Source: Lachnospiraceae bacterium (lineage in GTDB: Bacteria; Bacillota; Clostridia; Lachnospirales; Lachnospiraceae). Taken from it: a stretch of 64,000 nt of DNA. The stretch covers positions 149,973 through 213,972 of the forward strand of contig JAFUZJ010000019.1 in the NCBI GenBank assembly GCA_017476665.1, in the 5' to 3' direction. The notes under the pieces are model-generated. The model was given only the letters and a program-made list of their open reading frames with translations, was not told where the DNA came from and ran no database searches. Position 1 is the first letter of the stretch. Each line of letters starts with the position of its first letter. A program made the translations under genes and the position numbers. Below are positions 1 through 64,000 of the stretch, in pieces.

Positions 1-1093
1 GCGCTCCCATGTCTGCTTTGGCTGCTTTGGCTGTTTCCAACTTATTATAATTATTTCCTTCAAACACTTCATCCACATAGTTATTATACCACCCCGGAGC
101 CTTATCGCTTTCCTGGAGCCCCATGGCGACATGCGCCCACCGGCTGTTTCCGCCTTCCATTTTCACATTTCCCATTCCCTCTATGATTTTTCCGGGAACG
201 GAAAATCCTATAAAAGCGATTCCTATGTATACGATGAATATTCCCAATCGTCCTACTGATTGGGAACTTTTCAGCCAATCCATAAGCAGTATGATCAGTA
301 TGCCTAAGAAAATAATGGTTTCGTTTTGTCGGAAATTAACTGCAACGATTATGCAAATACAGGAAGCCAGGATCTGCCATATCTTCCTGCTATCCAAATA
401 GTAAACCAAAAAAGCCATGGACACACAGCCAAAGGAAAAACCGATCATGTCTCCATACAGCATCAGGATCAAAAAACCAAAGGGAAAATAAAGCATAACC
501 ATAACAGCTTCTGCTATATATGTCATTCTGTCAGTCGCGAAACGATGCAGGATCATCGTAATCGCCACCAATGCCACACCGTAAAAGAACAGGTTAATAA
601 AATAAAATGCTAAAAAGCTGGCGTCTGCGCCAAATATCTTTAAAAGTCCCGCTACGAAAAGGATCAGTGTGTTCTGCTGTGTCCACTCATATGGATACCC
701 GCCGGGCATCCAACCGGAAAAATCTCCCGCAAGGATCATTCCGGCATATTGATATATCTTTTCCATATCCCCGAAATACCAAAATCTGGTAACCATAATC
801 CAGGCGGCAAACGACAGCAAAACAATCGCCAGCAGAATTCCTAAAAAAAGCGTCGCGTTTTTCTTCAAAAATTTCTCATATCTGTCTTTTTTCTTTTGCA
901 GGAAAAAGACTATTATCCCAAACAATGCAATTCCCACCACCTGCCGAAACACATCGTTCTTCATATAGTAGGTCAACTCTTCCACTCTTTGAATACAGCA
1001 GATCGTATAGAGTCCCTGCAGAAAAATATATCCTGTAAAAAAAACACCGATCACTCTGATAAAGCCGCATGCAATACGGTTTAGGTTCTGCAT
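1..1093 (-). CDS. Polytopic membrane protein, glycosyltransferase-39-like (3' part missing)
   Basis: The reading frame is open for 364 codons from an ATG at 1093 to the window edge, so the C-terminus is missing. A clear GGAGG lies 6 bases before the ATG, just after the trmD stop, which suggests co-transcription. The protein is very hydrophobic: helices near residues 10-25, 45-57, 72-90, and several more after 130. A soluble loop near residues 95-120 holds short Gly/Pro-rich segments. The late segment GGNSRWAHVAMG and the following Asn/Tyr-rich stretch resemble the extracytoplasmic loop of Firmicutes GT39-like lipid-linked sugar transferases. That family is my best guess. The membrane nature is certain from the sequence; the sugar-transfer role is inferred. 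The usual neighbour here would be rplS (ribosomal protein L19), which is absent. Confidence 0.7.
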   Translation of the reverse strand, partial: MQNLNRIACGFIRVIGVFFTGYIFLQGLYTICCIQRVEELTYYMKNDVFRQVVGIALFGIIVFFLQKKKDRYEKFLKKNATLFLGILLAIVLLSFAAWIMVTRFWYFGDMEKIYQYAGMILAGDFSGWMPGGYPYEWTQQNTLILFVAGLLKIFGADASFLAFYFINLFFYGVALVAITMILHRFATDRMTYIAEAVMVMLYFPFGFLILMLYGDMIGFSFGCVSMAFLVYYLDSRKIWQILASCICIIVAVNFRQNETIIFLGILIILLMDWLKSSQSVGRLGIFIVYIGIAFIGFSVPGKIIEGMGNVKMEGGNSRWAHVAMGLQESDKAPGWYNNYVDEVFEGNNYNKLETAKAAKADMGA

Positions 1094-1106
1094 AAATATT
1101 CCTCCA

Positions 1107-2507
1107 CTAGCTTCTCTCCAACCACCAGACATGACCTTCCGACAGATATAGTCCCATGCCGCCCTGCATCCTCAATGCCACCTCGTTCTCCTTGGGGATA
1201 AATCCGTAGGGAACAAATCCCATCTCCAATTGTCTGTTGATACAGAATGCTTCCAAAGACGTTCCGATTCCCTGCCTCCGAAACGCTTTCTCCACATACA
1301 GACCTCCGATTCTTCCGTCCGGAAGCCAGCCGCAAAACCCGACCAGCCTCTGTTCCGCATAGGCGCCATAGAATGCCTTCGCCCGTATCCGTTCCGCCGG
1401 CTGATCCGCATCCTGCCATTCCCTATGCGCTGTAAGATACTCCAGATCCACATCTTTCAGCAAACGGATATCTTTGTATTTCACCGGCAGAAAAGTTCTC
1501 TGGGTGTAACACGCCAGCCTGCCTTCGGATACAATCCGTATCTTATCTCCGGATAATCTGTCTGCCAGCTCCCTGTATATAGCAATGTCGGTTGTCAACA
1601 CATACTTCATTTCATCCAGGATGTTCTGCGGAATCGCTGCGATCAACTGAGAAGCTGCATCCTTGCCGGGCGCTGCAGTAAACATTCCCAGCCTGTAATC
1701 CGGATCATATACACACACTGCCCGATCTTTCCAGAAGATCACTTCGCCGCGTCCCCGCCGCAGGCTCTCGATCATATGAATATGCAGCCGCTTCTCACGG
1801 GAGAGTACCTGTATCACGGCTTCCTGTCTTTCGTATTTTGCATACAGATCCGGTCTGCGTTCTCTGGTAAGTCCTTCCGACTGTTCCAGTCTCCATGCCG
1901 CAATCTTTCGGTGATCTCCGGACAAAAGCACATCCGGCACCTTTTGTCCATGCCACACTTCCGGTCTCGAATACTGCGGATACTCCAACAGATTCCGGTG
2001 AAAACTCTCGGTTTCCGCCGACTCTTCATTGTGAAGCACCCCGGGAATCAGCCTGGAAATAGCATCTATCATCACCATTGCAGGAAGTTCGCCGCCGGTC
2101 AGGACATAATCCCCGATGGACACATAATCCGTTACAACTTCATCCAGCACGCGCTGATCAATCCCCTCATAGTGCCCACACAAAAAGATCAATTCCTTCT
2201 CCTGCGCCAGCTCTGCCGCATAGGACTGTGAAAACAACCGTCCCTGGGGGGTCACATAGATTGTCCGCGTCTTTCTCCCCGAAACCTGCGCCTGCCAGGC
2301 ATCGAAAACAGGCTGCGCCTGCATCAGCATCCCGGCACCGCCTCCATAGGTATAATCATCTACCCTGCCGTGCTTGTCCTGAGAATACGCCCGGATATTC
2401 ACAGTTTCCAGCTCTATCAAGTTATTCTCCAATGCTCTCCCGGTGATACTTGTCCTCAAACCGTCCCGTATCATTTCCGGAAAAAGCGTCAATACCTTAA
2501 ATTTCAT
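1107..2507 (-). CDS. trmD: tRNA (guanine-37-N1)-methyltransferase TrmD fused to a C-terminal GNAT acetyltransferase domain
   Basis: TrmD uses S-adenosylmethionine to methylate G37 next to the anticodon. I start at 2507 (MKFKVLTLFPEM), which matches the family N-terminus and overlaps rimM by 11 bases. The frame is open further upstream, but that stretch does not resemble TrmD. Residues 1-225 are a full TrmD: the TYGGGAGM motif at 53-60, CGHYEGIDQR at 110-119 and IGDYVLTGGELP at 131-142 form the trefoil-knot SAM site. TrmD is usually about 240-250 residues, but this protein has 466. Residues 235-466 continue in the same frame with no stop. They contain a GNAT acetyl-CoA signature (IGGLYVEKAFRRQGIGTSLE, 400-419) and a typical C-terminal strand. 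The acetylation substrate is unknown. The methyltransferase call is near certain; the GNAT call is strong. Confidence 0.93.
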   Translation of the reverse strand: MKFKVLTLFPEMIRDGLRTSITGRALENNLIELETVNIRAYSQDKHGRVDDYTYGGGAGMLMQAQPVFDAWQAQVSGRKTRTIYVTPQGRLFSQSYAAELAQEKELIFLCGHYEGIDQRVLDEVVTDYVSIGDYVLTGGELPAMVMIDAISRLIPGVLHNEESAETESFHRNLLEYPQYSRPEVWHGQKVPDVLLSGDHRKIAAWRLEQSEGLTRERRPDLYAKYERQEAVIQVLSREKRLHIHMIESLRRGRGEVIFWKDRAVCVYDPDYRLGMFTAAPGKDAASQLIAAIPQNILDEMKYVLTTDIAIYRELADRLSGDKIRIVSEGRLACYTQRTFLPVKYKDIRLLKDVDLEYLTAHREWQDADQPAERIRAKAFYGAYAEQRLVGFCGWLPDGRIGGLYVEKAFRRQGIGTSLEAFCINRQLEMGFVPYGFIPKENEVALRMQGGMGLYLSEGHVWWLERS

Positions 2508-3012
2508 CCAGCAATCCATCCAATATATGAATCTGCATCTTACCCGCTTCCACATCCACATGCAGAACACACTCTTTGATGGCAGGCAAAAGCAGCTCTC
2601 TTCCATCGTTCAGATCAATGACATAAACATCATTTGCACCGGTCTCCAAAACTTCCCGCAGAACACCGATCTCGGCATCCGCTTCATCATATATCTTCAA
2701 CCCCATCAGATCTGCAATGAAATATTCATCTTTTCCCAGGCGAACCGCATTTTCTCTGGTGACATACAGACTCTTCTGACGATATTTTGCCACTTCTTCC
2801 GGTGTTTCCAAACCTTTAAATTTTAAGATCACAAACTGTTTAAAAAATTTGACGCTTTCTATTTCTAATGTCACTTTTTCTTTTCCGGTGTCCAGGATCA
2901 CTTCCTTGAGCCTCTTAAACCGTTTTACATCATCTGTTGTGGGGAAAACTTTCACCTCTCCCCTGACGCCGTGAGGCGAAGTGATCACCCCAACCTGAAA
3001 TCTATCTTCCAT
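2497..3012 (-). CDS. rimM: 16S rRNA processing / 30S maturation factor RimM
   Basis: RimM helps assemble the head of the 30S subunit by binding ribosomal protein S19. The ATG at 3012 gives MEDRFQVGVITSPHGVRGEV, the classic RimM opening with the TSPHGVRG motif. It is preceded by AGGAGAG at good distance. The product has 171 residues, normal for the family. The N-terminal beta-barrel covers about residues 5-85. The PRC-barrel domain (residues 95-170) contains EYFIADLMGL. The gene overlaps trmD by 11 bases, the usual translational coupling of rimM-trmD. Confidence 0.96.
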   Translation of the reverse strand: MEDRFQVGVITSPHGVRGEVKVFPTTDDVKRFKRLKEVILDTGKEKVTLEIESVKFFKQFVILKFKGLETPEEVAKYRQKSLYVTRENAVRLGKDEYFIADLMGLKIYDEADAEIGVLREVLETGANDVYVIDLNDGRELLLPAIKECVLHVDVEAGKMQIHILDGLLDEI

Positions 3013-3080
3013 AAACTCTCCTGTCTGAAACAACAACAGCGGAACACGCCTTTGGCATGCCCCGCCGGATTTTTTTGCTT

Positions 3081-3308
3081 TTAGACGATCTCCACGTCCA
3101 CTCTTGCATTATCTTTGGATGATGCCGCCTTTACTACCGTACGGATCGCTTTTGCAATCCTGCCCTGCTTACCGATAACTTTACCCATATCAGAGGCAGC
3201 TACATGTAGTTCAATGACGATATTTCTCCCTTCCTTCTTCTCGGTCACAACGACCTCTTCAGGATGATCGACAAGAGCCTTTGCAACTACTTCTACCAGT
3301 TCTTTCAT
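3081..3308 (-). CDS. khpA: KH-domain RNA-binding protein KhpA (YlqC family)
   Basis: This is a small single-KH-domain protein of 75 residues. KhpA proteins bind RNA and, with KhpB/Jag, influence cell elongation and division in Firmicutes. The KH signature GKVIGKQGRIAKAIR (GxxG loop at GKQG) is clear near residues 45-60. Two adjacent ATGs are possible. The second (3308) leaves 6 bases after GGAGG, the first only 3, so I prefer 3308. The position between rpsP and rimM is the conserved Firmicutes arrangement. Confidence 0.95.
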   Translation of the reverse strand: MKELVEVVAKALVDHPEEVVVTEKKEGRNIVIELHVAASDMGKVIGKQGRIAKAIRTVVKAASSKDNARVDVEIV

Positions 3309-3340
3309 CATCTACCTCCAAAGATCAAACTATGATTGTC

Positions 3341-3586
3341 TTATTTCTCGATGCCTGCAGCCTTGAACAGCTTGCCAACAACCTCTGTGGGCTGTGCGCC
3401 GTCGGTCAGCCACTTCTTTGCCTTCTCCTCATCAATCTTGAACGTGCTGGGATCTGTGCTGGGATCATAGGTACCGATCTCATCGATGAATCTTCCGTCT
3501 CTGGGAGAACGGGAATCAGCTACGATGATTCTATAAAAAGGAGCCTTCTTCTGTCCCATTCTTCTTAATCTGATTTTTACTGCCAT
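3341..3586 (-). CDS. rpsP: 30S ribosomal protein S16
   Basis: The product has 81 residues and begins [20 protein letters not shown], the hallmark start of bS16. GGAGG lies 8 bases ahead of the ATG at 3586. The protein binds 16S rRNA in the body of the 30S subunit. Its length and the [13 protein letters not shown] segment match the family closely. It lies between ffh and khpA in the SRP/ribosome-maturation operon. Confidence 0.98.
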
Positions 3587-3715
3587 TTCTTTTTCCTCCA
3601 TGTTTAAAATATTGATATAATAGTTACACCTTTTCAGGCTTTATGATAAGAATTGCAACGCTTCCTGGCGTCGAACTCAAATCTTACTTTGTTCTTCGGA
3701 TGGAACTGCTTCTTC

Positions 3716-5092
3716 CTAAAACGGGAATCTGCCGCCACCCATCATGCCGCCGAAGCCGCCGAACATACCGCCATGTCGTTTGCCTTTACCGCCGCTCATC
3801 TGCTTCATCAGCTTCTGGCTCTGCTCAAATTGTTTGACAAAACGATTGACCTCTGCAATATCCACCCCGGCACCCTTTGCGATCCGGTGCTTTCTTCTGG
3901 GATTTAAAAGCTTGGGATCCCTGCGTTCCTCCACCGTCATAGAAAGCACAATGGCCTCCATATGCTTCAGCTGTTTCTCATCAATCATCGCCTCCAGATC
4001 GCCGGCTTTGATCCCCATGCCGGGCAGCATACTCAAAATGCTGGACAGACCGCCCATATTGCGCATCTGCTTCATGCTTTCCAGGTAATCTTCAAAGTCG
4101 AATTTCCCCTTCTTCATGCGGCCGGCCATCTCACGGCCTTTTTCCTCATCAATATCGATGCTCTCCTGCGCCTTCTCGATCAGCGTGAGCACATCGCCCA
4201 TTCCCAGGATACGGTTCGCCATACGATCCGGATAAAACTGCTCCAGATCCGTAAGCTTCTCACCCATGCTGACAAACAGGATCGGCTTTCCTGTCACTGC
4301 CTTTATGGAAAGTGCCGCACCGCCTCTGGTATCACCGTCCATTTTGGACAATACCACGCCGTCGATGCCCACCTTTTCATCGAACTCTTTCGCCACATTC
4401 ACAGCATCCTGACCGGTCATGGCATCCACAACCAACAAGGTCTGATGCACTGTGAGTTCCCGTTTGATCTCCGCCAGTTCTTCCATCATGCTCTCATCAA
4501 TATGCAGACGTCCAGCGGTATCAAGGATTACAACATTGTGACCGTTATTCTCTGCGTAAGCGATTGCTTCTCTGGCGATCTCCACCGGCTTGTGATCCGT
4601 GCCCATATCAAACACTTCCACATCCACCTTTTTACCGTTTACGTGAAGCTGCTCCACTGCGGCAGGTCTGTAGATATCACAGGCCACCAGTAAGGATTTC
4701 TTGCCTTTTTGCTTTAATTTTGCCGCAATCTTGGCAGTTGCGGTGGTCTTACCTGCACCCTGAAGGCCGGCCATCATGATAACAGTGATGGATTTGCCGG
4801 GCTGCATGGCAATCTCTGTGGTCTCGCTGCCCATCAGGCTGATCAGTTCTTCATTTACGATCTTGATCACCATCTGACCGGGATTCAGACCGTTCATCAC
4901 ATCCTGCCCAATGGCGCGTTCTTCCACCGTCTTGACAAAGTTCTTGACTACCTTGAAGTTTACATCCGCCTCCAGAAGTGCCATTTTGACTTCCTTCAGC
5001 GCAAGTTTTACATCCTCCTCTGTCAGTCGCCCTTTGCCGCGCAAACTCTTAAATATATTCTGCAGTTTATCTGTTAAACTCTCAAATGCCAT
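3716..5092 (-). CDS. ffh: Signal recognition particle protein Ffh
   Basis: Ffh is the GTPase subunit of the signal recognition particle and delivers nascent membrane proteins to FtsY. It has 458 residues. The N-terminal helical bundle starts MAFESLTDKLQNIFKSLRGKG. The G1 loop GLQGAGKTTATAKIA is near residue 110, DTAGRLH is G3 and the TKxD-like G4 is SKMDGDTRGGAALS. The C-terminal M domain (about 300-458) ends in a Gly/Met-rich tail of short GGM and GGF units. It lies 9 bases after ylxM. The partner receptor gene ftsY is about 5 kb away. Confidence 0.98.
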   Translation of the reverse strand: MAFESLTDKLQNIFKSLRGKGRLTEEDVKLALKEVKMALLEADVNFKVVKNFVKTVEERAIGQDVMNGLNPGQMVIKIVNEELISLMGSETTEIAMQPGKSITVIMMAGLQGAGKTTATAKIAAKLKQKGKKSLLVACDIYRPAAVEQLHVNGKKVDVEVFDMGTDHKPVEIAREAIAYAENNGHNVVILDTAGRLHIDESMMEELAEIKRELTVHQTLLVVDAMTGQDAVNVAKEFDEKVGIDGVVLSKMDGDTRGGAALSIKAVTGKPILFVSMGEKLTDLEQFYPDRMANRILGMGDVLTLIEKAQESIDIDEEKGREMAGRMKKGKFDFEDYLESMKQMRNMGGLSSILSMLPGMGIKAGDLEAMIDEKQLKHMEAIVLSMTVEERRDPKLLNPRRKHRIAKGAGVDIAEVNRFVKQFEQSQKLMKQMSGGKGKRHGGMFGGFGGMMGGGRFPF

Positions 5093-5101
5093 ATACCTCT
5101 C

Positions 5102-5446
5102 CTACAGTTCATCCAACAACTGCGTCGCAAGCTCTCTGATACGTGCGGTCCGTTCCGCCTGATTTAAAGTTTCCTCAGCCTGTGCCAATTCCAAAATCTC
5201 TCCCAGCTGCAGCTTTGCTTTTGCAAAGCGTTCCACCAGATGAAGTTTTGCTTCATAATCCAGTAGGATCTTGTCACAGCGCCGGATCAGATCATGTACT
5301 CCCTGCCTGCTGATCCCGTTTTCCTCGGCAATCTCCCCCAGGGACATATCATTGCAAACCGCATCTTCATAGATATTCCTCTGATGCTCTGTCAGCAATT
5401 CTCCATAAAAATCATACAAAAGCGCTTGCTGATATATCTTTTCCAT
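5102..5446 (-). CDS. ylxM: YlxM family DNA-binding protein (UPF0122), SRP-associated
   Basis: The product has 114 residues with a sigma-70 region-4-like helix-turn-helix: LTEHQRNIYEDAVCNDMSLGEIAEENGI, then SRQGVHDLIRR (roughly residues 18-55). YlxM is almost always paired with ffh and has been tied to SRP function in streptococci. The ATG at 5446 gives MEKIYQQALLYDFYG, the family start, after a GGTGG-type site. It is the first gene of the operon behind a good sigma-A promoter. Confidence 0.93.
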   Translation of the reverse strand: MEKIYQQALLYDFYGELLTEHQRNIYEDAVCNDMSLGEIAEENGISRQGVHDLIRRCDKILLDYEAKLHLVERFAKAKLQLGEILELAQAEETLNQAERTARIRELATQLLDEL

Positions 5447-5491
5447 ATTTCCACCCGATGCAACACATAAACTCACCCTGTTGCCTTTGCT

Positions 5492-5520
5492 ATCATACTA
5501 CACAGGCAGCAGGGTGTCAA
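5492..5520 (-). promoter_or_regulatory. Sigma-A-type promoter of the ylxM-ffh-rpsP-khpA-rimM-trmD operon
   Basis: On the minus strand TTGACA (5515-5520) is followed after 17 bases by TATGAT (5492-5497). It lies 46 bases upstream of the ylxM start. No other strong promoter is seen before trmD. Confidence 0.8.
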
Positions 5521-5562
5521 GTATTTTTTCTTTACAGTTCAGTCAGCAGAACTGCCACGAAT

Positions 5563-6759
5563 CTATTCATACGACACACAATCCTTATACTTATCCCATA
5601 TCAAACAGATCCATGTCTTTCCCTGATTCAGTACAACTTCGTCACCTTCGTCATCATAAAAATGATTGGCCCCAAAATCTCCCACATGATTCCAGTTGCC
5701 CTTGATCACCTTACCGTTCGTAAAAATATACGCCTCACCGCCGATGGCATGTACCTCAAATCCCAGATAGCCATGGTCATCCAAAATTTCTCCATGACAA
5801 ACCTTGAAAATTACATTGCTGACCGCCAACTGTTCTCCATTCATGTCGTCCGTATGCGGCTTGCCTAACTGATAACGATAATACAGCCCGTCTTCCGGAT
5901 TATACTTAAAATAAGGGTTAGCGTGATTATATCCACCTGAATTGGATGCATCTCCGCCAGGTTTGAGTAATGTCGCATCCGGGTAGTCCGAATATTCCGC
6001 TTTATTACCATCATCAGCAAAAATAAAGGCTTGTTCAAAAGTATCCCGGTAATTGGTATCATATTTATGTCTTTCGATTGCTTTCTTATAACCGCTGATA
6101 AACATATATCCGGTAAATTCAAGTGAATAACCGGGTCTGCTGATACGGTCAAAAGCCTCCGTCGAAGGTGAATCAATACCTGTCACAGCCTGGCTGACAT
6201 TATGGATATCCTCTCTGTTTATGGTAGGTGCAACATAGGGAACCGCAAGTCCCCAGTTACAATAAATGGAGTCATAGGACTGAGATTCATACAAAAAATA
6301 TTCTCTGCTGCTCCTTACCGGTCCGATGTGATCCAGATCATCATAATCTTCCACTATGGGCATCAGCCGGGTACAGCTCCCACTCTCCATGGGAGCTTCA
6401 TAAAAGATACTCGCCTTGGAAATACCGTATTGCGGCAGCGCAGGTTTATTGTTCGGAACCATCACAGCAAAGTTTCTTCTCTGCACCACAGATGCATCTT
6501 TCCATTCACCCGTCAGATAACTCTGCATCTTCCCGTCCACAATTTTCCGATCCTTGATGATCTTCACGCCCTTCCACATATTATTCGCCATCGGTTGTGT
6601 ACTCTCTTCGGAGACTTCAGGCGTGGCCGGAATCTCTGTCCCCACCGATACACTACTTTCCGGTTCGATCGTCATAATCACATCAGAGTTTGCCTCATTC
6701 CTGCATCCGGTCAGTATGGCAACCGAAATGAACATTGCAGCCAATATCTTTTTCTTCAT
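5563..6759 (-). CDS. DUF3048 domain lipoprotein (YerB-like)
   Basis: The product has 398 residues and a lipoprotein signal: a basic start, a hydrophobic core and the lipobox LTGC with Cys19. A short Ser/Glu/Pro-rich linker follows. From about residue 85 (RRNFAVMVPNNKPALPQYGISKA) to the end it matches the DUF3048 family. Features include RLMPIVEDYDDLDHIGPVRSSREYF and the GGYNHANPYFKYN segment. The family is common on the outer face of Firmicutes membranes and its biochemical role is not settled. The gene stands alone, with hairpin DNA upstream and the ylxM promoter just downstream. Confidence 0.85.
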   Translation of the reverse strand: MKKKILAAMFISVAILTGCRNEANSDVIMTIEPESSVSVGTEIPATPEVSEESTQPMANNMWKGVKIIKDRKIVDGKMQSYLTGEWKDASVVQRRNFAVMVPNNKPALPQYGISKASIFYEAPMESGSCTRLMPIVEDYDDLDHIGPVRSSREYFLYESQSYDSIYCNWGLAVPYVAPTINREDIHNVSQAVTGIDSPSTEAFDRISRPGYSLEFTGYMFISGYKKAIERHKYDTNYRDTFEQAFIFADDGNKAEYSDYPDATLLKPGGDASNSGGYNHANPYFKYNPEDGLYYRYQLGKPHTDDMNGEQLAVSNVIFKVCHGEILDDHGYLGFEVHAIGGEAYIFTNGKVIKGNWNHVGDFGANHFYDDEGDEVVLNQGKTWICLIWDKYKDCVSYE

Positions 6760-6824
6760 AATTCACCTCTTTTGTCCGTTTTACATTCTTTACCGACCAT
6801 CCGATAGTTTAATGCTTTACGCAC

Positions 6825-6850
6825 TTCGAGGCCGGTTACCCGACCTCGAA
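6825..6850. other. Hairpin in the DUF3048 gene leader
   Basis: Eleven-base arms TTCGAGGCCGG and CCGACCTCGAA flank the loop TTAC. The minus-strand RNA pairs fully, with one G-U pair. The U run lies before the hairpin on the minus strand, so it does not look like a terminator for the upstream gene. Its role is unknown. Confidence 0.5.
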
Positions 6851-6876
6851 AAAATATGTAGCACTCATAGCATAGA

Positions 6877-7314
6877 CTAATCATTCTTCTGTCCACAGTT
6901 CGGACAAAATACAGCGTCGCTCTCCATTTCGGTTCCGCAATAAATACATTTCTTCGGTTCTGCCTTCGAAGCCTCTTCTACAGGCTCACCATTCGTATCA
7001 TCCTTGGTCTCCTCATTGGGATCTGTCAGTTTCACGCCACACATATTGCAGAAACGGCTCTCGATCGGCAGTAAGCTTCTGCAGTCGGGACATCTTCTCT
7101 TGCCCTGCGCTGCCAGCTGTTTTGCCTCCATCTTGTCTTTCTCACCCTCGATCTTAGCGATCTCAGCAAAATATCCCTGATATTCCTCATCCAACTGCTT
7201 TACAGTGCCGGCCTTCTTGATCTCTGCATAATATTTCTTACCGATGTCACCGTAAACCACGCGAAGCCTCTCATCCATCTTGTAAAAAACTCTGTCATCT
7301 GCCATTACGCCCAT
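6877..7314 (-). CDS. Small double zinc-ribbon protein
   Basis: The product has 145 residues. The ATG at 7314 is chosen for the AGGAGG 7 bases upstream. The N-terminal 70 residues are charged, with a likely coiled-coil (EYQGYFAEIAKIEGEKDKME). Two zinc-ribbon knuckle pairs follow: CPDCRSLLPIESRFCNMCG and CIYCGTEMESDAVFCPNCG, joined by an acidic linker. Such proteins usually bind zinc structurally and mediate protein contacts. No enzyme domain is seen and I cannot assign a function. The gene is monocistronic. Confidence 0.7.
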   Translation of the reverse strand: MGVMADDRVFYKMDERLRVVYGDIGKKYYAEIKKAGTVKQLDEEYQGYFAEIAKIEGEKDKMEAKQLAAQGKRRCPDCRSLLPIESRFCNMCGVKLTDPNEETKDDTNGEPVEEASKAEPKKCIYCGTEMESDAVFCPNCGQKND

Positions 7315-7407
7315 GTTTTTTCCTCCTGTTACATGATAGTTTATAATAAAAAAACCTATTTTCATGATACCATACATAAATTTTTATGGCAAGCAAAAAC
7401 AACCATT

Positions 7408-8265
7408 TTAATATTTTTCACTGTACAGACTTTTATAACCCTCCCCATAGATCTCCGTCGCACTTGAGATGATCATGAATGCCATATCATCCTCCTGCCG
7501 CACGATCTCCTCCACCTTGGGAAACAGGTTTTTATGCACCACGCACAGGATCACATGCTTTTTTCGACCGCTGTACGCACCGGCTCCGCTCATATAAGTG
7601 ACACCGATATTCAGTTCTCCCAACAGCCGTCCGGTGATCGCTTCATGCCGGTCACTGATGATATAGATCAGCTTGGCTCCGTCCCGCCCGTAAAGGACGG
7701 CATCCAACACCAGCGAAGTGACAAAGATCGACATGCCCGCATACAACGCCTTCTCCAGATTCTGGAAAACAAGCACCGAAGCCCCCACGACCGCAATATC
7801 CATGAGCAAAAAGAGTCTCCCCGTTCTCAGATAAGGCATCTTTGTACGCAGCAGCTTCACAATGATATCCATCCCGCCGGTGGTGGCCCCGGCCTTGAAC
7901 ACCAGCCCCATTCCCACCGCGGTCAGAGTCCCGCCCGTAAACGCCGCCAGAAAACTGTCCCCGGTCAACGCCCCCATAGAATGGAAAAAGTTGGTATACA
8001 CAGAAGTCAAAAAGGTACAGTAAACGGTAGACACAATAAACCGCAGCCCGAATTTCCACGCCCCTACCGCAAGGATCGGCAGATTTAAAACCAATATCCA
8101 CGTTCCCGTCTGCACCCCCGTGAGGCGGTTTAAGATCACGGAAATTCCGGTCACCCCTCCCGGAGCCAGCGCATTCGGGTCCAGAAAAAGACTTACCCCT
8201 GCAGCGTAAATTGCAGGGGCAACTGTCATACAAAATATTTGAAAAATACGTTTGGAACGCTCCAC
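7408..8265 (-). CDS. YitT family membrane protein (DUF161 + DUF2179)
   Basis: The product has 285 residues from a GTG start at 8265 with AGGGAG 4 bases upstream. Five or six hydrophobic helices fill residues 10-170. They include the Gly-rich APGGVTGISVIL and AGATTGGMDIIVK motifs typical of YitT proteins. The C-terminal 80 residues form the soluble DUF2179 domain (VVHKNLFPKVEEIV). The substrate of this widespread Firmicutes family is not known. The family assignment is firm; any transport role is inference. Confidence 0.88.
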   Translation of the reverse strand: MERSKRIFQIFCMTVAPAIYAAGVSLFLDPNALAPGGVTGISVILNRLTGVQTGTWILVLNLPILAVGAWKFGLRFIVSTVYCTFLTSVYTNFFHSMGALTGDSFLAAFTGGTLTAVGMGLVFKAGATTGGMDIIVKLLRTKMPYLRTGRLFLLMDIAVVGASVLVFQNLEKALYAGMSIFVTSLVLDAVLYGRDGAKLIYIISDRHEAITGRLLGELNIGVTYMSGAGAYSGRKKHVILCVVHKNLFPKVEEIVRQEDDMAFMIISSATEIYGEGYKSLYSEKY

Positions 8266-8340
8266 GTTTCTCCCTTTCCTTTCGCTTCACCTGCTATTGA
8301 AAAGTTTGAACGCTTTACCACATTTTTATACTCTTATCCT

Positions 8341-9564
8341 TTAAATGTTTGTGCGCACAAGCTTGGGCTTGTAGCCTTCTTTCTCAAGCGCTGCGATGAT
8401 CTGCTGTTTGTGATCCGTGCCAAAGGCCTCCAGGGTAATTCTGAGCTCCACGGCCGCATTTCTGTTGATGGAGACAAACTGATTGTGCTCCAGTTTGATC
8501 ACATTACCGCTCACATCCGCAATAATACCGGATACTCTGCTGAGCTCACCCGGCTTGTCAGGCAACAGCACAGACACCGTAAAGATTCTGTCGCGGAAGA
8601 TCAGCCCCTGCTGTACCACGGAGGACATCGTAATCACATCCATATTGCCGCCGCTCAGGATAGATACGATCCTTTTATCCTTTACATTCAGATGTTTCAG
8701 TGCAGCTACCGTCAATAACCCGGAATTCTCCACGATCATCTTATGATTCTCCACCATGTCCAGGAAAGCAACCACCAACTCTTCGTCTTCCACCGTGATG
8801 ATCTCGTCCAGATTACTCTGCAGATATGGGAACAGCTTGGTACCGGGCGTCTTCACCGCTGTACCGTCTGCAATCGTATTTACAGTAGGCAGTGTGGTCA
8901 CTTTACCGTTTTTCAGGGAAGCCTGCATACATGCCGCACCGGCAGGCTCCACGCCGATCACTTTGATCTTCGGATTCAACAGTTTCGCCAATGTCGACAC
9001 GCCTGTGGCAAGTCCGCCGCCGCCGATGGGCACCAGAATATAATCCACCAGAGGAAGTTCTTTAAAGATCTCCATGGCGATGGTTCCCTGTCCGGTGGCT
9101 ACGGTCAGATCATCAAAGGGATGGATGAAGGTGTATCCGTACTCCTCCGCCAGCTCATAGGCCTTCGCGCATGCCTCATCGTACACGTCCCCGTGCAGAA
9201 CCACTTCCGCACCGTAGCTCCTGGTGCGATTAACCTTGATCAAAGGCGTGGTCGTCGGCATCACGATCGTCGCCTTCGCCCCATAACACTGCGCTGCATA
9301 AGCCACACCCTGGGCGTGATTTCCGGCAGAGGCTGTGATCAGTCCCTTCCCACGCTCCTCATCGGTCAGCGTGCTCATCTTATAATAAGCGCCGCGCAGC
9401 TTATAAGCTCCCGTAAACTGCATATTTTCGGGTTTTAAATAAACCTTATTTCCCGTCTGCTTGCTGAAGTGATCACTGAATACCAGCTTCGTCTCCAGAG
9501 TCACCCGCTTTACAACCTCACTGGCTTCCTCAAATTTCTCTAATGACAGCATTTCCTCTTCCAT
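8341..9564 (-). CDS. ilvA: Threonine ammonia-lyase (threonine deaminase), PLP-dependent, with ACT domain
   Basis: The enzyme converts threonine to 2-oxobutyrate and ammonia, either for isoleucine synthesis or for threonine catabolism. It has 407 residues. The PLP lysine lies in FTGAYKLRGAYYKM (about residue 52). SAGNHAQGVAYA and the phosphate-binding GGGGLATG loop are present. The C-terminal 75 residues are one ACT domain (LLPDKPGELSRVSGIIADVSG). That short regulatory domain fits the YbdV/TdcB-with-ACT type rather than long IlvA with two ACT modules. The ATG at 9564 follows GGGAGG. It lies 19 bases downstream of ftsY. The symbol could equally be tdcB. Confidence 0.9.
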   Translation of the reverse strand: MEEEMLSLEKFEEASEVVKRVTLETKLVFSDHFSKQTGNKVYLKPENMQFTGAYKLRGAYYKMSTLTDEERGKGLITASAGNHAQGVAYAAQCYGAKATIVMPTTTPLIKVNRTRSYGAEVVLHGDVYDEACAKAYELAEEYGYTFIHPFDDLTVATGQGTIAMEIFKELPLVDYILVPIGGGGLATGVSTLAKLLNPKIKVIGVEPAGAACMQASLKNGKVTTLPTVNTIADGTAVKTPGTKLFPYLQSNLDEIITVEDEELVVAFLDMVENHKMIVENSGLLTVAALKHLNVKDKRIVSILSGGNMDVITMSSVVQQGLIFRDRIFTVSVLLPDKPGELSRVSGIIADVSGNVIKLEHNQFVSINRNAAVELRITLEAFGTDHKQQIIAALEKEGYKPKLVRTNI

Positions 9565-9583
9565 TTTTTCCTCCCATCCGTCT

Positions 9584-10861
9584 CTATGACCACAGTTTCT
9601 TCCAGAAACTTACTTTTTCCTTTTTCTCTTCATCGGCGTCATCTTCCTGCTCCCGATCCGGGTCTGCCTGCCTTGCCGCTTCCTCCTGGGCAATGGACTC
9701 CAATACCCAGGCAGGCATTGTCCATCCGCTTCCGGAAGATTCCTCGGACACTGCAGGCGTCGTCTCCTCCGTGTCCTCCGGTTCAGCCGCCGTCGGTGCA
9801 TCCGATGCCGTCTCATCAGACACTGCCTCAGCAGGATCCGGTTCAGACGTGGTCTCCGTCTCAACTACAGATTCCGGCACTGTTTCCGCCTGCGCTTCCG
9901 GTTCCACATCAAACAGCGCATCCACAAAATCACTGGGATCAAATCTCTGCAGATCTTCTATTTTTTCACCCACACCGATATATTTCACCGGGACCTGCAA
10001 TTCGGACTGTATTGCCACGGCAATGCCGCCCTTGGCAGTACCGTCCATCTTTGTCAGGATGATGCCTGTCAGTTCCGCCACATCTCCGAATTCCCTGGCC
10101 TGCACCAAAGCATTCTGCCCTGTGGTGCCATCCAGAACAATGAAGTTCTCCCGGTGTGCATTGGGAAATTCCCTGTCGATGATACGATTCATCTTGCGGA
10201 GTTCTTCCATCAGGTTCTTTTTGTTGTGCAGGCGTCCCGCCGTATCGATCAACAGCATATCCACGCCCCGCGCCTTTGCCGCATTGACCGCATCATACAC
10301 GACGCTGGCCGGATCCGCTCCTTCCTTGCCACCGACCATGGGCACATCCGCGCGCTTTGCCCATTCTGCCAGCTGATCTCCCGCCGCCGCGCGGAACGTA
10401 TCTGCGGCCGCGATCAGCACTTTACGGCCCTCCGCTTTATATTTGCCGGCCAGTTTCCCGACGGAAGTTGTCTTGCCCACGCCGTTGACACCGATGATCA
10501 TGACAATGGATTGTTCCCGCTCGAAGTCATATGCATTCTCGCCAACCTGCATCTGCTCTTTGATGCTCTGCATGAGAAATTCCTTACAATCCGCAGGCTG
10601 TTTGATATGATTTTCCCTGACCTGTGTCTTCAGCCGGTCAATGATCTGTGTCGTCGCGTTTACACCGATATCCCCCATGACGAGGATTTCTTCCAGTTCC
10701 TCATAGAACTCCTCATCGATGGTAGAAAATCCGCTGAAGACATTGTCGATTCCCCGTACAATGTTATTCCGAGTCTTTGTCAGTCCTTCTTTCAGTCTGG
10801 CAAAGAAACTTTTATGCTCCCTGTCCTCCGCGTCCATCTCCTGATTCCATTCTTCGCCCAT
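9584..10861 (-). CDS. ftsY: SRP receptor GTPase FtsY with an unusual acidic C-terminal tail
   Basis: FtsY is the membrane-associated receptor for Ffh-ribosome complexes. Of 425 residues, about 1-317 form the NG core: GVNGVGKTTSVGKLA (G1), DTAGRLHNKKNL (G3), TKMDGTAKGG (G4), and the usual end RFDPSDFVDALF. The N-terminal region before the NG domain is only about 20 residues, so the classical acidic A domain is missing. About 108 extra residues follow the core instead. They are rich in Glu, Asp, Pro, Thr and Ser and end in the basic-aromatic peptide KKEKVSFWKKLWS. That peptide could touch the membrane. The ATG at 10861 has GAGG 6 bases upstream. Confidence 0.96.
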   Translation of the reverse strand: MGEEWNQEMDAEDREHKSFFARLKEGLTKTRNNIVRGIDNVFSGFSTIDEEFYEELEEILVMGDIGVNATTQIIDRLKTQVRENHIKQPADCKEFLMQSIKEQMQVGENAYDFEREQSIVMIIGVNGVGKTTSVGKLAGKYKAEGRKVLIAAADTFRAAAGDQLAEWAKRADVPMVGGKEGADPASVVYDAVNAAKARGVDMLLIDTAGRLHNKKNLMEELRKMNRIIDREFPNAHRENFIVLDGTTGQNALVQAREFGDVAELTGIILTKMDGTAKGGIAVAIQSELQVPVKYIGVGEKIEDLQRFDPSDFVDALFDVEPEAQAETVPESVVETETTSEPDPAEAVSDETASDAPTAAEPEDTEETTPAVSEESSGSGWTMPAWVLESIAQEEAARQADPDREQEDDADEEKKEKVSFWKKLWS

Positions 10862-10897
10862 TCCGCACCTCTATTCCCTACTGCTTTTCTTACAATC

Positions 10898-13800
10898 TTA
10901 ATCATCCAGCTCTTTGTCGATCAGATTCACGCTCACCAATGTGGATACTCCCTTCTCCTGCATGGTGATACCATAAAGTCTATCTACCTGCTCCATTGTT
11001 CCTCGTCTGTGCGTGATCACGATAAACTGGGTATATTTTGTCAGCTTGTGCAAATATTTCGCATAGCGCCCCACGTTGGAATCATCCAACGCCGCCTCGA
11101 TCTCATCCAGCAGACAGAAAGGCGACGGCTTCAGATTCTGGATTGCAAACAGCAACGCGATCGCCGTCAAAGCCTTTTCGCCACCGGACAACTGCATCAT
11201 ATTCTGCAGTTTCTTGCCGGGGGGCTGTGCAATGATGCGGATGCCTGCCTCCAGCAGATCCTCATCCTCCATCAGCTCCAGTGTACCCTTACCGCCGCCA
11301 AAGAGTTCTTTGAATACTTTGTCAAACTCCTTTGTGATCTCGGCAAACTTCTCGGTAAACTGTTTCCGCATGGAGGTATCCAGCTCCTGAATGATCCCCT
11401 CCAGCGTCTTGGCCGCCTCCACCAGATCGTCATGCTGCGTCTTCAGGAAAGTGAATCGCTCCATGAGATTTTTATAGTCCTCGATGGCATTTACATTTAC
11501 GTCTCCCAGTCGCCTGATCTGGTCCTTCAGCTCTGCCGCATCCCGCTTCATCACCGTAATATTGGTGAGTTCCTCGTTCCGTAGCGCTGCCGCATCCGTC
11601 AGCGTGATCTCATATTCATTCCACATATAATTGATCCGCCCGGTGATATTCTCCTCCAGCTTCTCCCGCTGAGCGCCAAGTCGGAAGACCTCCTTATCCA
11701 GCGCGCTCATACGTCCGGATAATTCCTCCCTGTTCCGGAAGAAGTCCTTTTGTTCCGCAGAGAATTTTTCCCGCTTATTCACATCCGCCTTCAGCTGTTC
11801 TTCCGCTTCCGTCTGTGCGTTATGGGATGCAGCAATGGTCTTCTCGATCTCCTGGATATTATTTCTTCTCTCCTCAACCGCCTTTTTGTTATCTTCTAAT
11901 GCCGTCAGGATCTCATCCAGTTCCGACTGATATCTGTCCAGTTCTCCGTTGATACGATCCACATTGGACTGTTGGAAATTCTGTGTCTGGAGTAATTTTT
12001 CCACCTTCAGATCCCACTGAGCCACCTGCTCTGCGGTCTCGGCCTCTTTGGTACGTTTCTCTTCCACCTGAGCCTGTAATTTCAGGATTTCCTCCTGTGT
12101 CGTCTTCTCCACATTCTGGCTCTCCGCCAATTCTTTCTGGATGGATTCCTTGTCATTTTTGAGTTCCAGGATCTGAGACTCAATCTCCTTTTCCTCCGCC
12201 CGCAGACTCTCGGTGCCTTCGGACTCCTCCTCCATACGCTCACGGGCCTGGGTTAAACTCAGTCTGGTGGTATTCTGTTCGATGGATTTCTTTTGGATCT
12301 CCGTCTTTACCGACTCCAGATCCATACGAAGTTTATTTCTGTTCGACTTGGTATCAGCAATGTCCTGATTTGCGGTATCAATCGCATCTGCAAGCTTCTT
12401 CACATACTTTTCCAGCTCCTCGATCTCACGGCGTCTTCCCAGGAGATTGCTGTTATTCTTAAATGCACCGCCGCTGATGGCACCGCCGGGCACCAGCAGT
12501 TCCCCCTCCAGCGTCACCATCCGGATCCCGTAGTCAAACTTTCTGGCAATATTCACCGCATGATCCACATTGTCAACCACGACAATGCGTCCCAGCATAG
12601 ACCGCGCCACATCGCGATACCGCTCCTCGATCTTCACCAGTGCATCCGCCATACCGATGACGCCCTTTTCCTTTAACGCCTCCGGATTCTTGAACTCCTG
12701 AGGATGCGTGATACTGGTCAACGGCAAAAAGGTGGCTCTGCCCAGCCGGTTCTGTTTCAGATAACCGATCATCTTCTTGGCGGTTTCCTCGTCATCCGTT
12801 ACAATATTCTGAATGTTACCGCCCAGAGCAGTCTCAATGGCCGTCTCATATTTCTTCTCGACCTTGATGATATCGGCAACAACACCGATGATCCCTTTTT
12901 CCTTTTCCTTCTGCTCCATAACCTTCTTGACGCTGCCGCCGTACCCTTCATAGCGCTCCGTCAGATTTGTCAACGCTTCCAGCCTGGACTGCTCCATATG
13001 GTAAGCCGCCTGGCTTTCCCTAAGCTTTGCGTCCAGATTGGTCAGCTTTTCCCGCATTTCTCCAAGCTTCTGGTTAAAGGTTCCCTCTTCGATATTTTTC
13101 TGCTTTAATTCCTCGGTGATGCGGGCAAAATCACTTTCCAACTGCTTGATCTGTTCTTCTCTGGCCGCCTCATCGGATTTTGCGCGCAACAGTCTGGAGT
13201 TCAGTTCCGCCTTGCGGATATTGATCTGCTCCATCATGGTATCAAAGCGCCCCATCTTGGACTTGATCGTAGCGCGCTGATTCAATTCGTCAATGATCGT
13301 AGTCTTTCCGTCCTCAATTTTGTCGTTCAGATCGGAGATTTCCTTCTGCACCTGTTCCAGCGCAGACTTCACATCCCCCATCTCATCGGTGATATCCTGT
13401 ACTTTCGCATCAATCTCCTGTTTCTCAAGCAGAATCTTGTCCTTTTCCTGCTTGTGAACCGCAATTTCTTCCTCCAATGCCTTTTTCCGATTGTTCAGAT
13501 GCTCCTCGCTGCCCTTGGCGGAATTGATCTGCTCCTTTAAGACATTGATCTCGCCCTCCAATTTGCTGCGCAGCACACCCGTATCTGTCAGACTGGCTCT
13601 CTTGGCCTCTATCGCCGCATCCAACGCCTCTATCTCATTCTGGATCCTCTCATACTCTGCTTTGCTGGTCTCAAATTTCTGCGTCGTGTCATTTAATTCT
13701 TCATTGGCGAGTTCATATTTATCCTGTACGGCTGTCAACTGTTCCTTTAACTGGGTATTCTCCAGCAAAAACACATTGACATCCAGTGTCTTTAATTCCT

Positions 13801-14458
13801 CTTTCTTCTTTAAATAGATCTTTGCCTTCTCGGACTGCCGCTCCAGCGGTCCCACCTGATGCTCCAGTTCCTTCAGGATATCCGAAACACGGACCAGATT
13901 CTGCTGCTCGCTCTCCAGCTTCTGCTGAGCCGTCGCCTTGCGTCTCTTAAACTTCACAATGCCGGCAGCCTCATCGAAAAGTTCCCTGCGCTCCTCCGGC
14001 TTTCCGCTCAGAATCTTGTCGATCTGTCCCTGTCCGATGATGGAATAGCCCTCTTTTCCGATACCGGTATCATAAAAGAGTTCATTCACGTCCTTCAGAC
14101 GACAGACGGTTCCGTTGATCAGATATTCGCTTTCTCCCGAACGATAGATTCTTCTGGCCACCGTCACCTCATCATAATCAATGGCGAGCTGATGGTCGGA
14201 ATTATCCAGTGTGATCGCAACATAAGCATAGCTCAAAGGCTTTCTGGTCTCTGTTCCAGAGAAAATGACATCCTGCATGCTGGCACCGCGCAGCTGCTTT
14301 ACACGCTGTTCTCCCAACACCCAGCGCACCGCATCCGCCACGTTACTCTTACCGCTTCCGTTGGGTCCGACAATACCGGTAATGCCATTGTGAAACTGAA
14401 ATACAATTTTGTTGGCAAATGATTTAAAACCATGTATCTCAATACTTTTTAAATACAT
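10898..14458 (-). CDS. smc: Chromosome segregation protein SMC
   Basis: This is the structural maintenance of chromosomes ATPase, 1186 residues, a normal length. The N-terminal Walker A is GPNGSGKSN (about residue 32). A long coiled coil follows, then the hinge (about 505-680, with GGAISGGAFK). A second coiled coil leads to the C-terminal head with QLSGGEKALTAIALLFA (signature) and CLLDEIEAALDD (Walker B). It works with ScpA/ScpB to compact and segregate DNA. Its start overlaps the end of rnc by 20 bases, and ftsY follows 36 bases later. The rnc-smc-ftsY order is conserved in Firmicutes. Confidence 0.98.
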   Translation of the reverse strand: MYLKSIEIHGFKSFANKIVFQFHNGITGIVGPNGSGKSNVADAVRWVLGEQRVKQLRGASMQDVIFSGTETRKPLSYAYVAITLDNSDHQLAIDYDEVTVARRIYRSGESEYLINGTVCRLKDVNELFYDTGIGKEGYSIIGQGQIDKILSGKPEERRELFDEAAGIVKFKRRKATAQQKLESEQQNLVRVSDILKELEHQVGPLERQSEKAKIYLKKKEELKTLDVNVFLLENTQLKEQLTAVQDKYELANEELNDTTQKFETSKAEYERIQNEIEALDAAIEAKRASLTDTGVLRSKLEGEINVLKEQINSAKGSEEHLNNRKKALEEEIAVHKQEKDKILLEKQEIDAKVQDITDEMGDVKSALEQVQKEISDLNDKIEDGKTTIIDELNQRATIKSKMGRFDTMMEQINIRKAELNSRLLRAKSDEAAREEQIKQLESDFARITEELKQKNIEEGTFNQKLGEMREKLTNLDAKLRESQAAYHMEQSRLEALTNLTERYEGYGGSVKKVMEQKEKEKGIIGVVADIIKVEKKYETAIETALGGNIQNIVTDDEETAKKMIGYLKQNRLGRATFLPLTSITHPQEFKNPEALKEKGVIGMADALVKIEERYRDVARSMLGRIVVVDNVDHAVNIARKFDYGIRMVTLEGELLVPGGAISGGAFKNNSNLLGRRREIEELEKYVKKLADAIDTANQDIADTKSNRNKLRMDLESVKTEIQKKSIEQNTTRLSLTQARERMEEESEGTESLRAEEKEIESQILELKNDKESIQKELAESQNVEKTTQEEILKLQAQVEEKRTKEAETAEQVAQWDLKVEKLLQTQNFQQSNVDRINGELDRYQSELDEILTALEDNKKAVEERRNNIQEIEKTIAASHNAQTEAEEQLKADVNKREKFSAEQKDFFRNREELSGRMSALDKEVFRLGAQREKLEENITGRINYMWNEYEITLTDAAALRNEELTNITVMKRDAAELKDQIRRLGDVNVNAIEDYKNLMERFTFLKTQHDDLVEAAKTLEGIIQELDTSMRKQFTEKFAEITKEFDKVFKELFGGGKGTLELMEDEDLLEAGIRIIAQPPGKKLQNMMQLSGGEKALTAIALLFAIQNLKPSPFCLLDEIEAALDDSNVGRYAKYLHKLTKYTQFIVITHRRGTMEQVDRLYGITMQEKGVSTLVSVNLIDKELDD

Positions 14459-15152
14459 AACCCTGTTCCTTCAAAAAAAGCAATGCCTCGTAGGCAGCCT
14501 GCTGTTCCGCCGCTTTTTTTGTCCTTCCTAAACCTTTTCCAAGGCTTTTCTCATCCATGATCACTTCAACCACAAATGTCTTATTGTGCTCCGGCCCGCT
14601 CTCCTCCAACAGTTCATAGCGGATCTCTTTTTTCAATGTTCCCTGCACAAATTCCTGCAGATGACTCTTACTGTCGTAAAATAAAATCTTGTTTTCCAGA
14701 TCCGACAGAACGAACCGATCAATAAATGCCTTCGCGGGTTCCATTCCCCCGTCCAGATAAATAGCTCCGATCACGGCTTCCATAGCGTCTGAGGTAATAC
14801 TTTCTCTGTTCCTGCCCCCGGTGAGCTCCTCACCCTTACCCAACAGCATAAACTCTCCCAATTCAAGATCTCTGGCGCAAAATGCCAACGCCGGTTCACA
14901 GACCATGGATGCCCGCATCTTGGTCAGTTCCCCTTCCGGCAATGATCTGTGCTCATGAAACAAAAAATCGCTGCTCACCAGCTCCAGCACCGCATCTCCG
15001 AGGAATTCCAAACGCTCATAATCCTCCGTCTTGTTGATCTTCTGCTCATTGATAAAAGAACTGTGCGTAAGTGCCTGTTTTAAGAGTTTCTTATTCTGAA
15101 AAGAATATCCGATACGCCTTTCCAGCATATTCAGATCATACCCGTCGCGCAT
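14439..15152 (-). CDS. rnc: Ribonuclease III
   Basis: RNase III is a double-strand-specific endoribonuclease for rRNA and mRNA processing. It has 237 residues. The catalytic signature is YERLEFLGDAVLELV (about 44-58) and the second acidic motif is SDAMEAVIGAIYLDGG. A double-stranded RNA-binding domain fills residues 160-235 (GLGRTKKAAEQQAAYEALL). The ATG at 15152 follows GAGG. A strong hairpin with a U run ends only 15 bases before the start, so the gene has a short leader directly behind the acpP terminator. Confidence 0.97.
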   Translation of the reverse strand: MRDGYDLNMLERRIGYSFQNKKLLKQALTHSSFINEQKINKTEDYERLEFLGDAVLELVSSDFLFHEHRSLPEGELTKMRASMVCEPALAFCARDLELGEFMLLGKGEELTGGRNRESITSDAMEAVIGAIYLDGGMEPAKAFIDRFVLSDLENKILFYDSKSHLQEFVQGTLKKEIRYELLEESGPEHNKTFVVEVIMDEKSLGKGLGRTKKAAEQQAAYEALLFLKEQGYVFKKY

Positions 15153-15166
15153 ATTTCACCTCATCA

Positions 15167-15206
15167 CCAAAAAAAGTATTCCCAAATACCATGACTTGGG
15201 AATACT
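15167..15206 (-). terminator. Intrinsic terminator between acpP and rnc
   Basis: The 11-base arms AGTATTCCCAA and TTGGGAATACT (15175-15206) are followed on the minus strand by eight T. It should end most acpP transcripts. It sits almost against the rnc ribosome-binding site, so it may also act as a processing or read-through control for rnc. Confidence 0.85.
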
Positions 15207-15223
15207 GTTCAAAATCAACCTCT

Positions 15224-15454
15224 TTAGTTCAAAGCACCTTTGATCAATTCAACCGCTTCCTCAACTGTGGTAATCTTCTCTGCTTTCTCCGCGGGAATCT
15301 CAATATCAAACTCCTCCTCGATTCCCATAATAATCTGAAATACATCCAAAGAGTCCGCTCCAAGATCATCCAAAAAAGTTGTCTGCGGTGTGATCTCCTC
15401 CGGATCCACGTTTAATACTTCAGCAATCACTTGTTTTAACTTTTCAAATTCCAT
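15224..15454 (-). CDS. acpP: Acyl carrier protein
   Basis: The product has 76 acidic residues. The phosphopantetheine attachment serine lies in [10 protein letters not shown] (Ser35-36 region). The protein carries growing acyl chains in type II fatty-acid synthesis. The ATG at 15454 has AGAGGG 8 bases upstream. The plsX-acpP-rnc-smc order is the common Firmicutes arrangement. Confidence 0.97.
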
Positions 15455-15499
15455 GTTTCAATCCCTCTTTCTTTATTTATTCCTTTATAAAGCATATTT

Positions 15500-16531
15500 T
15501 TACTGATCACTTAACAAAACCTTTTCCCGAATCCTATCATTGACAGCCTGCTCTTTAAATGTGAGACACTGCAGGATCGAGTTTTTGATCTCTATGGCCT
15601 TGCTGCTCCCGTGGGTTTTGACCACAAGACCGTTCAACCCCAAAAGCGGTGCTCCGCCGTATTGCTCTGTGTCAAAACTCTTGAGTGTCTTCTTCAGCGC
15701 CGGTTTCACCAGAAGGGCTCCGACCTTGCTGCGCAGAGAAGTCATCATTCCTTCCTTCACTTTTTGGATCAGCACGCCTCCGACGCCTTCATACATCTTC
15801 AGGATCACGTTTCCCACAAACGCCTCGCAGACAACCACGTCCGCCGCCCCTGCCGGAATATCTCTGGCCTCAACGCTTCCGATAAAATTGATCTCCGGAC
15901 AATTTTTTAACAGCGGATAGGTCTCCTTCACCAGTGCATTTCCTTTCTCCTCCTCCGCGCCAATATTGACGATACCGACCCGGGGATTCCTGATGCCCAG
16001 CGCATGTTCCATATACACACTGCCCATCTTGGCAAACTGCACCAGATGAGACGCTCTCGCATCCACGTTTGCACCGCAGTCGATCAGAAGAGCCACACCG
16101 TTCGCGGTAGGAATCAGCGGCGCCAACGGCGGTCTCTCGATTCCCTTGATCCGGCCCACGATCACCTGTCCGCCCACCAATACCGCACCGGTACTTCCGG
16201 CAGAAACGAACGCATCACAGGTTCCATCCTTCACCATATACATTCCCTTGACGATGGAAGAATCCTTCTTTTTCCGTATTGCATTTACTGGAGGCTCGGA
16301 CATCTCGATGACCTCCTCCGCATGGACAACCTCAATCTGTTCCGGGTTGTAACTGTATTTCTTCAGTTCTTCCGCGATCAAAGGTTCTTTGCCGACCAAA
16401 AATACCTTAATGCGCTTATCTTCCATGATGGCATCTACCGCACCCTTGACCACTTCTCCGGGGGCATTGTCTCCCCCCATGGCATCCACAGCCACATTTA
16501 CCATTGCGTCTTTTGCAATTTTATCTGCCAT
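15500..16531 (-). CDS. plsX: Phosphate acyltransferase PlsX
   Basis: PlsX converts acyl-ACP and phosphate to acyl-phosphate for glycerolipid synthesis. It has 343 residues. The start region NVAVDAMGGDNAPGEVVKGA is diagnostic. Gly-rich motifs SAGSTGAVLVGG and LIDCGANVDA follow. The ATG at 16531 follows GGAGAGG. acpP lies 45 bases downstream, a functional partner. A promoter precedes it. Confidence 0.97.
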   Translation of the reverse strand: MADKIAKDAMVNVAVDAMGGDNAPGEVVKGAVDAIMEDKRIKVFLVGKEPLIAEELKKYSYNPEQIEVVHAEEVIEMSEPPVNAIRKKKDSSIVKGMYMVKDGTCDAFVSAGSTGAVLVGGQVIVGRIKGIERPPLAPLIPTANGVALLIDCGANVDARASHLVQFAKMGSVYMEHALGIRNPRVGIVNIGAEEEKGNALVKETYPLLKNCPEINFIGSVEARDIPAGAADVVVCEAFVGNVILKMYEGVGGVLIQKVKEGMMTSLRSKVGALLVKPALKKTLKSFDTEQYGGAPLLGLNGLVVKTHGSSKAIEIKNSILQCLTFKEQAVNDRIREKVLLSDQ

Positions 16532-16569
16532 TTACAATTCCTCTCCGGTAAACCTTTTTCACTCTATTT

Positions 16570-16598
16570 ACTATACTAAACCCCCCTGCAAAAATCAA
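16570..16598 (-). promoter_or_regulatory. Promoter of plsX-acpP
   Basis: On the minus strand TTGATT (16593-16598) is followed after 17 bases by TATAGT (16570-16575), 39 bases before the plsX ATG. A G-run fills the spacer. Confidence 0.65.
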
Positions 16599-16613
16599 GC
16601 ATAAAATATAAAA

Positions 16614-16641
16614 GGTGAGAACCCCGTTTCGGATTCCCACC
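16614..16641 (-). terminator. Terminator downstream of rpmF
   Basis: On the minus strand GGTGGGAA pairs with TTCTCACC across a loop and is followed by TTTTATATTTT. It separates the yceD-rpmF unit from plsX. Confidence 0.75.
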
Positions 16642-16674
16642 TTATCTCACTTTTTGATCAGCATTTGCGGTCGA

Positions 16675-16854
16675 TCAATCAACATCAACGACCTGCTTCT
16701 TGTTATAAGAGCCACAGTTCTTGCATACTCTGTGAGGAACCATCAAAGATCCGCACTTGCTGCACTTTACCAAAGTAGGAGCGCTCATCTTCCAGTTTGC
16801 TCTTCTCTGATCTCTTCTACCCTTAGAAGATTTATTCTTGGGACAAATAGACAT
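16675..16854 (-). CDS. rpmF: 50S ribosomal protein L32
   Basis: The product has 59 residues and starts MSICPKNKSSKGRRDQRRAN, the bL32 start. The zinc-binding pair CSKCGS and CKNCGS shows the C+ (zinc-dependent) form. GGAGG lies 7 bases before the ATG. Its start is 2 bases after the stop of the YceD-family gene, the nearly universal yceD-rpmF pairing. Confidence 0.97.
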   Translation of the reverse strand: MSICPKNKSSKGRRDQRRANWKMSAPTLVKCSKCGSLMVPHRVCKNCGSYNKKQVVDVD

Positions 16855-16856
16855 CG

Positions 16857-17387
16857 TTACACCTCCTTATTCGCATTAAAAATATCTTTGATTGCCGCCA
16901 TGCGGGGGTCGGGTACGAAGGTGTCGCATCCACATTCCCTCTCGTTCAGATTCTGTCCGCAGACCGGGCATACACCCTTGCAATCCTCCTTGCACAGAAT
17001 CTTCACAGGCCAGTTTACAATGATCTCATCATGCACAAAAGCCTCTACATCCAGCTGATAACCGTCCATAAACAACTGATCATCCGCTTCCGCGTCCTCA
17101 TCTTCCGCAGCCGCTTCCGGTGAAAGCACCACCCGATCAAAGGAAAGCGTGATCGGCAGATCCACTTCCGTGAGACATCTGTCGCACACCGCCGCCAAAA
17201 CCAGACTGCCGCTTCCCTCAATGTGCGCCTTTCCCTCGCCGATATTGGCAAAAGTCAAATGCACCGGGGACTTCTCTTTGACCCGGCAGGTATCCGATCC
17301 ATTGGAAAACTCTGTCATCTCCAGAGCGATCTCCGCTGTCTCAGTCTTCCCTTCCGTCGTTAATACATCCGATAAATTCACTAACAT
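16857..17387 (-). CDS. YceD family protein (DUF177), rRNA/L32-linked
   Basis: The product has 176 residues and starts at 17387 (MLVNLSDVL) with CGGGAG upstream. Family motifs are present: the CDRCLTEVDLPI knuckle (about 88-99) and the C-terminal cysteine cluster CKEDCKGVCPVCG plus CGCD, probably a zinc site. YceD (DUF177) proteins are linked to 23S rRNA accumulation and sit next to rpmF in most bacteria. An acidic insert (AAAEDEDAEADD) lies between the two halves. Confidence 0.9.
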   Translation of the reverse strand: MLVNLSDVLTTEGKTETAEIALEMTEFSNGSDTCRVKEKSPVHLTFANIGEGKAHIEGSGSLVLAAVCDRCLTEVDLPITLSFDRVVLSPEAAAEDEDAEADDQLFMDGYQLDVEAFVHDEIIVNWPVKILCKEDCKGVCPVCGQNLNERECGCDTFVPDPRMAAIKDIFNANKEV

Positions 17388-17441
17388 AGCAACTCCCGTG
17401 TATGTCGTGTGCCGAACTGTTGTGTTTTCGCACACTGATTC

Positions 17442-17470
17442 ATTATACATATTGTGGTAGGGTTTGTCAA
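17442..17470 (-). promoter_or_regulatory. Consensus sigma-A promoter of yceD-rpmF
   Basis: On the minus strand TTGACA (17465-17470), a 17-base spacer, then TATAAT (17442-17447): a perfect match to consensus. It is expected to be very strong, fitting a ribosomal-protein gene. Confidence 0.9.
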
Positions 17471-17498
17471 CAACTGTTTTAAATTTTTATACTAATTT

Positions 17499-17723
17499 TT
17501 ATACCATTTTTCCCAAAACCTGCAAAAAGTCCATATCTCCGGGCTGCAGCTTCAGGCTGGTCTCAATCCGCTCCCCTTCCGGCGTGGTCACGATCACCTC
17601 GATCACGCTGCTTTCTCTTAATCCTCTTTGGCCAACGGCTTTGCAGAAAGCCGGAAACTTGGGATGATTATTTTTAAATGTATTCCATGCGGCAAGCACC
17701 TGCATGGCTGCGTTCATATCCAT
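17499..17723 (-). CDS. Conserved-looking small protein downstream of trpA (unknown function)
   Basis: The product has 74 residues from the ATG at 17723, with GGAGGG 6 bases upstream. It starts MDMNAAMQVLAAWNTFKNNH and has a Val/Thr-rich middle (VIEVIVTTPEGERIETSL). There is no signal peptide or membrane segment. It begins 38 bases after the trpA stop, with the ribosome-binding site inside a hairpin arm. It is probably the last gene of the trp transcript, and no terminator separates them. I do not recognise the family. Confidence 0.6.
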   Translation of the reverse strand: MDMNAAMQVLAAWNTFKNNHPKFPAFCKAVGQRGLRESSVIEVIVTTPEGERIETSLKLQPGDMDFLQVLGKMV

Positions 17724-17731
17724 AGCTTTCC

Positions 17732-17760
17732 CTCCTGTATTTATCAGTATACTACAGGAG
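17732..17760 (-). promoter_or_regulatory. Hairpin masking the ribosome-binding site of the small gene after trpA
   Basis: The perfect 8-base arms CTCCTGTA and TACAGGAG lie just after the trpA stop. The second arm contains the Shine-Dalgarno AGGAG of the next gene. Ribosomes finishing trpA would open it, giving translational coupling. Confidence 0.6.
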
Positions 17761-17761
17761 T

Positions 17762-18550
17762 TCACACGCCTGCAACCGCTTCTTTCATGCTCCTGACATA
17801 CTCATAGAGATGCGGCGCCGCCTCCGCGCCGTACTTTGCCACGATCCGCACGATGGCGCTGCCCACGATGGCACCGTCCGATACACCCGCCATCTTTGCC
17901 GCCTGCTCCGGGGTACTGATGCCGAACCCGATGGCCGCCGGCGTATCCGTCACCTCGCGGATGTGCCCCAGGATTGTGTCCAGATCGGTACTGATCTCAT
18001 TTCTCACACCGGTGACACCCATGGAACTCACCACATAGATAAACCCGTTTGCTTCCGCCGCAATCTTCTTGATCCGACTCTCGGAGGTGGGTGCGATCAT
18101 GGAGATCACGCTGACGCCATGGGCATTGGCAATGGGTTCCATCTCGCCTTTTTCCTCATAAGGCATGTCTGGAATGATAATACCCGCCACGGAAAGCTCC
18201 TCACATTTTGTAAAGAAACGATCATAGCCATAATGGAACACCGGATTCGCATAAGTCATAAAGCAAAGCGGCACATCGCTCTGCTCCCGCACCCTGCGCA
18301 CGATCTCAAACACGCCGTCCGTAGTAATGCCGCCCTTCAGCGCCCTTATGTTTGCCTCCTGGATCACGACGCCTTCTGCCGTGGGATCTGAAAACGGAAT
18401 TCCGATCTCGATCAGATCTGCGCCGGCTCTGGCGATCTCCAGAATATTTTTCACACTGCTGTCCGCATCGGGATCACCCGCTGTAATAAATGCAATAAAT
18501 GCCTTTTTATTCGGTGTATCAAATGCTTTTGCAATTTTTTCGTTAGTCAT
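17762..18550 (-). CDS. trpA: Tryptophan synthase alpha subunit
   Basis: TrpA cleaves indole-3-glycerol phosphate to indole and glyceraldehyde-3-phosphate in complex with TrpB. It has 262 residues. The ATG at 18550 lies within the end of trpB (8-base overlap) after a GGTGG site. TIM-barrel motifs are present: [29 protein letters not shown] (with the catalytic Glu), [10 protein letters not shown] and [10 protein letters not shown]. Confidence 0.97.
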
Positions 18551-19727
18551 GAAGATCCACCCCCCTGTATCTGGCGATCGCCGCCACATCTTTATCTCCG
18601 CGTCCGGAAATGCAGACGATAATGCTCTGATCCGGGCTGTAATTCTTTGCAATCTTGATCACCTGTGCCACTGCATGGGCACTCTCGATGGCGGGAATGA
18701 CGCCCTCCGTCCTGGAGAGATATTCAAAGGCCTGCACTGCCTCCTCATCCGTGATGGGCACGTACTGTGCTCTGCCGATATCGTGGAGATACGCATGTTC
18801 CGGTCCGATGCCGGGATAATCCAATCCGGCGGAAATCGAATACACCGGTGCGATCTGTCCGTACTCGTCCTGGCAAAAATAGGACTTCATGCCGTGGAAA
18901 ATCCCCAGCGTGCCGGTGGAAATCGTCGCCGCTGTCTCCGGTGTATCCACACCCTTGCCGCCTGCCTCGCAGCCGATCAGTTCCACATCTTTGTCCTCAA
19001 TAAAGTTATAAAATGCACCCATGGCGTTGCTGCCGCCGCCCACGCAGGCCACCACAGCCGCCGGAAGTTTTCCCTCCGCCTCTAAGATCTGCTCTCTGGC
19101 TTCTTTACTGATCACACTCTGGAAATCCCGCACGATCATCGGGAATGGATGCGGCCCCATGACAGAGCCAAGGCAATAATGGGTATCCTCCACCCGATTG
19201 CTCCACTCTCTCATGGCGTCATTCACCGCATCTTTCAGCGTCTGCGTTCCGGTGGTCACCGCATTGACCTTTGCGCCCAACAGCTCCATACGATACACAT
19301 TCAATGCCTGGCGGATGGTATCCTCCTTGCCCATGAAGATCTCACACTCCATACCCAGAAGCGCCGCCGCCGTGGCGGTTGCCACCCCGTGCTGTCCCGC
19401 ACCGGTCTCTGCGATCAGCCGGGTCTTGCCCATTCGTTTTGCAAGCAATGCCTGCCCTAAAACATTGTTGATCTTGTGGGAACCGGTATGATTCAGGTCT
19501 TCACGCTTCAGATAGATTTTGGCACCTCCCAGATCCTTTGTCATCTTCTCCGCATAATACAGAAGTGACGGTCTGCCCGCATATTCATTCAGCAGTTTCT
19601 GCAGCTCCGCGTTAAATTCCGGGTCTTTCTTATAGTGCTCATATGCCTCTTCCAGACGGATCAGTTCATTCATCAAAGTCTCTGAAATATATTGTCCGCC
19701 GTGAATACCGTAACGTCCTTTACTCAT
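18543..19727 (-). CDS. trpB: Tryptophan synthase beta subunit
   Basis: TrpB condenses indole with serine using PLP. It has 394 residues. The PLP lysine is in [18 protein letters not shown] (about residue 87). The phosphate loop [10 protein letters not shown] and the channel-lining sequences fit the trpB1 type that pairs with trpA. The ATG at 19727 follows AGAGAGG. The gene overlaps trpA and follows trpC by 18 bases. Confidence 0.98.
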
Positions 19728-19745
19728 CTTGTCTCTTCCTCTCTG

Positions 19746-20546
19746 TTATTTTCCTGCCAGTTCCCGAAGCATTCCTGCCTTATCCGGGCTTCTCATAAAA
19801 GTCTCTCCGATCAGCACCGCATCTGTTCCGTTTTCTTCCAGCCGCCTGATATCCTCTCTGGTCCTCATACCGCTCTCCGAAACAAACAGAATATCGGAAG
19901 GTACCATCTGTCGCAGCCGCACCGAATTGTTGATATCCACCGAGAAATCCTTAAGATTCCGGTTGTTCACGCCGATGATGCGCGCTTTCGCCGCCAGCGC
20001 CATCTCCACCTCGTGCCCGTCATGCGCTTCCACCAACGCGGAAAGCCCCAATTCATCCGCAATCTGCGCGTACTCCTGAAGCTGTCCGGGAGACAGGATG
20101 GCACAGATCAACAATACCGCATCCGCTCCCATTTTCTTTGCCTGATAGATCATATATTCATCCACGGTAAAATCCTTCCGCAGAAGCGGGATCTGCACCC
20201 GCTTTCGGATTGCTTCCAGATACCTGTCGCTGCCTTTGAAATAAAACGGCTCTGTCAGGATCGAGATGGCATCCGCTCCCGCCTGTTCATATTCCGCGGC
20301 AATCTCCTCATAAGGAAAATTCTCCGCGATCACCCCCTTGGAAGGCGACGCTTTCTTCACCTCACAGATGAAACGGATGCCTTCCTGCGACAACGCCCGC
20401 TCGAAGGGATAAGGCTTATCTGTAAGCCGGTGTCTGGGCAATGCTTCCGCCTGCGCCTTCAATTCCGCCAGAGAAATGCTGCGTTGCTGTTCCGCGATCC
20501 GCTCTGCCGTTTTGGCTGCAATCTCCGCCAATATCGTATCTGCCAT
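19746..20546 (-). CDS. trpC: Indole-3-glycerol phosphate synthase
   Basis: TrpC closes the indole ring from carboxyphenylamino-deoxyribulose phosphate. It has 266 residues with KKASPSKGVI (catalytic Lys region), LLRKDFTVDEYM and GVNNRNLKDFSVD. It is a stand-alone TrpC and not fused to TrpF. The ATG at 20546 is one base from the trpG stop. The expected trpD before it and trpF after it are absent. Confidence 0.97.
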   Translation of the reverse strand: MADTILAEIAAKTAERIAEQQRSISLAELKAQAEALPRHRLTDKPYPFERALSQEGIRFICEVKKASPSKGVIAENFPYEEIAAEYEQAGADAISILTEPFYFKGSDRYLEAIRKRVQIPLLRKDFTVDEYMIYQAKKMGADAVLLICAILSPGQLQEYAQIADELGLSALVEAHDGHEVEMALAAKARIIGVNNRNLKDFSVDINNSVRLRQMVPSDILFVSESGMRTREDIRRLEENGTDAVLIGETFMRSPDKAGMLRELAGK

Positions 20547-20547
20547 G

Positions 20548-21120
20548 TCAGCTCCTTTCCGCCAGGAAATTCTCCATGATCTTCCTGCCCTCCGGTGTCA
20601 GCACTGACTCCGGATGAAACTGCACACCGTACACCGGCAATTCTCTGTGTTCCACCGCCATCACCTCTCCGTCTGATGTGACTGCCGTCACCTTCAGCAC
20701 CTTAGGCATACTTGCCGGATCTGCCGCCAATGAGTGGTATCTGGCTACAGTCATGGTCTGATTCATTCCCCGGAACAACACACTGTCCGCATCGATCTGT
20801 GCAGTGGACTGCTTCCCGTGCATCAGTTCTCTCGCATAGGTGATCGTGGCACCGTATACCTCGCAGATTGCCTGATGCCCCAAGCAGATCCCCAGGATGG
20901 GAATCCTGCCCGCCAGCGTCCGGATCGTTTCTTCACAGACGCCTGCCTGTGCCGGTCTGCCCGGTCCCGGAGATAGGATAATATGGCTGGGCGACAACGC
21001 CTCTATTTCCGCAACCGTCAGCTCATCATTCCGGATCACCCGAATATCTTCGTTTACCGATCCGATAAGCTGATACACATTATAGGAAAAACTATCGTAA
21101 TTGTCTATCAAAAGTATCAT
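20548..21120 (-). CDS. trpG: Anthranilate synthase glutamine amidotransferase component
   Basis: TrpG supplies ammonia from glutamine to TrpE. It has 190 residues from the ATG at 21120 (MILLIDNYDSFSYN). The nucleophile elbow is GICLGHQAI and the His-Glu pair is in VQFHPESVLT. It is not fused to TrpD. In many Firmicutes the same subunit also serves p-aminobenzoate synthesis (PabA), so a dual role is possible. Confidence 0.96.
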   Translation of the reverse strand: MILLIDNYDSFSYNVYQLIGSVNEDIRVIRNDELTVAEIEALSPSHIILSPGPGRPAQAGVCEETIRTLAGRIPILGICLGHQAICEVYGATITYARELMHGKQSTAQIDADSVLFRGMNQTMTVARYHSLAADPASMPKVLKVTAVTSDGEVMAVEHRELPVYGVQFHPESVLTPEGRKIMENFLAERS

Positions 21121-21121
21121 A

Positions 21122-22597
21122 TCATTCCAATCCTTTCTGTGCCCGTTCAATCGCTTCCCTGACCGCAGCCGCCTTTTGGATACATTCTCTGTACTCATTC
21201 TCCGGCACACTGTCTGCTACGATTCCGGCACCGGAACGGATGAAAACCTTGCCGTTTTTGGAAAATGCCAGCCGGATACCGATACAGGTATCCAGATTCC
21301 CGGTGAAGGACAGGTACCCGATTGCCCCTCCGTAAATTCCCCGTTTGTTGTCCTCCAGCTCATTGATGATCTCACAGGCCCGAAGTTTCGGTGCACCGGA
21401 AAGGGTTCCTGCAGGAAGGATGGCATCCACTCCGTCCACCGCGTCCTTATCCGCTCTGATGGTTCCGCTCACCGTGGAACCGATATGCATCACATGGGAG
21501 TACCGCTCAATCTGCATGTATTTCTCCACCTTGACCGTTCCGATCCGGCTGATCTTCCCAATATCGTTACGGCCCAGATCCACCAGCATATTATGCTCCG
21601 CGCGCTCTTTTTCATCAGCCAGCAGCTCCCGTTCCAACTCTGCGTCTTCCTCCGGAGTCTCACCGCGCCTTCTGGTACCTGCCAGAGGATAGGTATATAA
21701 TTTTCCCTTCTCCAGCTTTACCAGCGTTTCCGGGCTGGCTCCGGCAATCTCGCCGTCCGAACCGGAGAAATAGAACATATAGGGCGAGGGATTGGTGGTG
21801 CGCAGCACCCGATACGCATCCAGCAGACTTCCTTCCATCCTGGCTTCCAATCGGTTGGACAGCACCACCTGAAAGATGTCTCCCTCTTTGATATAATGTT
21901 TTCCCTTGCGCACCATATTGCAATAAGACTGCTCGTCAAACAGCGGCTCAAATCCGGAAGTCAGCTTCAGCGGAACATGAGGAGCCTTCTCCCCCTTCAT
22001 AAGCAGCTGCTTTAAGCTCTCCAGTTCCACAACCGCCTTATTGTAATTGACTTCCAGCTCATCCGTCCGCACATTCACGATCAGGATCAGCTTCTGTCTG
22101 TAATTGTCAAACACCACTACCTTGTGGAACAGCATAAGATTGACATCGGAAAACCCCTCCTCATCCTTTGCATCCAACCGCAGTGTCGGTTCGCTGTACT
22201 TGATATAATCGTAGGAAAAATATCCCACCAAACCGCCGGTAAACGGTGGCAGTCCTTCTATGACGGGACTCTTATTTTCCGACAATACATTCCGGATCAG
22301 TTCCCGTACATCTTCCGTGGTCGTACGGCTGCTCATGGGAGACTTGATCGTTGTGATTCCGTTATAGCAGTTGATCTCCAGCAGGGGATCATATCCCAGA
22401 AAAGAATATCTGCCCCAGCGTTTATCCGCCTCAGCGCTCTCCAGCAGATAGACATGATTGCTGACTTTTTCTAATACCTGCAGCACCTCAATGGGTGTGA
22501 TCATATCCGCAAAAAGCTCACAGCTCACCGGTATCACACCATAACTCTCCTGCCCGCTATATTTCCTGCATTCCTCCAGACCAGGTACCACTTTCAT
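21122..22597 (-). CDS. trpE: Anthranilate synthase component I
   Basis: TrpE forms anthranilate from chorismate. It has 491 residues from the ATG at 22597, with GAGGAGG 6 bases upstream. The frame runs open upstream through the T-box leader, but that stretch is structured RNA and not protein. The N-terminal feedback domain includes LLESAEADKRWGRYSFLG. The chorismate-binding core has DIFQVVLSNRLEA, PLAGTRRRG, DLGRNDIGK and AGTLSGAPK. It is the first gene of the operon and controlled by tRNA-Trp. Confidence 0.97.
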   Translation of the reverse strand: MKVVPGLEECRKYSGQESYGVIPVSCELFADMITPIEVLQVLEKVSNHVYLLESAEADKRWGRYSFLGYDPLLEINCYNGITTIKSPMSSRTTTEDVRELIRNVLSENKSPVIEGLPPFTGGLVGYFSYDYIKYSEPTLRLDAKDEEGFSDVNLMLFHKVVVFDNYRQKLILIVNVRTDELEVNYNKAVVELESLKQLLMKGEKAPHVPLKLTSGFEPLFDEQSYCNMVRKGKHYIKEGDIFQVVLSNRLEARMEGSLLDAYRVLRTTNPSPYMFYFSGSDGEIAGASPETLVKLEKGKLYTYPLAGTRRRGETPEEDAELERELLADEKERAEHNMLVDLGRNDIGKISRIGTVKVEKYMQIERYSHVMHIGSTVSGTIRADKDAVDGVDAILPAGTLSGAPKLRACEIINELEDNKRGIYGGAIGYLSFTGNLDTCIGIRLAFSKNGKVFIRSGAGIVADSVPENEYRECIQKAAAVREAIERAQKGLE

Positions 22598-22639
22598 GTT
22601 ATTCCTCCTCGCTTCTGTATGACTGTTGACCTCATTGTT

Positions 22640-22990
22640 CGCGAAAAAAACGTCCTTGACAGAAATCTCTTCTGTCAAGGACGAGTCTTGATCCGTTTCG
22701 GATACACCCGCGGTGCCACCTTGATTCACGATGAAAATCGTGCGCTTACAGGATACGGTCACATCTGACTTATATCCCTGACCCTTTACGCAGGTCCTAC
22801 GTCGCAGGATACTAAAAACCTCTGGTTTTAAACACTTCTGGTTTGACCCCATCGGTCTGAAACCTTACGTTTTGTTCATTGCGCCCTCCGTGGTCCATTT
22901 AACAGCCTGCTTCTCCAACCTTTCTCAGCATCCGGTCTCTCTGTGCGCGCATCTGCTGTTTTTATCTCCACTTCCTTGGTTTAATCCGTG
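22640..22990 (-). promoter_or_regulatory. Tryptophan T-box riboswitch with intrinsic terminator
   Basis: The leader RNA (read from 22990 to 22640) has the conserved T-box AAGGTGGCACCGCG (minus strand of 22709-22722). It is followed by a perfect 13-base-pair hairpin (22651-22683) and a U run, the terminator. The UGGC bulge would pair with the tRNA 3' end GCCA, matching the G discriminator of tRNA-Trp. A UGG codon at 22895-22897 sits in a suitable Stem I position as specifier. Uncharged tRNA-Trp should favour the antiterminator and turn on trpEGCBA. Confidence 0.92.
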
Positions 22991-23000
22991 TTTATTTTTT

Positions 23001-23032
23001 ATTATATTACTTCGCTAAAGCGCAAATGTCAA
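23001..23032 (-). promoter_or_regulatory. Promoter of the trp operon
   Basis: On the minus strand TTGACA (23027-23032) is followed by TAATAT at 17 bases and an overlapping TATAAT at 20. It lies directly upstream of the T-box leader and 8 bases from the end of the chemoreceptor gene. Confidence 0.75.
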
Positions 23033-23039
23033 GTATTTT

Positions 23040-24740
23040 TTAGAACTTGAACTTATTCACCTCGCTGTCCAGATGCTGTGCAATGGAGGCATTCTCATTA
23101 ACCACATCCCGGTTCTGATTCATATTGCTGGACATCTCTGCCACAGAGGAAGCCACGTCAGAAACGCCTCTGGCGCTTTCCTCCACTGCTCTGGACACGT
23201 CATCCATAGCTGTGTTCACACTCTCCATGGATCTCTCAATATTCTCGGAAGCCTCCTCCACATTGCGGAGCATATCGGATACCTGTTCCGCATCTTTTTG
23301 ATACTGCAGTCCCGTATCCATCAACTGTCTGTAGCCACCAATCGTCTTTACTTTTACAAAATCCACCATCTTGGTGGACTCCTCTGCCAGTCCCTTTACG
23401 TTCGCGATCACTTCCTCGCTGATAATCTGGATCTGTTTCGCGGTCTCAGCGGAATGCGTCGCCAGGGAGCTGATCTCGCTGGCAACCACTGCAAAGCCTT
23501 TGCCCTGCTCTCCCGCTCTCGCCGCCTCAATGCTGGCATTTAAGGACAGCAGATTGGTCTCATCGGCAATCTCCAGAATGGTCTGCGTCAATTTGCTGAT
23601 ATTTTCCACATCTTTGGATTTCTCAATCTTTTCATCCAGACTCTTTGTCATATTTTCAGCTGCGGTTTCCGCAATCTTGGTCTCCTCTGCAGCGCTCTTG
23701 CACATCTGCTGTGCTCTGCCCTGCATCTCCTGCGCATAGCTGGTACCGCGCTGCACGCTGACATTCAGTCCATCCACATCCGACTGGATCTGCTGCGTGG
23801 AGAACTGCACCTGCTGCAAGCTCGCCGAAGTTTCCTGCATGGCCGCGCTCATCTCCTCCATGGTCGCAGATACGCCGACCAACTGATCGTTGGTGCGCAC
23901 CGTCATGTTGAGGGCTGTCTCCACAGAACCGGAAAGACGGTTGGAGTTGCCGGAAATGCTGCTCACCACCGTACGGATATACTCCAGCAGATTGTTGATG
24001 TTTTCCGCAATATCGCCGACCTCATCATTGCTGTTTACCTGGATCTTCTGGGTCAGATCACCGTTGTTGCTCACCAGGTCGGACACTTTATTATTGACTG
24101 TCTTCAGGCCTGCCGAGATACGACTTGCCATGATCACGGAGATCACAACAGATACGATCACCAGCAGCACGCCGATGGTCACGATCGCCATAACGATCTT
24201 ATGTAAGGTTTCCACGATATTTTCCGCATGGTAGTCGATCCCCAGGACCCCTACCACGTCACCGTTCCGATCCGAAACCGGCGCATATGCCGTGATATAG
24301 CTTGCACCGTCCGCCTTCTCGATCTTGTTTGTCACATAACCGGAACTGTTCATGGCATTTCTCATTTCCGCCACATAGATGTCCTCAACCGCTTCTCCCA
24401 CGGCAGTCTCACCATCTGGCACGGAAAGGTAGACCATCCGGCCGTCCCGCTCTCCCACGGTATAAATGGAATGGATGTTGCCGCTGGCCTGAATATTCTC
24501 CAGCGCCTCCAATGTCACCGTATTTGCATAGCTTTCATCCGAACCGGTCTCCAACAGAGATAACAGATTCCCGTTGATCTCTCTGGCGGATACCTGCGTC
24601 AGCGCCAGGGTGTCCGCCGCCGCACTCTCCACGAAGCTGTTGCTCACATGATTATAGATAAAAATTCCCATCACCAGACAGATCAGGATATTTACCGGCA
24701 CGCTGCCCAAAAGAATTTTACTGCGTATACTGAATCTCAT
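23040..24740 (-). CDS. Methyl-accepting chemotaxis protein
   Basis: This is a transmembrane chemoreceptor of 566 residues. TM1 is at about 9-28 and TM2 at about 185-207 ([23 protein letters not shown] in part). They flank an extracytoplasmic Cache-like sensor domain. A HAMP domain follows (210-262), then the long cytoplasmic coiled coil. The hairpin tip is near [20 protein letters not shown] and [11 protein letters not shown]. No C-terminal CheR-tether pentapeptide is seen. It begins 11 bases after a solute-binding lipoprotein gene with which it is probably co-transcribed. That neighbour suggests binding-protein-mediated sensing of a sugar or peptide (inference). Confidence 0.95.
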
Positions 24741-24751
24741 GTTTCGTCCCC

Positions 24752-26212
24752 CTATTCCGCATTTAATGAATCTACGATTGCCTGCGACATCCAGTTTCCG
24801 TTCTGCGTCGCAAACTGACTGTAGGCTTCCTCGATATCCTGCCCGCTCACTACCACCTTGTTGATCAGTTCCGTTTTTAATGCCATCAGATCACTGTTGT
24901 AAAGAGCGTAGGCCTCGGTACTGTACGGCAGATCCGCCAGCTTGCTGTGGCTGTTAAAGACATCTGCCGCCACAGCCGCCTTTGTGTTGGCGTTTCCCGC
25001 CCCCGGATCATTTTTGATCGGTACAATGGCGAGCATACGGTCAATATGGTTCTTCGCATAGGTCTCCGAAGTGGGCGAATAGGTCCATAGGGTTTCCATC
25101 TCCCCGCCGTCCAACATGGTCTCCAGGAAATACTCGTACACGCCCGCAGGATTCTTGCACGCGGAGGTAATGCACCACACCGGCGCAACTCTCTCCAGAT
25201 AGTCTCCGGTCTCCGCAATGGGTGCAATGGCCACCAGTTCATCATCCACGCCGGCTTCTTTCAGTTTATTGGAAAGGGTATTCCCCCAGGTTCCCGCCCA
25301 GTAAGTAAACGCACCGAATTCATTTGCATAAAATTTATCTCTGCTGTTTCCTGTAGAGTTCTCCGCAATCTTCGGATCAATATATCCCGCCTTGTAGGCG
25401 GTCTGAAGGCGACGCAGTGCATCCTTCATGGCATCCTCCGTAAATCCGTCCGCCCAGGTTCCGTCCTCTTTTTGATAAAAAGCAGGATATGCGTCCTGAT
25501 AAAATTCCGGCAGATAATTGGTATACGGCGCTTCACTGTTGATCAGCCCCGCCGCCGACACGCCGTAAGTATCTCCGTTTCTGCCGTTGCCGTCCGGATC
25601 CCGCTCTGTGAATGCCTTTAACATAGCCAGATATTCCTCATAATTGGTGGGAACCGACAATCCGCAATTGTCCAGCCACGCCTTCTTCACATAAGTAATA
25701 CAACCGTTTCCTCTGGCCGGCGTGATCCCATATAATTTGCCGTGAATGCGGATTCCCTCAATCAGTTCCGCGTTGCCTGCATCCTGTATTTTCCTCTCTA
25801 ATTCCGAACCCTGATAGTAATCCGAAATATCCGCCAACATATCCTCCGCCGCATACTCCGTATAATAAGTAGAGCTGAGCAATACCACATCGGGAAGATT
25901 TCCGGATGCAAATGCCTCCTTGACTTCATCATAATAAACATCGTGCTCCGGCTGTATGATCTCCAAAGTGATCCCCGTCTTCTCCTCCCAAAGCACTTTA
26001 AACTCCTCCTGTCCCTTATCAGGCGTTACAAGCGTTCCGTCCACCATCATGGTAATCTTTTCCGGCTTTGTCCATGTTGCATTGTCCGTGACGCCCAAAT
26101 GGCTCTCCGTCTGTGATTGCGTTTTACTGTCCGGCGTCCGATTTGCACAGCCTGCCAACACACAGAGGGCCAACGCGGAGCACAGTATTCTTGCAATGGC
26201 TTTTCTCTTCAT
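24752..26212 (-). CDS. Extracellular solute-binding lipoprotein (family 1, ABC-type)
   Basis: The product has 486 residues. The signal peptide ends in the lipobox VLAGC (Cys22) and a Ser/Thr/Gln linker follows. The fold signatures of family 1 carbohydrate-binding proteins are seen: [18 protein letters not shown] near the N-terminus, [21 protein letters not shown], and the Asp-rich loop [15 protein letters not shown] that resembles a calcium loop. No permease or ATPase gene is adjacent. The only co-directional partner is the chemoreceptor 11 bases downstream. It may feed a distant transporter or serve as a ligand sensor. Confidence 0.88.
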
Positions 26213-26276
26213 ATTACAGGACGATCCTCCTTCCGATAAATTTTATTCCTATTTTTCATTGCTTTCCAATTCACTC

Positions 26277-26308
26277 ACAAAAAAGGTCTGAAGGTTGACC
26301 TCCAGACC
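26277..26308 (-). terminator. Terminator of the envelope two-component module
   Basis: On the minus strand GGTCTGGAGGT pairs with ACCTTCAGACC and is followed by TTTTTTGT. It lies 60 bases past the stop of the amidase-deacetylase gene. Confidence 0.85.
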
Positions 26309-26367
26309 GCATAAAGCCCTTTTCACCAACAAACTTATTTTACCTCAAATAACCCCAAAAGACAATA

Positions 26368-27822
26368 TCAAAACTGTATCGGCTCCACTTCCGGTGTTAT
26401 GGGAAGCATCTGATATTCCGGAAACTGATCTAACAGTTCTTCCAGACACAGGGTAGTATTGTACACCACATCATGTGCCAGCATAACGACTTTCCTTCTC
26501 CCAAGTGTACTCCCTGTTGCATTTTGGATCAGTCGTTCCGGCTCATTGTGTTTACTCGCATCCTCCAGGCTTGCATTCCAGTCAAAATAAACATATCCTC
26601 TGTCCTCCATTTCCCGGATAATCTCCTTGTACACTGACTTATTATGCGCATTAATGCTGCCGCCCGGAAAACGGAAGATGGTTGCCTCCACACCGGTAGC
26701 CTCATAAATGGCGCTCTTTGCTTTCTCAAAGTCCGCAAGGTAACTTTCCGTGCTTTGGTATAGTTTATCATAGTCGTGATTATAGCAATGAATCCCGATG
26801 GTGTGTCCTTCCTCTGCAATCTGCTTTGCCACCTCCGGATGCTTTTCCACGTTTTCCCCGATCAAAAAGAAGGTTGCCCTGATATGATGCGTCTTCAGAA
26901 TATTCAGCACTGCTATCGTATTTTCCGCCGATGGTCCGTCATCGAAGGTCAGATACATAGTCTTTGGGAAAAAATACAGATCCACGGCATCCGCAATCCC
27001 TTTGGCAAGCTTCTCCTGGTATTCCGGGGATAGCAAACGTTCCCGCTCCGCAGAATTTGACAGAAATCCGGTTTCGATCAGACAGGATGGCATCTTTGTC
27101 TCCCGTATCACATAGAGGGTCTCATTCTCCTTTAATTCCCGCTGCTCCGCCTTGGTATAGATCAGTACCTCTTTCTGAACCAGTTGCGCCAGGCGCCTGC
27201 TGCCGTCTCCCGCTTTTTCACTGTTATACCACACTTCAACTCCCGAAACATCGGAAACCAGCTTCTCCGTGGCATTCTGATGGATACTGATATAGAGATC
27301 CGCTTTCTGACTGTTAGCAAAGTCCACCCGTTCCTCCAAAGACATGACTGCATGCTCCATGCTCTCGTCACTTCTGCGGGTCAGGCTGACCTGATATCCC
27401 ATGTCCAGAAGTCTGTTCTCCGCAGCCTCAGCGATCTGAAGATTCACATCCTTCTCAAAAATGTCCCCTCTGCTGCATCCCTCATCCTCACCGCCATGCC
27501 CCGGATCCAGCACAATATGGATTTCATCGCGCTCCTTAGGGAAATCTTCCTGATCTGAGTCTTTTTCCGAATCCACAGCTTCGGGATCTGCCTCCTGTGT
27601 TGGAACCAACTCTCTCGTTGCTGCACAGGACTGTCCCATCATCTCCTTGGCATTCACTTCCATTACGCGCTGCCGCTCGAACGATACCGTCTCCGCAGTC
27701 AGCGCTGCCAGCAGCAGTGCCAGTATTCCGCAGACCACCCTGGGGGCCAGTCTGTGATATTCTTTTCTGTGTTGATTTCTATATTGATTTCTATATTGAC
27801 TTCTATGTTGATATTTCTGCAT
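26368..27822 (-). CDS. Bifunctional cell-wall hydrolase: N-acetylmuramoyl-L-alanine amidase fused to polysaccharide deacetylase
   Basis: The product has 484 residues from the ATG at 27822, preceded by GGGAGG at 8 bases; starts at 27843 or 27867 are possible. A short cytoplasmic tail holds repeated YRNQ-like units, then one membrane segment (about 27-43) and a linker. Residues 100-275 are an Amidase_3 domain: LDPGHGG (zinc His109), YISIHQNA (His181) and SCLIETGFLSN (catalytic Glu). Residues 285-484 are a NodB deacetylase: LTFDDGPSA, HCYNHDY (metal His pair), FRFPGGS and MLAHDV. It should act outside the membrane on peptidoglycan, cutting stem peptides and deacetylating glycans. It is the last gene of a two-component operon. 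Confidence 0.92.
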   Translation of the reverse strand: MQKYQHRSQYRNQYRNQHRKEYHRLAPRVVCGILALLLAALTAETVSFERQRVMEVNAKEMMGQSCAATRELVPTQEADPEAVDSEKDSDQEDFPKERDEIHIVLDPGHGGEDEGCSRGDIFEKDVNLQIAEAAENRLLDMGYQVSLTRRSDESMEHAVMSLEERVDFANSQKADLYISIHQNATEKLVSDVSGVEVWYNSEKAGDGSRRLAQLVQKEVLIYTKAEQRELKENETLYVIRETKMPSCLIETGFLSNSAERERLLSPEYQEKLAKGIADAVDLYFFPKTMYLTFDDGPSAENTIAVLNILKTHHIRATFFLIGENVEKHPEVAKQIAEEGHTIGIHCYNHDYDKLYQSTESYLADFEKAKSAIYEATGVEATIFRFPGGSINAHNKSVYKEIIREMEDRGYVYFDWNASLEDASKHNEPERLIQNATGSTLGRRKVVMLAHDVVYNTTLCLEELLDQFPEYQMLPITPEVEPIQF

Positions 27823-27933
27823 CAGCGCATCCTCCCGGCACATCTTGTCTCCCGTGCCATGCTCCATACCTCAAGAATACGCTGCACTTTCATCATAAAT
27901 TCAACATTTATGCATAAAAATCACATCTTTTTT

Positions 27934-27950
27934 GCATCATCTTCGCATCA
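27934..27950. promoter_or_regulatory. Candidate response-regulator site: paired TGATGC repeats before the amidase-deacetylase gene
   Basis: Read on the minus strand, TGATGC occurs twice with an 11-base period, followed by an A run. The second site upstream of the module (32207-32223) has the same repeat and spacing. OmpR-type regulators bind direct repeats about one helical turn apart. One half-site overlaps the stop codon of the preceding gene, so chance is possible. Confidence 0.4.
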
Positions 27951-28724
27951 TTTTGAAATTTTCAGGAACAGTTCATTGATGCCTTCATAAAAGCCCACAG
28001 TCACCACAGTACTTTCCTCTCCAATCCCTGCAAACCGATATTTTTTATAATAAGGTGTGTTTTCCAGGAGTGGATTGTCTGAGTCAAACTCACTTCTACC
28101 GGACAATCCCTGGTAAGCGCTCCATGCCTCCATCATTCGGTCCGGATCAATCTGTTCCCATGTGCTGCCTGTCCTCGCATAAAATTCACAGATATGTCCG
28201 GTCTCTGCATCCATATAGGCATCCAGCATTCGCCCCGATTTATCCGCGTTCTTGATATCCGTAGAAAGGCTGATCTTCCACACAGACAAGCTGTTTCTGG
28301 GATCCAACACATCGATAGCGGAATACAGCACCGCCTGATAGGAATCCTCCGTGACATCCCGCACCATTTCCGGCAGGATTCCCCTGTCCGCAAGTTCCCG
28401 AAGCTGGTTCATGCACTCCCCATAGACAGCTTCCTCCGTAATCTCCTTCTCCGAAGGTCCCTGTCTGTTCACTACAAGCGCATAGGAGCCCTGTTGATCC
28501 CGACTGTTCATGCACATAGACAGCACGTAAAGCCTCTCATTGCTCCCCAGCGTATAGCGGTACCCTTCTTCACCGCCTTCCACCTGCTCTGCTGCAACCT
28601 TATTCAGGACGCCTCCGTCCCTGTATCCAGCGAGCAGTTCCGGTCCCCAAAGTGCCACCGCTAAAACCGCCGCCGATGCCGCCGCAAATATAATCGCCTT
28701 CCATTTTCCCTGCCCTTTATTCAT
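27948..28724 (-). CDS. Membrane-anchored extracytoplasmic protein of unknown function
   Basis: The product has 258 residues. One N-terminal membrane anchor (about 9-27) is followed by a soluble domain with no recognised motif. Segments such as YRYTLGSNERLYVLSMCMN and YMDAETGHICEFYARTG look like a mixed alpha/beta sensor or inhibitor fold. The start ATG (28724) overlaps the histidine kinase by 8 bases, after GGAGG, so the two are translationally coupled. That coupling suggests it modulates the kinase or reports envelope state, which is inference only. Confidence 0.7.
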   Translation of the reverse strand: MNKGQGKWKAIIFAAASAAVLAVALWGPELLAGYRDGGVLNKVAAEQVEGGEEGYRYTLGSNERLYVLSMCMNSRDQQGSYALVVNRQGPSEKEITEEAVYGECMNQLRELADRGILPEMVRDVTEDSYQAVLYSAIDVLDPRNSLSVWKISLSTDIKNADKSGRMLDAYMDAETGHICEFYARTGSTWEQIDPDRMMEAWSAYQGLSGRSEFDSDNPLLENTPYYKKYRFAGIGEESTVVTVGFYEGINELFLKISK

Positions 28725-30129
28725 CTATAGCCTCCGCTAATCTAAAACCGATGCAGCTCCCCTCGCCTACAGTGCTTTCTATTTCCAGTTCACTGCCATG
28801 AAGTTTCAAAATTTCCGTACACAACGCCAGTCCCAACCCGGCGCCATTTCTGCTCCGGGATCTGGATTTGTCCACCATATAAAATGCCTGCGTAATCTTC
28901 TTCCTCTCCTCCGGCGCAATCCCCACACCGTGATCCCTGACCACAAATCGGTATCCGCCTTCCACTTTCTCCCCAAGGATCTCAATTTCGCTGCCCGCCT
29001 CGGAGGCCTTACAGGCATTGTCCACCAAATTATTCAGAACTGTTTTTAACAGATCCGCCTCTCCAAGCACCTTGCCCGACTGGTAATCAAATCGAAAACA
29101 CATGTCATTTTCGTGATCCGCCTCATGCAATTCTTTCAGGTAACAAAAAAGATTCTCCACATCAATCGTCTGCAAATCCACTTCGCCATGACGCGTCACT
29201 GTCATATCCAACAGGCGGAACGCCATGCTTTCCAGCCTTTTTCCCTCAGTGTAAATATAATTGGCTGACAGAAACCCCTTCTCCTCATCCAGCTTACGGG
29301 AACGCAGCAGATCCGCGTACCCGATAATGGCCGTGAGCGGGGTCTTCAGTTCATGGGAAAATGCAGCGATAAATTCCTCCCTCGCCTGTACTTCCTCCTC
29401 CAGTTTTCGGATCGTATCCTCCAGGACATTCGCCATGCGGTTAAAATCCTTTGTCAATTGTCCCATCTCATCGTTACTCACCTGCTTTGCCCGGTAACTG
29501 TAATCCCCTCTGGCCATTTTCCTGGTGGCTCTTGTCAAAAGACGAATCGGTCTGGTGAGAAGATGGGCAAGTAACAACATGATGAGAGAACTGACCAAAA
29601 GCACAACAATCATCATCCGCCTGTATACAGAAAACCCGCCTGTACGCTCCGCAAACACCTCTGTCACATCCTTCATGGTCTCAAGATAGATTGCACGATC
29701 CAGGGAAGTGATCACAGCTCCTGTCTGCACATAATACCGATTTTCCCGCTGTATCACCCTGTAAATCCTTGTTTTGGCATCAATCTGTTCCAAAAAGTCT
29801 GTCGCTTCCACAAATCCGTCACTGGCATAAAGAGGAACTCTGTTTTCATCCGAAAGCCGCAGCAGACGTCTTCCCTCCCCGCCGCTGCTCTCCAGCTTGA
29901 CACCGATCTGCTCAATTGTTCCGTTCTGCAGCACCTCATATTTGGACGGTATATTGAGGGCCGCCGTCTCAAATGCAAACTGCAGGATACTGCTCTCATT
30001 CATCGCCTGCCCCACTTCACGCTCCATGGAATTTTGAAACACATAATTGATAAACAGATAACCGCTCACGCCGAACGCAAGCGCCATCGTCATGATCGTA
30101 CATAACAGGATTTTATAGGAAAATTTCAT
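28717..30129 (-). CDS. Sensor histidine kinase
   Basis: The product has 470 residues. TM1 is at about 8-28 and TM2 at about 168-188, with an extracytoplasmic sensor of 140 residues between. A HAMP domain lies at 190-245. The HisKA box is FSHELKTPLTAIIGYADLL (phospho-His about 256). The HATPase domain has LNNLVDNACKAS (N box), RDHGVGIAP (G1) and GAGLGLALCTEI (G2). It is encoded 16 bases after its response regulator. Module neighbours suggest it watches the cell envelope. Confidence 0.95.
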   Translation of the reverse strand: MKFSYKILLCTIMTMALAFGVSGYLFINYVFQNSMEREVGQAMNESSILQFAFETAALNIPSKYEVLQNGTIEQIGVKLESSGGEGRRLLRLSDENRVPLYASDGFVEATDFLEQIDAKTRIYRVIQRENRYYVQTGAVITSLDRAIYLETMKDVTEVFAERTGGFSVYRRMMIVVLLVSSLIMLLLAHLLTRPIRLLTRATRKMARGDYSYRAKQVSNDEMGQLTKDFNRMANVLEDTIRKLEEEVQAREEFIAAFSHELKTPLTAIIGYADLLRSRKLDEEKGFLSANYIYTEGKRLESMAFRLLDMTVTRHGEVDLQTIDVENLFCYLKELHEADHENDMCFRFDYQSGKVLGEADLLKTVLNNLVDNACKASEAGSEIEILGEKVEGGYRFVVRDHGVGIAPEERKKITQAFYMVDKSRSRSRNGAGLGLALCTEILKLHGSELEIESTVGEGSCIGFRLAEAIDE

Positions 30130-30145
30130 TTCAATCGTTCTCCTC

Positions 30146-30799
30146 TTAAATCTCCAACCGATAGCCTACCTTGTAGACCGTCACCAAATGATTCTCCCAC
30201 CCCATTTTCTTCCTGAGGCGCTGCACATGCAGCTCCAGAGTACGGCTGTCCGGAATATATTCATCCCCCCACACCTTCTCATACAGGTTTTCCTTGAAAA
30301 GCGCCACATTCCTGTTCCGAATAAATAAAAGGAGCAGGCCGTATTCCTTGCCTGTCAGTACCACCGGCTTTCCCCCACGGGTCACCGTGCGAGCCTCCGT
30401 GTCCACCTCCACGTCCCCAACCTTCAACACCGTCTGCGTCTTATTGTACCGTCTGAGCACCACTTCGACTCTCGCCACCAGTTCCACCACGTCAAAAGGC
30501 TTGACCAGATAATCCTCCGCTCCCAGGCGCAGACCCTTCACCCGATCCTTTACCTCATGCTTTGCCGTAATAAAGATCACCGGAATCTTTAATGGCCGGA
30601 TATATTCCATTACATCATAGCCGTCCGCTCCGGGCAGCATGATATCCAGCAGAATCAGATCAAATCTTTCCTTTTCAATTAAATCAATTGCCTGAATTCC
30701 ATCCTGCACCGACTGGCAGGCATATCCTGCTGCTGTAAGATTAATGTGGATCAGATCACAGATTGCTTTTTCGTCATCAACAATCAAAATTTGTATCAT
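30146..30799 (-). CDS. OmpR-family response regulator
   Basis: The product has 217 residues. The receiver domain has acidic residues DDEK at 7-10, the phospho-acceptor in LILLDIMLPGADGYD (about Asp51) and the conserved Lys in YLVKPFD. The C-terminal winged-helix DNA-binding domain covers about 125-217 and includes SRTLELHVQRLRKKMG, the recognition helix. It lies between the FG-GAP-like protein and the kinase. Candidate binding sites are the TGATGC repeats at both ends of the module. Confidence 0.96.
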   Translation of the reverse strand: MIQILIVDDEKAICDLIHINLTAAGYACQSVQDGIQAIDLIEKERFDLILLDIMLPGADGYDVMEYIRPLKIPVIFITAKHEVKDRVKGLRLGAEDYLVKPFDVVELVARVEVVLRRYNKTQTVLKVGDVEVDTEARTVTRGGKPVVLTGKEYGLLLLFIRNRNVALFKENLYEKVWGDEYIPDSRTLELHVQRLRKKMGWENHLVTVYKVGYRLEI

Positions 30800-30814
30800 T
30801 GGAAATTTGCCCCT

Positions 30815-32089
30815 TCATCGTCCTTTGTTTTCTTTCAGCATATATCCGTTTTCCGGATTGATCTGCCATCCCCAGTAGAATCGGATTTCATTCACCAGAT
30901 TACTCACCGTCTGCTCCTCTTTGCTTCTGTCACTGAGGTTCAGAGCAAACTCCGTATCTTGCTCAAACCCATCAGTACGCTGATAATAAATTGCATAGCG
31001 AATATCAACCGAGATGCTTCCGTCGTCCTCCTCCTTGCTGTACCTGGCAAGTACAAGAATATCTTTCATCCCGTCGCCATCCAAATCCGCGGTACTAATG
31101 CCCTTTAACGCATAAAGATTATCGTACTCGCCCATAGGCTCAAACCGCCATACAATAGAGCCCTGCTCATTGATCAGATAGATCATGAAGATGTCATAGT
31201 CCCCCAGCGAGAAGAATCCGGGAAAGAGTTTTAAATTTCCCAATTTCTCAAAAAACCTGCCATGGCTCTGCTCTTCGATCACCTTGAATCCATTTTTCAA
31301 CAGTTCCTCTTCTGTCGCGGCTTTATACAAGAATTCCGTTGACTGCCCATCCCGTATAAAGCTCCGGATGGATTTTGCGCTCTGGTTCATCCCATACCGG
31401 TTGATCTTGTCATTAACCCGCCAGTCCCGGTAAAAATTCAGTTCCTCTGCCTGTAACTCTATCTGCTCTTTCTGGAAAAGCACCTCTCCGATCTTATACT
31501 TTTGCCTCTGTCCGCTTTCTGCAGATTGCACGCAGCCGGCGATCAGAATAATGTCGGTCAGATTATCCCCGTTTAAATCCTGAAATGACACGGATACCAA
31601 ATCATAGATCGGCTGGTTCATCTCCCCAAGCACTGCATAATTGCATTCCAGTTGGTTTGTTTTATAGACGATCCTTCCCTCCCGGTCTGCCAAAAAAACA
31701 GCCGCCCTGTGACTATTGTTCTCCAGCGCACAGTAAAACCGCACCGTAGGTACCTCCTGTAACGCCACCGCATCTGCCGTTCCAATCCGGTATGGATCAT
31801 CAGGTCGCACAACCTCCGCTGTCTGCTGTAACGGCACGTCAAACACATGCTTCTCTATCACCTGATACCCCTGAGTGCTGATATCCTCAATCGTCTGTAT
31901 CTGTGAAAATCTGGCCTCATATTCCTGATAGGCTGCATATACAGCCCCGGCGCCCTTTACCTGCATCCGGTCTGCTGTCAATGTCCCCATGACCGCCGTC
32001 ACACACAATGACATGCCTGTCAGCCACAGACGTTTCCTCCGTCTTTTACTCTTTCCCTCTGTACTCTCTCGTTCCCCTGTCATTTGCAT
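30815..32089 (-). CDS. Membrane-anchored protein with FG-GAP/VCBS-like calcium loops
   Basis: The product has 424 residues. A basic tail (SKRRRKRLW) is followed by one membrane segment (about 22-40), then a large exported domain. Two Asp-rich loops, DLNGDNLTDIILIAG (about 170) and DLDGDGMKDILVLAR (about 345), are typical of FG-GAP/VCBS blades that bind calcium. Repeated FY and YYQ strands suggest a partial beta-propeller. It is the first gene of the module behind a promoter at 32154-32182. It may act as an accessory sensor for the downstream kinase, but no direct evidence is seen. Confidence 0.7.
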   Translation of the reverse strand: MQMTGERESTEGKSKRRRKRLWLTGMSLCVTAVMGTLTADRMQVKGAGAVYAAYQEYEARFSQIQTIEDISTQGYQVIEKHVFDVPLQQTAEVVRPDDPYRIGTADAVALQEVPTVRFYCALENNSHRAAVFLADREGRIVYKTNQLECNYAVLGEMNQPIYDLVSVSFQDLNGDNLTDIILIAGCVQSAESGQRQKYKIGEVLFQKEQIELQAEELNFYRDWRVNDKINRYGMNQSAKSIRSFIRDGQSTEFLYKAATEEELLKNGFKVIEEQSHGRFFEKLGNLKLFPGFFSLGDYDIFMIYLINEQGSIVWRFEPMGEYDNLYALKGISTADLDGDGMKDILVLARYSKEEDDGSISVDIRYAIYYQRTDGFEQDTEFALNLSDRSKEEQTVSNLVNEIRFYWGWQINPENGYMLKENKGR

Positions 32090-32153
32090 CCTGCTTCCTC
32101 TGTCTGTACTTCTCCTAATCTGTCAAATGCTTTCCCGCCACATCTTCAAACCC

Positions 32154-32182
32154 AGTATAGCATCGGAAATTTATGGGCTCAA
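32154..32182 (-). promoter_or_regulatory. Promoter of the envelope two-component module
   Basis: On the minus strand TTGAGC (32177-32182), a 17-base spacer, then TATACT (32154-32159). It lies 65 bases before the first ATG. The TGATGC/TGACGC repeats lie immediately upstream, where an activator would bind. Confidence 0.65.
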
Positions 32183-32188
32183 TGATTT

Positions 32189-32223
32189 TGACGCAAAAAA
32201 TAAAAATGATGCACTTTTGATGC
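32189..32223. promoter_or_regulatory. Candidate regulator binding sites: TGACGC + two TGATGC repeats
   Basis: TGATGC occurs at 32207-32212 and 32218-32223 (11-base period), with a related TGACGC at 32189-32194. They lie just upstream of the module promoter. The A run after the last copy also serves as the U tract of the ackA terminator. Confidence 0.45.
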
Positions 32224-32257
32224 AAAAATCCCCGAAAGCAATAAAACTTTCGGGGAT
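32224..32257 (-). terminator. Terminator of pta-ackA
   Basis: On the minus strand ATCCCCGAAAG and CTTTCGGGGAT form a perfect 11-base stem followed by TTTTTGC. Confidence 0.9.
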
Positions 32258-32301
32258 CAATCACTCTTATATCTAATTGGCCTGACTTGAAACAGTTCGC
32301 T

Positions 32302-33498
32302 TTATTTTACCAGGCGGACGGTCTCTCTTGCGATTGCGAGCTCTTCATTGGTAGGGATCACCATAACCGTAGTCTTGCTGTCCGGAGTGGAGATCACAAT
32401 GTCCTCGCCTCTCTTGTGATTTGCCTCCTCATCGATGGCAACGCCGAGATAACCCAGATACTCACATACCCAGCTGCGAACCAGTGCTGCGTTCTCACCG
32501 ATACCTGCGGTGAAGCAGATCACGTCCACGCCGTTCATGGCAGCCACATAGGCACCGATGTATTTTGCAACTCTGTAGCAATACGTCTTCAGGGTACGGG
32601 TTGCGTTCGCGTTGCCCTCATTATGTCCAGCCTCCAGATCACGGAAGTCGCTGGAAAGGTTGTCCGACAGACCCTGTACACCGGACTTCTTGTTCAGGAT
32701 GGTCATGATCTCGTCAATGGACTTATTCTCCTTGTGGGCGATGAACTCCATGATAGCAGGGTCGATATCGCCGGAACGGGTTCCCATGATCAGACCTTCC
32801 AACGGGGTCAGGCCCATGGAAGTGTCTACGCACTTGCCGTTCTTCACTGCAGATACGCTGGCACCGTTGCCCAGATGACAAACGATGATCTTCAGATCCT
32901 CGTATTTCTTGCCAAGATCCTCAGCTGCCTTCTTGGATACGAAGGAATGGCTGGTTCCATGGAAGCCGTATCTTCTGATCTTGTACTTCTGATAGTACTC
33001 GTAAGGCAGACCATACATATATGCCTCTTCCGGCATGGTCTGATGGAATGCAGTATCGAATACCGCCACCATAGGTGTGTTCGGCATCAGCGCCTTGCAT
33101 GCATTGATACCGATGATATTTGCAGGATTGTGAAGAGGTGCCAGATCGTTGCACTCCTCAATCGCCTTCATCACTTCATCATTGATCACAGTAGAATCGG
33201 CAAACTTCTCGCCGCCATGTACCACGCGGTGTCCTACCGCCCCGATCTCGTCCAGGCTCTTCAACACACCGGTCTTTGCGTTGGTCAGTGCCTCCAGCAC
33301 CAGACGGATTGCCTCCTTGTGATCCGGCATGGGAGTCACGGTAACTTCCTTCTCGCCGCCCTCGGGAGAATAGGTGATCTGGCTTCCGTCGATACCGATT
33401 CTCTCGCAAAGTCCTTTTGCAATACACTGCTCTGTGTCGGAGTTGATCACCTGATATTTCAGAGAAGAACTTCCGCAGTTGATAACCAAAATATTCAT
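32302..33498 (-). CDS. ackA: Acetate kinase
   Basis: Acetate kinase makes ATP and acetate from acetyl-phosphate, the last step of acetate fermentation. It has 398 residues. It starts [18 protein letters not shown], with the catalytic regions [41 protein letters not shown] and [10 protein letters not shown]. The gene lies 43 bases after pta in the same direction and is followed by a terminator. Confidence 0.98.
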
Positions 33499-33541
33499 AA
33501 TATGCTATGTCCTTTCCAAATTAATTTTTTTCTCGCAGATA

Positions 33542-34543
33542 TTATTTCAGCTGTGCCTGCACTGCAGTCAGCGCTACAACACCCACGATATCCTGCCAGG
33601 AACAACCTCTGGACAGGTCGTTGACAGGCTTGGCGATACCCTGAAGGATCGGACCGTAAGCCTCTGCGCCGCCCAGTCTCTGAACCAGCTTATAACCGAT
33701 GTTGCCTGCATCCAGGTTCGGGAAGATCATGATGTTCGCACGACCGCCTACTGCGCTTCCGGGTGCTTTAGACTTGGCTACGGAAGGAACCAATGCCGCG
33801 TCAACCTGCAGTTCGCCGTCCAGAACCAGATCCGGATACTGCTCCTTCGCAATGCGGGTAGCCTCTGCGACCTTATCCACCAAAGCATGCTTTGCGCTGC
33901 CCTTGGTGGAGTGGCTGAGCATTGCGATTACAGGATTCGGACCAACCAGCGCCTTGAAGCTCTTTGCAGAAGAATCTGCGATTGCAGCGAGTTCCTCAGA
34001 TGTGGGATCCTGATTCAGACCGCAGTCTGCAAAAATAAAGGTACCGTTCTCACCCTGATTCTTAAACTGTGTATCCATTACGAAGAATGCGGAAACCAGC
34101 TTGGTCCCGGGAGCTGTCTTCAGAATCTGAAGTGCAGGTCTCAACGTATCCGCCGTGGAGTGACATGCACCTGCTACCATACCGTCTGCATCGTCCGCTT
34201 TTACCATAACGATACCAAAAGTCAGGTTGTCCTTTAACAAGATCTCTCTTGCCTGCTCAGGGGTCATGCCCTTTGCTTTTCTGGTTTCATATAATAAATT
34301 TACATAATCATCCAGTTTCTCCGTTGTCTTGGGATTAATGATCTTAACCCCGGACAGATCAAGTTCCAGCCACTCAGCACCGTCTCTGATCTTATCCTCA
34401 TCACCTACCAGGATAATGTTTGCAATTCCTTCCTCCATGAGCTTCGCAGCGGCAAACAAGGTACGCTTGTCCGTGGTCTCCGGTAATACGATCGTCTTCT
34501 TATCGAGCTTCGCTCTCTCTTTGATCTTGTCAATGTATGACAT
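33542..34543 (-). CDS. pta: Phosphate acetyltransferase
   Basis: Pta interconverts acetyl-CoA and acetyl-phosphate. It has 333 residues from the ATG at 34543, which leaves 6 bases after AGGAGA; an ATG two codons earlier would touch the ribosome-binding site. It is the short form without the N-terminal regulatory domains of enterobacterial Pta. Family motifs include VAGACHSTADTLRPALQI, PNPVIAMLSHSTKGSA and FPNLDAGNIGYKLVQRLG. It is the first gene of pta-ackA. Confidence 0.97.
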   Translation of the reverse strand: MSYIDKIKERAKLDKKTIVLPETTDKRTLFAAAKLMEEGIANIILVGDEDKIRDGAEWLELDLSGVKIINPKTTEKLDDYVNLLYETRKAKGMTPEQAREILLKDNLTFGIVMVKADDADGMVAGACHSTADTLRPALQILKTAPGTKLVSAFFVMDTQFKNQGENGTFIFADCGLNQDPTSEELAAIADSSAKSFKALVGPNPVIAMLSHSTKGSAKHALVDKVAEATRIAKEQYPDLVLDGELQVDAALVPSVAKSKAPGSAVGGRANIMIFPNLDAGNIGYKLVQRLGGAEAYGPILQGIAKPVNDLSRGCSWQDIVGVVALTAVQAQLK

Positions 34544-34605
34544 TTCCATTCTCCTTTCCACGACGCAAAAATTTGTAATGCATCTTAACAAATTCCGATA
34601 TTTGT

Positions 34606-34634
34606 ATTATACTAAATTTGTTAATATTTAACAA
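34606..34634 (-). promoter_or_regulatory. pta promoter overlapping a near-Rex palindrome
   Basis: On the minus strand TTGTTA (34629-34634), a 17-base spacer, then TATAAT (34606-34611). The -35 lies in a perfect palindrome, TTGTTAA-TAT-TTAACAA (34618-34634). It resembles the clostridial Rex operator, whose half-sites normally have 4 central bases; here there are 3. Confidence 0.7.
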
Positions 34635-34677
34635 GATATAAATTGATGCAATTCACAGAATTTGAAAGGAACATACC

Positions 34678-35913
34678 ATGACAGTCAACGGAATCATCGC
34701 AGAATATAATCCTTTTCACAACGGTCACCACTATCAGCTGGAAAACGCCCAGTCCCGTACCGGCGCCGACTATACCATAGTCGTCATGAGCGGAAATTTC
34801 ATGCAGCGCGGCACTCCCGCCCTGGTGGATAAGTTCAGGCGTGCAGAGATGGCGCTGCGAAACGGCGCGGATCTGGTCCTGGAGATCCCTGCATTCTATT
34901 CGGTGGCCAGCGCGGAATATTTTGCCACCGGAGCCACAGCGCTCCTGGACAAGCTGGGCATTGTAACCCATCTGTGTTTTGGCGCGGAATGTGAACGGCT
35001 GAATATTTTGCAGCGGATGGCTGATATTTTTGTGGATGAACCGTTAAAATACTCCGAGTATCTGAAAGAATATGTCCGGCAGGGGAATTCCTTCCCGGTA
35101 GCCAGGGCGATGGCACTGATCCGGTATGCACCGGAACTCTCCGACTGCCGCGACGTGCTGAATTCCGCCAACAACATCCTGGCAATCGAATATCTGAAAG
35201 CGCTGAAGAAGCGCGACAGCCAGATGCATCCCGTCCTCACAGTGCGTCAGGGTACCGATTACAACGACCGCATGCTGGGGACGCATCAGAGTTCCGCTCT
35301 TGCCATCAGACAGGCGATTTACGATCACGCCGACCTGTCCGCGCTCGCGACACAGATTCCGGATTCTGCCTTTAAGATTTTGTGTGATGTACTGTCAAAA
35401 GGCGAACCGATCCGACTCAATGACCTTTCGGAAGTGCTGCATTATAAGCTGTTGTCGGAGGCAGATGCCGGATATACCCAGTATCTGGATGTGTCCACGG
35501 AACTCTCCGACCGGATCAAGAACCACCTGTGTGATTTTGTGAATTTCAGCGGTTTCTGCGATCTGCTCAAAACCAAAGACATCACATATACCCGTGTCAG
35601 CCGCTGCCTGATGCATATCCTGTTGGACATCCGCGAGGACGATATGGCGATCTATCTCCAGTCAGACTGCATCAAATACGCCCGCGTGCTTGGTTTTAGA
35701 AAAGAGAGTGAAAATTTATTGACGGCGCTCAAAAACACAAGTTCCATACCGCTTTTGACCAAGCTGGCCGATGCCCAGAAGTCTTTGAATGAGTTTTCCT
35801 ATGAAATGCTAAAGAAAGAGCTTCTGATCAGCTCATATTACGGAAGCGCCACCGCCATAAAGACCGGCGTTCCCATGGTAAACGAGTACAGAAGCCCGTT
35901 GGTGATCGTGTAG
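34678..35913 (+). CDS. tmcAL: tRNA(Met) cytidine acetate ligase TmcAL
   Basis: TmcAL uses acetate and ATP to make N4-acetylcytidine at the wobble base of elongator tRNA-Met. It has 411 residues. The nucleotidyltransferase start is VNGIIAEYNPFHNGHHYQL, with the HxGH-type NGH motif, followed by MSGNFMQRGTPALVDKF and ADLVLEIPAFYSVASAE. AAAGGA precedes the ATG at 34678. It is divergent from pta-ackA. Because the enzyme consumes acetate, the neighbourhood is metabolically coherent. It is the only long plus-strand gene in the window. Confidence 0.93.
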   Translation: MTVNGIIAEYNPFHNGHHYQLENAQSRTGADYTIVVMSGNFMQRGTPALVDKFRRAEMALRNGADLVLEIPAFYSVASAEYFATGATALLDKLGIVTHLCFGAECERLNILQRMADIFVDEPLKYSEYLKEYVRQGNSFPVARAMALIRYAPELSDCRDVLNSANNILAIEYLKALKKRDSQMHPVLTVRQGTDYNDRMLGTHQSSALAIRQAIYDHADLSALATQIPDSAFKILCDVLSKGEPIRLNDLSEVLHYKLLSEADAGYTQYLDVSTELSDRIKNHLCDFVNFSGFCDLLKTKDITYTRVSRCLMHILLDIREDDMAIYLQSDCIKYARVLGFRKESENLLTALKNTSSIPLLTKLADAQKSLNEFSYEMLKKELLISSYYGSATAIKTGVPMVNEYRSPLVIV

Positions 35914-35923
35914 AGCTGCTGAT

Positions 35924-36071
35924 CTGAACCATGCTGATTCGCAAAATCGCTGCTGCGCAGCTTTCCTTTTGCTCATCAGTATGGCTTCGCCATATACACA
36001 GAAATAAAAAGCGAGGCTTTTGAATGCGAGCATTCAACGCCCCGTTTTTTATTTCTGTGTGCATGGTTCAG
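35924..36071. repeat. 148-bp nested inverted-repeat element between convergent genes
   Basis: The outer arms CTGAACCATGC (35924-35934) and GCATGGTTCAG (36061-36071) are perfect. Inside lie perfect 14-base arms CACAGAAATAAAAA (35997-36010) and TTTTTATTTCTGTG (36046-36059), then GAATGC/GCATTC near 36022-36036, and a side hairpin TATGGCTTCGCCATA at 35980-35994. It sits exactly between the ends of tmcAL and the UPF0210 gene. It could be a bidirectional terminator, a small non-autonomous mobile element or a structured RNA. Confidence 0.65.
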
Positions 36072-37436
36072 TCAGTTTTTGAAACTGTGGATGGGGGCGG
36101 GAATTCTTCCGCCGCGATTGACAAAGGCTGAACAGTCAAACTGATTCACCGGCATGATCGGGGCATAGCCCAGAAGTCCGCCGAACTCCACCTTTTCTCC
36201 CACACCTTTACCGATGACAGGAATGATCCTCACCGCTGTCGTCTTCTGATTCACCATACCGATGGCCATCTCATCCGCAATGATGCCGGAAATGGTGGTT
36301 GCCTTTGTATCTCCCGGTATCGCGATCATATCCAGTCCCACGGAGCAGACGCAGGTCATGGCTTCCAGCTTCTCCAAGGTCAGCGCGCCCGCCTGTACCG
36401 CATCGATCATGCCCTGATCCTCGCTGACAGGGATAAACGCTCCGCTCAAGCCTCCCACATAGGAGGATGCCATCACGCCGCCCTTTTTCACCTGATCATT
36501 CAAAAGCGCCAGCGCCGCCGTGGTACCGGGCGCTCCCGCATATTCCAGTCCGATCTCACACAAGATATCCGCCACGCTGTCGCCGATGGCCGGCGTGGGT
36601 GCCAAAGACAGATCCACAATGCCAAAGGGCACGCCCAGCATAGAAGACGCCTCCTGCGCCACCAACTGCCCCACACGGGTCACTTTAAACGCAGTCTTCT
36701 TGATGGTCTCACAGAGCACCTCAAAATTCTCCCCCCGCACCTTCTCCAGCGCCGTCTTCACCACTCCGGGGCCGCTGACCCCTACATTGATGATCTTATC
36801 CGCTTCCGTCACTCCATGGAACGCCCCCGCCATAAAGGGATTGTCATCCGGCGCATTGCAGAACACCACCAGCTTTGCACAGCCTAATGAGTCCTGCTCT
36901 TTCGTCAGCTCCGCAGTCTCCTTTACCACATCGCCCATCAGACGCACCGCATCCATATTGATGCCGGTCCTGGTGGAACCCAGATTCACGGAACTGCACA
37001 CCCGCTCGGTGGTGGAGAGCGCCAACGGTATGGATTGGATCAGCAATTCGTCCGCAGGCGTCATTCCTTTGCTCACCAGCGCAGAATATCCGCCGATAAA
37101 GTTCACGCCCACCTCGTGTGCCACATCATCCAACACTTTCGCAAGATACGCGAAATCTTCCTTGGTTTTGCAGGCAGCGCCGCCGATCAACGCGATGGGC
37201 GTCACCGAGATCCGCTTGTTCACAATAGGAATTCCAAATTCTCTGGATATCTCTTCACCTGTCTTTACCAGATCCTTCGCTGCTTCATATATTTTGTCAT
37301 GGATTTTTTTACCCAATGTCTGAAGATCAGAGTCAATACAGTCCAACAGACTGATCCCCAGCGTGATCGTACGCACATCCAGGTTTTCCTTCTCGATCAT
37401 CTCATTGGTTTCCAGTACTTCTATCTGGTTGATCAT
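36072..37436 (-). CDS. UPF0210 / PFL family protein (DUF711)
   Basis: The product has 454 residues from the ATG at 37436 ([14 protein letters not shown]), the standard family length. GGAGG lies 11 bases upstream. It has Gly-rich motifs [31 protein letters not shown] and [21 protein letters not shown]. The family is a distant relative of formate-lyase-type folds, but its reaction is not established. It is almost always found with the ACT-domain protein encoded just upstream here (43 bases). They may form an amino-acid-responsive pair. Confidence 0.92.
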
Positions 37437-37479
37437 AAAATTTAATTCCTCCGGTTTCTCCGCATTAAAATCTGTGCAA

Positions 37480-37752
37480 TCAAATCCTGTGCATCTTGTC
37501 AAAGATCTCTTCCTTCTGGCACTTGATCACCACACCGATCTCCTCACCCAGCGCCGCCAGTTCATCCGCCATATCGCCGAACACTTTCTTGGAATTGTTC
37601 GTATCCACGATCATCATCATGTTGAAATAATCCTGCACGATGGTCTGGGAAATATCCAGAATATTGATCTGGTTCTCTGCCAGATACGTGCAGACTTTTG
37701 CGATGATACCTACGGTATCTTTTCCGACTACTGTAATGATTGTTTTCTTCAT
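37480..37752 (-). CDS. ACT domain protein (UPF0237)
   Basis: The product has 90 residues from the ATG at 37752. The whole protein is a single ACT fold: [21 protein letters not shown] (with the ligand-binding Gly) and [24 protein letters not shown] domains usually bind amino acids and regulate a partner. The conserved neighbour is the UPF0210 gene. AGGAGAG lies upstream. Confidence 0.9.
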
Positions 37753-37791
37753 AATCCTGTCTCTCCTCAATTTTTCTGTATGATTCCCAAT

Positions 37792-38592
37792 TTATGTAAG
37801 ATTTACCACCGGCGTAGGCTCGCTGCGCTTTGCCACCTGCAGGAAGAAATCGTTTGCATTATAGGGATTGTCCCCCAGCGTGATCTCCATGCGCACCGCC
37901 TCATAGGCCAGCTCCGGCATATTATTCTCCTTGCTCAGATGTCCCAGCAGGATTGCCTGCACTTTATCGTGCAGGACCCGGCTTAACAGTCTGCCGGAAT
38001 TCTCATTGGACAAATGTCCCTTATCACCCAAAATGCGCTGTTTTAACGGGTACGGATACGGACCCACCTGAAGCATATTCACATCATGATTGGCTTCCAG
38101 AAGCAGCGCATCCATCCCCTGCAGACAGTCCACGGTATAGTCCGTAAAATGTCCCAGATCCGTACACACCGCCACCTTCTGTCTGCCGTACGCGATCCGG
38201 TAAGCCACCGGCTGCGCCGCGTCATGATCTACCTTCATAGGATGGATCGTCAGATCCTTGATGGTCAGCTTTTCGTCAGCCTTCACCTCATGAAACAGCG
38301 CATCATCGATCGCTCCTATGGAAGAGATCTGTTTGATCGCCTGGATCGTACCTCTGGTCGCGTAGATCGGCATCCCGTATTTTCGCGCCATCACGCCCAG
38401 CCCGTTGATATGATCCGCATGCTCATGGGTGATCAGGATTCCGTCCACATCCCGGCCTGTCAGACCCAGATAGTTCAATCCGTCTTCCGTACGCTTCCCG
38501 CTGATGCCCACATCGACCAAAAGATGGGTTGCCTCGCTGCCCACATATATGCAATTCCCGCTGCTTCCACTGGCAATACTGCATAGTCTCAT
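37792..38592 (-). CDS. MBL-fold metallo-hydrolase, YycJ/WalJ type
   Basis: The product has 266 residues. It starts MRLCSIASGSSGNCIYVGS, diagnostic of the YycJ/WalJ family. Metal ligands are in ITHEHADHINGL, MKVDHD, LLLEANHDVNML and LGHLSKENN. Family members are proposed nucleases acting in DNA metabolism and cell-wall homeostasis. The ATG overlaps the end of the FtsA-like gene by 4 bases (ATGA), so the two are coupled. It is not next to walRK here, unlike in Bacillus. Confidence 0.9.
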   Translation of the reverse strand: MRLCSIASGSSGNCIYVGSEATHLLVDVGISGKRTEDGLNYLGLTGRDVDGILITHEHADHINGLGVMARKYGMPIYATRGTIQAIKQISSIGAIDDALFHEVKADEKLTIKDLTIHPMKVDHDAAQPVAYRIAYGRQKVAVCTDLGHFTDYTVDCLQGMDALLLEANHDVNMLQVGPYPYPLKQRILGDKGHLSNENSGRLLSRVLHDKVQAILLGHLSKENNMPELAYEAVRMEITLGDNPYNANDFFLQVAKRSEPTPVVNLT

Positions 38593-40790
38593 ACTCTTGC
38601 CCTGCTTTCTTCCCAGTAGATCTCTATGGAATCGCCCTCTTTTAATATTTCCATGTGGTCGGCGTCATGACCGTTGATCTTCGTCACAATGGCCCTGCCG
38701 CGGGAGTCTTTCAGATCAAAATCAATCACATCAAACACATCCACAAAAATGTATGTCTCTTTTCCTGTCAGCGCCACAGGATTGCCGTTCACCAGGACGC
38801 TCATCTCACGTACGGACCCTGCATCCTTCTCTCCAGCCGTATTCTGCCCGTTCTCACTGTCCGCCCCATCCTGCTGCTTACTGCCATATTGCGCCAACAG
38901 ATCTTCTTTCACTTTCTCAAGCCTTTCCACCTCGGCTTTTCTCAGAGCCTCCTCCCGCTCTTTCTTCCGTGCTTCGCTTTTGGCGTTGTCCTCCTCGTCG
39001 GGCTCCTCCAGATCCGCATAACTGATCTCTGCGTTCATATTCCAGCTCACGGTAAAATTCTCATAAACCTTGGTGTCCGCTTTCGCAGCCGTATCGTTGA
39101 CCTTGATGTCGCCGCCCAGCGGCACATCCAGGAACAGGGCAACTTCCTTTACTGTATAGCAATTCTGCACCTTGATGTCATCATTTTCCCGGATCTGATA
39201 ATACTCATTTTCCCGGACGCCGTTCACTTCCGCTGTTTTCGGAAGGCTGATCTTCGTGCCGTTTACCACCACATTCAGCTGCTCCGATAATTCAGGCAAT
39301 CTGCCAAGCTCCTGCTTTCCCGGTTCCCCCTCTGTGGAGGCCTTCACAGAAACCACGTCGCCGCTGTGAATTTGACTGTGCAGGTCGGCAGGGTCGCCGT
39401 TCAACAGGATCACTGCCGCCTCGCCCTGTCTGCCTCTGGTGATGCGGGTCTTTCCGTTGACTGTATAAGTCAGAGCTTTTCCCCGCTTCGGGAACAGATC
39501 CTCATTGGTAAACTGCGCCTGCATGGCCGCATCCGCAATGGAAAGTCTGCCGTTGTCATAGAGCTTCATGCGCTCTCTGTTGAACTCAATGAAAATAAAA
39601 TTATTGCTCTGCTCATAGTAACTCAGGCAGATTCCGATGGGCGTCACCATCAGGGAATCCATCCTGGCATTCTCCAGTTCAAACACAATGTTCTGCATTA
39701 CTTCCTTGCCTCGGATGGCCACACGTTCCTTGGCAATGCCCAATTCCTCCGCCAACGCTTCCGTATACCCGGCGATTGTACCGCCTCCGCCTACCACGAA
39801 CACCGCGCTGACCGCCTTGTCTCCGTTCAGCTCCTTGATACAGTCAGCTACCTGATGGGTCATATTTTTCACCGCATCCGAAAGCATCTCCATCACTGCC
39901 CCGGAGGGAATCGTCTGAGGCAGTCCCATGATATCCGTATATTCTATTACTTCCTGCTCTCCCGCAAGACGCTTGATCTGCTCCGCCGTCTCAAAATCCA
40001 CCAGACAGCTCTGCACGATGATATCCGTCAGGGAATCTCCGGCCACGGGGATCATGCCGTACGCAGTGATCGTCCCCTCCTTGGTGATGGAAATATCGCT
40101 GGTACCGGCGCCCACATCCACTAACGCCATATTCAGCATCCGATATTTCTCCGGAATTGCCACCTGGATCGCCGCGATAGGCTCCAGGGTCAGATTGGAT
40201 ACCTGCAGTCCCGCATGTTCCACCGCCTTATACAGGCCGTCCACCACATCATCCGGCAAAAAGGTGGCGATCATCTCGGTAGCAATAGTCTTTGCCTTAT
40301 GCCCCTCCAGATTTCCGATCTGATAATTGTTCATATAATACCGCATGGGCGTGTAGCCTACACAGTAAAACTTAATGTCTGTATCATTGACTTTCTGGAA
40401 CTCCTCGTAAGCCTGTTCCACGCCCAGCGTCTCCAACGCATAGATGTCCTCGTCCGTGATCTCTTTCTCACTCTCAAACTGTACCTCGGCACGGGTCGTT
40501 ACCGTCCGCAGCACACGTCCTGCCGCAGCAATACAGACATCTGTGAGATTTCGGTTCAGGTCTTCCTCCAGCTGTCTTCTCACCACGCCGATCGTCTCAC
40601 CGACTTTTCCGATGTCATGGATCTGCCCGTCCAGCATAGCCCTGGTCTCATGCTCCTTTGCGCGCTGCGCCAGCACATGGAATTTGTTGCCGTTCAGATA
40701 TCCGACCGTTCCCACGATACTGCGCGTGCCGATATCCAGACCAAATACCAGCTGTCCCTGCTCTTCTCTTTTTTCACCTAATCCCGCCAT
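38589..40790 (-). CDS. FtsA/PilM-like actin-fold ATPase with long C-terminal extension
   Basis: The product has 733 residues. Residues 12-410 form an FtsA-like actin fold: phosphate-1 loop FGLDIGTRSIVGTVG, connect-1 FFATAG-equivalent VCIAAAGR, phosphate-2 LVDVGAGTSDISI and the adenosine loop FVVGGGGTIAGYTEALA. FtsA is usually about 420 residues and ends in an amphipathic helix. Here about 320 more residues follow. They carry two TVNGKTRITRG / VVNGTKISLPKTA beta modules, an Arg/Glu/Lys coiled coil (KSEARKKEREEALRKAEVERL, about 595-615) and a terminal VNGNPVALTGKETYIF domain. It likely works in cell division or envelope assembly. It overlaps coaE by 13 bases. Confidence 0.85.
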   Translation of the reverse strand: MAGLGEKREEQGQLVFGLDIGTRSIVGTVGYLNGNKFHVLAQRAKEHETRAMLDGQIHDIGKVGETIGVVRRQLEEDLNRNLTDVCIAAAGRVLRTVTTRAEVQFESEKEITDEDIYALETLGVEQAYEEFQKVNDTDIKFYCVGYTPMRYYMNNYQIGNLEGHKAKTIATEMIATFLPDDVVDGLYKAVEHAGLQVSNLTLEPIAAIQVAIPEKYRMLNMALVDVGAGTSDISITKEGTITAYGMIPVAGDSLTDIIVQSCLVDFETAEQIKRLAGEQEVIEYTDIMGLPQTIPSGAVMEMLSDAVKNMTHQVADCIKELNGDKAVSAVFVVGGGGTIAGYTEALAEELGIAKERVAIRGKEVMQNIVFELENARMDSLMVTPIGICLSYYEQSNNFIFIEFNRERMKLYDNGRLSIADAAMQAQFTNEDLFPKRGKALTYTVNGKTRITRGRQGEAAVILLNGDPADLHSQIHSGDVVSVKASTEGEPGKQELGRLPELSEQLNVVVNGTKISLPKTAEVNGVRENEYYQIRENDDIKVQNCYTVKEVALFLDVPLGGDIKVNDTAAKADTKVYENFTVSWNMNAEISYADLEEPDEEDNAKSEARKKEREEALRKAEVERLEKVKEDLLAQYGSKQQDGADSENGQNTAGEKDAGSVREMSVLVNGNPVALTGKETYIFVDVFDVIDFDLKDSRGRAIVTKINGHDADHMEILKEGDSIEIYWEESRARV

Positions 40791-41383
40791 GAAAAAGCCT
40801 CCAGTTTTCTATCTATTTGGCGAAAGCTGGCCGCCAGTTCGCCACTGTTGTCGATCACAAAATCACAATTTTTTCGGAATTCCTCCTCCGAAAGCTGACT
40901 GCTCATGATATCCGCAATCTTCTCTTCGCTGTAGCCGCGGCTCGCAGCCAGACGCCCCCTGCGGATATCCTCTCTGGCATACACATACCACAGTTCATCC
41001 ACAAGCCCTTTATATCCGGCCTCGATCAAAAGCGCCGCCTCCACAAAAAAGAGTTCCACCTCCGGATTCTCCCGGGCTGCCCCCAGCTTCTCCATCAGAT
41101 ACGTCTGCACCGCCGGATGAATGATGGCATTTACCTTCTGTAAAATATCCGGATTGCCAAAGATCGCCCCCGCCATCGCCGCCTTATCGATCTCACCGTC
41201 TGTACCGAGAATCTCCTCCCCCAGGAGTTCCACCAGCCGCGCATAGCAGTCGGTTCCTTTTTTCTTCACCAGATGGGCCACCTCATCGGCCAGATAGATC
41301 TCACAGTAATAATGTTTTCTGATATATGTAAGCAGCTCCGACTTGCCTGCGCCGATGCCGCCTGTAATCCCGATAAAAAACAT
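40778..41383 (-). CDS. coaE: Dephospho-CoA kinase
   Basis: CoaE carries out the last step of coenzyme A synthesis, phosphorylating the ribose 3'-OH. It has 201 residues. The P-loop GITGGIGAGKSELLTYI is at 6-22, the DEVAHLVKK segment binds CoA, and the LID region has EDIRRGRLAASRGYSEE. It lies 5 bases after polA, the common Firmicutes polA-coaE arrangement (fpg/mutM is missing). Confidence 0.97.
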   Translation of the reverse strand: MFFIGITGGIGAGKSELLTYIRKHYYCEIYLADEVAHLVKKKGTDCYARLVELLGEEILGTDGEIDKAAMAGAIFGNPDILQKVNAIIHPAVQTYLMEKLGAARENPEVELFFVEAALLIEAGYKGLVDELWYVYAREDIRRGRLAASRGYSEEKIADIMSSQLSEEEFRKNCDFVIDNSGELAASFRQIDRKLEAFSWRD

Positions 41384-41388
41384 ATCTC

Positions 41389-44076
41389 TTACTTTGCCTC
41401 ATACCAGCTTGCACCGCTGTGTACATCCACTTCCAGCGTAACTTTCAGATCCGCTGCCGCTTTCATATTGTCCACCAGGATTTTCCGTACCTGCTCCACC
41501 TCATCCTCTGCGGTCTCGATCAGCAGTTCATCATGCACCTGCAGGATCAGTCTGGACTTTAATCCTGCCTGTCTGAGCGCCTCCCAGACACGGATCATGG
41601 CAATTTTGATGATATCCGCCGCCGTTCCCTGGATCGGCGAATTCATCGCCACACGCTCCCCAAAGGACCGCTGCATGAAATTCGAGGAAGCCAGTTCCGG
41701 CACCGGGCGTCTTCTGTGAAACATCGTCACGGCATAACCGGTCTCTTTGGCATCCACCACCAGCCCGTCCAGGAAGCCTTTGATCCCCGGATAGGTTGCA
41801 AAATACTGTTCAATATACTCTGACGCCTCTTTCCGGCTGATGCTCAGATCCTGGCTCAGTCCAAAGGAACTGATTCCATACACGATCCCGAAATTTACCG
41901 CCTTGGCATTGCGCCGCTGCAAACTTGTCACCTCATCCAAAGGTACATGAAATACCTTGGACGCCGTGATACGGTGGATATCCTCATCCATGCGGTACGC
42001 CTCGATCAGCTGCTCATCGCCGGACATATGCGCCAGCACACGCAGCTCAATCTGGGAATAATCCGCATCCAAGAACACATATCCCTCTTTCGGCACAAAC
42101 ACTTTTCGTAGCTGCCTGCCCAACTCCGTCCTGGTCGGAATATTCTGCAGATTCGGCTCCGTGGAACTGATGCGCCCCGTCGCCGTGATCGTCTGATTAA
42201 AATTCGTGTGGATACGCTTGTCCGCTCCGATATAAACTGCCAGCCCGTCCGCATAGGTGGACTTCAGTTTGGTGAGCGCCCGATACTCCAGAATATCCTT
42301 CACGATTGGGTATTCCTCCGCCAGCTTATCCAGCACATCTGCCGCCGTAGAATAACCGGTCTTGGTCTTTTTCCCGCCCGGCAGCTGTAATTTTTCAAAC
42401 AGGATCTCTCCCAATTGCTTGGGGGAGTTGATGTTAAATTTCTCTCCGGCCGCATCGCAGATTGCATTTTCCAGCGCGTCAATCCGGGAGATCAGTGCGT
42501 CCCCGTAGGCCTTCAGCTCCTCTCTGCGGACCTCAACGCCCTCTTTTTCCATGTCATAAAGCACAAGAGAAAGCGGCATCTCGATTTTCCGCATCAGGTC
42601 AGCCATCTGCGTCTTCTCTAATTTCTCCGCGATCACCCGGGAGGCCGCCAGCGCCACATAAGCGCCCTGTGCATAGAAATCCATCGCTTTCTGCGGCTCC
42701 TGCTCCACTACCTGGGAAAGACTCCGTTTCCCGAACACTTCCACCGTCCCCTGCACCGTCATCCCCAGGTGCTCGGAGGCAATGGTCTCAATATCGTAAT
42801 CACTTTTCAACGGGTTCAAAAGATACGCCCCAATCAGGACATCAAAATAACGCGTCGTACTGTCCTGCGCCAAAAAAGCATATTCTTTTTTCACATCAAA
42901 AGTCGCCAACCGCACATGGGCAGACAGCTCTTTCAACAAAAGCCTCACCTGCTCTGTCTCATCCACCGCTTCTTTGGGCGTGTCGAATAAAGACAGCTGT
43001 CCAACGGTCTCCTCCTGCCTTGCCAGCAGATAGACATAATTCTCCTGCGCAGATCTGCTGATTGCAATTCCCAACAGCCGATCCTGCTCCAGCATCAGCC
43101 AGAGACCGATCTCTTTCGCCTGCTTCTCCGCTTCCTTCACAAGCTTCTCAAAAGCCTTGATATCCGCTATCTTCTGCGCCGCAAGCTTCGCGCCTTCTCC
43201 CGCAGAAACCGTCCTGTCGAAACGTCCCAGGAAGTTCTTAAACTCCAGTTTTTTAAATAACACGTATGCTTCCGGCGTATAATACCCTTCCGCTTTTGCC
43301 GCCTCATAATCAAACGCCAGATCACAGTCCACTTTGATAGTCGCCAGAGTCTTGCTCAGGTAAGCCAATTCCTTATTTTCGATCAGAGAGGTCCGAATGG
43401 CATTTTTTGAAACCTCATCCACATGGGCATAAAGATTATCCAGCGAACCGTACTCCACGATCAGCCCTGTGGCCGTCTTCTCGCCCACCTTGGGTACTCC
43501 CGGGATATTGTCCGCCGTATCCCCCATCAGTGCCTTCAGGTCAATGAACTGCTCCGGCGTCATCTGATAGGCAGCCTGCACATCTGCCGCATAATAATCC
43601 TCAATCTCTGTCCCGGTGCGCTTCGTCTTCGGAATTCGGATCTTGATCCTGTCCGAAGCGATCTGCAGCAGGTCCCTATCCCCGGAGACCAGCGAAACCG
43701 CCATGCCGTCCCGCTCCGCTTTCTTCGCCAACGTCCCCAGAATATCATCCGCCTCCAGCCCAGCCTGTTCCACGATCACCACATGCATGGCCTTCAGCAC
43801 TTCCTTCATCACCGGAACCTGCTCTCTCAACTCCTCCGGCATGGGCTTACGCGTACCCTTGTAGGCGTCATACATCTGATGGCGGAAGGTCGGCGCATGC
43901 ACATCAAACGCCACCGCCAGATATTCCGGCTTCTCCTCCTCCAGGATCTTAAACATGATATTCAAAAAGCCGTAAATTGCATTGGTATGAAGCCCTTCCG
44001 CGTTGCTCAGATCAGGCAGCCCATAAAATGCTCTGTTCAGAATACTGTGTCCGTCTATTAAAACAAGTTTCTTCAT
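41389..44076 (-). CDS. polA: DNA polymerase I
   Basis: The product has 895 residues. The 5'-3' exonuclease domain (1-290) has LVLIDGHSILNRAFYG, AGLEADDILGTLA and LKALMGDTADNIPGVPKVGEKTA. The middle 3'-5' exonuclease-like domain (about 310-480) lacks the DxE metal motif, so proofreading is probably absent, as in Bacillus PolA. The polymerase domain has LDADYSQIELRVLAHMSGD (motif A), RRNAKAVNFGIVYGIS (motif B) and LQVHDELLIE (motif C). It serves in repair and Okazaki-fragment maturation. Confidence 0.98.
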   Translation of the reverse strand: MKKLVLIDGHSILNRAFYGLPDLSNAEGLHTNAIYGFLNIMFKILEEEKPEYLAVAFDVHAPTFRHQMYDAYKGTRKPMPEELREQVPVMKEVLKAMHVVIVEQAGLEADDILGTLAKKAERDGMAVSLVSGDRDLLQIASDRIKIRIPKTKRTGTEIEDYYAADVQAAYQMTPEQFIDLKALMGDTADNIPGVPKVGEKTATGLIVEYGSLDNLYAHVDEVSKNAIRTSLIENKELAYLSKTLATIKVDCDLAFDYEAAKAEGYYTPEAYVLFKKLEFKNFLGRFDRTVSAGEGAKLAAQKIADIKAFEKLVKEAEKQAKEIGLWLMLEQDRLLGIAISRSAQENYVYLLARQEETVGQLSLFDTPKEAVDETEQVRLLLKELSAHVRLATFDVKKEYAFLAQDSTTRYFDVLIGAYLLNPLKSDYDIETIASEHLGMTVQGTVEVFGKRSLSQVVEQEPQKAMDFYAQGAYVALAASRVIAEKLEKTQMADLMRKIEMPLSLVLYDMEKEGVEVRREELKAYGDALISRIDALENAICDAAGEKFNINSPKQLGEILFEKLQLPGGKKTKTGYSTAADVLDKLAEEYPIVKDILEYRALTKLKSTYADGLAVYIGADKRIHTNFNQTITATGRISSTEPNLQNIPTRTELGRQLRKVFVPKEGYVFLDADYSQIELRVLAHMSGDEQLIEAYRMDEDIHRITASKVFHVPLDEVTSLQRRNAKAVNFGIVYGISSFGLSQDLSISRKEASEYIEQYFATYPGIKGFLDGLVVDAKETGYAVTMFHRRRPVPELASSNFMQRSFGERVAMNSPIQGTAADIIKIAMIRVWEALRQAGLKSRLILQVHDELLIETAEDEVEQVRKILVDNMKAAADLKVTLEVDVHSGASWYEAK

Positions 44077-44134
44077 GCTAAACTTCCATTCCGCTGATAT
44101 TCCGCTGATTTCAAATTTCTATTCCGGTAATAAC

Positions 44135-44455
44135 TCAAAGCAGCATCCACACAATCACTCCGACAATCGTGGAAATGATGATCAGTTCCAATGCCGCCCC
44201 CAAATACAGTAACAGGGAGTGATATTTCACTCGATTCTCCGCCTCGATCCGGCGGATCTCCAACTCTCTCTGCAAGTCAAAGGCATCCCCCTCCTCCAGG
44301 TGCTGCATGCCTTCCGCCACCAGAAACTGGATTGCCAGTTCCTCATGACATTCCTTGCAGGTATCCATGTGCTCATTAAATTTTCTCAGTGTACGAAAAT
44401 CCATTTCCTGCGTCAGGAACTCAGGAATTAGTTTCTCAAATTCCGTACAATTCAT
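44135..44455 (-). CDS. Small zinc-finger (zf-HC2-like) membrane protein, anti-sigma-like
   Basis: The product has 106 residues from the ATG at 44455 (MNCTEFEKLIPEFL). The N-terminal part resembles anti-sigma zinc fingers, with HMDTCKECHEELAI giving the H-x3-C-x2-C motif. One C-terminal membrane helix follows (about 82-104). No sigma gene is adjacent; the nearest are about 4 kb away. It lies just upstream of polA with its own start. It may regulate a distant sigma factor. Confidence 0.75.
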   Translation of the reverse strand: MNCTEFEKLIPEFLTQEMDFRTLRKFNEHMDTCKECHEELAIQFLVAEGMQHLEEGDAFDLQRELEIRRIEAENRVKYHSLLLYLGAALELIIISTIVGVIVWMLL

Positions 44456-44565
44456 ACCTACACCCCGAATCACGTGTCAGAATAAAAAACGCTGCGCAGT
44501 TTCTCATAGAATATACTATACAACAATTCCAGAAAAAAATAAACATAAAAAAAGGAAAAAATGAC

Positions 44566-44594
44566 TTGCCAATAGAATTAATCTATGTTAGAAT
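44566..44594 (+). promoter_or_regulatory. Promoter of tRNA-Leu
   Basis: TTGCCA (44566-44571), a 17-base spacer, then TAGAAT (44589-44594), 33 bases before the tRNA. Confidence 0.8.
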
Positions 44595-44626
44595 ACCTTT
44601 GTTGCAAAATTTTACATTTAGCAAAC

Positions 44627-44709
44627 GCCGGCGTGTCGGAATGGCAGACGAGGCAGACTCAAAATCTGTTGTGGGCAACCACGTGCGGGTTCAAGTCCCG
44701 CTGCCGGCA
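44627..44709 (+). tRNA. tRNA-Leu (anticodon CAA)
   Basis: The acceptor arms GCCGGCG and TGCCGGC pair with one G-U pair, and A73 follows. The anticodon stem-loop GCAGA-CTCAAAA-TCTGT gives CAA, reading UUG. A long variable arm (class II) and the T-loop GGTTCAAGTCC are present. CCA is not encoded. Confidence 0.95.
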
Positions 44710-44713
44710 TCTT

Positions 44714-44740
44714 AAAAACCTTGATTTTTCAAGGTTTTTT
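44714..44740 (+). terminator. Terminator of tRNA-Leu
   Basis: AAAACCTTGA pairs with TCAAGGTTTT across a four-base loop, followed by T residues. It begins 5 bases after the tRNA. Confidence 0.85.
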
Positions 44741-44750
44741 CTTATTCACC

Positions 44751-44780
44751 TGATTACTTTTGATTACTCTTTTGATTACT
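44751..44780. repeat. Three short TGATTACT repeats downstream of tRNA-Leu
   Basis: TGATTACT occurs at 44751-44758, 44761-44768 and 44773-44780. Short direct repeats beside a tRNA 3' end are often integrase arm sites or scars of an excised element. No integrase gene is present here. Confidence 0.5.
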
Positions 44781-44850
44781 TGCAGGATACCCTTTTGGCT
44801 TTGATCGAACTACCGGCTCAACCGGCGATAAAACATGTTGCATAAAACAT

Positions 44851-44880
44851 TTGCAAATTGCTATCTTGTAATGTTACAAT
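44851..44880 (+). promoter_or_regulatory. Promoter of the candidate type I toxin mRNA
   Basis: TTGCAA (44851-44856), an 18-base spacer, then TACAAT (44875-44880). It lies 46 bases before the toxin start codon. Confidence 0.7.
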
Positions 44881-44926
44881 CTCTTTGTTACCGCCCCTAG
44901 ACTGGTACAGGAAGGGGGTGCGTCAC

Positions 44927-45013
44927 TTGGATTTAATCCTATCATTTTGGGTCACTGTTGCGGCGGGCGTGGTTTGCCACCTGGTCTGCAAATGGTTAGA
45001 CGGTGACCGCTAG
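44927..45013 (+). CDS. Candidate Fst/par-type hydrophobic toxin peptide, 28 residues
   Basis: The gene starts with TTG at 44927, 8 bases after AGGAAGGGGG; an in-frame GTG at 44918 overlaps that site and is less likely. The peptide begins MDLILSF, has one membrane helix (about residues 3-22) and ends in the charged tail KWLDGDR. The Fst/Ldr toxin family shows the same plan: a short hydrophobic helix, then a Trp-Leu-Asp-type polar tail. GGAAGGG at 44910-44916 can pair with CCCTTCC at 45039-45045, hiding the ribosome-binding site in the full-length mRNA. An antisense RNA with a good promoter converges from the right. Toxicity is inferred. Confidence 0.75.
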   Translation: MDLILSFWVTVAAGVVCHLVCKWLDGDR

Positions 45014-45064
45014 TCGGTAACTAGCCTATGGTACTAAGCCCTTCCATGACAAAAATTGGGAATA

Positions 45065-45097
45065 GAAAACCCCGGAGATTGCAGCTCCGGGGTTTTC
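45065..45097. terminator. Shared bidirectional terminator of toxin and antitoxin RNAs
   Basis: A perfect 13-base stem, GAAAACCCCGGAG (45065-45077) with CTCCGGGGTTTTC (45085-45097), encloses a 7-base loop. It ends in TTTTC in either direction, so it can stop both convergent transcripts. Confidence 0.88.
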
Positions 45098-45140
45098 GTT
45101 CGGTCGCTTCACTTGGAAACATCCTATCATTTTTTTGCCT
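45065..45140 (-). ncRNA. Candidate antitoxin RNA (RNA II-like)
   Basis: The predicted leftward RNA is about 75 nt, from near 45140 to the shared terminator. Its 5' part is complementary to the toxin mRNA start region in two blocks: AAAATGATAGGAT with the mRNA positions 44936-44948, and TCCAAGTGA with 44923-44931. It also carries the shared hairpin, which could form the first loop-loop contact with the toxin mRNA. It has no open reading frame of note. Confidence 0.78.
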
Positions 45141-45146
45141 ACTGGC

Positions 45147-45175
45147 ATTATAGCATATACAAATCTGGTTTACAA
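45147..45175 (-). promoter_or_regulatory. Promoter of the candidate antitoxin RNA
   Basis: On the minus strand TTGTAA (45170-45175), a 17-base spacer, then a perfect TATAAT (45147-45152). Confidence 0.85.
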
Positions 45176-45240
45176 TATACTTTTTTCGAATTTTTTATCA
45201 TCATACAAGTTGATTTTATATGTTTTTATCTTGTCTTTTT

Positions 45241-45390
45241 CTGACAGATAAACTATACTACCATTGGTACCAGTTCTGGGAGGAGTACGATTCCATCGTA
45301 TCGCCGGTGTCTCGGTTCACACATGGAAGATCCCGGAGGAACACTCGGCGGCTGGTGCCATTTTATTTCAATGCATGGTTCCGGTAGCTC
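45241..45390 (+). pseudogene. Possible coding remnant
   Basis: One plus-strand frame is open for about 50 codons before TAG and has a protein-like composition, with Trp/Tyr-rich WYQFWEEYD followed by Arg-rich GRSRRNTRR. No start codon or ribosome-binding site is seen. Its end overlaps the 3' end of the ABC permease gene on the other strand. It could be the tail of a lost mobile-element gene, or chance. Confidence 0.3.
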
Positions 45391-46607
45391 CGGATCGTCA
45401 GCCCAATCCAAAGCGGTATTTCCACCACTGCAAATGCCATGATCAGAAACGGGGTCCAGATCGCAAGCTCCCCTATATTCAGATAGCGCATCTCCAACAG
45501 GTCATACAAAAAACCATTCTGCAGCCCGATCCCGCCTGCGGGGAACACACATTTCACAAGATTCACAATATGATCCGGTATGAGCCACCCCAGAACCACA
45601 GGCAGAAAACAGACCAAAAGCGCGGTGGCCATCGCCAGCATATTATTGGAAAACCGAGAGGACAAAAACAAGGTAAGGCAAACACCCGATAACAGCATGA
45701 TCACACTGCACAATGCTTCTGACCAGATCAGACCGCCCACGTTCAGATCAACCAGGCTGATCACAGAAAACACCATCTGCACTGAAGTCTGCATACCTTC
45801 CTGTCCCCAAAAGACTGTCGTGGCCAATATCCAAATTCCCATACCGATCACCGTTACAACCAGGCAGATCATAAGCGCCGACACTATCTTCACCACTGCC
45901 AGTTTTCTCCTGCCGCTTTTGGTACATCTCAAAATATCATCCGCCCCTGTCTGGTATTCGCTTGAAAATACCGGTGCACATACCACCGTACAACATAGAA
46001 AAAGGACAAGCACCAGCAATCCCTCATATTCTATCGCATCGGCGCTCACCCCATAGGCATACCAAAAAGGCATATCCACTTTGCCGTACAGTGCTTCTGC
46101 GTTCCGTCCCGCAGCGGGATGCTCTTTTTGTTCCAGTCGCATAATGTCCGTCAAATGCTTTCTGCAGGCTGCATAAAAATCTCCCAAATTCCCTGCTTCC
46201 AGATCCATAATATCCGCCGCAATCCCCCCCTCAGTCGCATAGGCCTCTCTGATCCCGTGAAACAAATATTTTACCGGATCCAGTTCTCTCTTTGCTGTAT
46301 CCGACAATTCATAGGTGTAGTCCACACCATATCGCTTCAGGCAATCCTGATAACAGGCAACCGCGTACACAATCTTTTCCTGTGTGATTTCTCCGCTGAT
46401 TCCCTGTGTGATCTGCTTCTCGGCGCGGATCGCCTCAAAGCCGGTCAGATATTCCTTATCTCCTATCACCACCTGCGGATTTCTGCAATAGACAAAAGTA
46501 ACCGGAATGTATGCCAGCAGAAAAGAGAAAAACAGCGCTGCACCCAAAACAATCCTTGTCATCCGGCTCATCAGAACACGCTTTATTTCCAATCCCAATA
46601 GTCTCAT
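45363..46607 (-). CDS. ABC-2-type transporter permease
   Basis: The product has 414 residues from the ATG at 46607 (MRLLGLEIKRVLM), which overlaps the ATPase stop by 4 bases. TM1 (about 20-40) is followed by an extracytoplasmic loop of about 170 residues. Five more helices fill 215-400, the ABC-2 export plan. VFSSEYQTGADDILRCTKSGRRKL is the cytoplasmic coupling segment, typical of bacitracin/lantibiotic-type exporters. The large outer loop may bind a peptide. It forms a transporter with the upstream ATPase. The substrate is unknown. Confidence 0.85.
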   Translation of the reverse strand: MRLLGLEIKRVLMSRMTRIVLGAALFFSFLLAYIPVTFVYCRNPQVVIGDKEYLTGFEAIRAEKQITQGISGEITQEKIVYAVACYQDCLKRYGVDYTYELSDTAKRELDPVKYLFHGIREAYATEGGIAADIMDLEAGNLGDFYAACRKHLTDIMRLEQKEHPAAGRNAEALYGKVDMPFWYAYGVSADAIEYEGLLVLVLFLCCTVVCAPVFSSEYQTGADDILRCTKSGRRKLAVVKIVSALMICLVVTVIGMGIWILATTVFWGQEGMQTSVQMVFSVISLVDLNVGGLIWSEALCSVIMLLSGVCLTLFLSSRFSNNMLAMATALLVCFLPVVLGWLIPDHIVNLVKCVFPAGGIGLQNGFLYDLLEMRYLNIGELAIWTPFLIMAFAVVEIPLWIGLTIRSYRNHALK

Positions 46608-47485
46608 TCTTCTCCCCCCTCCTTTGCGCCAAACAACCACAGATACAAATCCTCCAGGTGTGGCTCTGCCTCTTTGGACCCTGCAATCACAGCCCGTTCT
46701 CCAAGATACCGGATCTGCGTTTCTTCTGCACCCTCATTTTTCAGATTAACAATTTTCAGACCCTGTTCATACCTTGCCAGTGTTTCGTTGTCCACTGTAC
46801 TCTGCCATACCTTTCCGTCCATTTTCCGAACCAGTTCCTCCGTCGTCCCCGATAGAACAATCTTTCCGTCCCGCATGATAGCCTGTTTCGCCGCAATATA
46901 TTCCACATCCGGTACGATATGGGTCGAGATCAGTACAATCCTGCCCTTTGAAAATTCAGCCAACAGGCGCCGCAGTCTGATCCGCTCTCCCGGGTCCAAA
47001 CCTGACGTAGGTTCATCTAAAATCAAGATTTCCGGATCGTTCAACAGAGCCTGTGAAATTCCCACCCTTCGCTTCATACCGCCGGACAGCTTCCTGATTT
47101 TTTTATTTATTACCTCCGTCAGGGTCATCTGTTCCAACAATTCTTCTATTTTTTCTCTCGTATGAGTTTTGGTCAATCCCTTTAAGGCTGCCACATACTC
47201 CAAATAGTCCTTCACCGTAAATTCGGGATAAAAACCGAATTCCTGCGGCAAATACCCAAACAGGTTCCGGTATTCCGCATCCAGTGTCGCTATGGGAATC
47301 CCGTCATATAGGATTTCTCCCGCTGTAGGTTTCAGGATATCTGCGATCATCCTTATCAGCGTCGTCTTTCCCGCGCCGTTAGCCCCAAGCAGTCCCCAGA
47401 TTCCCGGGGTGAGTGTCAAAGACACATCATTCACTGCCGTTTTGTCTGCATATTTTTTGGAAACATGCTCTACTCTCAGTTCCAT
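46604..47485 (-). CDS. ABC transporter ATP-binding protein
   Basis: The product has 293 residues from the ATG at 47485 with GGAGG upstream; the longer open frame does not look like coding sequence. Walker A is GLLGANGAGKTTLIRM (about 33-48), the Q loop is GYLPQEFGFYPEFTV, the signature is RKLSGGMKRRVGISQALL, Walker B is ILILDEPTSGLD, and the H loop is ISTHIV. The C-terminal 80 residues form a regulatory or contact domain. It is coupled to the permease by an ATGA overlap. It is probably in one operon with the sigma factor upstream. Confidence 0.95.
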   Translation of the reverse strand: MELRVEHVSKKYADKTAVNDVSLTLTPGIWGLLGANGAGKTTLIRMIADILKPTAGEILYDGIPIATLDAEYRNLFGYLPQEFGFYPEFTVKDYLEYVAALKGLTKTHTREKIEELLEQMTLTEVINKKIRKLSGGMKRRVGISQALLNDPEILILDEPTSGLDPGERIRLRRLLAEFSKGRIVLISTHIVPDVEYIAAKQAIMRDGKIVLSGTTEELVRKMDGKVWQSTVDNETLARYEQGLKIVNLKNEGAEETQIRYLGERAVIAGSKEAEPHLEDLYLWLFGAKEGGEE

Positions 47486-47517
47486 TCTCTTTCCTCCATT
47501 CTGAATAATGATCCGTT

Positions 47518-48291
47518 TTAGGATTCCAAAAGATGTAGTTCCTGATATGATGCGGATTGCAATATCTTCCGCACCTGGAAAAAGCTCACACAGCATAAAA
47601 AGATACAGATCAAAGTCGCTGCCATACCTACGGGTGCTGAAATAACCTGTGATGACCCAAAAACGCATTGTTCCAACACCGCAAAAAACAATACGTAACT
47701 TCCCCCACACACCGCCATCGCTTTGTACAGAGCAAGATGCGCGATGGCAAGCATCAGAACCGTCGTCAGCAATAAGAATGAAAGCATTCCATAGGTCAGC
47801 GCCGTAAGTGTTTGCAGCTGCATCACCACCACACTGATTACAATTCCCCCGGCCAGCATACACACATTTCCCGCCTCAACCACACATAGTTTGACCAACA
47901 TCTGCTTTGCATAGGAAAAGTGCGCCGCCATCTCAACCTCCTGCATCTGATAACGCAGGGATCTGTATAGGAAAGGGAATAATATAAAAGGAATCGTGCC
48001 GCAAAACAGGCATAAGATTTTGACGGAAGTCCCCATTGTCCAAGCCATTTGTCTGTCCTGGAACCCAAGTAAAAATTGACTTATAAAGACCATTACAAGT
48101 CCCTGAAACAACCAAATTTTCCATGCGGTAAACCGTACAAACCGAACCGCCGTTCCCATAAAAGAAATTCTATGGGTTGGGGGCGTCTTCTGAAAATACG
48201 TATGCAGTGCTGCAATCGTCTTTTCCATCGGCTCCTGCCTGGTCCGGGCAGGCATACTTCTAAGAGTCCTTTTGACCTCTCTGCTATTCAT
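47518..48291 (-). CDS. Polytopic membrane protein in a sigma-ABC operon
   Basis: The product has 257 residues. A basic cytoplasmic head (residues 1-55, rich in Arg and Lys) precedes six hydrophobic helices between about 57 and 240. No zinc finger is seen. Its start overlaps the sigma gene by 8 bases, and the ABC ATPase starts 32 bases after its stop. Membrane proteins in this place often act as anti-sigma factors or as a second permease. The position favours an anti-sigma role with the basic N-terminal tail as sigma-binding part (inference). Confidence 0.65.
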   Translation of the reverse strand: MNSREVKRTLRSMPARTRQEPMEKTIAALHTYFQKTPPTHRISFMGTAVRFVRFTAWKIWLFQGLVMVFISQFLLGFQDRQMAWTMGTSVKILCLFCGTIPFILFPFLYRSLRYQMQEVEMAAHFSYAKQMLVKLCVVEAGNVCMLAGGIVISVVVMQLQTLTALTYGMLSFLLLTTVLMLAIAHLALYKAMAVCGGSYVLFFAVLEQCVFGSSQVISAPVGMAATLICIFLCCVSFFQVRKILQSASYQELHLLES

Positions 48292-48817
48292 ACCACCCTT
48301 TCTCCTTTCCTGTCTGTTTGATCTGCTTCAACGCTCTTCGAAGGTTCGACTGAACCGTTCTGAGATTACTTCCTGTCACTTCGGCAACCTCACGCAAGGT
48401 GAGGTTCTGCGCATATCTCAATAGAATCAGTTCCCGTTGTTTGTCTGTGAGAAACTCCAATTGTCTTTGAAAATCAATCTCCGCCTCAACATGCAAAAAT
48501 CCCTTTTCCTCATAAATGGGTTCGGACCCATCCTCAACCTGCGGTATTTCCCGTTTCTTCCGGCTGAAATCAATACAAGTATTCAGAGCAATCTTATACA
48601 GAAATGCCCGAAAAGTACCGTTATGTTGATAGGCATCCATAAACCGAAGCGCTTTCAGAAAGGTCTCCTGCGTAGCATCCTCCGCCTGTTCCTTGCTCTG
48701 CGTATGCCAGACACAATACTTCTGTATCTCCGGATAATACATCCGCACCAGCTCGTCCATCGCCGAAAGATCCCCCTGCCGAAATTTTCGGAATAATCTG
48801 TTTTCCCGGGTCAACAA
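48284..48817 (-). CDS. RNA polymerase sigma factor, ECF-type
   Basis: The product has 177 residues starting with TTG at 48817 (a second TTG follows directly), 5 to 8 bases after GGAGG. Region 2 includes DELVRMYYPEIQKYCVWHTQSKEQAEDATQ in parts and LYKIALNTCIDFSRKKR. Region 4 includes LTDKQRELILLRYAQNLTLRE and SNLRTVQSNLRRAL. It is the first gene of a four-gene unit: sigma, membrane protein, ABC ATPase, ABC permease. This suggests a stress- or antibiotic-induced export system. Confidence 0.93.
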   Translation of the reverse strand: MLTRENRLFRKFRQGDLSAMDELVRMYYPEIQKYCVWHTQSKEQAEDATQETFLKALRFMDAYQHNGTFRAFLYKIALNTCIDFSRKKREIPQVEDGSEPIYEEKGFLHVEAEIDFQRQLEFLTDKQRELILLRYAQNLTLREVAEVTGSNLRTVQSNLRRALKQIKQTGKEKGWYE

Positions 48818-48939
48818 AATTTCCTCCTACACTTTTGTTACAATAATGCTTCAGGGCGTCCCCTCATTCAATATAACGAATGAAGACAAAAAAATGATGC
48901 TATGAAAAACATATTTTTGAACATAAAATGCGTATACCC

Positions 48940-48969
48940 AAAAAACACCGGTCAATCACATGACCGGTG
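48940..48969 (-). terminator. Terminator of the ECF sigma / DUF4179-like operon
   Basis: On the minus strand CACCGGTCA and TGACCGGTG form a perfect 9-base stem followed by TTTTTT. Confidence 0.9.
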
Positions 48970-49008
48970 CCTCCTGTTATACTACATTTGATCTATTGCT
49001 GTCTGCTT

Positions 49009-50217
49009 TTAGTTACTCTTTTTTCTCGGCACATAGACCACAAAAGTAACCGTGCCGTCCTCATTTCGTGTCCACGTATCAATCCTTAGGCCGGCCAGTT
49101 CACCGTCGTCAGCCGCATAGCCAAACCTCCCACTCATTCCGTATTCTCCGGGCTCGAACAGGAAATCCAATCTGATCCTGCCGTTCCCGCCCGCTCCTCC
49201 CGGCAGTTCATAGCGGTAACTGACATAATTTTCATCATCCGGCATGACCGTCTGTCTGGTGGACTCGATCGGCTCTGCATAACTGTCAATATTATCCGCA
49301 GTGAGTTTCGCCATGAATTCCTCTGCCTCTGCAGTAAAACCGCTCTTTCCGGCAATTCCGTCTGCATTCTCGCCGCCGGCTTGGTCTCCCTCCTGCTCTG
49401 TTCCGTCCTGTCTCCTGTGCTCTGCCCAAGCAAGGATTTCCGCTGCTTTCTCTTTGTCTGCTTTCGCAATATCAACAGGAAGCACGAACAGCGCATTCAC
49501 TCCCTGGTAGTCTGCCCTTCTGCTGATTTCTCCGCTCTCCTCGTCATAGGCAAATGCCTGATTGTTGTACGCCATGCCTTCCGATACCCCCACGTAAATT
49601 CCGCGGTCAGCAAACACCTCCACATTGGCGGTCTCCAAAATTCTGTACTCCACCCCATCTTTCACAAAGTTGCCGAAACCGCCTGCCAGCGTATAAGCAT
49701 TGTAATCCGCCGGATTCAGCCCCCTGATATACGGTGAAACAAACATTTTGTCAGGATCATAATCCGCATCCAGCATACCGGGCATGGGTGTCCCATCTGA
49801 GTGCGCAATGGCAACTGCGATGTAGGTCTTATCTTCTGCTATGTCCTCCGCCGTATGCTCTGAAAAATCGGAAATCTTTGCCCCGGATACAATCCCCAGC
49901 AATGTGATATCATAGCCGCCACAGCTTTGTGTTTCTACCTGCGCAAGCCCATTATTTTGCTCAAATTCTATTGCCAGACGATCGTCCTCTATTTCCTGCG
50001 CCACCTCTTTTGGAGAAAGATATCTCCATGCCGCAAATGCAGTAACGGAAGATCCGATCACAACCGCCGTGACAATCGCGGCAGCCGTCTGTAGCCGCCT
50101 GCTTCTTTGTTCCATAGTTCTCCCCTTCATCCGCATCCTTATTTTCCGATTAAGCGCATCATCCGGTTTTTGCCTCGGTGCAAGCGCATCAAATAAAATT
50201 TCATCCAAATGATCCAT
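49009..50217 (-). CDS. DUF4179-like membrane protein, probable anti-sigma regulator
   Basis: The product has about 402 residues. An ATG at 50223 is also possible; I prefer 50217 because it stands 9 bases from GGAGG rather than 3. The cytoplasmic head (1-43) starts MDHLDEILFDAL and is followed by one membrane helix (about 45-65). A large exported domain (70-402) includes ITLLGIVSGAKISDF, a pattern of DUF4179/DUF5643 regulators, and an acidic linker at 270-295. It overlaps the ECF sigma gene by 17 bases, the usual sigma/anti-sigma coupling. I infer that it holds the sigma factor at the membrane. Confidence 0.75.
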   Translation of the reverse strand: MDHLDEILFDALAPRQKPDDALNRKIRMRMKGRTMEQRSRRLQTAAAIVTAVVIGSSVTAFAAWRYLSPKEVAQEIEDDRLAIEFEQNNGLAQVETQSCGGYDITLLGIVSGAKISDFSEHTAEDIAEDKTYIAVAIAHSDGTPMPGMLDADYDPDKMFVSPYIRGLNPADYNAYTLAGGFGNFVKDGVEYRILETANVEVFADRGIYVGVSEGMAYNNQAFAYDEESGEISRRADYQGVNALFVLPVDIAKADKEKAAEILAWAEHRRQDGTEQEGDQAGGENADGIAGKSGFTAEAEEFMAKLTADNIDSYAEPIESTRQTVMPDDENYVSYRYELPGGAGGNGRIRLDFLFEPGEYGMSGRFGYAADDGELAGLRIDTWTRNEDGTVTFVVYVPRKKSN

Positions 50218-50755
50218 TGACATATACCTCCACATCCTGATTTTGTCTTAATTCTTTGGCAAGTATCTTTTTCGCCCGATGAAGCCTGCTCTTTACCGTC
50301 CCCATAGGAACACCTGTCAGTTCCACGATCTCCTCCATCTTCCTCTGTTCCATGTAGTAAAGCAAAACGATCACCTTCATCTTCTCGGGAAGTTTTTCCA
50401 CACAACTTCTTACATACGCATTTCTTTCATTTCGGATCATGTGTTCTTCCGGTGTATCCAGGTTTTCGCTTATCTCTGCATTCTTCAGCTCTTGGGGGAT
50501 ATATTGTTCTTCTTCAATCCGCCTTCGTCTTGCAGCTTTTCGTTTCTGTTCTTTCCAGAAACGCACCGCTACAGACAGCAACAGGTTCTTTGCACCCTCC
50601 TTATCCTCCGGGAACGCTTGCATCTCAAGCACTTTTACAAAGGTATCCTGATAGAGATCATCCGCCTCCTGTTTGTTTCGGGTCAGATAACAGCAGAAAG
50701 AATAAATATCCCTGCCATACATGCCAATCAATTGTTCTAATTCTCTTTGCTCCAT
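50201..50755 (-). CDS. RNA polymerase ECF sigma factor
   Basis: The product has 184 residues. Region 2 is at about 10-75, with YLTRNKQEADDLYQDTFVKVLE and SVAVRFWKEQKRK. Region 4 is at about 115-170, with LPEKMKVIVLLYYMEQRKMEEI and VPMGTVKSRLHRAKKIL. A basic linker (RKAARRRR) lies between. Its gene overlaps a membrane regulator gene. An ECF-style promoter sits 55 bases upstream, suggesting autoregulation. Confidence 0.94.
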   Translation of the reverse strand: MEQRELEQLIGMYGRDIYSFCCYLTRNKQEADDLYQDTFVKVLEMQAFPEDKEGAKNLLLSVAVRFWKEQKRKAARRRRIEEEQYIPQELKNAEISENLDTPEEHMIRNERNAYVRSCVEKLPEKMKVIVLLYYMEQRKMEEIVELTGVPMGTVKSRLHRAKKILAKELRQNQDVEVYVNGSFG

Positions 50756-50810
50756 TTACATCACCATGTCCTCACCAAAGACGCGCCCTCATTTTGCCCT
50801 TTCACTTATA

Positions 50811-50838
50811 TATCGTTGCAAACAATGAAAAAGGTTCC
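50811..50838 (-). promoter_or_regulatory. Candidate autoregulatory ECF promoter
   Basis: On the minus strand GGAACC (50833-50838), a 17-base spacer, then CGATA (50811-50815). This resembles the GGAAC / CG-type elements of ECF-sigma promoters and not the sigma-A consensus. Confidence 0.5.
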
Positions 50839-50860
50839 CTGTTTGTACGCAAAATAAAAG

Positions 50861-50891
50861 CGGAGCCATGAAAAAAAATTTCATAGCTCCG
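50861..50891 (-). terminator. Terminator of the ddh-lysA-DUF896 operon
   Basis: On the minus strand CGGAGCTATGAAA pairs with TTTCATGGCTCCG, followed by CTTTTATTTT. Confidence 0.85.
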
Positions 50892-50895
50892 TTTC

Positions 50896-51114
50896 TTATT
50901 TCTTACCGCCGTACTTCTGTCCCAGATTTTCGATTGTGCCGTCCTCCCGCTGAATATTGATGTTGTCGAGCTGTGCCTTCAGATTACCCCGGACACTCGC
51001 CACATATTCCTGCCGCAGCTTCGCCTGCTCCGCTTTCTCTTCCTCTGTCAGCCCCTCCACCTGGGACTTGTGATATAATTCATTGATGCGCCTGATGCGC
51101 TCGTCCATATTCAT
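50896..51114 (-). CDS. DUF896 family protein (YnzC-like)
   Basis: The product has 72 residues from the ATG at 51114. It begins MNMDERIRRINELYHKSQVEGLT, the DUF896 hallmark, with EEEKAEQAKLRQEYVASVRGNLKAQLDNI after it. It is a small helical-hairpin protein. In Bacillus the family includes YnzC near lexA, whose role is unclear. It is the last gene of the cell-wall operon and closes with a terminator. Confidence 0.9.
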   Translation of the reverse strand: MNMDERIRRINELYHKSQVEGLTEEEKAEQAKLRQEYVASVRGNLKAQLDNINIQREDGTIENLGQKYGGKK

Positions 51115-51142
51115 TGCTGATATCGCCTCCACTCTATTCAGA

Positions 51143-51883
51143 TCAATTGTTCTGCAGTTCCTTAAAAGTATAGAACTTGAGACCAAGTTCCTCCGCCTTC
51201 TGAAAGAGATACTCTAATCGTTCCGGTTTCACGCACCAGTCTCCCACATCAATCGCATGCGAATACAAGCAGGTAACCGCTCCGACATTGTCGCTTAATT
51301 CCTGAAGGATCTGGTCGATTTTGGCCTGAAACTCCTCATCTGTTTCAAAATGTATATTGTCAATGGAATATGCTTCTACGAAGCCATGTCTGAGATCTGC
51401 TTTGCTATGCACCTCATAATACCATGCCCCTCTGACAACTTTATAATATTCCAACAATCGTTCATCCGTCTCATCATCATGAAACCCATACGGATATGCA
51501 AATGAAGTCATCTCAATCCCGCCGTTGCGAAAAGTCTCAATCGGATCAATGACACAACGCTGCAACTCTTCTTCATCCATATCGGTCACATCTCCATGTC
51601 CAATCGTATGAAAACCGATTTCATGCCCTTTCTCTAAAGCCTTATAGCAAAACTCCGTAGGTTGATCCCATGCCACAAAAAAAGTAACATGAACATTATA
51701 TTTATCAAACAACTCCAAAGCTTCCGTCCAACTATCCGGACTGTAATCGTCAAAAGCAAGCAAAATTCCGCACTGTCTGGCCTGCTTCACCCGGTATAGC
51801 TTTATGCATCCCAGAGTTGCAACGATAATAAACATTAAAATTCCCAAAATAATCCATACGATGTTTAATTTCTTTCTTTTCAT
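51143..51883 (-). CDS. Polysaccharide deacetylase (NodB/CE4-like), membrane-anchored
   Basis: The product has 246 residues. An N-terminal membrane anchor (about 7-27) precedes a CE4 fold: LLAFDDYSPDSW (metal Asp pair), IGFHTIGHGDV (metal His pair in H-x3-H spacing) and FAYPYGFHDDE. SHAID near residue 207 supplies the late histidine. It should remove acetyl groups from cell-wall glycans at the outer face. It lies in an operon with DAP-synthesis and peptidase genes. It is a second deacetylase distinct from the one in the two-component module. Confidence 0.85.
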   Translation of the reverse strand: MKRKKLNIVWIILGILMFIIVATLGCIKLYRVKQARQCGILLAFDDYSPDSWTEALELFDKYNVHVTFFVAWDQPTEFCYKALEKGHEIGFHTIGHGDVTDMDEEELQRCVIDPIETFRNGGIEMTSFAYPYGFHDDETDERLLEYYKVVRGAWYYEVHSKADLRHGFVEAYSIDNIHFETDEEFQAKIDQILQELSDNVGAVTCLYSHAIDVGDWCVKPERLEYLFQKAEELGLKFYTFKELQNN

Positions 51884-51928
51884 TTTAAAACTCCCTGATT
51901 TCTCTGATCAATACACCTATGTTTTCTA

Positions 51929-53002
51929 CTAAATGCTTTCAGCTGGCTTCGCTTTCTCACGGATGGCCTGCATTTCCTCACACCGATATCGGAATGTATC
52001 CCTGAAATGTTCCGGCACATGGGATATATCTGCTTTTTCATAATCAATCTCTGCCTGGGCTGCATAGTTGGCCGCCACTTCCCGAATAACAAAATTGACC
52101 ATGGCATCATATTTTAAAAAGCATTTTTCAAATCCGAACAGTGGTGCGATTCCCAGGAGCTTACCGCTCTGATTACTCATCAGAACGCCCCAGCTTTTAT
52201 CCGTCAGGTCTTCATTACCGACCAGATAGGTCGATACGATCATATTTGCATACTCCTTTGGAAACTGGCTTCTGATCGTGTCTATGATCTTCAATCCTTT
52301 CTTTTTCACCAATGCATTGCAGGAAATAAAGGAAACTTTCTCCGAAGTAAAGCAAGGGGATTTCGTAAACAAGGTATCTCTGATCTTCACTTGTTCATAA
52401 GGTACAACATGAACTCCCATGGAAGCAAGCACCTTGCTGGCAGCCACCTCTCCTTTTGTATTTCTGCTCTGTTTATATAAATAAAACACGCCCTGTTCAT
52501 ACACCCAGGATTTGGGTGAAAAACCGCCTATCGTCAGATCACTCCAGTTGTCCAGATTTCTCTCCAGTTTCCCCTGCTCTCCAAACAGAGAAACCACCGT
52601 CAAAGGATTTTCCGCTTTGTTTTGGAACAGAGAGATATCATTATATGCGACATCCGAATCTTTCTTTTTGACCCACCATGCATCCTTCATCGTGCTTCCT
52701 GAATAAGTGATCGCAATGTCCGAGAGATGTTTCGGGTCATCGTCGATTGGAATCCCCAGGCAGCTACATATCTGTGGCGCATACATGCGCTCCATAAAAC
52801 GCACCCTGCTTGCGCACCAGTCCACAAAAGCGGTCAGGTTCTGAAAGCGCTCATTAAAATTTTGGGGCTGTTCGATCATCGAAAGATCATATGGGCAGAA
52901 TTCTTCGCGGATCGTCACATCCCCTTTTCCCATATCGACCTTTACCACAGGCTTGTCCATAAACATAATATAATATACAGAACTGTCAGATCCAATATTC
53001 AT
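51929..53002 (-). CDS. HipA-like kinase-fold protein with altered active site
   Basis: The product has 357 residues. The layout matches HipA/CtkA-like atypical kinases: DAWWVKKKDSDVAYNDISLF, the Gly loop GGFSPKSWVY, the ATP lysine in FYLYK, and KGEVAASKVLASMG (Glu of the helix). The catalytic loop reads GNEDLTDKSWGVL, where family members show N-x-D-R-H-x-x-N. The Asp remains, but His and the second Asn are replaced. The metal motif usually ending in DF reads APLFGFEK, losing that Asp. It may be a pseudokinase. No HipB-like antitoxin is adjacent. It lies between an S66 peptidase and a deacetylase gene. Confidence 0.75.
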   Translation of the reverse strand: MNIGSDSSVYYIMFMDKPVVKVDMGKGDVTIREEFCPYDLSMIEQPQNFNERFQNLTAFVDWCASRVRFMERMYAPQICSCLGIPIDDDPKHLSDIAITYSGSTMKDAWWVKKKDSDVAYNDISLFQNKAENPLTVVSLFGEQGKLERNLDNWSDLTIGGFSPKSWVYEQGVFYLYKQSRNTKGEVAASKVLASMGVHVVPYEQVKIRDTLFTKSPCFTSEKVSFISCNALVKKKGLKIIDTIRSQFPKEYANMIVSTYLVGNEDLTDKSWGVLMSNQSGKLLGIAPLFGFEKCFLKYDAMVNFVIREVAANYAAQAEIDYEKADISHVPEHFRDTFRYRCEEMQAIREKAKPAESI

Positions 53003-53025
53003 ATTCTCAAGTCCTCAGTTTTGAT

Positions 53026-54066
53026 TTATCTGTTATGCATCTGTATCCGAATGTCATTTTCTTCTACGGACACCTCTGCATAACTCCCCACAATAAGAGG
53101 CATCATGGGCGGCAGATGTCCCAGATCCACATCCATGATCACGGGTATATTCTTCTCCCCCGCAACCTTTAAGACAGCGTTATAGGCATCCAGTCCCATC
53201 ATCTCCTGTCCGAAGCATAACGGGCGCCCGATGAGAAATCCTTTTACATGTTCAAACCAGCCCGCTTCCTCCATCTGCCACATGGCCCGTCGAATGCCGA
53301 ATACATTCAGATCGCAGGCCTCCAGAAACCAGATCACACCGTCTTCCTGATAGCGCTCTATGAAATCTTTTGTATGATCAAACCGGGTTCCCAGCAACGT
53401 CACCAGGCAGTCCATACAGCCTCCCAAAAGCCGCCCCTGCATCTGAACGTTTGTGCCTTCCATCTGCTTTCTCCCCACAAATGTCCGCAGGATGCGGGAT
53501 TCCGTCACATGATAGGGGGCAATGGGATTCTCCTCATTCTTCAGAGATTCCCTCTCCCACTTATCATAGCCGTTCAGCTCATGTTTCTCACCGGTCAATA
53601 CCCCCAGTGCATCCGCAATCGCCGGATGCCAAGGTTCCATGCCGAAAGCCGGCGCACAGGGACCGTAAATAGCTGCCGTATCGCATATAGTCGCCAGCAG
53701 ATAAGTAAAATTGGTATTGTCTGAATAGCCCATGTACCACTTGGGTTTCGCAGCCTTGATCCGCTCGAAATCCATATCCGGCAATATCTCACACATCAGC
53801 TCCCCGCCGCCGCAGGAGATCAGCACATCAGAGGCCATATCGCAATATGCCTCCGTCAGTTCTTTGGCACATTTCTCCGGCGTGCTGCTGATGCCGACAC
53901 CTTCTCCCGCATAACAATTAGGGCCAAGCTTTAATTGATAGCCAAGCGCTTTTAATTTTTTTTGCGCATTATCAAAACCGCTTTTATACGGCTCAATATT
54001 ACAGCCAAAAGAAGGCGCCACAAACCCGATGGTGCCTCCTTTGGGAAGAGATTTCGGATATCTCAT
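53026..54066 (-). CDS. S66 family peptidase (LD-carboxypeptidase / MccF-like)
   Basis: The product has 346 residues. It starts KGGTIGFVAPSFG, and the Ser nucleophile is in WYMGYSDNTNF (about residue 114). The Glu of the triad is in WFLEACDLN and the His in DVDLGHLPPMMPL. The family removes the terminal D-Ala from tetrapeptides in peptidoglycan recycling, or detoxifies microcin-like peptides. The start has AGGAG 6 bases upstream and follows lysA by 14 bases. The cell-wall operon favours the LD-carboxypeptidase role. Confidence 0.92.
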   Translation of the reverse strand: MRYPKSLPKGGTIGFVAPSFGCNIEPYKSGFDNAQKKLKALGYQLKLGPNCYAGEGVGISSTPEKCAKELTEAYCDMASDVLISCGGGELMCEILPDMDFERIKAAKPKWYMGYSDNTNFTYLLATICDTAAIYGPCAPAFGMEPWHPAIADALGVLTGEKHELNGYDKWERESLKNEENPIAPYHVTESRILRTFVGRKQMEGTNVQMQGRLLGGCMDCLVTLLGTRFDHTKDFIERYQEDGVIWFLEACDLNVFGIRRAMWQMEEAGWFEHVKGFLIGRPLCFGQEMMGLDAYNAVLKVAGEKNIPVIMDVDLGHLPPMMPLIVGSYAEVSVEENDIRIQMHNR

Positions 54067-54080
54067 AAAATGCTCCTGCC

Positions 54081-55352
54081 TTAAAAATCCAGTTTATTGT
54101 AAAAGTCAAAGCAATCAAAGGTTGCAAAGTAATCCTTCGGGGTCTCCGCCCGGCGGATCAGCTCTACGCTGCCGTCCTCATGCAGCAAAAGCTCCGCAGA
54201 TTTCAATTTGCCGTTGTAATTGTACCCCATGGCAAAGCCGTGGGCACCGGTATCATGAATGGCGATATAATCCCCAATCTCGATTTCCGGCAGTTCTCTG
54301 TCGATGGCAAACTTATCGTTGTTCTCGCACAGGGAGCCCGTCACGTCATACATGTGGTCACAGGGCGCATTCTCCTTGCCCAGCACCGTGATATGATGAT
54401 ACGCACCGTACATGGCCGGACGCATCAGGTTCACCGCGCAGGCATCCACGCCGATGTACTCCTTATGGGTGTGCTTCTCATGGATCACCTTGGTCACCAG
54501 ATGTCCGTAAGGTCCCATCATGAAACGGCCAAGCTCTGTGTAGATCGCCACATCGCCCATACCCGCAGGCACCAGCACTTCCTCGTAAACCTCGCGCACG
54601 CTCTCTCCGATCACCTTGATATCATTGGGCTCCTGGTCAGGGCGGTAAGGAATGCCGATTCCGCCGGAGAGATTGATAAAGGTGATATGTGCACCGGTCT
54701 CCTCCTGTAACTTCACGGCCGTCTCAAACAGCGTCCGCGCTAAAGTCGGATAATACTCGTTGGTCACCGTGTTGCTGGCCAGGAACGCATGAATACCGAA
54801 GTTCTCCACGCCCTTTGCCTTCAGGATCTTAAATCCCTCAAACAACTGCTCCGTGGTAAAACCGTACTTTGCGTCACCCGGATTGTCCATGATGTTGTTG
54901 CTGATGGAGAAATATCCGCCGGGATTATAACGGCAGCTCAAGGTCTTGGGCAGATACCCAAGTGTCTTTTCCAAAAAATCAATGTGGGTGATGTCGTCCA
55001 GATTGATGGTCGCGCCGATCTTTGCCGCATAAGCAAACTCCTCCGCCGGCGTATCATTGGAGGAAAACATGATGTCCTCTCCTTTCACGCCGATGGCATG
55101 GGAAAGCATCAGCTCCGTCTTGGAGGAACAGTCACAGCCACAGCCATACTCCCGTAAAATATTGATCAGAAAAGGATTGGGCGTCGCCTTCACCGCAAAA
55201 AACTCCTTGTAGCCCTTGTTCCACGCAAATGCCTCCTTCAACGCTTTGGCGTTGGCGCGGATACCTTTTTCATCATAGATATGAAAGGGGGTGGGATAGG
55301 TTTTGACAATCTCCTCCACCTGCTCTTTTGTTACGAATGCTTCTTTTTTCAT
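54081..55352 (-). CDS. lysA: Diaminopimelate decarboxylase
   Basis: LysA converts meso-diaminopimelate to lysine with PLP. It has 423 residues from the ATG at 55352, with GAGGAG 7 bases upstream. The PLP lysine is in EFFAVKATPNPFLI, the Gly loop region is INLSGGIGIPY, and ACAVNLMRPAMYGAYHHI and GSLCENNDKFAIDREL form the substrate side. It follows ddh by 28 bases. Confidence 0.95.
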   Translation of the reverse strand: MKKEAFVTKEQVEEIVKTYPTPFHIYDEKGIRANAKALKEAFAWNKGYKEFFAVKATPNPFLINILREYGCGCDCSSKTELMLSHAIGVKGEDIMFSSNDTPAEEFAYAAKIGATINLDDITHIDFLEKTLGYLPKTLSCRYNPGGYFSISNNIMDNPGDAKYGFTTEQLFEGFKILKAKGVENFGIHAFLASNTVTNEYYPTLARTLFETAVKLQEETGAHITFINLSGGIGIPYRPDQEPNDIKVIGESVREVYEEVLVPAGMGDVAIYTELGRFMMGPYGHLVTKVIHEKHTHKEYIGVDACAVNLMRPAMYGAYHHITVLGKENAPCDHMYDVTGSLCENNDKFAIDRELPEIEIGDYIAIHDTGAHGFAMGYNYNGKLKSAELLLHEDGSVELIRRAETPKDYFATFDCFDFYNKLDF

Positions 55353-55380
55353 GTGTGTACTCCTCTTTTTCTCTATGTCT

Positions 55381-56364
55381 TTACAGCAGATGCGCACGCA
55401 TCTCCTCCCCGCTCAGGGGGCTTAAATCTGCCGGCGCCACATCAAACACGGTCTTGCAGCCGGTAATACCTCTCTGGTTCATGCGGTAAGCCGCTCTCGC
55501 ATACGCCACCAGCACGCAGGCGGTAAACTCCGGATTGGAATCCAGCTTCAGACTGTACTCGATCACATGATTGTGCTCGCCCTCTCTGCCGGTCTTGCCG
55601 GTGCGCAGCACGAACCCGCCGTGGGGGATGCCTGCATGATCGCGCAGAAGCTCCTCCTCAGTGATAAAGTGAACGGTGGTGTCATAATCCGCAAAATAGT
55701 TGGGCATGGTCTTGATCTCATTCTCAATCTTCGCAAGATCAGCGCCCTCCTCTGCCACCACAAAGCACTCTCTGGTGTGCTTCTGTCTGGTGGTCAGCTC
55801 CGGATTCTCGCAGGCTCTCACGGAAGCCAACGCCGCGTCCACAGGGATTGTATACTGCTTTGCATTCTTTACCCCTTTAATCCGGCGGATCGCATCGGAA
55901 TGTCCCTGGCTCACGCCTTTGCCCCAGAAGGTATAATCGTTTCCGTCCCGCAGGATTGCGTTTGCATACAATCTGTTCAGGGAGAACATACCCGGATCCC
56001 AGCCCACTGAGATCATGGCAACCTTTCCTGCGGCTTTTGCCGCAGCGTCCACATTTGCAAAATGCTCCGGAATCCGCGCGTGGGTGTCAAAGCTATCCAC
56101 CACATTGAAGAATTTCGCATACTTCGGGGTCTGCTCGGGAAGATCCGTGGCGGAACCGCCGCAGAGCATCAACACATCAATCTCATTCTTCTTATTCTCC
56201 AGCTCGTCCACGGAATATACGGGCACGCCGCTCCAAACCTTCACGCTCTCCGGCGCTCTGCGGGTGAACACCGCCACCAACTCCATGTCATCGTTCTGCT
56301 TGATGGCGCACTCGATTCCCTTCGCCAGATTTCCGTAACCTAAGATACCGATTTTGATTGCCAT
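55381..56364 (-). CDS. ddh: meso-Diaminopimelate dehydrogenase
   Basis: Ddh makes meso-diaminopimelate from tetrahydrodipicolinate, ammonia and NADPH in one step, bypassing the acyl pathways. It has 327 residues. The Rossmann loop is IGILGYGNLAKGIE. LMLCGGSATDLP and ISVGWDPGMFSLNRL are family signatures, and WGKGVSQGHSDAIR is at the substrate site. It feeds both lysine (LysA) and peptidoglycan. It is the first gene of the operon. Confidence 0.97.
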   Translation of the reverse strand: MAIKIGILGYGNLAKGIECAIKQNDDMELVAVFTRRAPESVKVWSGVPVYSVDELENKKNEIDVLMLCGGSATDLPEQTPKYAKFFNVVDSFDTHARIPEHFANVDAAAKAAGKVAMISVGWDPGMFSLNRLYANAILRDGNDYTFWGKGVSQGHSDAIRRIKGVKNAKQYTIPVDAALASVRACENPELTTRQKHTRECFVVAEEGADLAKIENEIKTMPNYFADYDTTVHFITEEELLRDHAGIPHGGFVLRTGKTGREGEHNHVIEYSLKLDSNPEFTACVLVAYARAAYRMNQRGITGCKTVFDVAPADLSPLSGEEMRAHLL

Positions 56365-56450
56365 TTTTTGTCTCTCCTTTATGTTAATTTTATTTTTAAC
56401 GTAACTGTTCAGAATTTTAACTATGTTTCCTCACTGCAAATTTGAATTGA

Positions 56451-56507
56451 GCCGCGTCTTTTGCGGCGATACGAGCAACAAGCAAAGCGGTTGCGAGTTT
56501 GTGCTCG
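56451..56507. other. Structured intergenic DNA upstream of ddh
   Basis: GCCGC/GCGGC form a tight hairpin (56451-56467), followed by CGAGCA/TGCTCG arms (56472-56507). It lies between the 93-residue gene and ddh. No lysine riboswitch features are seen, and neither hairpin has a good U run. Confidence 0.4.
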
Positions 56508-56519
56508 ATAAATAAGAAT

Positions 56520-56801
56520 TTATTGTTTAACTTTATCAATTAATAAAGAGTAGAATTGCCTCGGATTGAAGACAATAAATTTATAGTTTTCTCCGTCATT
56601 CATGATTACTGAAAAGACCGGAAAACAGAACACCCATTTCTTTGAAAAATCTTGAATATTCCTGTACTTCATTTCGAGATTTTTTAACTTGGGTGAAACC
56701 GTTACTTTACCTGTTTTGTAAGTTATGCCCTCATCGCCGACAACAATGCTACCTCCGAGAATCCCTTCTCGACAAAGGCTCGCAATAAAATACCGTTTCA
56801 T
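56520..56801 (-). CDS. Small protein, possibly PH-domain-like
   Basis: The product has 93 residues from the ATG at 56801 after GGAGGTGGG. It is rich in alternating beta-strand residues (GGSIVVGDEGITYKTGKVTV, YKFIVFNP) and ends in a short helix, the plan of a bacterial PH/GRAM-like domain. It has no membrane helix. It starts 27 bases after ung and is probably co-transcribed with it. It is more AT-rich than its neighbours. Its function is unknown. Confidence 0.6.
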   Translation of the reverse strand: MKRYFIASLCREGILGGSIVVGDEGITYKTGKVTVSPKLKNLEMKYRNIQDFSKKWVFCFPVFSVIMNDGENYKFIVFNPRQFYSLLIDKVKQ

Positions 56802-56828
56802 ACCCACCTCCACAAATTCCGATTTATC

Positions 56829-57503
56829 CTACAGATTCTCAATCTGCCAGTCAATGGGCTCTACACCACGCGCCTGTAAAAATGCATTGGTCTTGCTAAA
56901 CGGCTTGCTGCCGAAGAATCCCCTGTATGCAGACAGCGGGCTCGGATGGGGCGCCGTCAAAATCAGGTGGTTCGGATTGTTCAACATTGCCTGCTTTGCC
57001 TGTGCAGGCTTTCCCCATAGGATAAAGACGATAGGGCGATCCTGCTCATTGAGCGCCCTGATCGCGGCATCCGTGAACTGTTCCCACCCCTGTCCGTGAT
57101 GGGAATTGGCGCGATGGGCGCGCACCGTCAGCACAGTATTCAGCATCAACACGCCTTGCTCGGCCCATTTCACCAGATAACCGTTATTCGGGATATAGCA
57201 GCCCAGATCATCATGCAGCTCTTTATAAATATTTTCTAACGACGGTGGTATGTCAACCCCGGGTTTCACCGAAAAGCATAGCCCATGCGCCTGCCCCGGC
57301 TCATGATAGGGATCCTGCCCGATGATCACCACTTTGACCTGCCCGAGAGGCGTCAGATGAAATGCATTGAAAATATCATCCGCCGGCGGAAAAATGACCG
57401 TCGTATTATACTCTGTTTTCACAAATTGAAATAAACTCTTGTAATAGGGTTTCTTAAACTCCTCGCTCAATGCGGGAAGCCAGTCATTCTCGATCATCCC
57501 CAT
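56829..57503 (-). CDS. ung: Uracil-DNA glycosylase
   Basis: Ung removes uracil from DNA. It has 224 residues. The catalytic motif is [18 protein letters not shown] (water-activating Asp), and the DNA-binding loop is [22 protein letters not shown] and [11 protein letters not shown] are also conserved. AGGAG lies 7 bases before the ATG at 57503. Confidence 0.98.
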
Positions 57504-57588
57504 TTTTTATCTCCTGTTATCTTTTCATCTCTTTCTTATTGCTGCAGCCAATCGTATTGATAGGCGGACGTAACGAGGCTTTGGTACG

Positions 57589-58350
57589 TTACAGCCGCAC
57601 AGACACACCCTGCTCCCGCAGATAACGTTTCACTTCCTTGATTTCAAGTTCCTTATAATGGAATAATGATGCAGCCAGTGCAGCCTCCGCCCCCGCATCC
57701 ACCAGTGCCTCCTTGAAATGCTCCAAAGTTCCCGCGCCGCCGGAGGCGATCACTGGAATGCTCACCGCATCCGCAATCGCTTTGGTAAGCGGGATATCAT
57801 ATCCTGCTTTTGTGCCGTCACCATCCATACTGGTGAGCAGAATTTCCCCGGCTCCCATCTTCTCCGCTTTTACAGCCCATTCCACGGCATCCATGCCCAT
57901 GTCCACACGACCGCCGTTTTTGTAGATATTCCAGCCATCCCTGTCGGTGCATCGCTTTGCATCAATGGCCACCACCACGCATTGGCTGCCGAATTTATCT
58001 GCGGCGTCAGAGATGAGCTGGGGATTCATAATCGCTGCGGAATTAATGGAAATCTTGTCCGCGCCTTCACGCAGAAGCACCCGAAAGTCTTCCACCGTGC
58101 GGATTCCACCGCCTACCGTAAAGGGAATGAATACCTTGCTGGCCACCTGCCGCACCCACTCCAGCTGGGTGGAACGGCTGTCCGCTGACGCGGTAATGTC
58201 CAAAAAGACCACCTCGTCCGCCCCCGCCTTGTCATAGGCTGCCGCCACGTCCGCCGGGTCGCCCGCGTCTCTCAGATTCACAAAATTGATGCCTTTTACC
58301 ACCCGTCCGTCCTTTACATCCAGACAGGGAATAATCCTCTTTGTATGCAT
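57589..58350 (-). CDS. hisF: Imidazole glycerol phosphate synthase cyclase subunit
   Basis: HisF joins PRFAR with ammonia from HisH to give imidazole glycerol phosphate and AICAR. It has 253 residues from the ATG at 58350. The TIM barrel shows [51 protein letters not shown] and [11 protein letters not shown]. It follows hisH, its obligate partner. Other his genes are not in the window. Confidence 0.97.
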
Positions 58351-58417
58351 GAATGAATTCCTTTCACATCTGTTATCATCTGCTCCGGTTCCACATTTTA
58401 TCATGTATGTCCTCAAC

Positions 58418-59038
58418 CTACGCTTGTTGCTCTGTCACAGAAATAAAATTCCGCAGGATCTGCATGCCAATCTCGGAACTCTTTTCCGGATGGAACTGGC
58501 AGGCAAACAGATTTCCCTGTTCTACTGCCGCATGGATCAATGTGCCGTAATCTGTGGTCGCCGCCACAATCCTCTCATCTGCCGCCTGTAGATAATAGGA
58601 ATGGACAAAGTACACATAAGCCCCCTCGGAAATACTGGCAAACAATCTGCTCTGTTTCAGAAAATGCAGGTTGTTCCAACCAATATGCGGCACCTTCAAT
58701 CCTCCGTCAGAAGGAATGCGGCGGATCACGCCGTCCAACAGGTGCAGTCCCTCTACGCCCGGACTCTCCTCGCTGCTCTCAAACATCAGCTGCAGTCCAA
58801 GACAGATTCCCATAAACGGAATTTTCCTCTCGGCACATGTTCTGATCACAGGCACCAGTCCGTATTCCTGTAGCTTCTGCATGGCATCGCCGAAAGCCCC
58901 CACGCCCGGCAGGATCACGCCGTCCGCGCCGAGTATGGTCTCCGGATCTCTGGTGACAACCGTTTCCGCCCCCAGGTATTGAAGTGCCTTTTCCACACTT
59001 TTTATATTTCCCGCATCATAATCAATAATCGCTATCAT
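58418..59038 (-). CDS. hisH: Imidazole glycerol phosphate synthase glutaminase subunit
   Basis: HisH releases ammonia from glutamine for HisF. It has 206 residues from the ATG at 59038, one base from the stop of the preceding gene. Class I amidotransferase motifs are [21 protein letters not shown] (nucleophile Cys) and CQFHPEKSS (His-Glu). hisF begins 67 bases downstream. Confidence 0.96.
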
Positions 59039-59039
59039 G

Positions 59040-61265
59040 TCACTGCACTCCGCTGTTTTCCGGGAATTGTCTCTCCTCCGGAAGCATATCGGGCAATTCG
59101 ATCCCCGTCTGCCCCTGGCCGGATCCTTCCTGAATCCCCGGACCATTCCCATTGATGACTGCCAATACTTTTCTGGTGTACTCTATATCGCTCGGTTCCG
59201 CCGCAATCGCAAGCGCCTGTTCTTCCGTAAGATGATACTTATTGTTCAAAATCTGCAGCATCTCACTGTAAATCGTGCTGATATCACCCGCTGCATTCCA
59301 CTGCTGCGCATATTCATAGAGCGCGGAATAATCATTCACAGCCTGGATCAGCACATCCAGCGCCTCTAATTCCGCACCTTCCTCTGCAAACATCTCATAT
59401 TCCCGCATCCACAGCCGGATCCGCAGGATACTCTCAGACTTTCCGAGCATCACCTTTTCGGAATCATTTAACTTCTTACCATACAACTCCTGATAAACAG
59501 TCTCATAATCCTCCTGATAATAAGCTCTCCTCGCCTCCTGCTTCACCACAAAATCGCCGCCCAGATGGATCAACAGCATCAATGCGATCAGTACGGAAAC
59601 ACTCGCCAAAATGATTGGAAGCAGTTTTTTGAAGGAAATGCGGTCTCCGGGAGCAACCGGCTCTTTTTCTTTTACAACCTTAGGTTTCTTTTCCTTCTTA
59701 GGCTTCTTCTCTTTTTTCGCCTTTCCGGAATCGCCCTCGTCCTCATCCTCTCCGCCGGTCGCAGCCTCTTTTCCTTTTTTGCCTTTTTTCGCTTTTTTGT
59801 CTTTCTTGCCTTTCTTGCTCTTTCCTTCCTGATCCATTTCCTCCAGAATGGCCTTGTTTTCATCGGACAGCGGAACATCCTCCGTTCCACTCTCCTCCTC
59901 TTCCTCATCCTCTTCGGTCAAAAACTCCAGGAATCTGGCAAAAATACTCTTCTTCGCTTTCTTTTCCGGCTTTTCTCCAATGCCTTCTATCTGAACCCCA
60001 TCCTGGGCAGAGAGGTCAGGAATCGACTCATCCGGCGTCTGTACCTCCTCTTTTTCAGAATCCTTATCACCGTTTAGAAGCATCGCCTCTATTTCGTCTT
60101 GGGTAAGTTCCTGTTCCCCGCCCGGAGAAAATGCAGGGAAGTCGTTCCGGGACAATGCCTGTTCCTCGTCTGCGTCTATAGTCTGTTCGCCCCTTAAAAT
60201 AGCATCCAAAGCATCCTCAAAAGGCTCCCCGGAAGGAGTCTCCTCTGCCTTATCGGTTTCTCCGGTTTTCTTTCCGCGTTTTTTCGCCAGTTTTTCTGCT
60301 TTTTTCGCCTCTTTTGCCGCCTTTTTCTGTGCAGCCCGCTCTTCCCGCTGCTTTTTCTTGAGCAATGCCTTTTTCTGCCGCTCGCTCAATCCGGCAAACT
60401 CATCCTCGCTTTCCTCTGCCGCTGCATCTGCCAAACTGCTCATCAGTCCCGCCAGATCATCCGGCTGCTGCAAAATGCTGTTATCCAGTGCCTCATTATT
60501 ATCCGCTTTTTGTAACATATCATGGATATCATCCAGATTCCCGTCTTCACCGGATACGGCATTCAACAGATTCAGCAGATCTTCATCCTCCTGAAAAAGT
60601 GAAGTATTCTCCGATGCCTCTCCCGTCACACGGCTTTGATTGATCATCTTCTCGATCTCTTCCTCAGACATCGTATCGGACACATCCTCATCTTCAGCCT
60701 CAATCTCCTCCCTGGCTTCTTTGGCAAACTGCAGCAATTCCGCCATATCACCCATTCCATCCAGACCGTCTTCTTGCATCGCAGTCGGTGCTATGGGAAT
60801 TTCCTCATGCTCCGTCGGAACGACCGGCTCATCAATAACCGGTTCAATCATATTGGGGGCAACGGGTTCAGGTTCCACAATATCGGGCTCCGCAACATCA
60901 GGCACAACAGCAACCGGCTCCGCAATATCGGGCGTCACAGCAACCGACTCTGCAATATCGGTCGTCACAGCAACCGACTCTGCATAATCAGACTCCATCT
61001 TATCAGGCGCTGCCATATCAGGCGCAACCACGTCGGGTTCCACAACGTCAGGCATGATCAAGTCAGGTTCCACAACGTCAGGCCCAATTATGTCGGGCTC
61101 CACAGTGGCGGACGCAGCAACCGGCTCCGGCACATACACAGCTTCCGGCTTGGAATCGAGCATTTCCTCTACGCTTTGCTCCGGTTTGACGACAGATTCC
61201 TCATCCTTTGGACCGCTTTCCATTTCTTTTAATAATTTATCTAAGTAATCTTCCTGTGAAGGCAT
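59040..61265 (-). CDS. Large low-complexity membrane protein with SQEEI-like motifs (unknown function)
   Basis: The product has 741 residues. Residues 50-155 are imperfect repeats of (V/I)(V/A)EPD and APD units. Acidic and Lys-rich tracts (KKKQREERAAQKKAAKEAKK; GKKDKKAKKGKKGKE) fill the middle. One membrane helix lies at about 565-590 (LLPIILASVSVLIALML), followed by a 150-residue outer domain of helical, TPR-like character. Three short motifs, PSQEDYLDKLL (residues 2-12), MSEEEIEKMI (about 200) and LTQDEIEAMLL (about 400), resemble the FliM N-terminal CheY-binding motif LSQ(D/E)EIDALL. It precedes hisH by one base and lies beside cheV. I do not recognise the family. Confidence 0.7.
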   Translation of the reverse strand: MPSQEDYLDKLLKEMESGPKDEESVVKPEQSVEEMLDSKPEAVYVPEPVAASATVEPDIIGPDVVEPDLIMPDVVEPDVVAPDMAAPDKMESDYAESVAVTTDIAESVAVTPDIAEPVAVVPDVAEPDIVEPEPVAPNMIEPVIDEPVVPTEHEEIPIAPTAMQEDGLDGMGDMAELLQFAKEAREEIEAEDEDVSDTMSEEEIEKMINQSRVTGEASENTSLFQEDEDLLNLLNAVSGEDGNLDDIHDMLQKADNNEALDNSILQQPDDLAGLMSSLADAAAEESEDEFAGLSERQKKALLKKKQREERAAQKKAAKEAKKAEKLAKKRGKKTGETDKAEETPSGEPFEDALDAILRGEQTIDADEEQALSRNDFPAFSPGGEQELTQDEIEAMLLNGDKDSEKEEVQTPDESIPDLSAQDGVQIEGIGEKPEKKAKKSIFARFLEFLTEEDEEEEESGTEDVPLSDENKAILEEMDQEGKSKKGKKDKKAKKGKKGKEAATGGEDEDEGDSGKAKKEKKPKKEKKPKVVKEKEPVAPGDRISFKKLLPIILASVSVLIALMLLIHLGGDFVVKQEARRAYYQEDYETVYQELYGKKLNDSEKVMLGKSESILRIRLWMREYEMFAEEGAELEALDVLIQAVNDYSALYEYAQQWNAAGDISTIYSEMLQILNNKYHLTEEQALAIAAEPSDIEYTRKVLAVINGNGPGIQEGSGQGQTGIELPDMLPEERQFPENSGVQ
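60830..61110. repeat. Degenerate short tandem repeats inside the 741-residue gene
   Basis: The DNA repeats units of about 24-30 bases, for example two near-identical copies around GTCACAGCAACCGACTCTGC (near 60935-60985) and units with TCAGGTTCCACAACGTCAGG. They encode the EPD/APD repeats and may vary in number between strains. Confidence 0.6.
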
Positions 61266-61346
61266 TTTACATCCTCATCTTTCCACAAGCATAAAAACCC
61301 TTTATATAGTTTAACACAGGTTTCTTAAGCAATCAACAAGCAAATA

Positions 61347-61374
61347 AGGTGGAAAATCCTAAGATTTCCCACCT
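61347..61374 (-). terminator. Terminator of cheV
   Basis: On the minus strand AGGTGGGAAATC pairs with GATTTTCCACCT, followed by TATTTG. One pairing is G-U. Confidence 0.75.
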
Positions 61375-61409
61375 TTGCAATCCGCTTTATATAGATCCGA
61401 TTTTGGCGC

Positions 61410-62318
61410 CTACTCCAAATTATACTGCTTAATCAATCCGTCAACCACTCTCACCAGATTTCCGATCTCAGGCTTTGAGAGCTGTGCATCCGCACCCAAT
61501 GCGGCACCCTTCCGCTTCATCTCATCGTTTACCAATGACGAGAAGATAACAACCGGAATATTTGCAGTATCCGGATCTTCCTTCACAAGCTTTGTCAGAT
61601 GATGTCCATCCATCTCCGGCATCTCGATGTCCGTGATCAAAAGCTTCACATGCTCATCCAGGGTTCCGTCATCCCTGCACTGACAAATGACATCATACGC
61701 CTTCTGACCGTTCTCTGTATGGATCAGATTGTGATATCCTGCCCCGCGCAGCGAATCTACAATCAGCTTATTCAGAAGCGGTGAATCCTCAGCAATCAAA
61801 ATAGGCACATCGCATCTTCTGCGCTCACCGAGCTCAGTGATCTCCGATACCTTCAGACCTGTCTCAGGATTGATGTCCGTCACGATCTTCTCGAAGTCCA
61901 GAATGATGATCAGCTTTCCATTCTGCTTGATGATACCGGTGGCAACACTTTCCTCCGTCGTAGAGATTGTTGCATCCGGCTTAATGATATCTCTCCAGGA
62001 AACTCGATGAATTCCGAGAACCGCTTCCACATGAAATGCAATATCCAATTTATTAAAGTTGGTAATGATAAACAGTCCGCCGGGCTGGGATTCTCCGCGG
62101 CCAAGACAATTTCTCAGATCAATTGCCGTGATCATCGTATCACGCGGCATAAACAATCCTTCTATACTGGGATGTGCATTTGGAACCGGCGTCAATGACT
62201 GATATGTAATGATCTCTTTGATCTTCGCAACATTGATTCCGTAAGAATTCCCATCCAGAGTGAACTCCAGAACCTCCAATTCATTTGTTCCGTTTTCCAA
62301 TAATATCTTAGTATCCAT
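61410..62318 (-). CDS. cheV: Chemotaxis protein CheV (CheW domain + receiver)
   Basis: CheV is a chemoreceptor-coupling protein whose receiver domain tunes signalling. It has 302 residues. The CheW-like domain (about 12-155) has EVLEFTLDGNSYGINVAKIKEI and PGGLFIITNFNKL. The receiver (about 175-300) has the acidic pair in ILIAEDSPLL, the phospho-Asp in LLITDIEMPEMDGH and a conserved Lys in LSKPEIG. A start at 62318 fits the GAGG site. The gene has its own promoter. Confidence 0.96.
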   Translation of the reverse strand: MDTKILLENGTNELEVLEFTLDGNSYGINVAKIKEIITYQSLTPVPNAHPSIEGLFMPRDTMITAIDLRNCLGRGESQPGGLFIITNFNKLDIAFHVEAVLGIHRVSWRDIIKPDATISTTEESVATGIIKQNGKLIIILDFEKIVTDINPETGLKVSEITELGERRRCDVPILIAEDSPLLNKLIVDSLRGAGYHNLIHTENGQKAYDVICQCRDDGTLDEHVKLLITDIEMPEMDGHHLTKLVKEDPDTANIPVVIFSSLVNDEMKRKGAALGADAQLSKPEIGNLVRVVDGLIKQYNLE

Positions 62319-62365
62319 ACCCCGCACCTCGCCTTATTTATTCCGAAATAAGTAACTTCTAAAAT

Positions 62366-62393
62366 ATTATAACATATTTCACAGAAAAGGAAA
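62366..62393 (-). promoter_or_regulatory. Promoter of cheV
   Basis: On the minus strand a perfect TATAAT (62366-62371) with a weak -35 TTTCCT (62388-62393), spacer 16 bases. Confidence 0.6.
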
Positions 62394-62469
62394 CCATAAA
62401 TTCATAAAAATTGTGAAAATTTTAGCCAGATAGATTCAGTTACCCTCTCTTTAAACCACGCTCAGGAAA

Positions 62470-63432
62470 TCATTCGGTATACCGTTCCAAATCGGATAAA
62501 CTGTAAACCTTTATATCCGCCTCCTCATAGGTGACGCGGTCTGCCAGCAAAACTTTCATCGGTTCCGGACGATATTTCTCTGTGATCAGATCTGAATATT
62601 CCTCCAGCGACAGATCACAAAAAATCGGTCCAAAAGCATAAAACTGCAGGTCGTATGCATCAAAATAAACGTGAAAACCGTTTTCATCCAATGTCCACAC
62701 CAATGCATTCTCAGCCACCATTTCCTCAATCCTCGGGAGCATCTCCGCATTTTCGTCATCCGTAAACCGATATTCCTTCTGGGCGGCCGGTACCAAATTT
62801 TCCAAAATGATCTGTGGCAATTTCTTCATCTGTTCTGCATCACTGATCACATCCGCCAAAGGCAGCCTCTCCCCACTCTGTGTGTCATACACCACACTCT
62901 CAAACCACATATCCGGATGGGCTCCGTTATAATAACCTTCATAAACAATACGATACCCAAACATCTTATCGTCTGCGCGAAAGATTTCCGCCGAGGCCGT
63001 GCGCTGATTTGACGTGGCAAGCCAATACTCTGCCCCCTCCATAGCAAGGGCGGTCGCATTTGCCAATTCCTCAACGGCCTCTTCACTGATGGCTTCATTG
63101 TCCTCCTGCAATCGACCTGCCAACTGCAGGAATTGCGCCTCAGCTTCCTGTGTCAGCGAAAACTCCGGATATACTATATAGGCATAGGGAAAATTTTCTG
63201 TTTCTGTTTGCAGCCTCAGTTCCGATTCGATCCGATTATTCGTCACCGTCAGGCCAAACTCCGTTATCGTTTCAACAGATTCACGCCCAGAAAATGATGC
63301 CTCGGCACTGCCAGACTCTTTGTACATCAACAAAGCTTCTTCCGAAACAAACCCTTCCGTACCGTTGGCACACCCACATAGACAAATGCACCCTGCGATC
63401 AATATAAAAAACCGACACTTCCAATATCTCAT
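62470..63432 (-). CDS. DUF3298 domain lipoprotein
   Basis: The product has 320 residues. The signal ends in a lipobox around Cys21 (LCGC). The exported domain resembles DUF4163/DUF3298 (RsiV-like outer domain): FPYAYIVYPEFSLTQEAEA, the Gly/Tyr segment YEGYYNGAHPDMWFESVVYD, and FYAFGPIFCDLSLEEYSDLI near the end. RsiV binds lysozyme through such a domain, but there is no sigma factor here. AGGAGG lies 5 bases before the ATG at 63432. Confidence 0.8.
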   Translation of the reverse strand: MRYWKCRFFILIAGCICLCGCANGTEGFVSEEALLMYKESGSAEASFSGRESVETITEFGLTVTNNRIESELRLQTETENFPYAYIVYPEFSLTQEAEAQFLQLAGRLQEDNEAISEEAVEELANATALAMEGAEYWLATSNQRTASAEIFRADDKMFGYRIVYEGYYNGAHPDMWFESVVYDTQSGERLPLADVISDAEQMKKLPQIILENLVPAAQKEYRFTDDENAEMLPRIEEMVAENALVWTLDENGFHVYFDAYDLQFYAFGPIFCDLSLEEYSDLITEKYRPEPMKVLLADRVTYEEADIKVYSLSDLERYTE

Positions 63433-63470
63433 GGTTTCCTCCTAAACAACTATATTGCTTTATATACAAC

Positions 63471-63499
63471 ATTTTACCACTGTAAATTGCATAGTACAA
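63471..63499 (-). promoter_or_regulatory. Promoter of the DUF3298 lipoprotein gene
   Basis: On the minus strand TTGTAC (63494-63499), a 17-base spacer, then TAAAAT (63471-63476). Confidence 0.6.
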
Positions 63500-63530
63500 T
63501 TTTCTATAATACTTCCGCGTGTGATTGGCA

Positions 63531-63558
63531 TAAAAAAACACCGAGCTAACTCGATGTT
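63531..63558 (-). terminator. rRNA operon terminator
   Basis: On the minus strand AACATCGAG pairs with CTCGGTGTT (one G-U pair) and is followed by six T. It lies 127 bases past the 23S 3' end, and no 5S gene is found between. Confidence 0.85.
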
Positions 63559-63684
63559 TTACATAACAAATAAAATATTATATCACATTGAATCTATGAC
63601 TCATATTGTATCGCAAGATACCTATTGTACCCTCAAAACCGAACACGAATCTCTCTTTCACATCTCTCTCTTCTATCACGACTT

Positions 63685-64000
63685 ATTGGATAAGCTCTGG
63701 ACCGATTAGTAAATGTCAGCTCCATGCATTACTGCACTTCCACCTCATTCCTATCTACCTCATACTCTCTAAGGGGTCTTAAAAGTTTCCCTTGCGGGAA
63801 CTTTGGATATCTCATCTTGAGGGGGGCTTCACGCTTAGATGCCTTCAGCGTTTATCCCTGCCGGACTTGGCTACTCTGCCATGGATCTGATACCCAACAG
63901 ATACACCAGTGGTCCGTCCATCCCGGTCATCTCGTACTAAGGACAGCTCCTCTCAAATATCCTCCGCCTGCGCCGGATAGGGACCGAACTGTCGCACGAC
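63685..64000 (-). rRNA. 23S ribosomal RNA, 3' part (5' side beyond the window)
   Basis: The minus strand reads the domain VI end of 23S rRNA. The sarcin-ricin loop region lies near 63925-63938, followed by GGGATAAACGCTGAAGGCATCTAAGCGTGAAGCC in parts, and the last helix near CTAATCGGTCCAGAGCTTATCC. The 3' end is estimated from that terminal helix. Two bases differ from near-universal 23S positions (63929 and 63994). Confidence 0.95.

What the first reader, a model, noticed from the sequence alone, without database searches (positions are those of the whole stretch)
44851..45175. Compact par/Fst-like type I toxin-antitoxin locus beside tRNA-Leu
Seen in sequence: a 28-codon hydrophobic peptide gene with its own promoter faces an oppositely directed promoter (perfect TATAAT, 17-base spacer). 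Both transcripts end at one 13-bp stem terminator. Two pairs of direct repeats (9 and 13 bases) place sequence complementary to the toxin start region inside the short leftward RNA. Known from the enterococcal pAD1 par locus: convergent RNA I/RNA II, shared terminator, and DRa/DRb repeats used for antisense pairing. Inferred: the peptide is toxic and the about 75-nt RNA is its antitoxin. The peptide sequence differs from described Fst toxins, so this may be a new branch.
Basis: partly seen in the sequence, partly recalled or inferred. Interest (0 to 1): 0.88.

Follow-up and report, generated by a model that had tools for sequence, protein, structure and literature searches.

The report
Par-type toxin–antisense RNA addiction module
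A gut bacterium carries, beside a tRNA gene, a tiny membrane-peptide gene paired with a short antisense RNA that looks built to silence it, one of a large group of such modules on the chromosomes, plasmids and phages of gut bacteria.

Summary
A 28-codon TTG-started peptide (44927-45013, +) faces an opposite promoter. A perfect 13-bp stem (45065-45097) lies between them, and two direct repeats copy the toxin's start region into the predicted antisense RNA.

In 159 non-redundant homologous loci the repeat letters differ from locus to locus, yet each locus tends to match itself: 140 of 159 exceed the 99th percentile of mismatched pairings, against 0 of 159 in a same-locus control. The antisense promoter is conserved too.

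Best reading: a par/Fst-type type I toxin-antitoxin locus. No member of the CKWLD toxin clade scored so far passes the NCBIfam Fst cut-off, though one aligns over the model's full length. Relatives reach Enterococcus and Streptococcus plasmids. A profile finds the clade in 131 of 397 genomes of the window's family; three filamentous phages carry it. In the window it is most simply an acquired insertion: 0 of 29 other genus members read have it there.

Both RNAs and toxicity are inferred, not shown. Verdict: a new member of a known kind, in a broad clade that I did not find described.

The parts
44851..44880 (+). toxin (RNA I) promoter, TTGCAA-18-TACAAT, TGn before the -10
   Evidence: a -10 box (4 of 6 or better) 25-55 nt before the start in 144 of 159 non-redundant homologues, 114 with TGn
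44887..45097 (+). predicted RNA I (toxin mRNA), about 211-216 nt
   Evidence: start inferred 7 nt after the -10; fold -84.4 kcal/mol, z -3.2
44887..44893 (+). GTTACCG, complementary to CGGTAAC 45015-45021 (possible upstream helix)
   Evidence: 26 of 33 homologues with a GTTACC end have a match of 6 or more there; but pairing probability in the window fold is about 0.001
44892..44897 (+). CGCCCC, can pair with GGGGTG 44915-44920 in the ribosome-binding site
   Evidence: pairing probability about 0.64; the minimum-energy fold pairs the site with 45032-45043 instead
44912..44920 (+). ribosome-binding site AAGGGGGTG
   Evidence: sequence
44927..45013 (+). 28-aa hydrophobic toxin-like peptide, TTG start, TAG stop
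   Evidence: profile matches in 131 of 397 family genomes
44920..44931 (+). direct repeat 1, copy in RNA I (overlaps the start codon)
44936..44948 (+). direct repeat 2, copy in RNA I
45015..45021 (+). CGGTAAC, complement of the RNA I 5' end
45065..45097 (.). stem taken as bidirectional terminator of both RNAs (13 bp, 7-nt loop)
   Evidence: mean stem score 33.4 in 159 homologues against 16.8 in 150 control stretches
45106..45117 (-). direct repeat 1, copy inside the antisense RNA
45121..45133 (-). direct repeat 2, copy inside the antisense RNA
45061..45140 (-). predicted RNA II (antitoxin), about 75-80 nt
   Evidence: promoter plus stem; fold -29.0 kcal/mol, z -3.9; its first 45 nt pair with the RNA I leader and ORF at -43.4 kcal/mol
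45147..45175 (-). antitoxin (RNA II) promoter, TTGTAA-17-TATAAT, TGn
   Evidence: TGn-extended -10 in 134 of 159 homologues, 108 exact TATAAT
44627..44709 (+). tRNA-Leu(caa) beside the module

Best explanation
A par/Fst-type type I toxin-antitoxin locus. RNA I encodes a 28-residue single-helix membrane toxin whose ribosome-binding site is paired away within the RNA. RNA II, made from the opposite promoter, carries complements of the toxin start region (direct repeats) and of the shared terminator loop; it should dock on the terminator, then zip onto the start codon region and block translation. If the DNA is lost or RNA II falls, RNA I is translated and growth stops. Shown here: the anatomy, and conservation with locus-specific repeats. 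Inferred: both transcripts, the order of pairing, RNA stabilities, toxicity. In this genome the module is most simply an acquired insertion next to tRNA-Leu, so its likeliest role (inferred) is that of a selfish or stabilising module brought in by mobile DNA.
For: Anatomy. Own-versus-other repeat test: mean 18.0 own, 8.3 mismatched; 140 of 159 above the 99th percentile; 127 of 159 match their own region best; same-locus control 0 of 159. Duplex energy -38.7 own against -20.3 mismatched; 125 of 159 beyond the 1st percentile. Neighbouring copies: 33 of 33 match themselves better than their neighbour (the list holds at least one array twice). In the close relative L062 all 3 changes in the antisense repeat copies are matched in the toxin copies, and the stem has one paired change. 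Antisense promoter score 8.2 against 4.3 in control stretches. 14 of 14 plasmid/phage loci read, of 32 hits, have a stem and repeats, and 5 of 5 further Bacilli plasmid loci; no control was run for those two counts. W between hydrophobic helix and charged tail, and a TxxxG motif, as described in PMC7472228. One member aligns over the full Fst model, 22.6 bits, E 7e-5.
Against: No expression or toxicity data. The window peptide gives no Pfam or NCBIfam hit. The proline of PxxxG, essential in Fst and Lpt (PMC7472228), is absent. 19 of 159 homologous loci do not pass the repeat threshold: 14 borderline (11.5-14), 5 clearly without (L003, L020, L100, L174, L222). Only 45 of 159 stems exceed the control's 99th percentile. 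The stem has only TTTT at its ends. The predicted fold of the window RNA I does not form the upstream helix (probability about 0.001). The 159 loci are thinned but not phylogenetically independent.
Confidence: 0.88

Rival explanations
1. An antisense-controlled small membrane peptide that is not a toxin but a regulator of some membrane protein; the layout is par-like, the output is not growth arrest.
For: The peptide lacks the PxxxG proline needed in Fst and Lpt; no toxicity data here; the role of chromosomal par loci is described as obscure (PMC7472228).
Against: The same module sits on small plasmids, a plasmid with a relaxase gene and filamentous phages, where addiction is the usual pay-off; it is absent beside the same neighbour gene in 29 of 29 other genus members read, unlike a housekeeping regulator.
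Confidence: 0.08
2. A silent remnant of a lost mobile element: sequence intact but no longer expressed.
For: Single copy in this genome (the only other match, E 0.8, lies in a 230-aa frame); not found at this site in 29 other genus members read. I ran no family search on the neighbouring genes, so a mobility gene nearby is not excluded.
Against: Both promoters, ribosome-binding site, frame, stem and both repeats are intact; a drifting locus would hardly keep a 13-of-13 repeat 185 bases apart.
Confidence: 0.06
3. Chance ORF beside a convergent stem and promoter.
For: Short ORFs are common: 71 of 20 aa or more overlap 42500-47500.
Against: Protein homologues in other genomes of the genus from 4.4e-10, with own-matched repeats.
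Confidence: 0.01

Closest known systems
par locus of Enterococcus faecalis plasmid pAD1 (RNA I/Fst, RNA II)
   Same: Convergent promoters, shared stem between them, direct repeats over the toxin start, a ribosome-binding site that can be hidden, about 30-residue membrane peptide (compared with PMC7472228, introduction and sections 2 and 4).
   Different: Peptide has W and a TxxxG motif instead of V and PxxxG; chromosomal, beside tRNA-Leu; TTG start; no model hit to Fst; the upstream helix is present as complementarity only.
Lpt RNA I/RNA II of Lactobacillus rhamnosus plasmids
   Same: Same layout, with a repeat over the start codon (PMC5608710, passages).
   Different: Lpt needs its proline (PMC7472228); this peptide has none.
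Fst-like sequences of Clostridium bolteae and C. asparagiforme
   Same: Clostridial hosts with Fst-like peptides, from an in-silico search cited by PMC6563280 (passages).
   Different: Sequences could not be compared: the paper I took for the original (10.1093/nar/gkq054, id recalled) is not held.
C. difficile type I toxins (NF047374)
   Same: Convergent, overlapping toxin/antitoxin genes and a membrane helix (PMC6563280, passages); 13 of 27 members of A1 touch the model, best E 0.0019.
   Different: 51-position model with a 60-bit cut-off; where positions were printed, matches cover part of it at 13-25 bits.

Membership tests
par/Fst type I toxin-antitoxin loci | tryptophan between a hydrophobic helix and a charged C-terminus | tested here: met
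   ...CHLVCK-W-LDGDR; W in 27 of 27 rows of A1, rows chosen by similarity
par/Fst type I toxin-antitoxin loci | P/D/S/TxxxG motif inside the helix (PMC7472228) | tested here: met
   T-VAA-G in the window; relatives vary: S/A/T xxx G/S/N/D, so not all would pass
par/Fst type I toxin-antitoxin loci | convergent promoters | tested here: met
   (sequence only)
par/Fst type I toxin-antitoxin loci | shared bidirectional intrinsic terminator | tested here: met
   13-bp stem between the two genes, conserved as a class (33.4 against 16.8, 45 of 159 over the control's 99th percentile); the scan tool did not list it; termination itself not shown
par/Fst type I toxin-antitoxin loci | direct repeats giving complementarity over the toxin start | tested here: met
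par/Fst type I toxin-antitoxin loci | 5' upstream helix closing the RNA I 5' end | tested here: inconclusive
   complementarity GTTACCG/CGGTAAC and 26 of 33 in the same 5'-end class, but neither the minimum-energy nor the centroid fold of the window has it and its probability is about 0.001
par/Fst type I toxin-antitoxin loci | 5' stem-loop hiding the ribosome-binding site | tested here: inconclusive
   probability about 0.64 in the window; the minimum-energy fold hides the site with 45032-45043 instead; family-wide, helices of 5 or more: 93% observed, 81% shuffled, nothing in 15 representatives
par/Fst type I toxin-antitoxin loci | both RNAs made, peptide toxic, RNA II protects | not testable with these tools
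   needs RNA-seq and expression
NCBIfam NF033608 / Pfam PF13955 (Fst toxin models) | score over the curated cut-off | tested here: not met
   window: no hit. NF033608: the three A1 members that match score 11.4, 17.1 and 22.6 bits, 14 other relatives at most 23.8, cut-off 26; 0 of 100 family genomes over it, 1 of 14 control genomes over it. PF13955: 3 of 27 members touched, best E 0.029, 0 of 10 relatives, 0 of 31 genomes over the cut-off, but also 0 of 14 controls, so that zero tells little

The most novel reading that the evidence does not exclude
The CKWLD toxins form a very large, overlooked par clade that is the common type I addiction module of Lachnospiraceae and their plasmids, prophages and even filamentous phages. 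Its repeats diversify by matched change in both copies, giving mutually non-interfering antitoxins, also between adjacent copies. Its toxin mRNA keeps the 5' end closed in two alternative ways: GTTACC-type ends with the segment after the stop codon, GTTGTC-type ends locally just before the ribosome-binding site. Some relatives start translation at ATA or ACG as an extra brake. (Probability lowered from 0.55, which does not form the upstream helix in the window's own fold.)
Probability: 0.5. Interest if true: 0.62.

Novelty: new member of a known kind. Interest (0 to 1): 0.47.

Why it matters
Modules with toxins under about 35 residues are easily missed by annotation (inference): no gene is listed under any of the 24 plasmid matches (the gene table there is incomplete), and the curated Fst model passes its cut-off in 0 of 100 family genomes, while a profile of this clade finds it in 131 of 397. 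A family with more than a hundred naturally matched repeat pairs, some side by side in one genome, makes antitoxin specificity, concerted change of the repeats and the obscure role of chromosomal par loci directly testable. Carriage by filamentous phages hints at an addiction role for small phages of gut bacteria.

Tried and rejected
Looked for a second copy of the tRNA-Leu 3' end in the window as an attachment site: only the tRNA itself. Searched the PDB with profile A1: 0 matches. Searched Rfam at gathering scores: only tRNA and rRNA. A leader pseudoknot (loop with ribosome-binding site, crossing the 5' helix) was considered: above permutation on all 140 leaders (z 4.9 and 6.7) but not on 15 diverged representatives (274 and 390 of 2000 permutations as good), so not claimed. 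RNAalifold on 144 leaders gave no consensus structure. tRNA association as a family trait: a tRNA within 1 kb in only 10 of 159, so not a trait. Short inverted repeats I3 and I6 around the locus could be element ends, but 10-base pairs in 700 bases are near what chance gives (own estimate); dropped. Structure prediction was not used: a single short helix would tell little.

Literature searches for this clade: (0 papers hold 'KWLD', Fst and toxin together). For filamentous-phage carriage. Only open-licence papers are held.

Full report
What is there. Just after tRNA-Leu(caa) 44627-44709 the window holds a 28-codon gene, 44927-45013, starting with TTG, behind a promoter TTGCAA-18-TACAAT and a ribosome-binding site AAGGGGGTG. 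An opposite promoter TTGTAA-17-TATAAT lies at 45175-45147 (four promoter-like sites in the stretch against 1.6 in shuffles). Between them is a perfect 13-bp stem, 45065-45097. The stretch beyond the stem repeats the toxin start region twice: 44920-44931 as 45106-45117 (11 of 12) and 44936-44948 as 45121-45133 (13 of 13), in the same order. Read leftward, these copies are antisense to the start codon region. The predicted RNA II (80 nt) folds at -29.0 kcal/mol, z -3.9; RNA I at -84.4, z -3.2. RNA II's first 45 nt pair with the RNA I leader and ORF at -43.4 kcal/mol; in the like-for-like comparison the window scores -42.1 with its own RNA II and at best -36.6 with any other.

Relatives. In the genus 63 of 138 genomes match the peptide at E <= 1, 45 of 138 at E <= 0.001 by my count of the list. 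With profile A1, 131 of 397 genomes of the family match at E <= 0.01 (11 of the 131 are weaker than 0.001), 40 of 246 of the order, 17 of 291 of the class and 9 of 299 of the phylum at E <= 0.001 (the samples share some genomes). IMG/VR gave 63 loci.

Test of the repeats. From 228 loci (window included) I took every peptide copy with full flanks (240) and thinned to 159 with at most 15% shared 12-mers. The toxin start region of each was scored against its own downstream region and against those of all others. Own mean 18.0, other mean 8.3. 140 of 159 exceed the 99th percentile of mismatched pairs, 127 of 159 have their own region as best of all, and 0 of 159 exceed it for a control stretch of the same ORF. 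The window scores 19.0 with itself and at most 14.0 with any other. Exact matches of 11 or more: 65% own, 0.7% mismatched. In 16 loci with two or three copies nearby, 33 of 33 copies match their own antisense region better than the neighbour's (L010 and L172 are the same contig and L073/L077 look alike, so the true number is smaller). The close relative L062 (peptide differs at three residues; it was thinned out of the 159) has three changes in its antisense repeat copies, all three matched in the toxin copies. Its toxin copies carry four further changes: one makes the two copies agree, two leave a G-U pair, one a mismatch. The stem has one paired change. This is the pattern expected of RNA pairing under selection; the loci are related, so the counts are not independent events.

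Against. 19 of 159 do not pass the threshold: 14 score 11.5-14 and are borderline; L003, L020, L100, L174 and L222 score 6.5-10. Of these L020 and L100 have no start or ribosome-binding site, and L003 only a weak stem. They may be decayed or divergent; I did not prove it.

Promoters and terminator. A leftward TGn-extended -10 box lies in 134 of 159 loci (108 exact TATAAT); of 132 with a good hexamer 111 have it 35-49 nt beyond the stem; mean score 8.2 against 4.3 in 149 control stretches. A toxin -10 box lies in 144 of 159. Mean stem score is 33.4 against 16.8 in 150 control stretches, though only 45 of 159 exceed the control's 99th percentile.

The leader. The first nucleotides of the inferred RNA I, GTTACCG, are complementary to CGGTAAC just after the stop codon, as in the upstream helix of par. 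Of 140 leaders, 33 have a GTTACC end and 26 of these have a match of 6 or more after the stop (median gap from stop to stem 45 nt). 44 have GTTGTC; 3 of these match there, but 42 can form a helix of 6 or more (G-U allowed; 44% of mismatched pairs can too) with a segment right before the ribosome-binding site; median gap 8 nt. The two are anti-correlated (Fisher p 0.0008, not corrected for relatedness). On diverged representatives the local pairing (15; 5-7 of 2000 permutations as good) and the post-stop pairing (10; 0 of 2000) hold up. The other 63 leaders have other ends. Against it: in the window's own fold the post-stop helix has a probability of about 0.001. So the two-leader reading is a lead only. 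The helix hiding the ribosome-binding site has a probability of about 0.64 in the window, and the minimum-energy fold hides the site with 45032-45043 instead; family-wide it is not supported beyond composition.

Where it lives. tblastn with the window peptide at E <= 10 gave 24 plasmid and 8 phage records. I read 14 of these 32, and 14 of 14 have a stem and a repeat of 9-16 bases (weakest stems 23.0 in L. salivarius and the satellite phage, shortest repeat 9 in E. hirae; no control run). They are plasmids of Waltera, M. gnavus, Amedibacterium, Mogibacterium, S. suis, E. hirae, L. salivarius, Lactococcus and two uncultured hosts, three Inoviridae (bajarodino viruses 15, 29, 68) and a Streptococcus satellite phage whose toxin ORF lies within a gene called hypothetical protein. 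Of 50 IMG/VR contigs examined, 1 has a Zot gene (L107, with an integrase, perhaps a further filamentous prophage), and 20 have a phage integrase match, 18 over the cut-off.

At the window's own site, the neighbouring 112-aa gene is found in 124 of 138 genus genomes. I read the 30 best: only the window's own has the module. 7 of the other 29 show tRNA-Leu on the same strand, 4 on the other strand, 18 none within the stretch. The module is most simply a gain here, though loss elsewhere is not excluded.

Family. The superfamily signature (W between helix and charged tail, P/D/S/TxxxG motif) and the par layout are taken from PMC7472228 (introduction and sections 2 and 4 read). The window meets the sequence signature and the promoter, stem and repeat layout. 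It does not meet the Fst models: no hit. Three members of A1 match NF033608 at 11.4, 17.1 and 22.6 bits, the last over the full model, and 14 other relatives reach at most 23.8 (an Aerococcus plasmid peptide); the cut-off is 26. A bridge exists: an L. salivarius member matches 482 plasmid records at E <= 10, 417 of Enterococcus (the Enterococcus rows listed have E about 0.01-0.02), and the five further Bacilli plasmid loci read have a stem and repeats. I therefore call it par-type in mechanism, and a divergent member of the Fst superfamily by signature and layout, not by model score.

Print. Searches show the family as known in Firmicutes and one mention of Fst-like sequences in C. bolteae and C. 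asparagiforme (PMC6563280, passages). In these searches of an open-licence library I saw no paper on this clade in Lachnospiraceae or in filamentous phages. PMC5608710, PMC8309996 and PMC11318856 were seen as passages, all others in search listings only.

Noticed in passing
L234, L238, L239 (bajarodino viruses 15, 29, 68); L107: Filamentous phages (Inoviridae) from rodent faeces carry par-type loci with stem and repeats, unannotated or overlapped by gene calls on the other strand; an IMG/VR contig with Zot and an integrase (L107) holds a relative too.
   Followed up: partly
L006, L176, L082, L124, L142 (ACG); L076, L021, L117, L115, L163, L189, L113, L214 (ATA): 13 of 159 homologues have ACG or ATA about where the start codon is expected behind a ribosome-binding site: possible near-cognate starts as a brake on toxin translation. 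Others use ATG 89, TTG 26, GTG 20.
   Followed up: partly
leaders of 140 homologous loci: Two leader classes: GTTACC ends match the segment after the stop codon, GTTGTC ends a segment before the ribosome-binding site, with stop-to-stem gaps of about 45 and 8 nt.
   Followed up: partly
plasmid records: 482 plasmid records, 417 of Enterococcus, match an L. salivarius member of this clade at E <= 10; none of the 60 rows listed has an annotated feature under the match (the gene table is incomplete).
   Followed up: partly
phrog_738 and phrog_9421: PHROG families of unknown function weakly match clade members (16 and 10 of 27 members of A1, best E 3.1e-6 and 0.0053); they may hold par-type toxins.
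   Followed up: no
44736-44779: Imperfect 22-base direct repeats with GATTAC between the tRNA-Leu terminator and the module, perhaps a scar of an integrated element.
   Followed up: no
63686-64000: 3' end of a 23S rRNA gene on the minus strand at the window edge.
   Followed up: no
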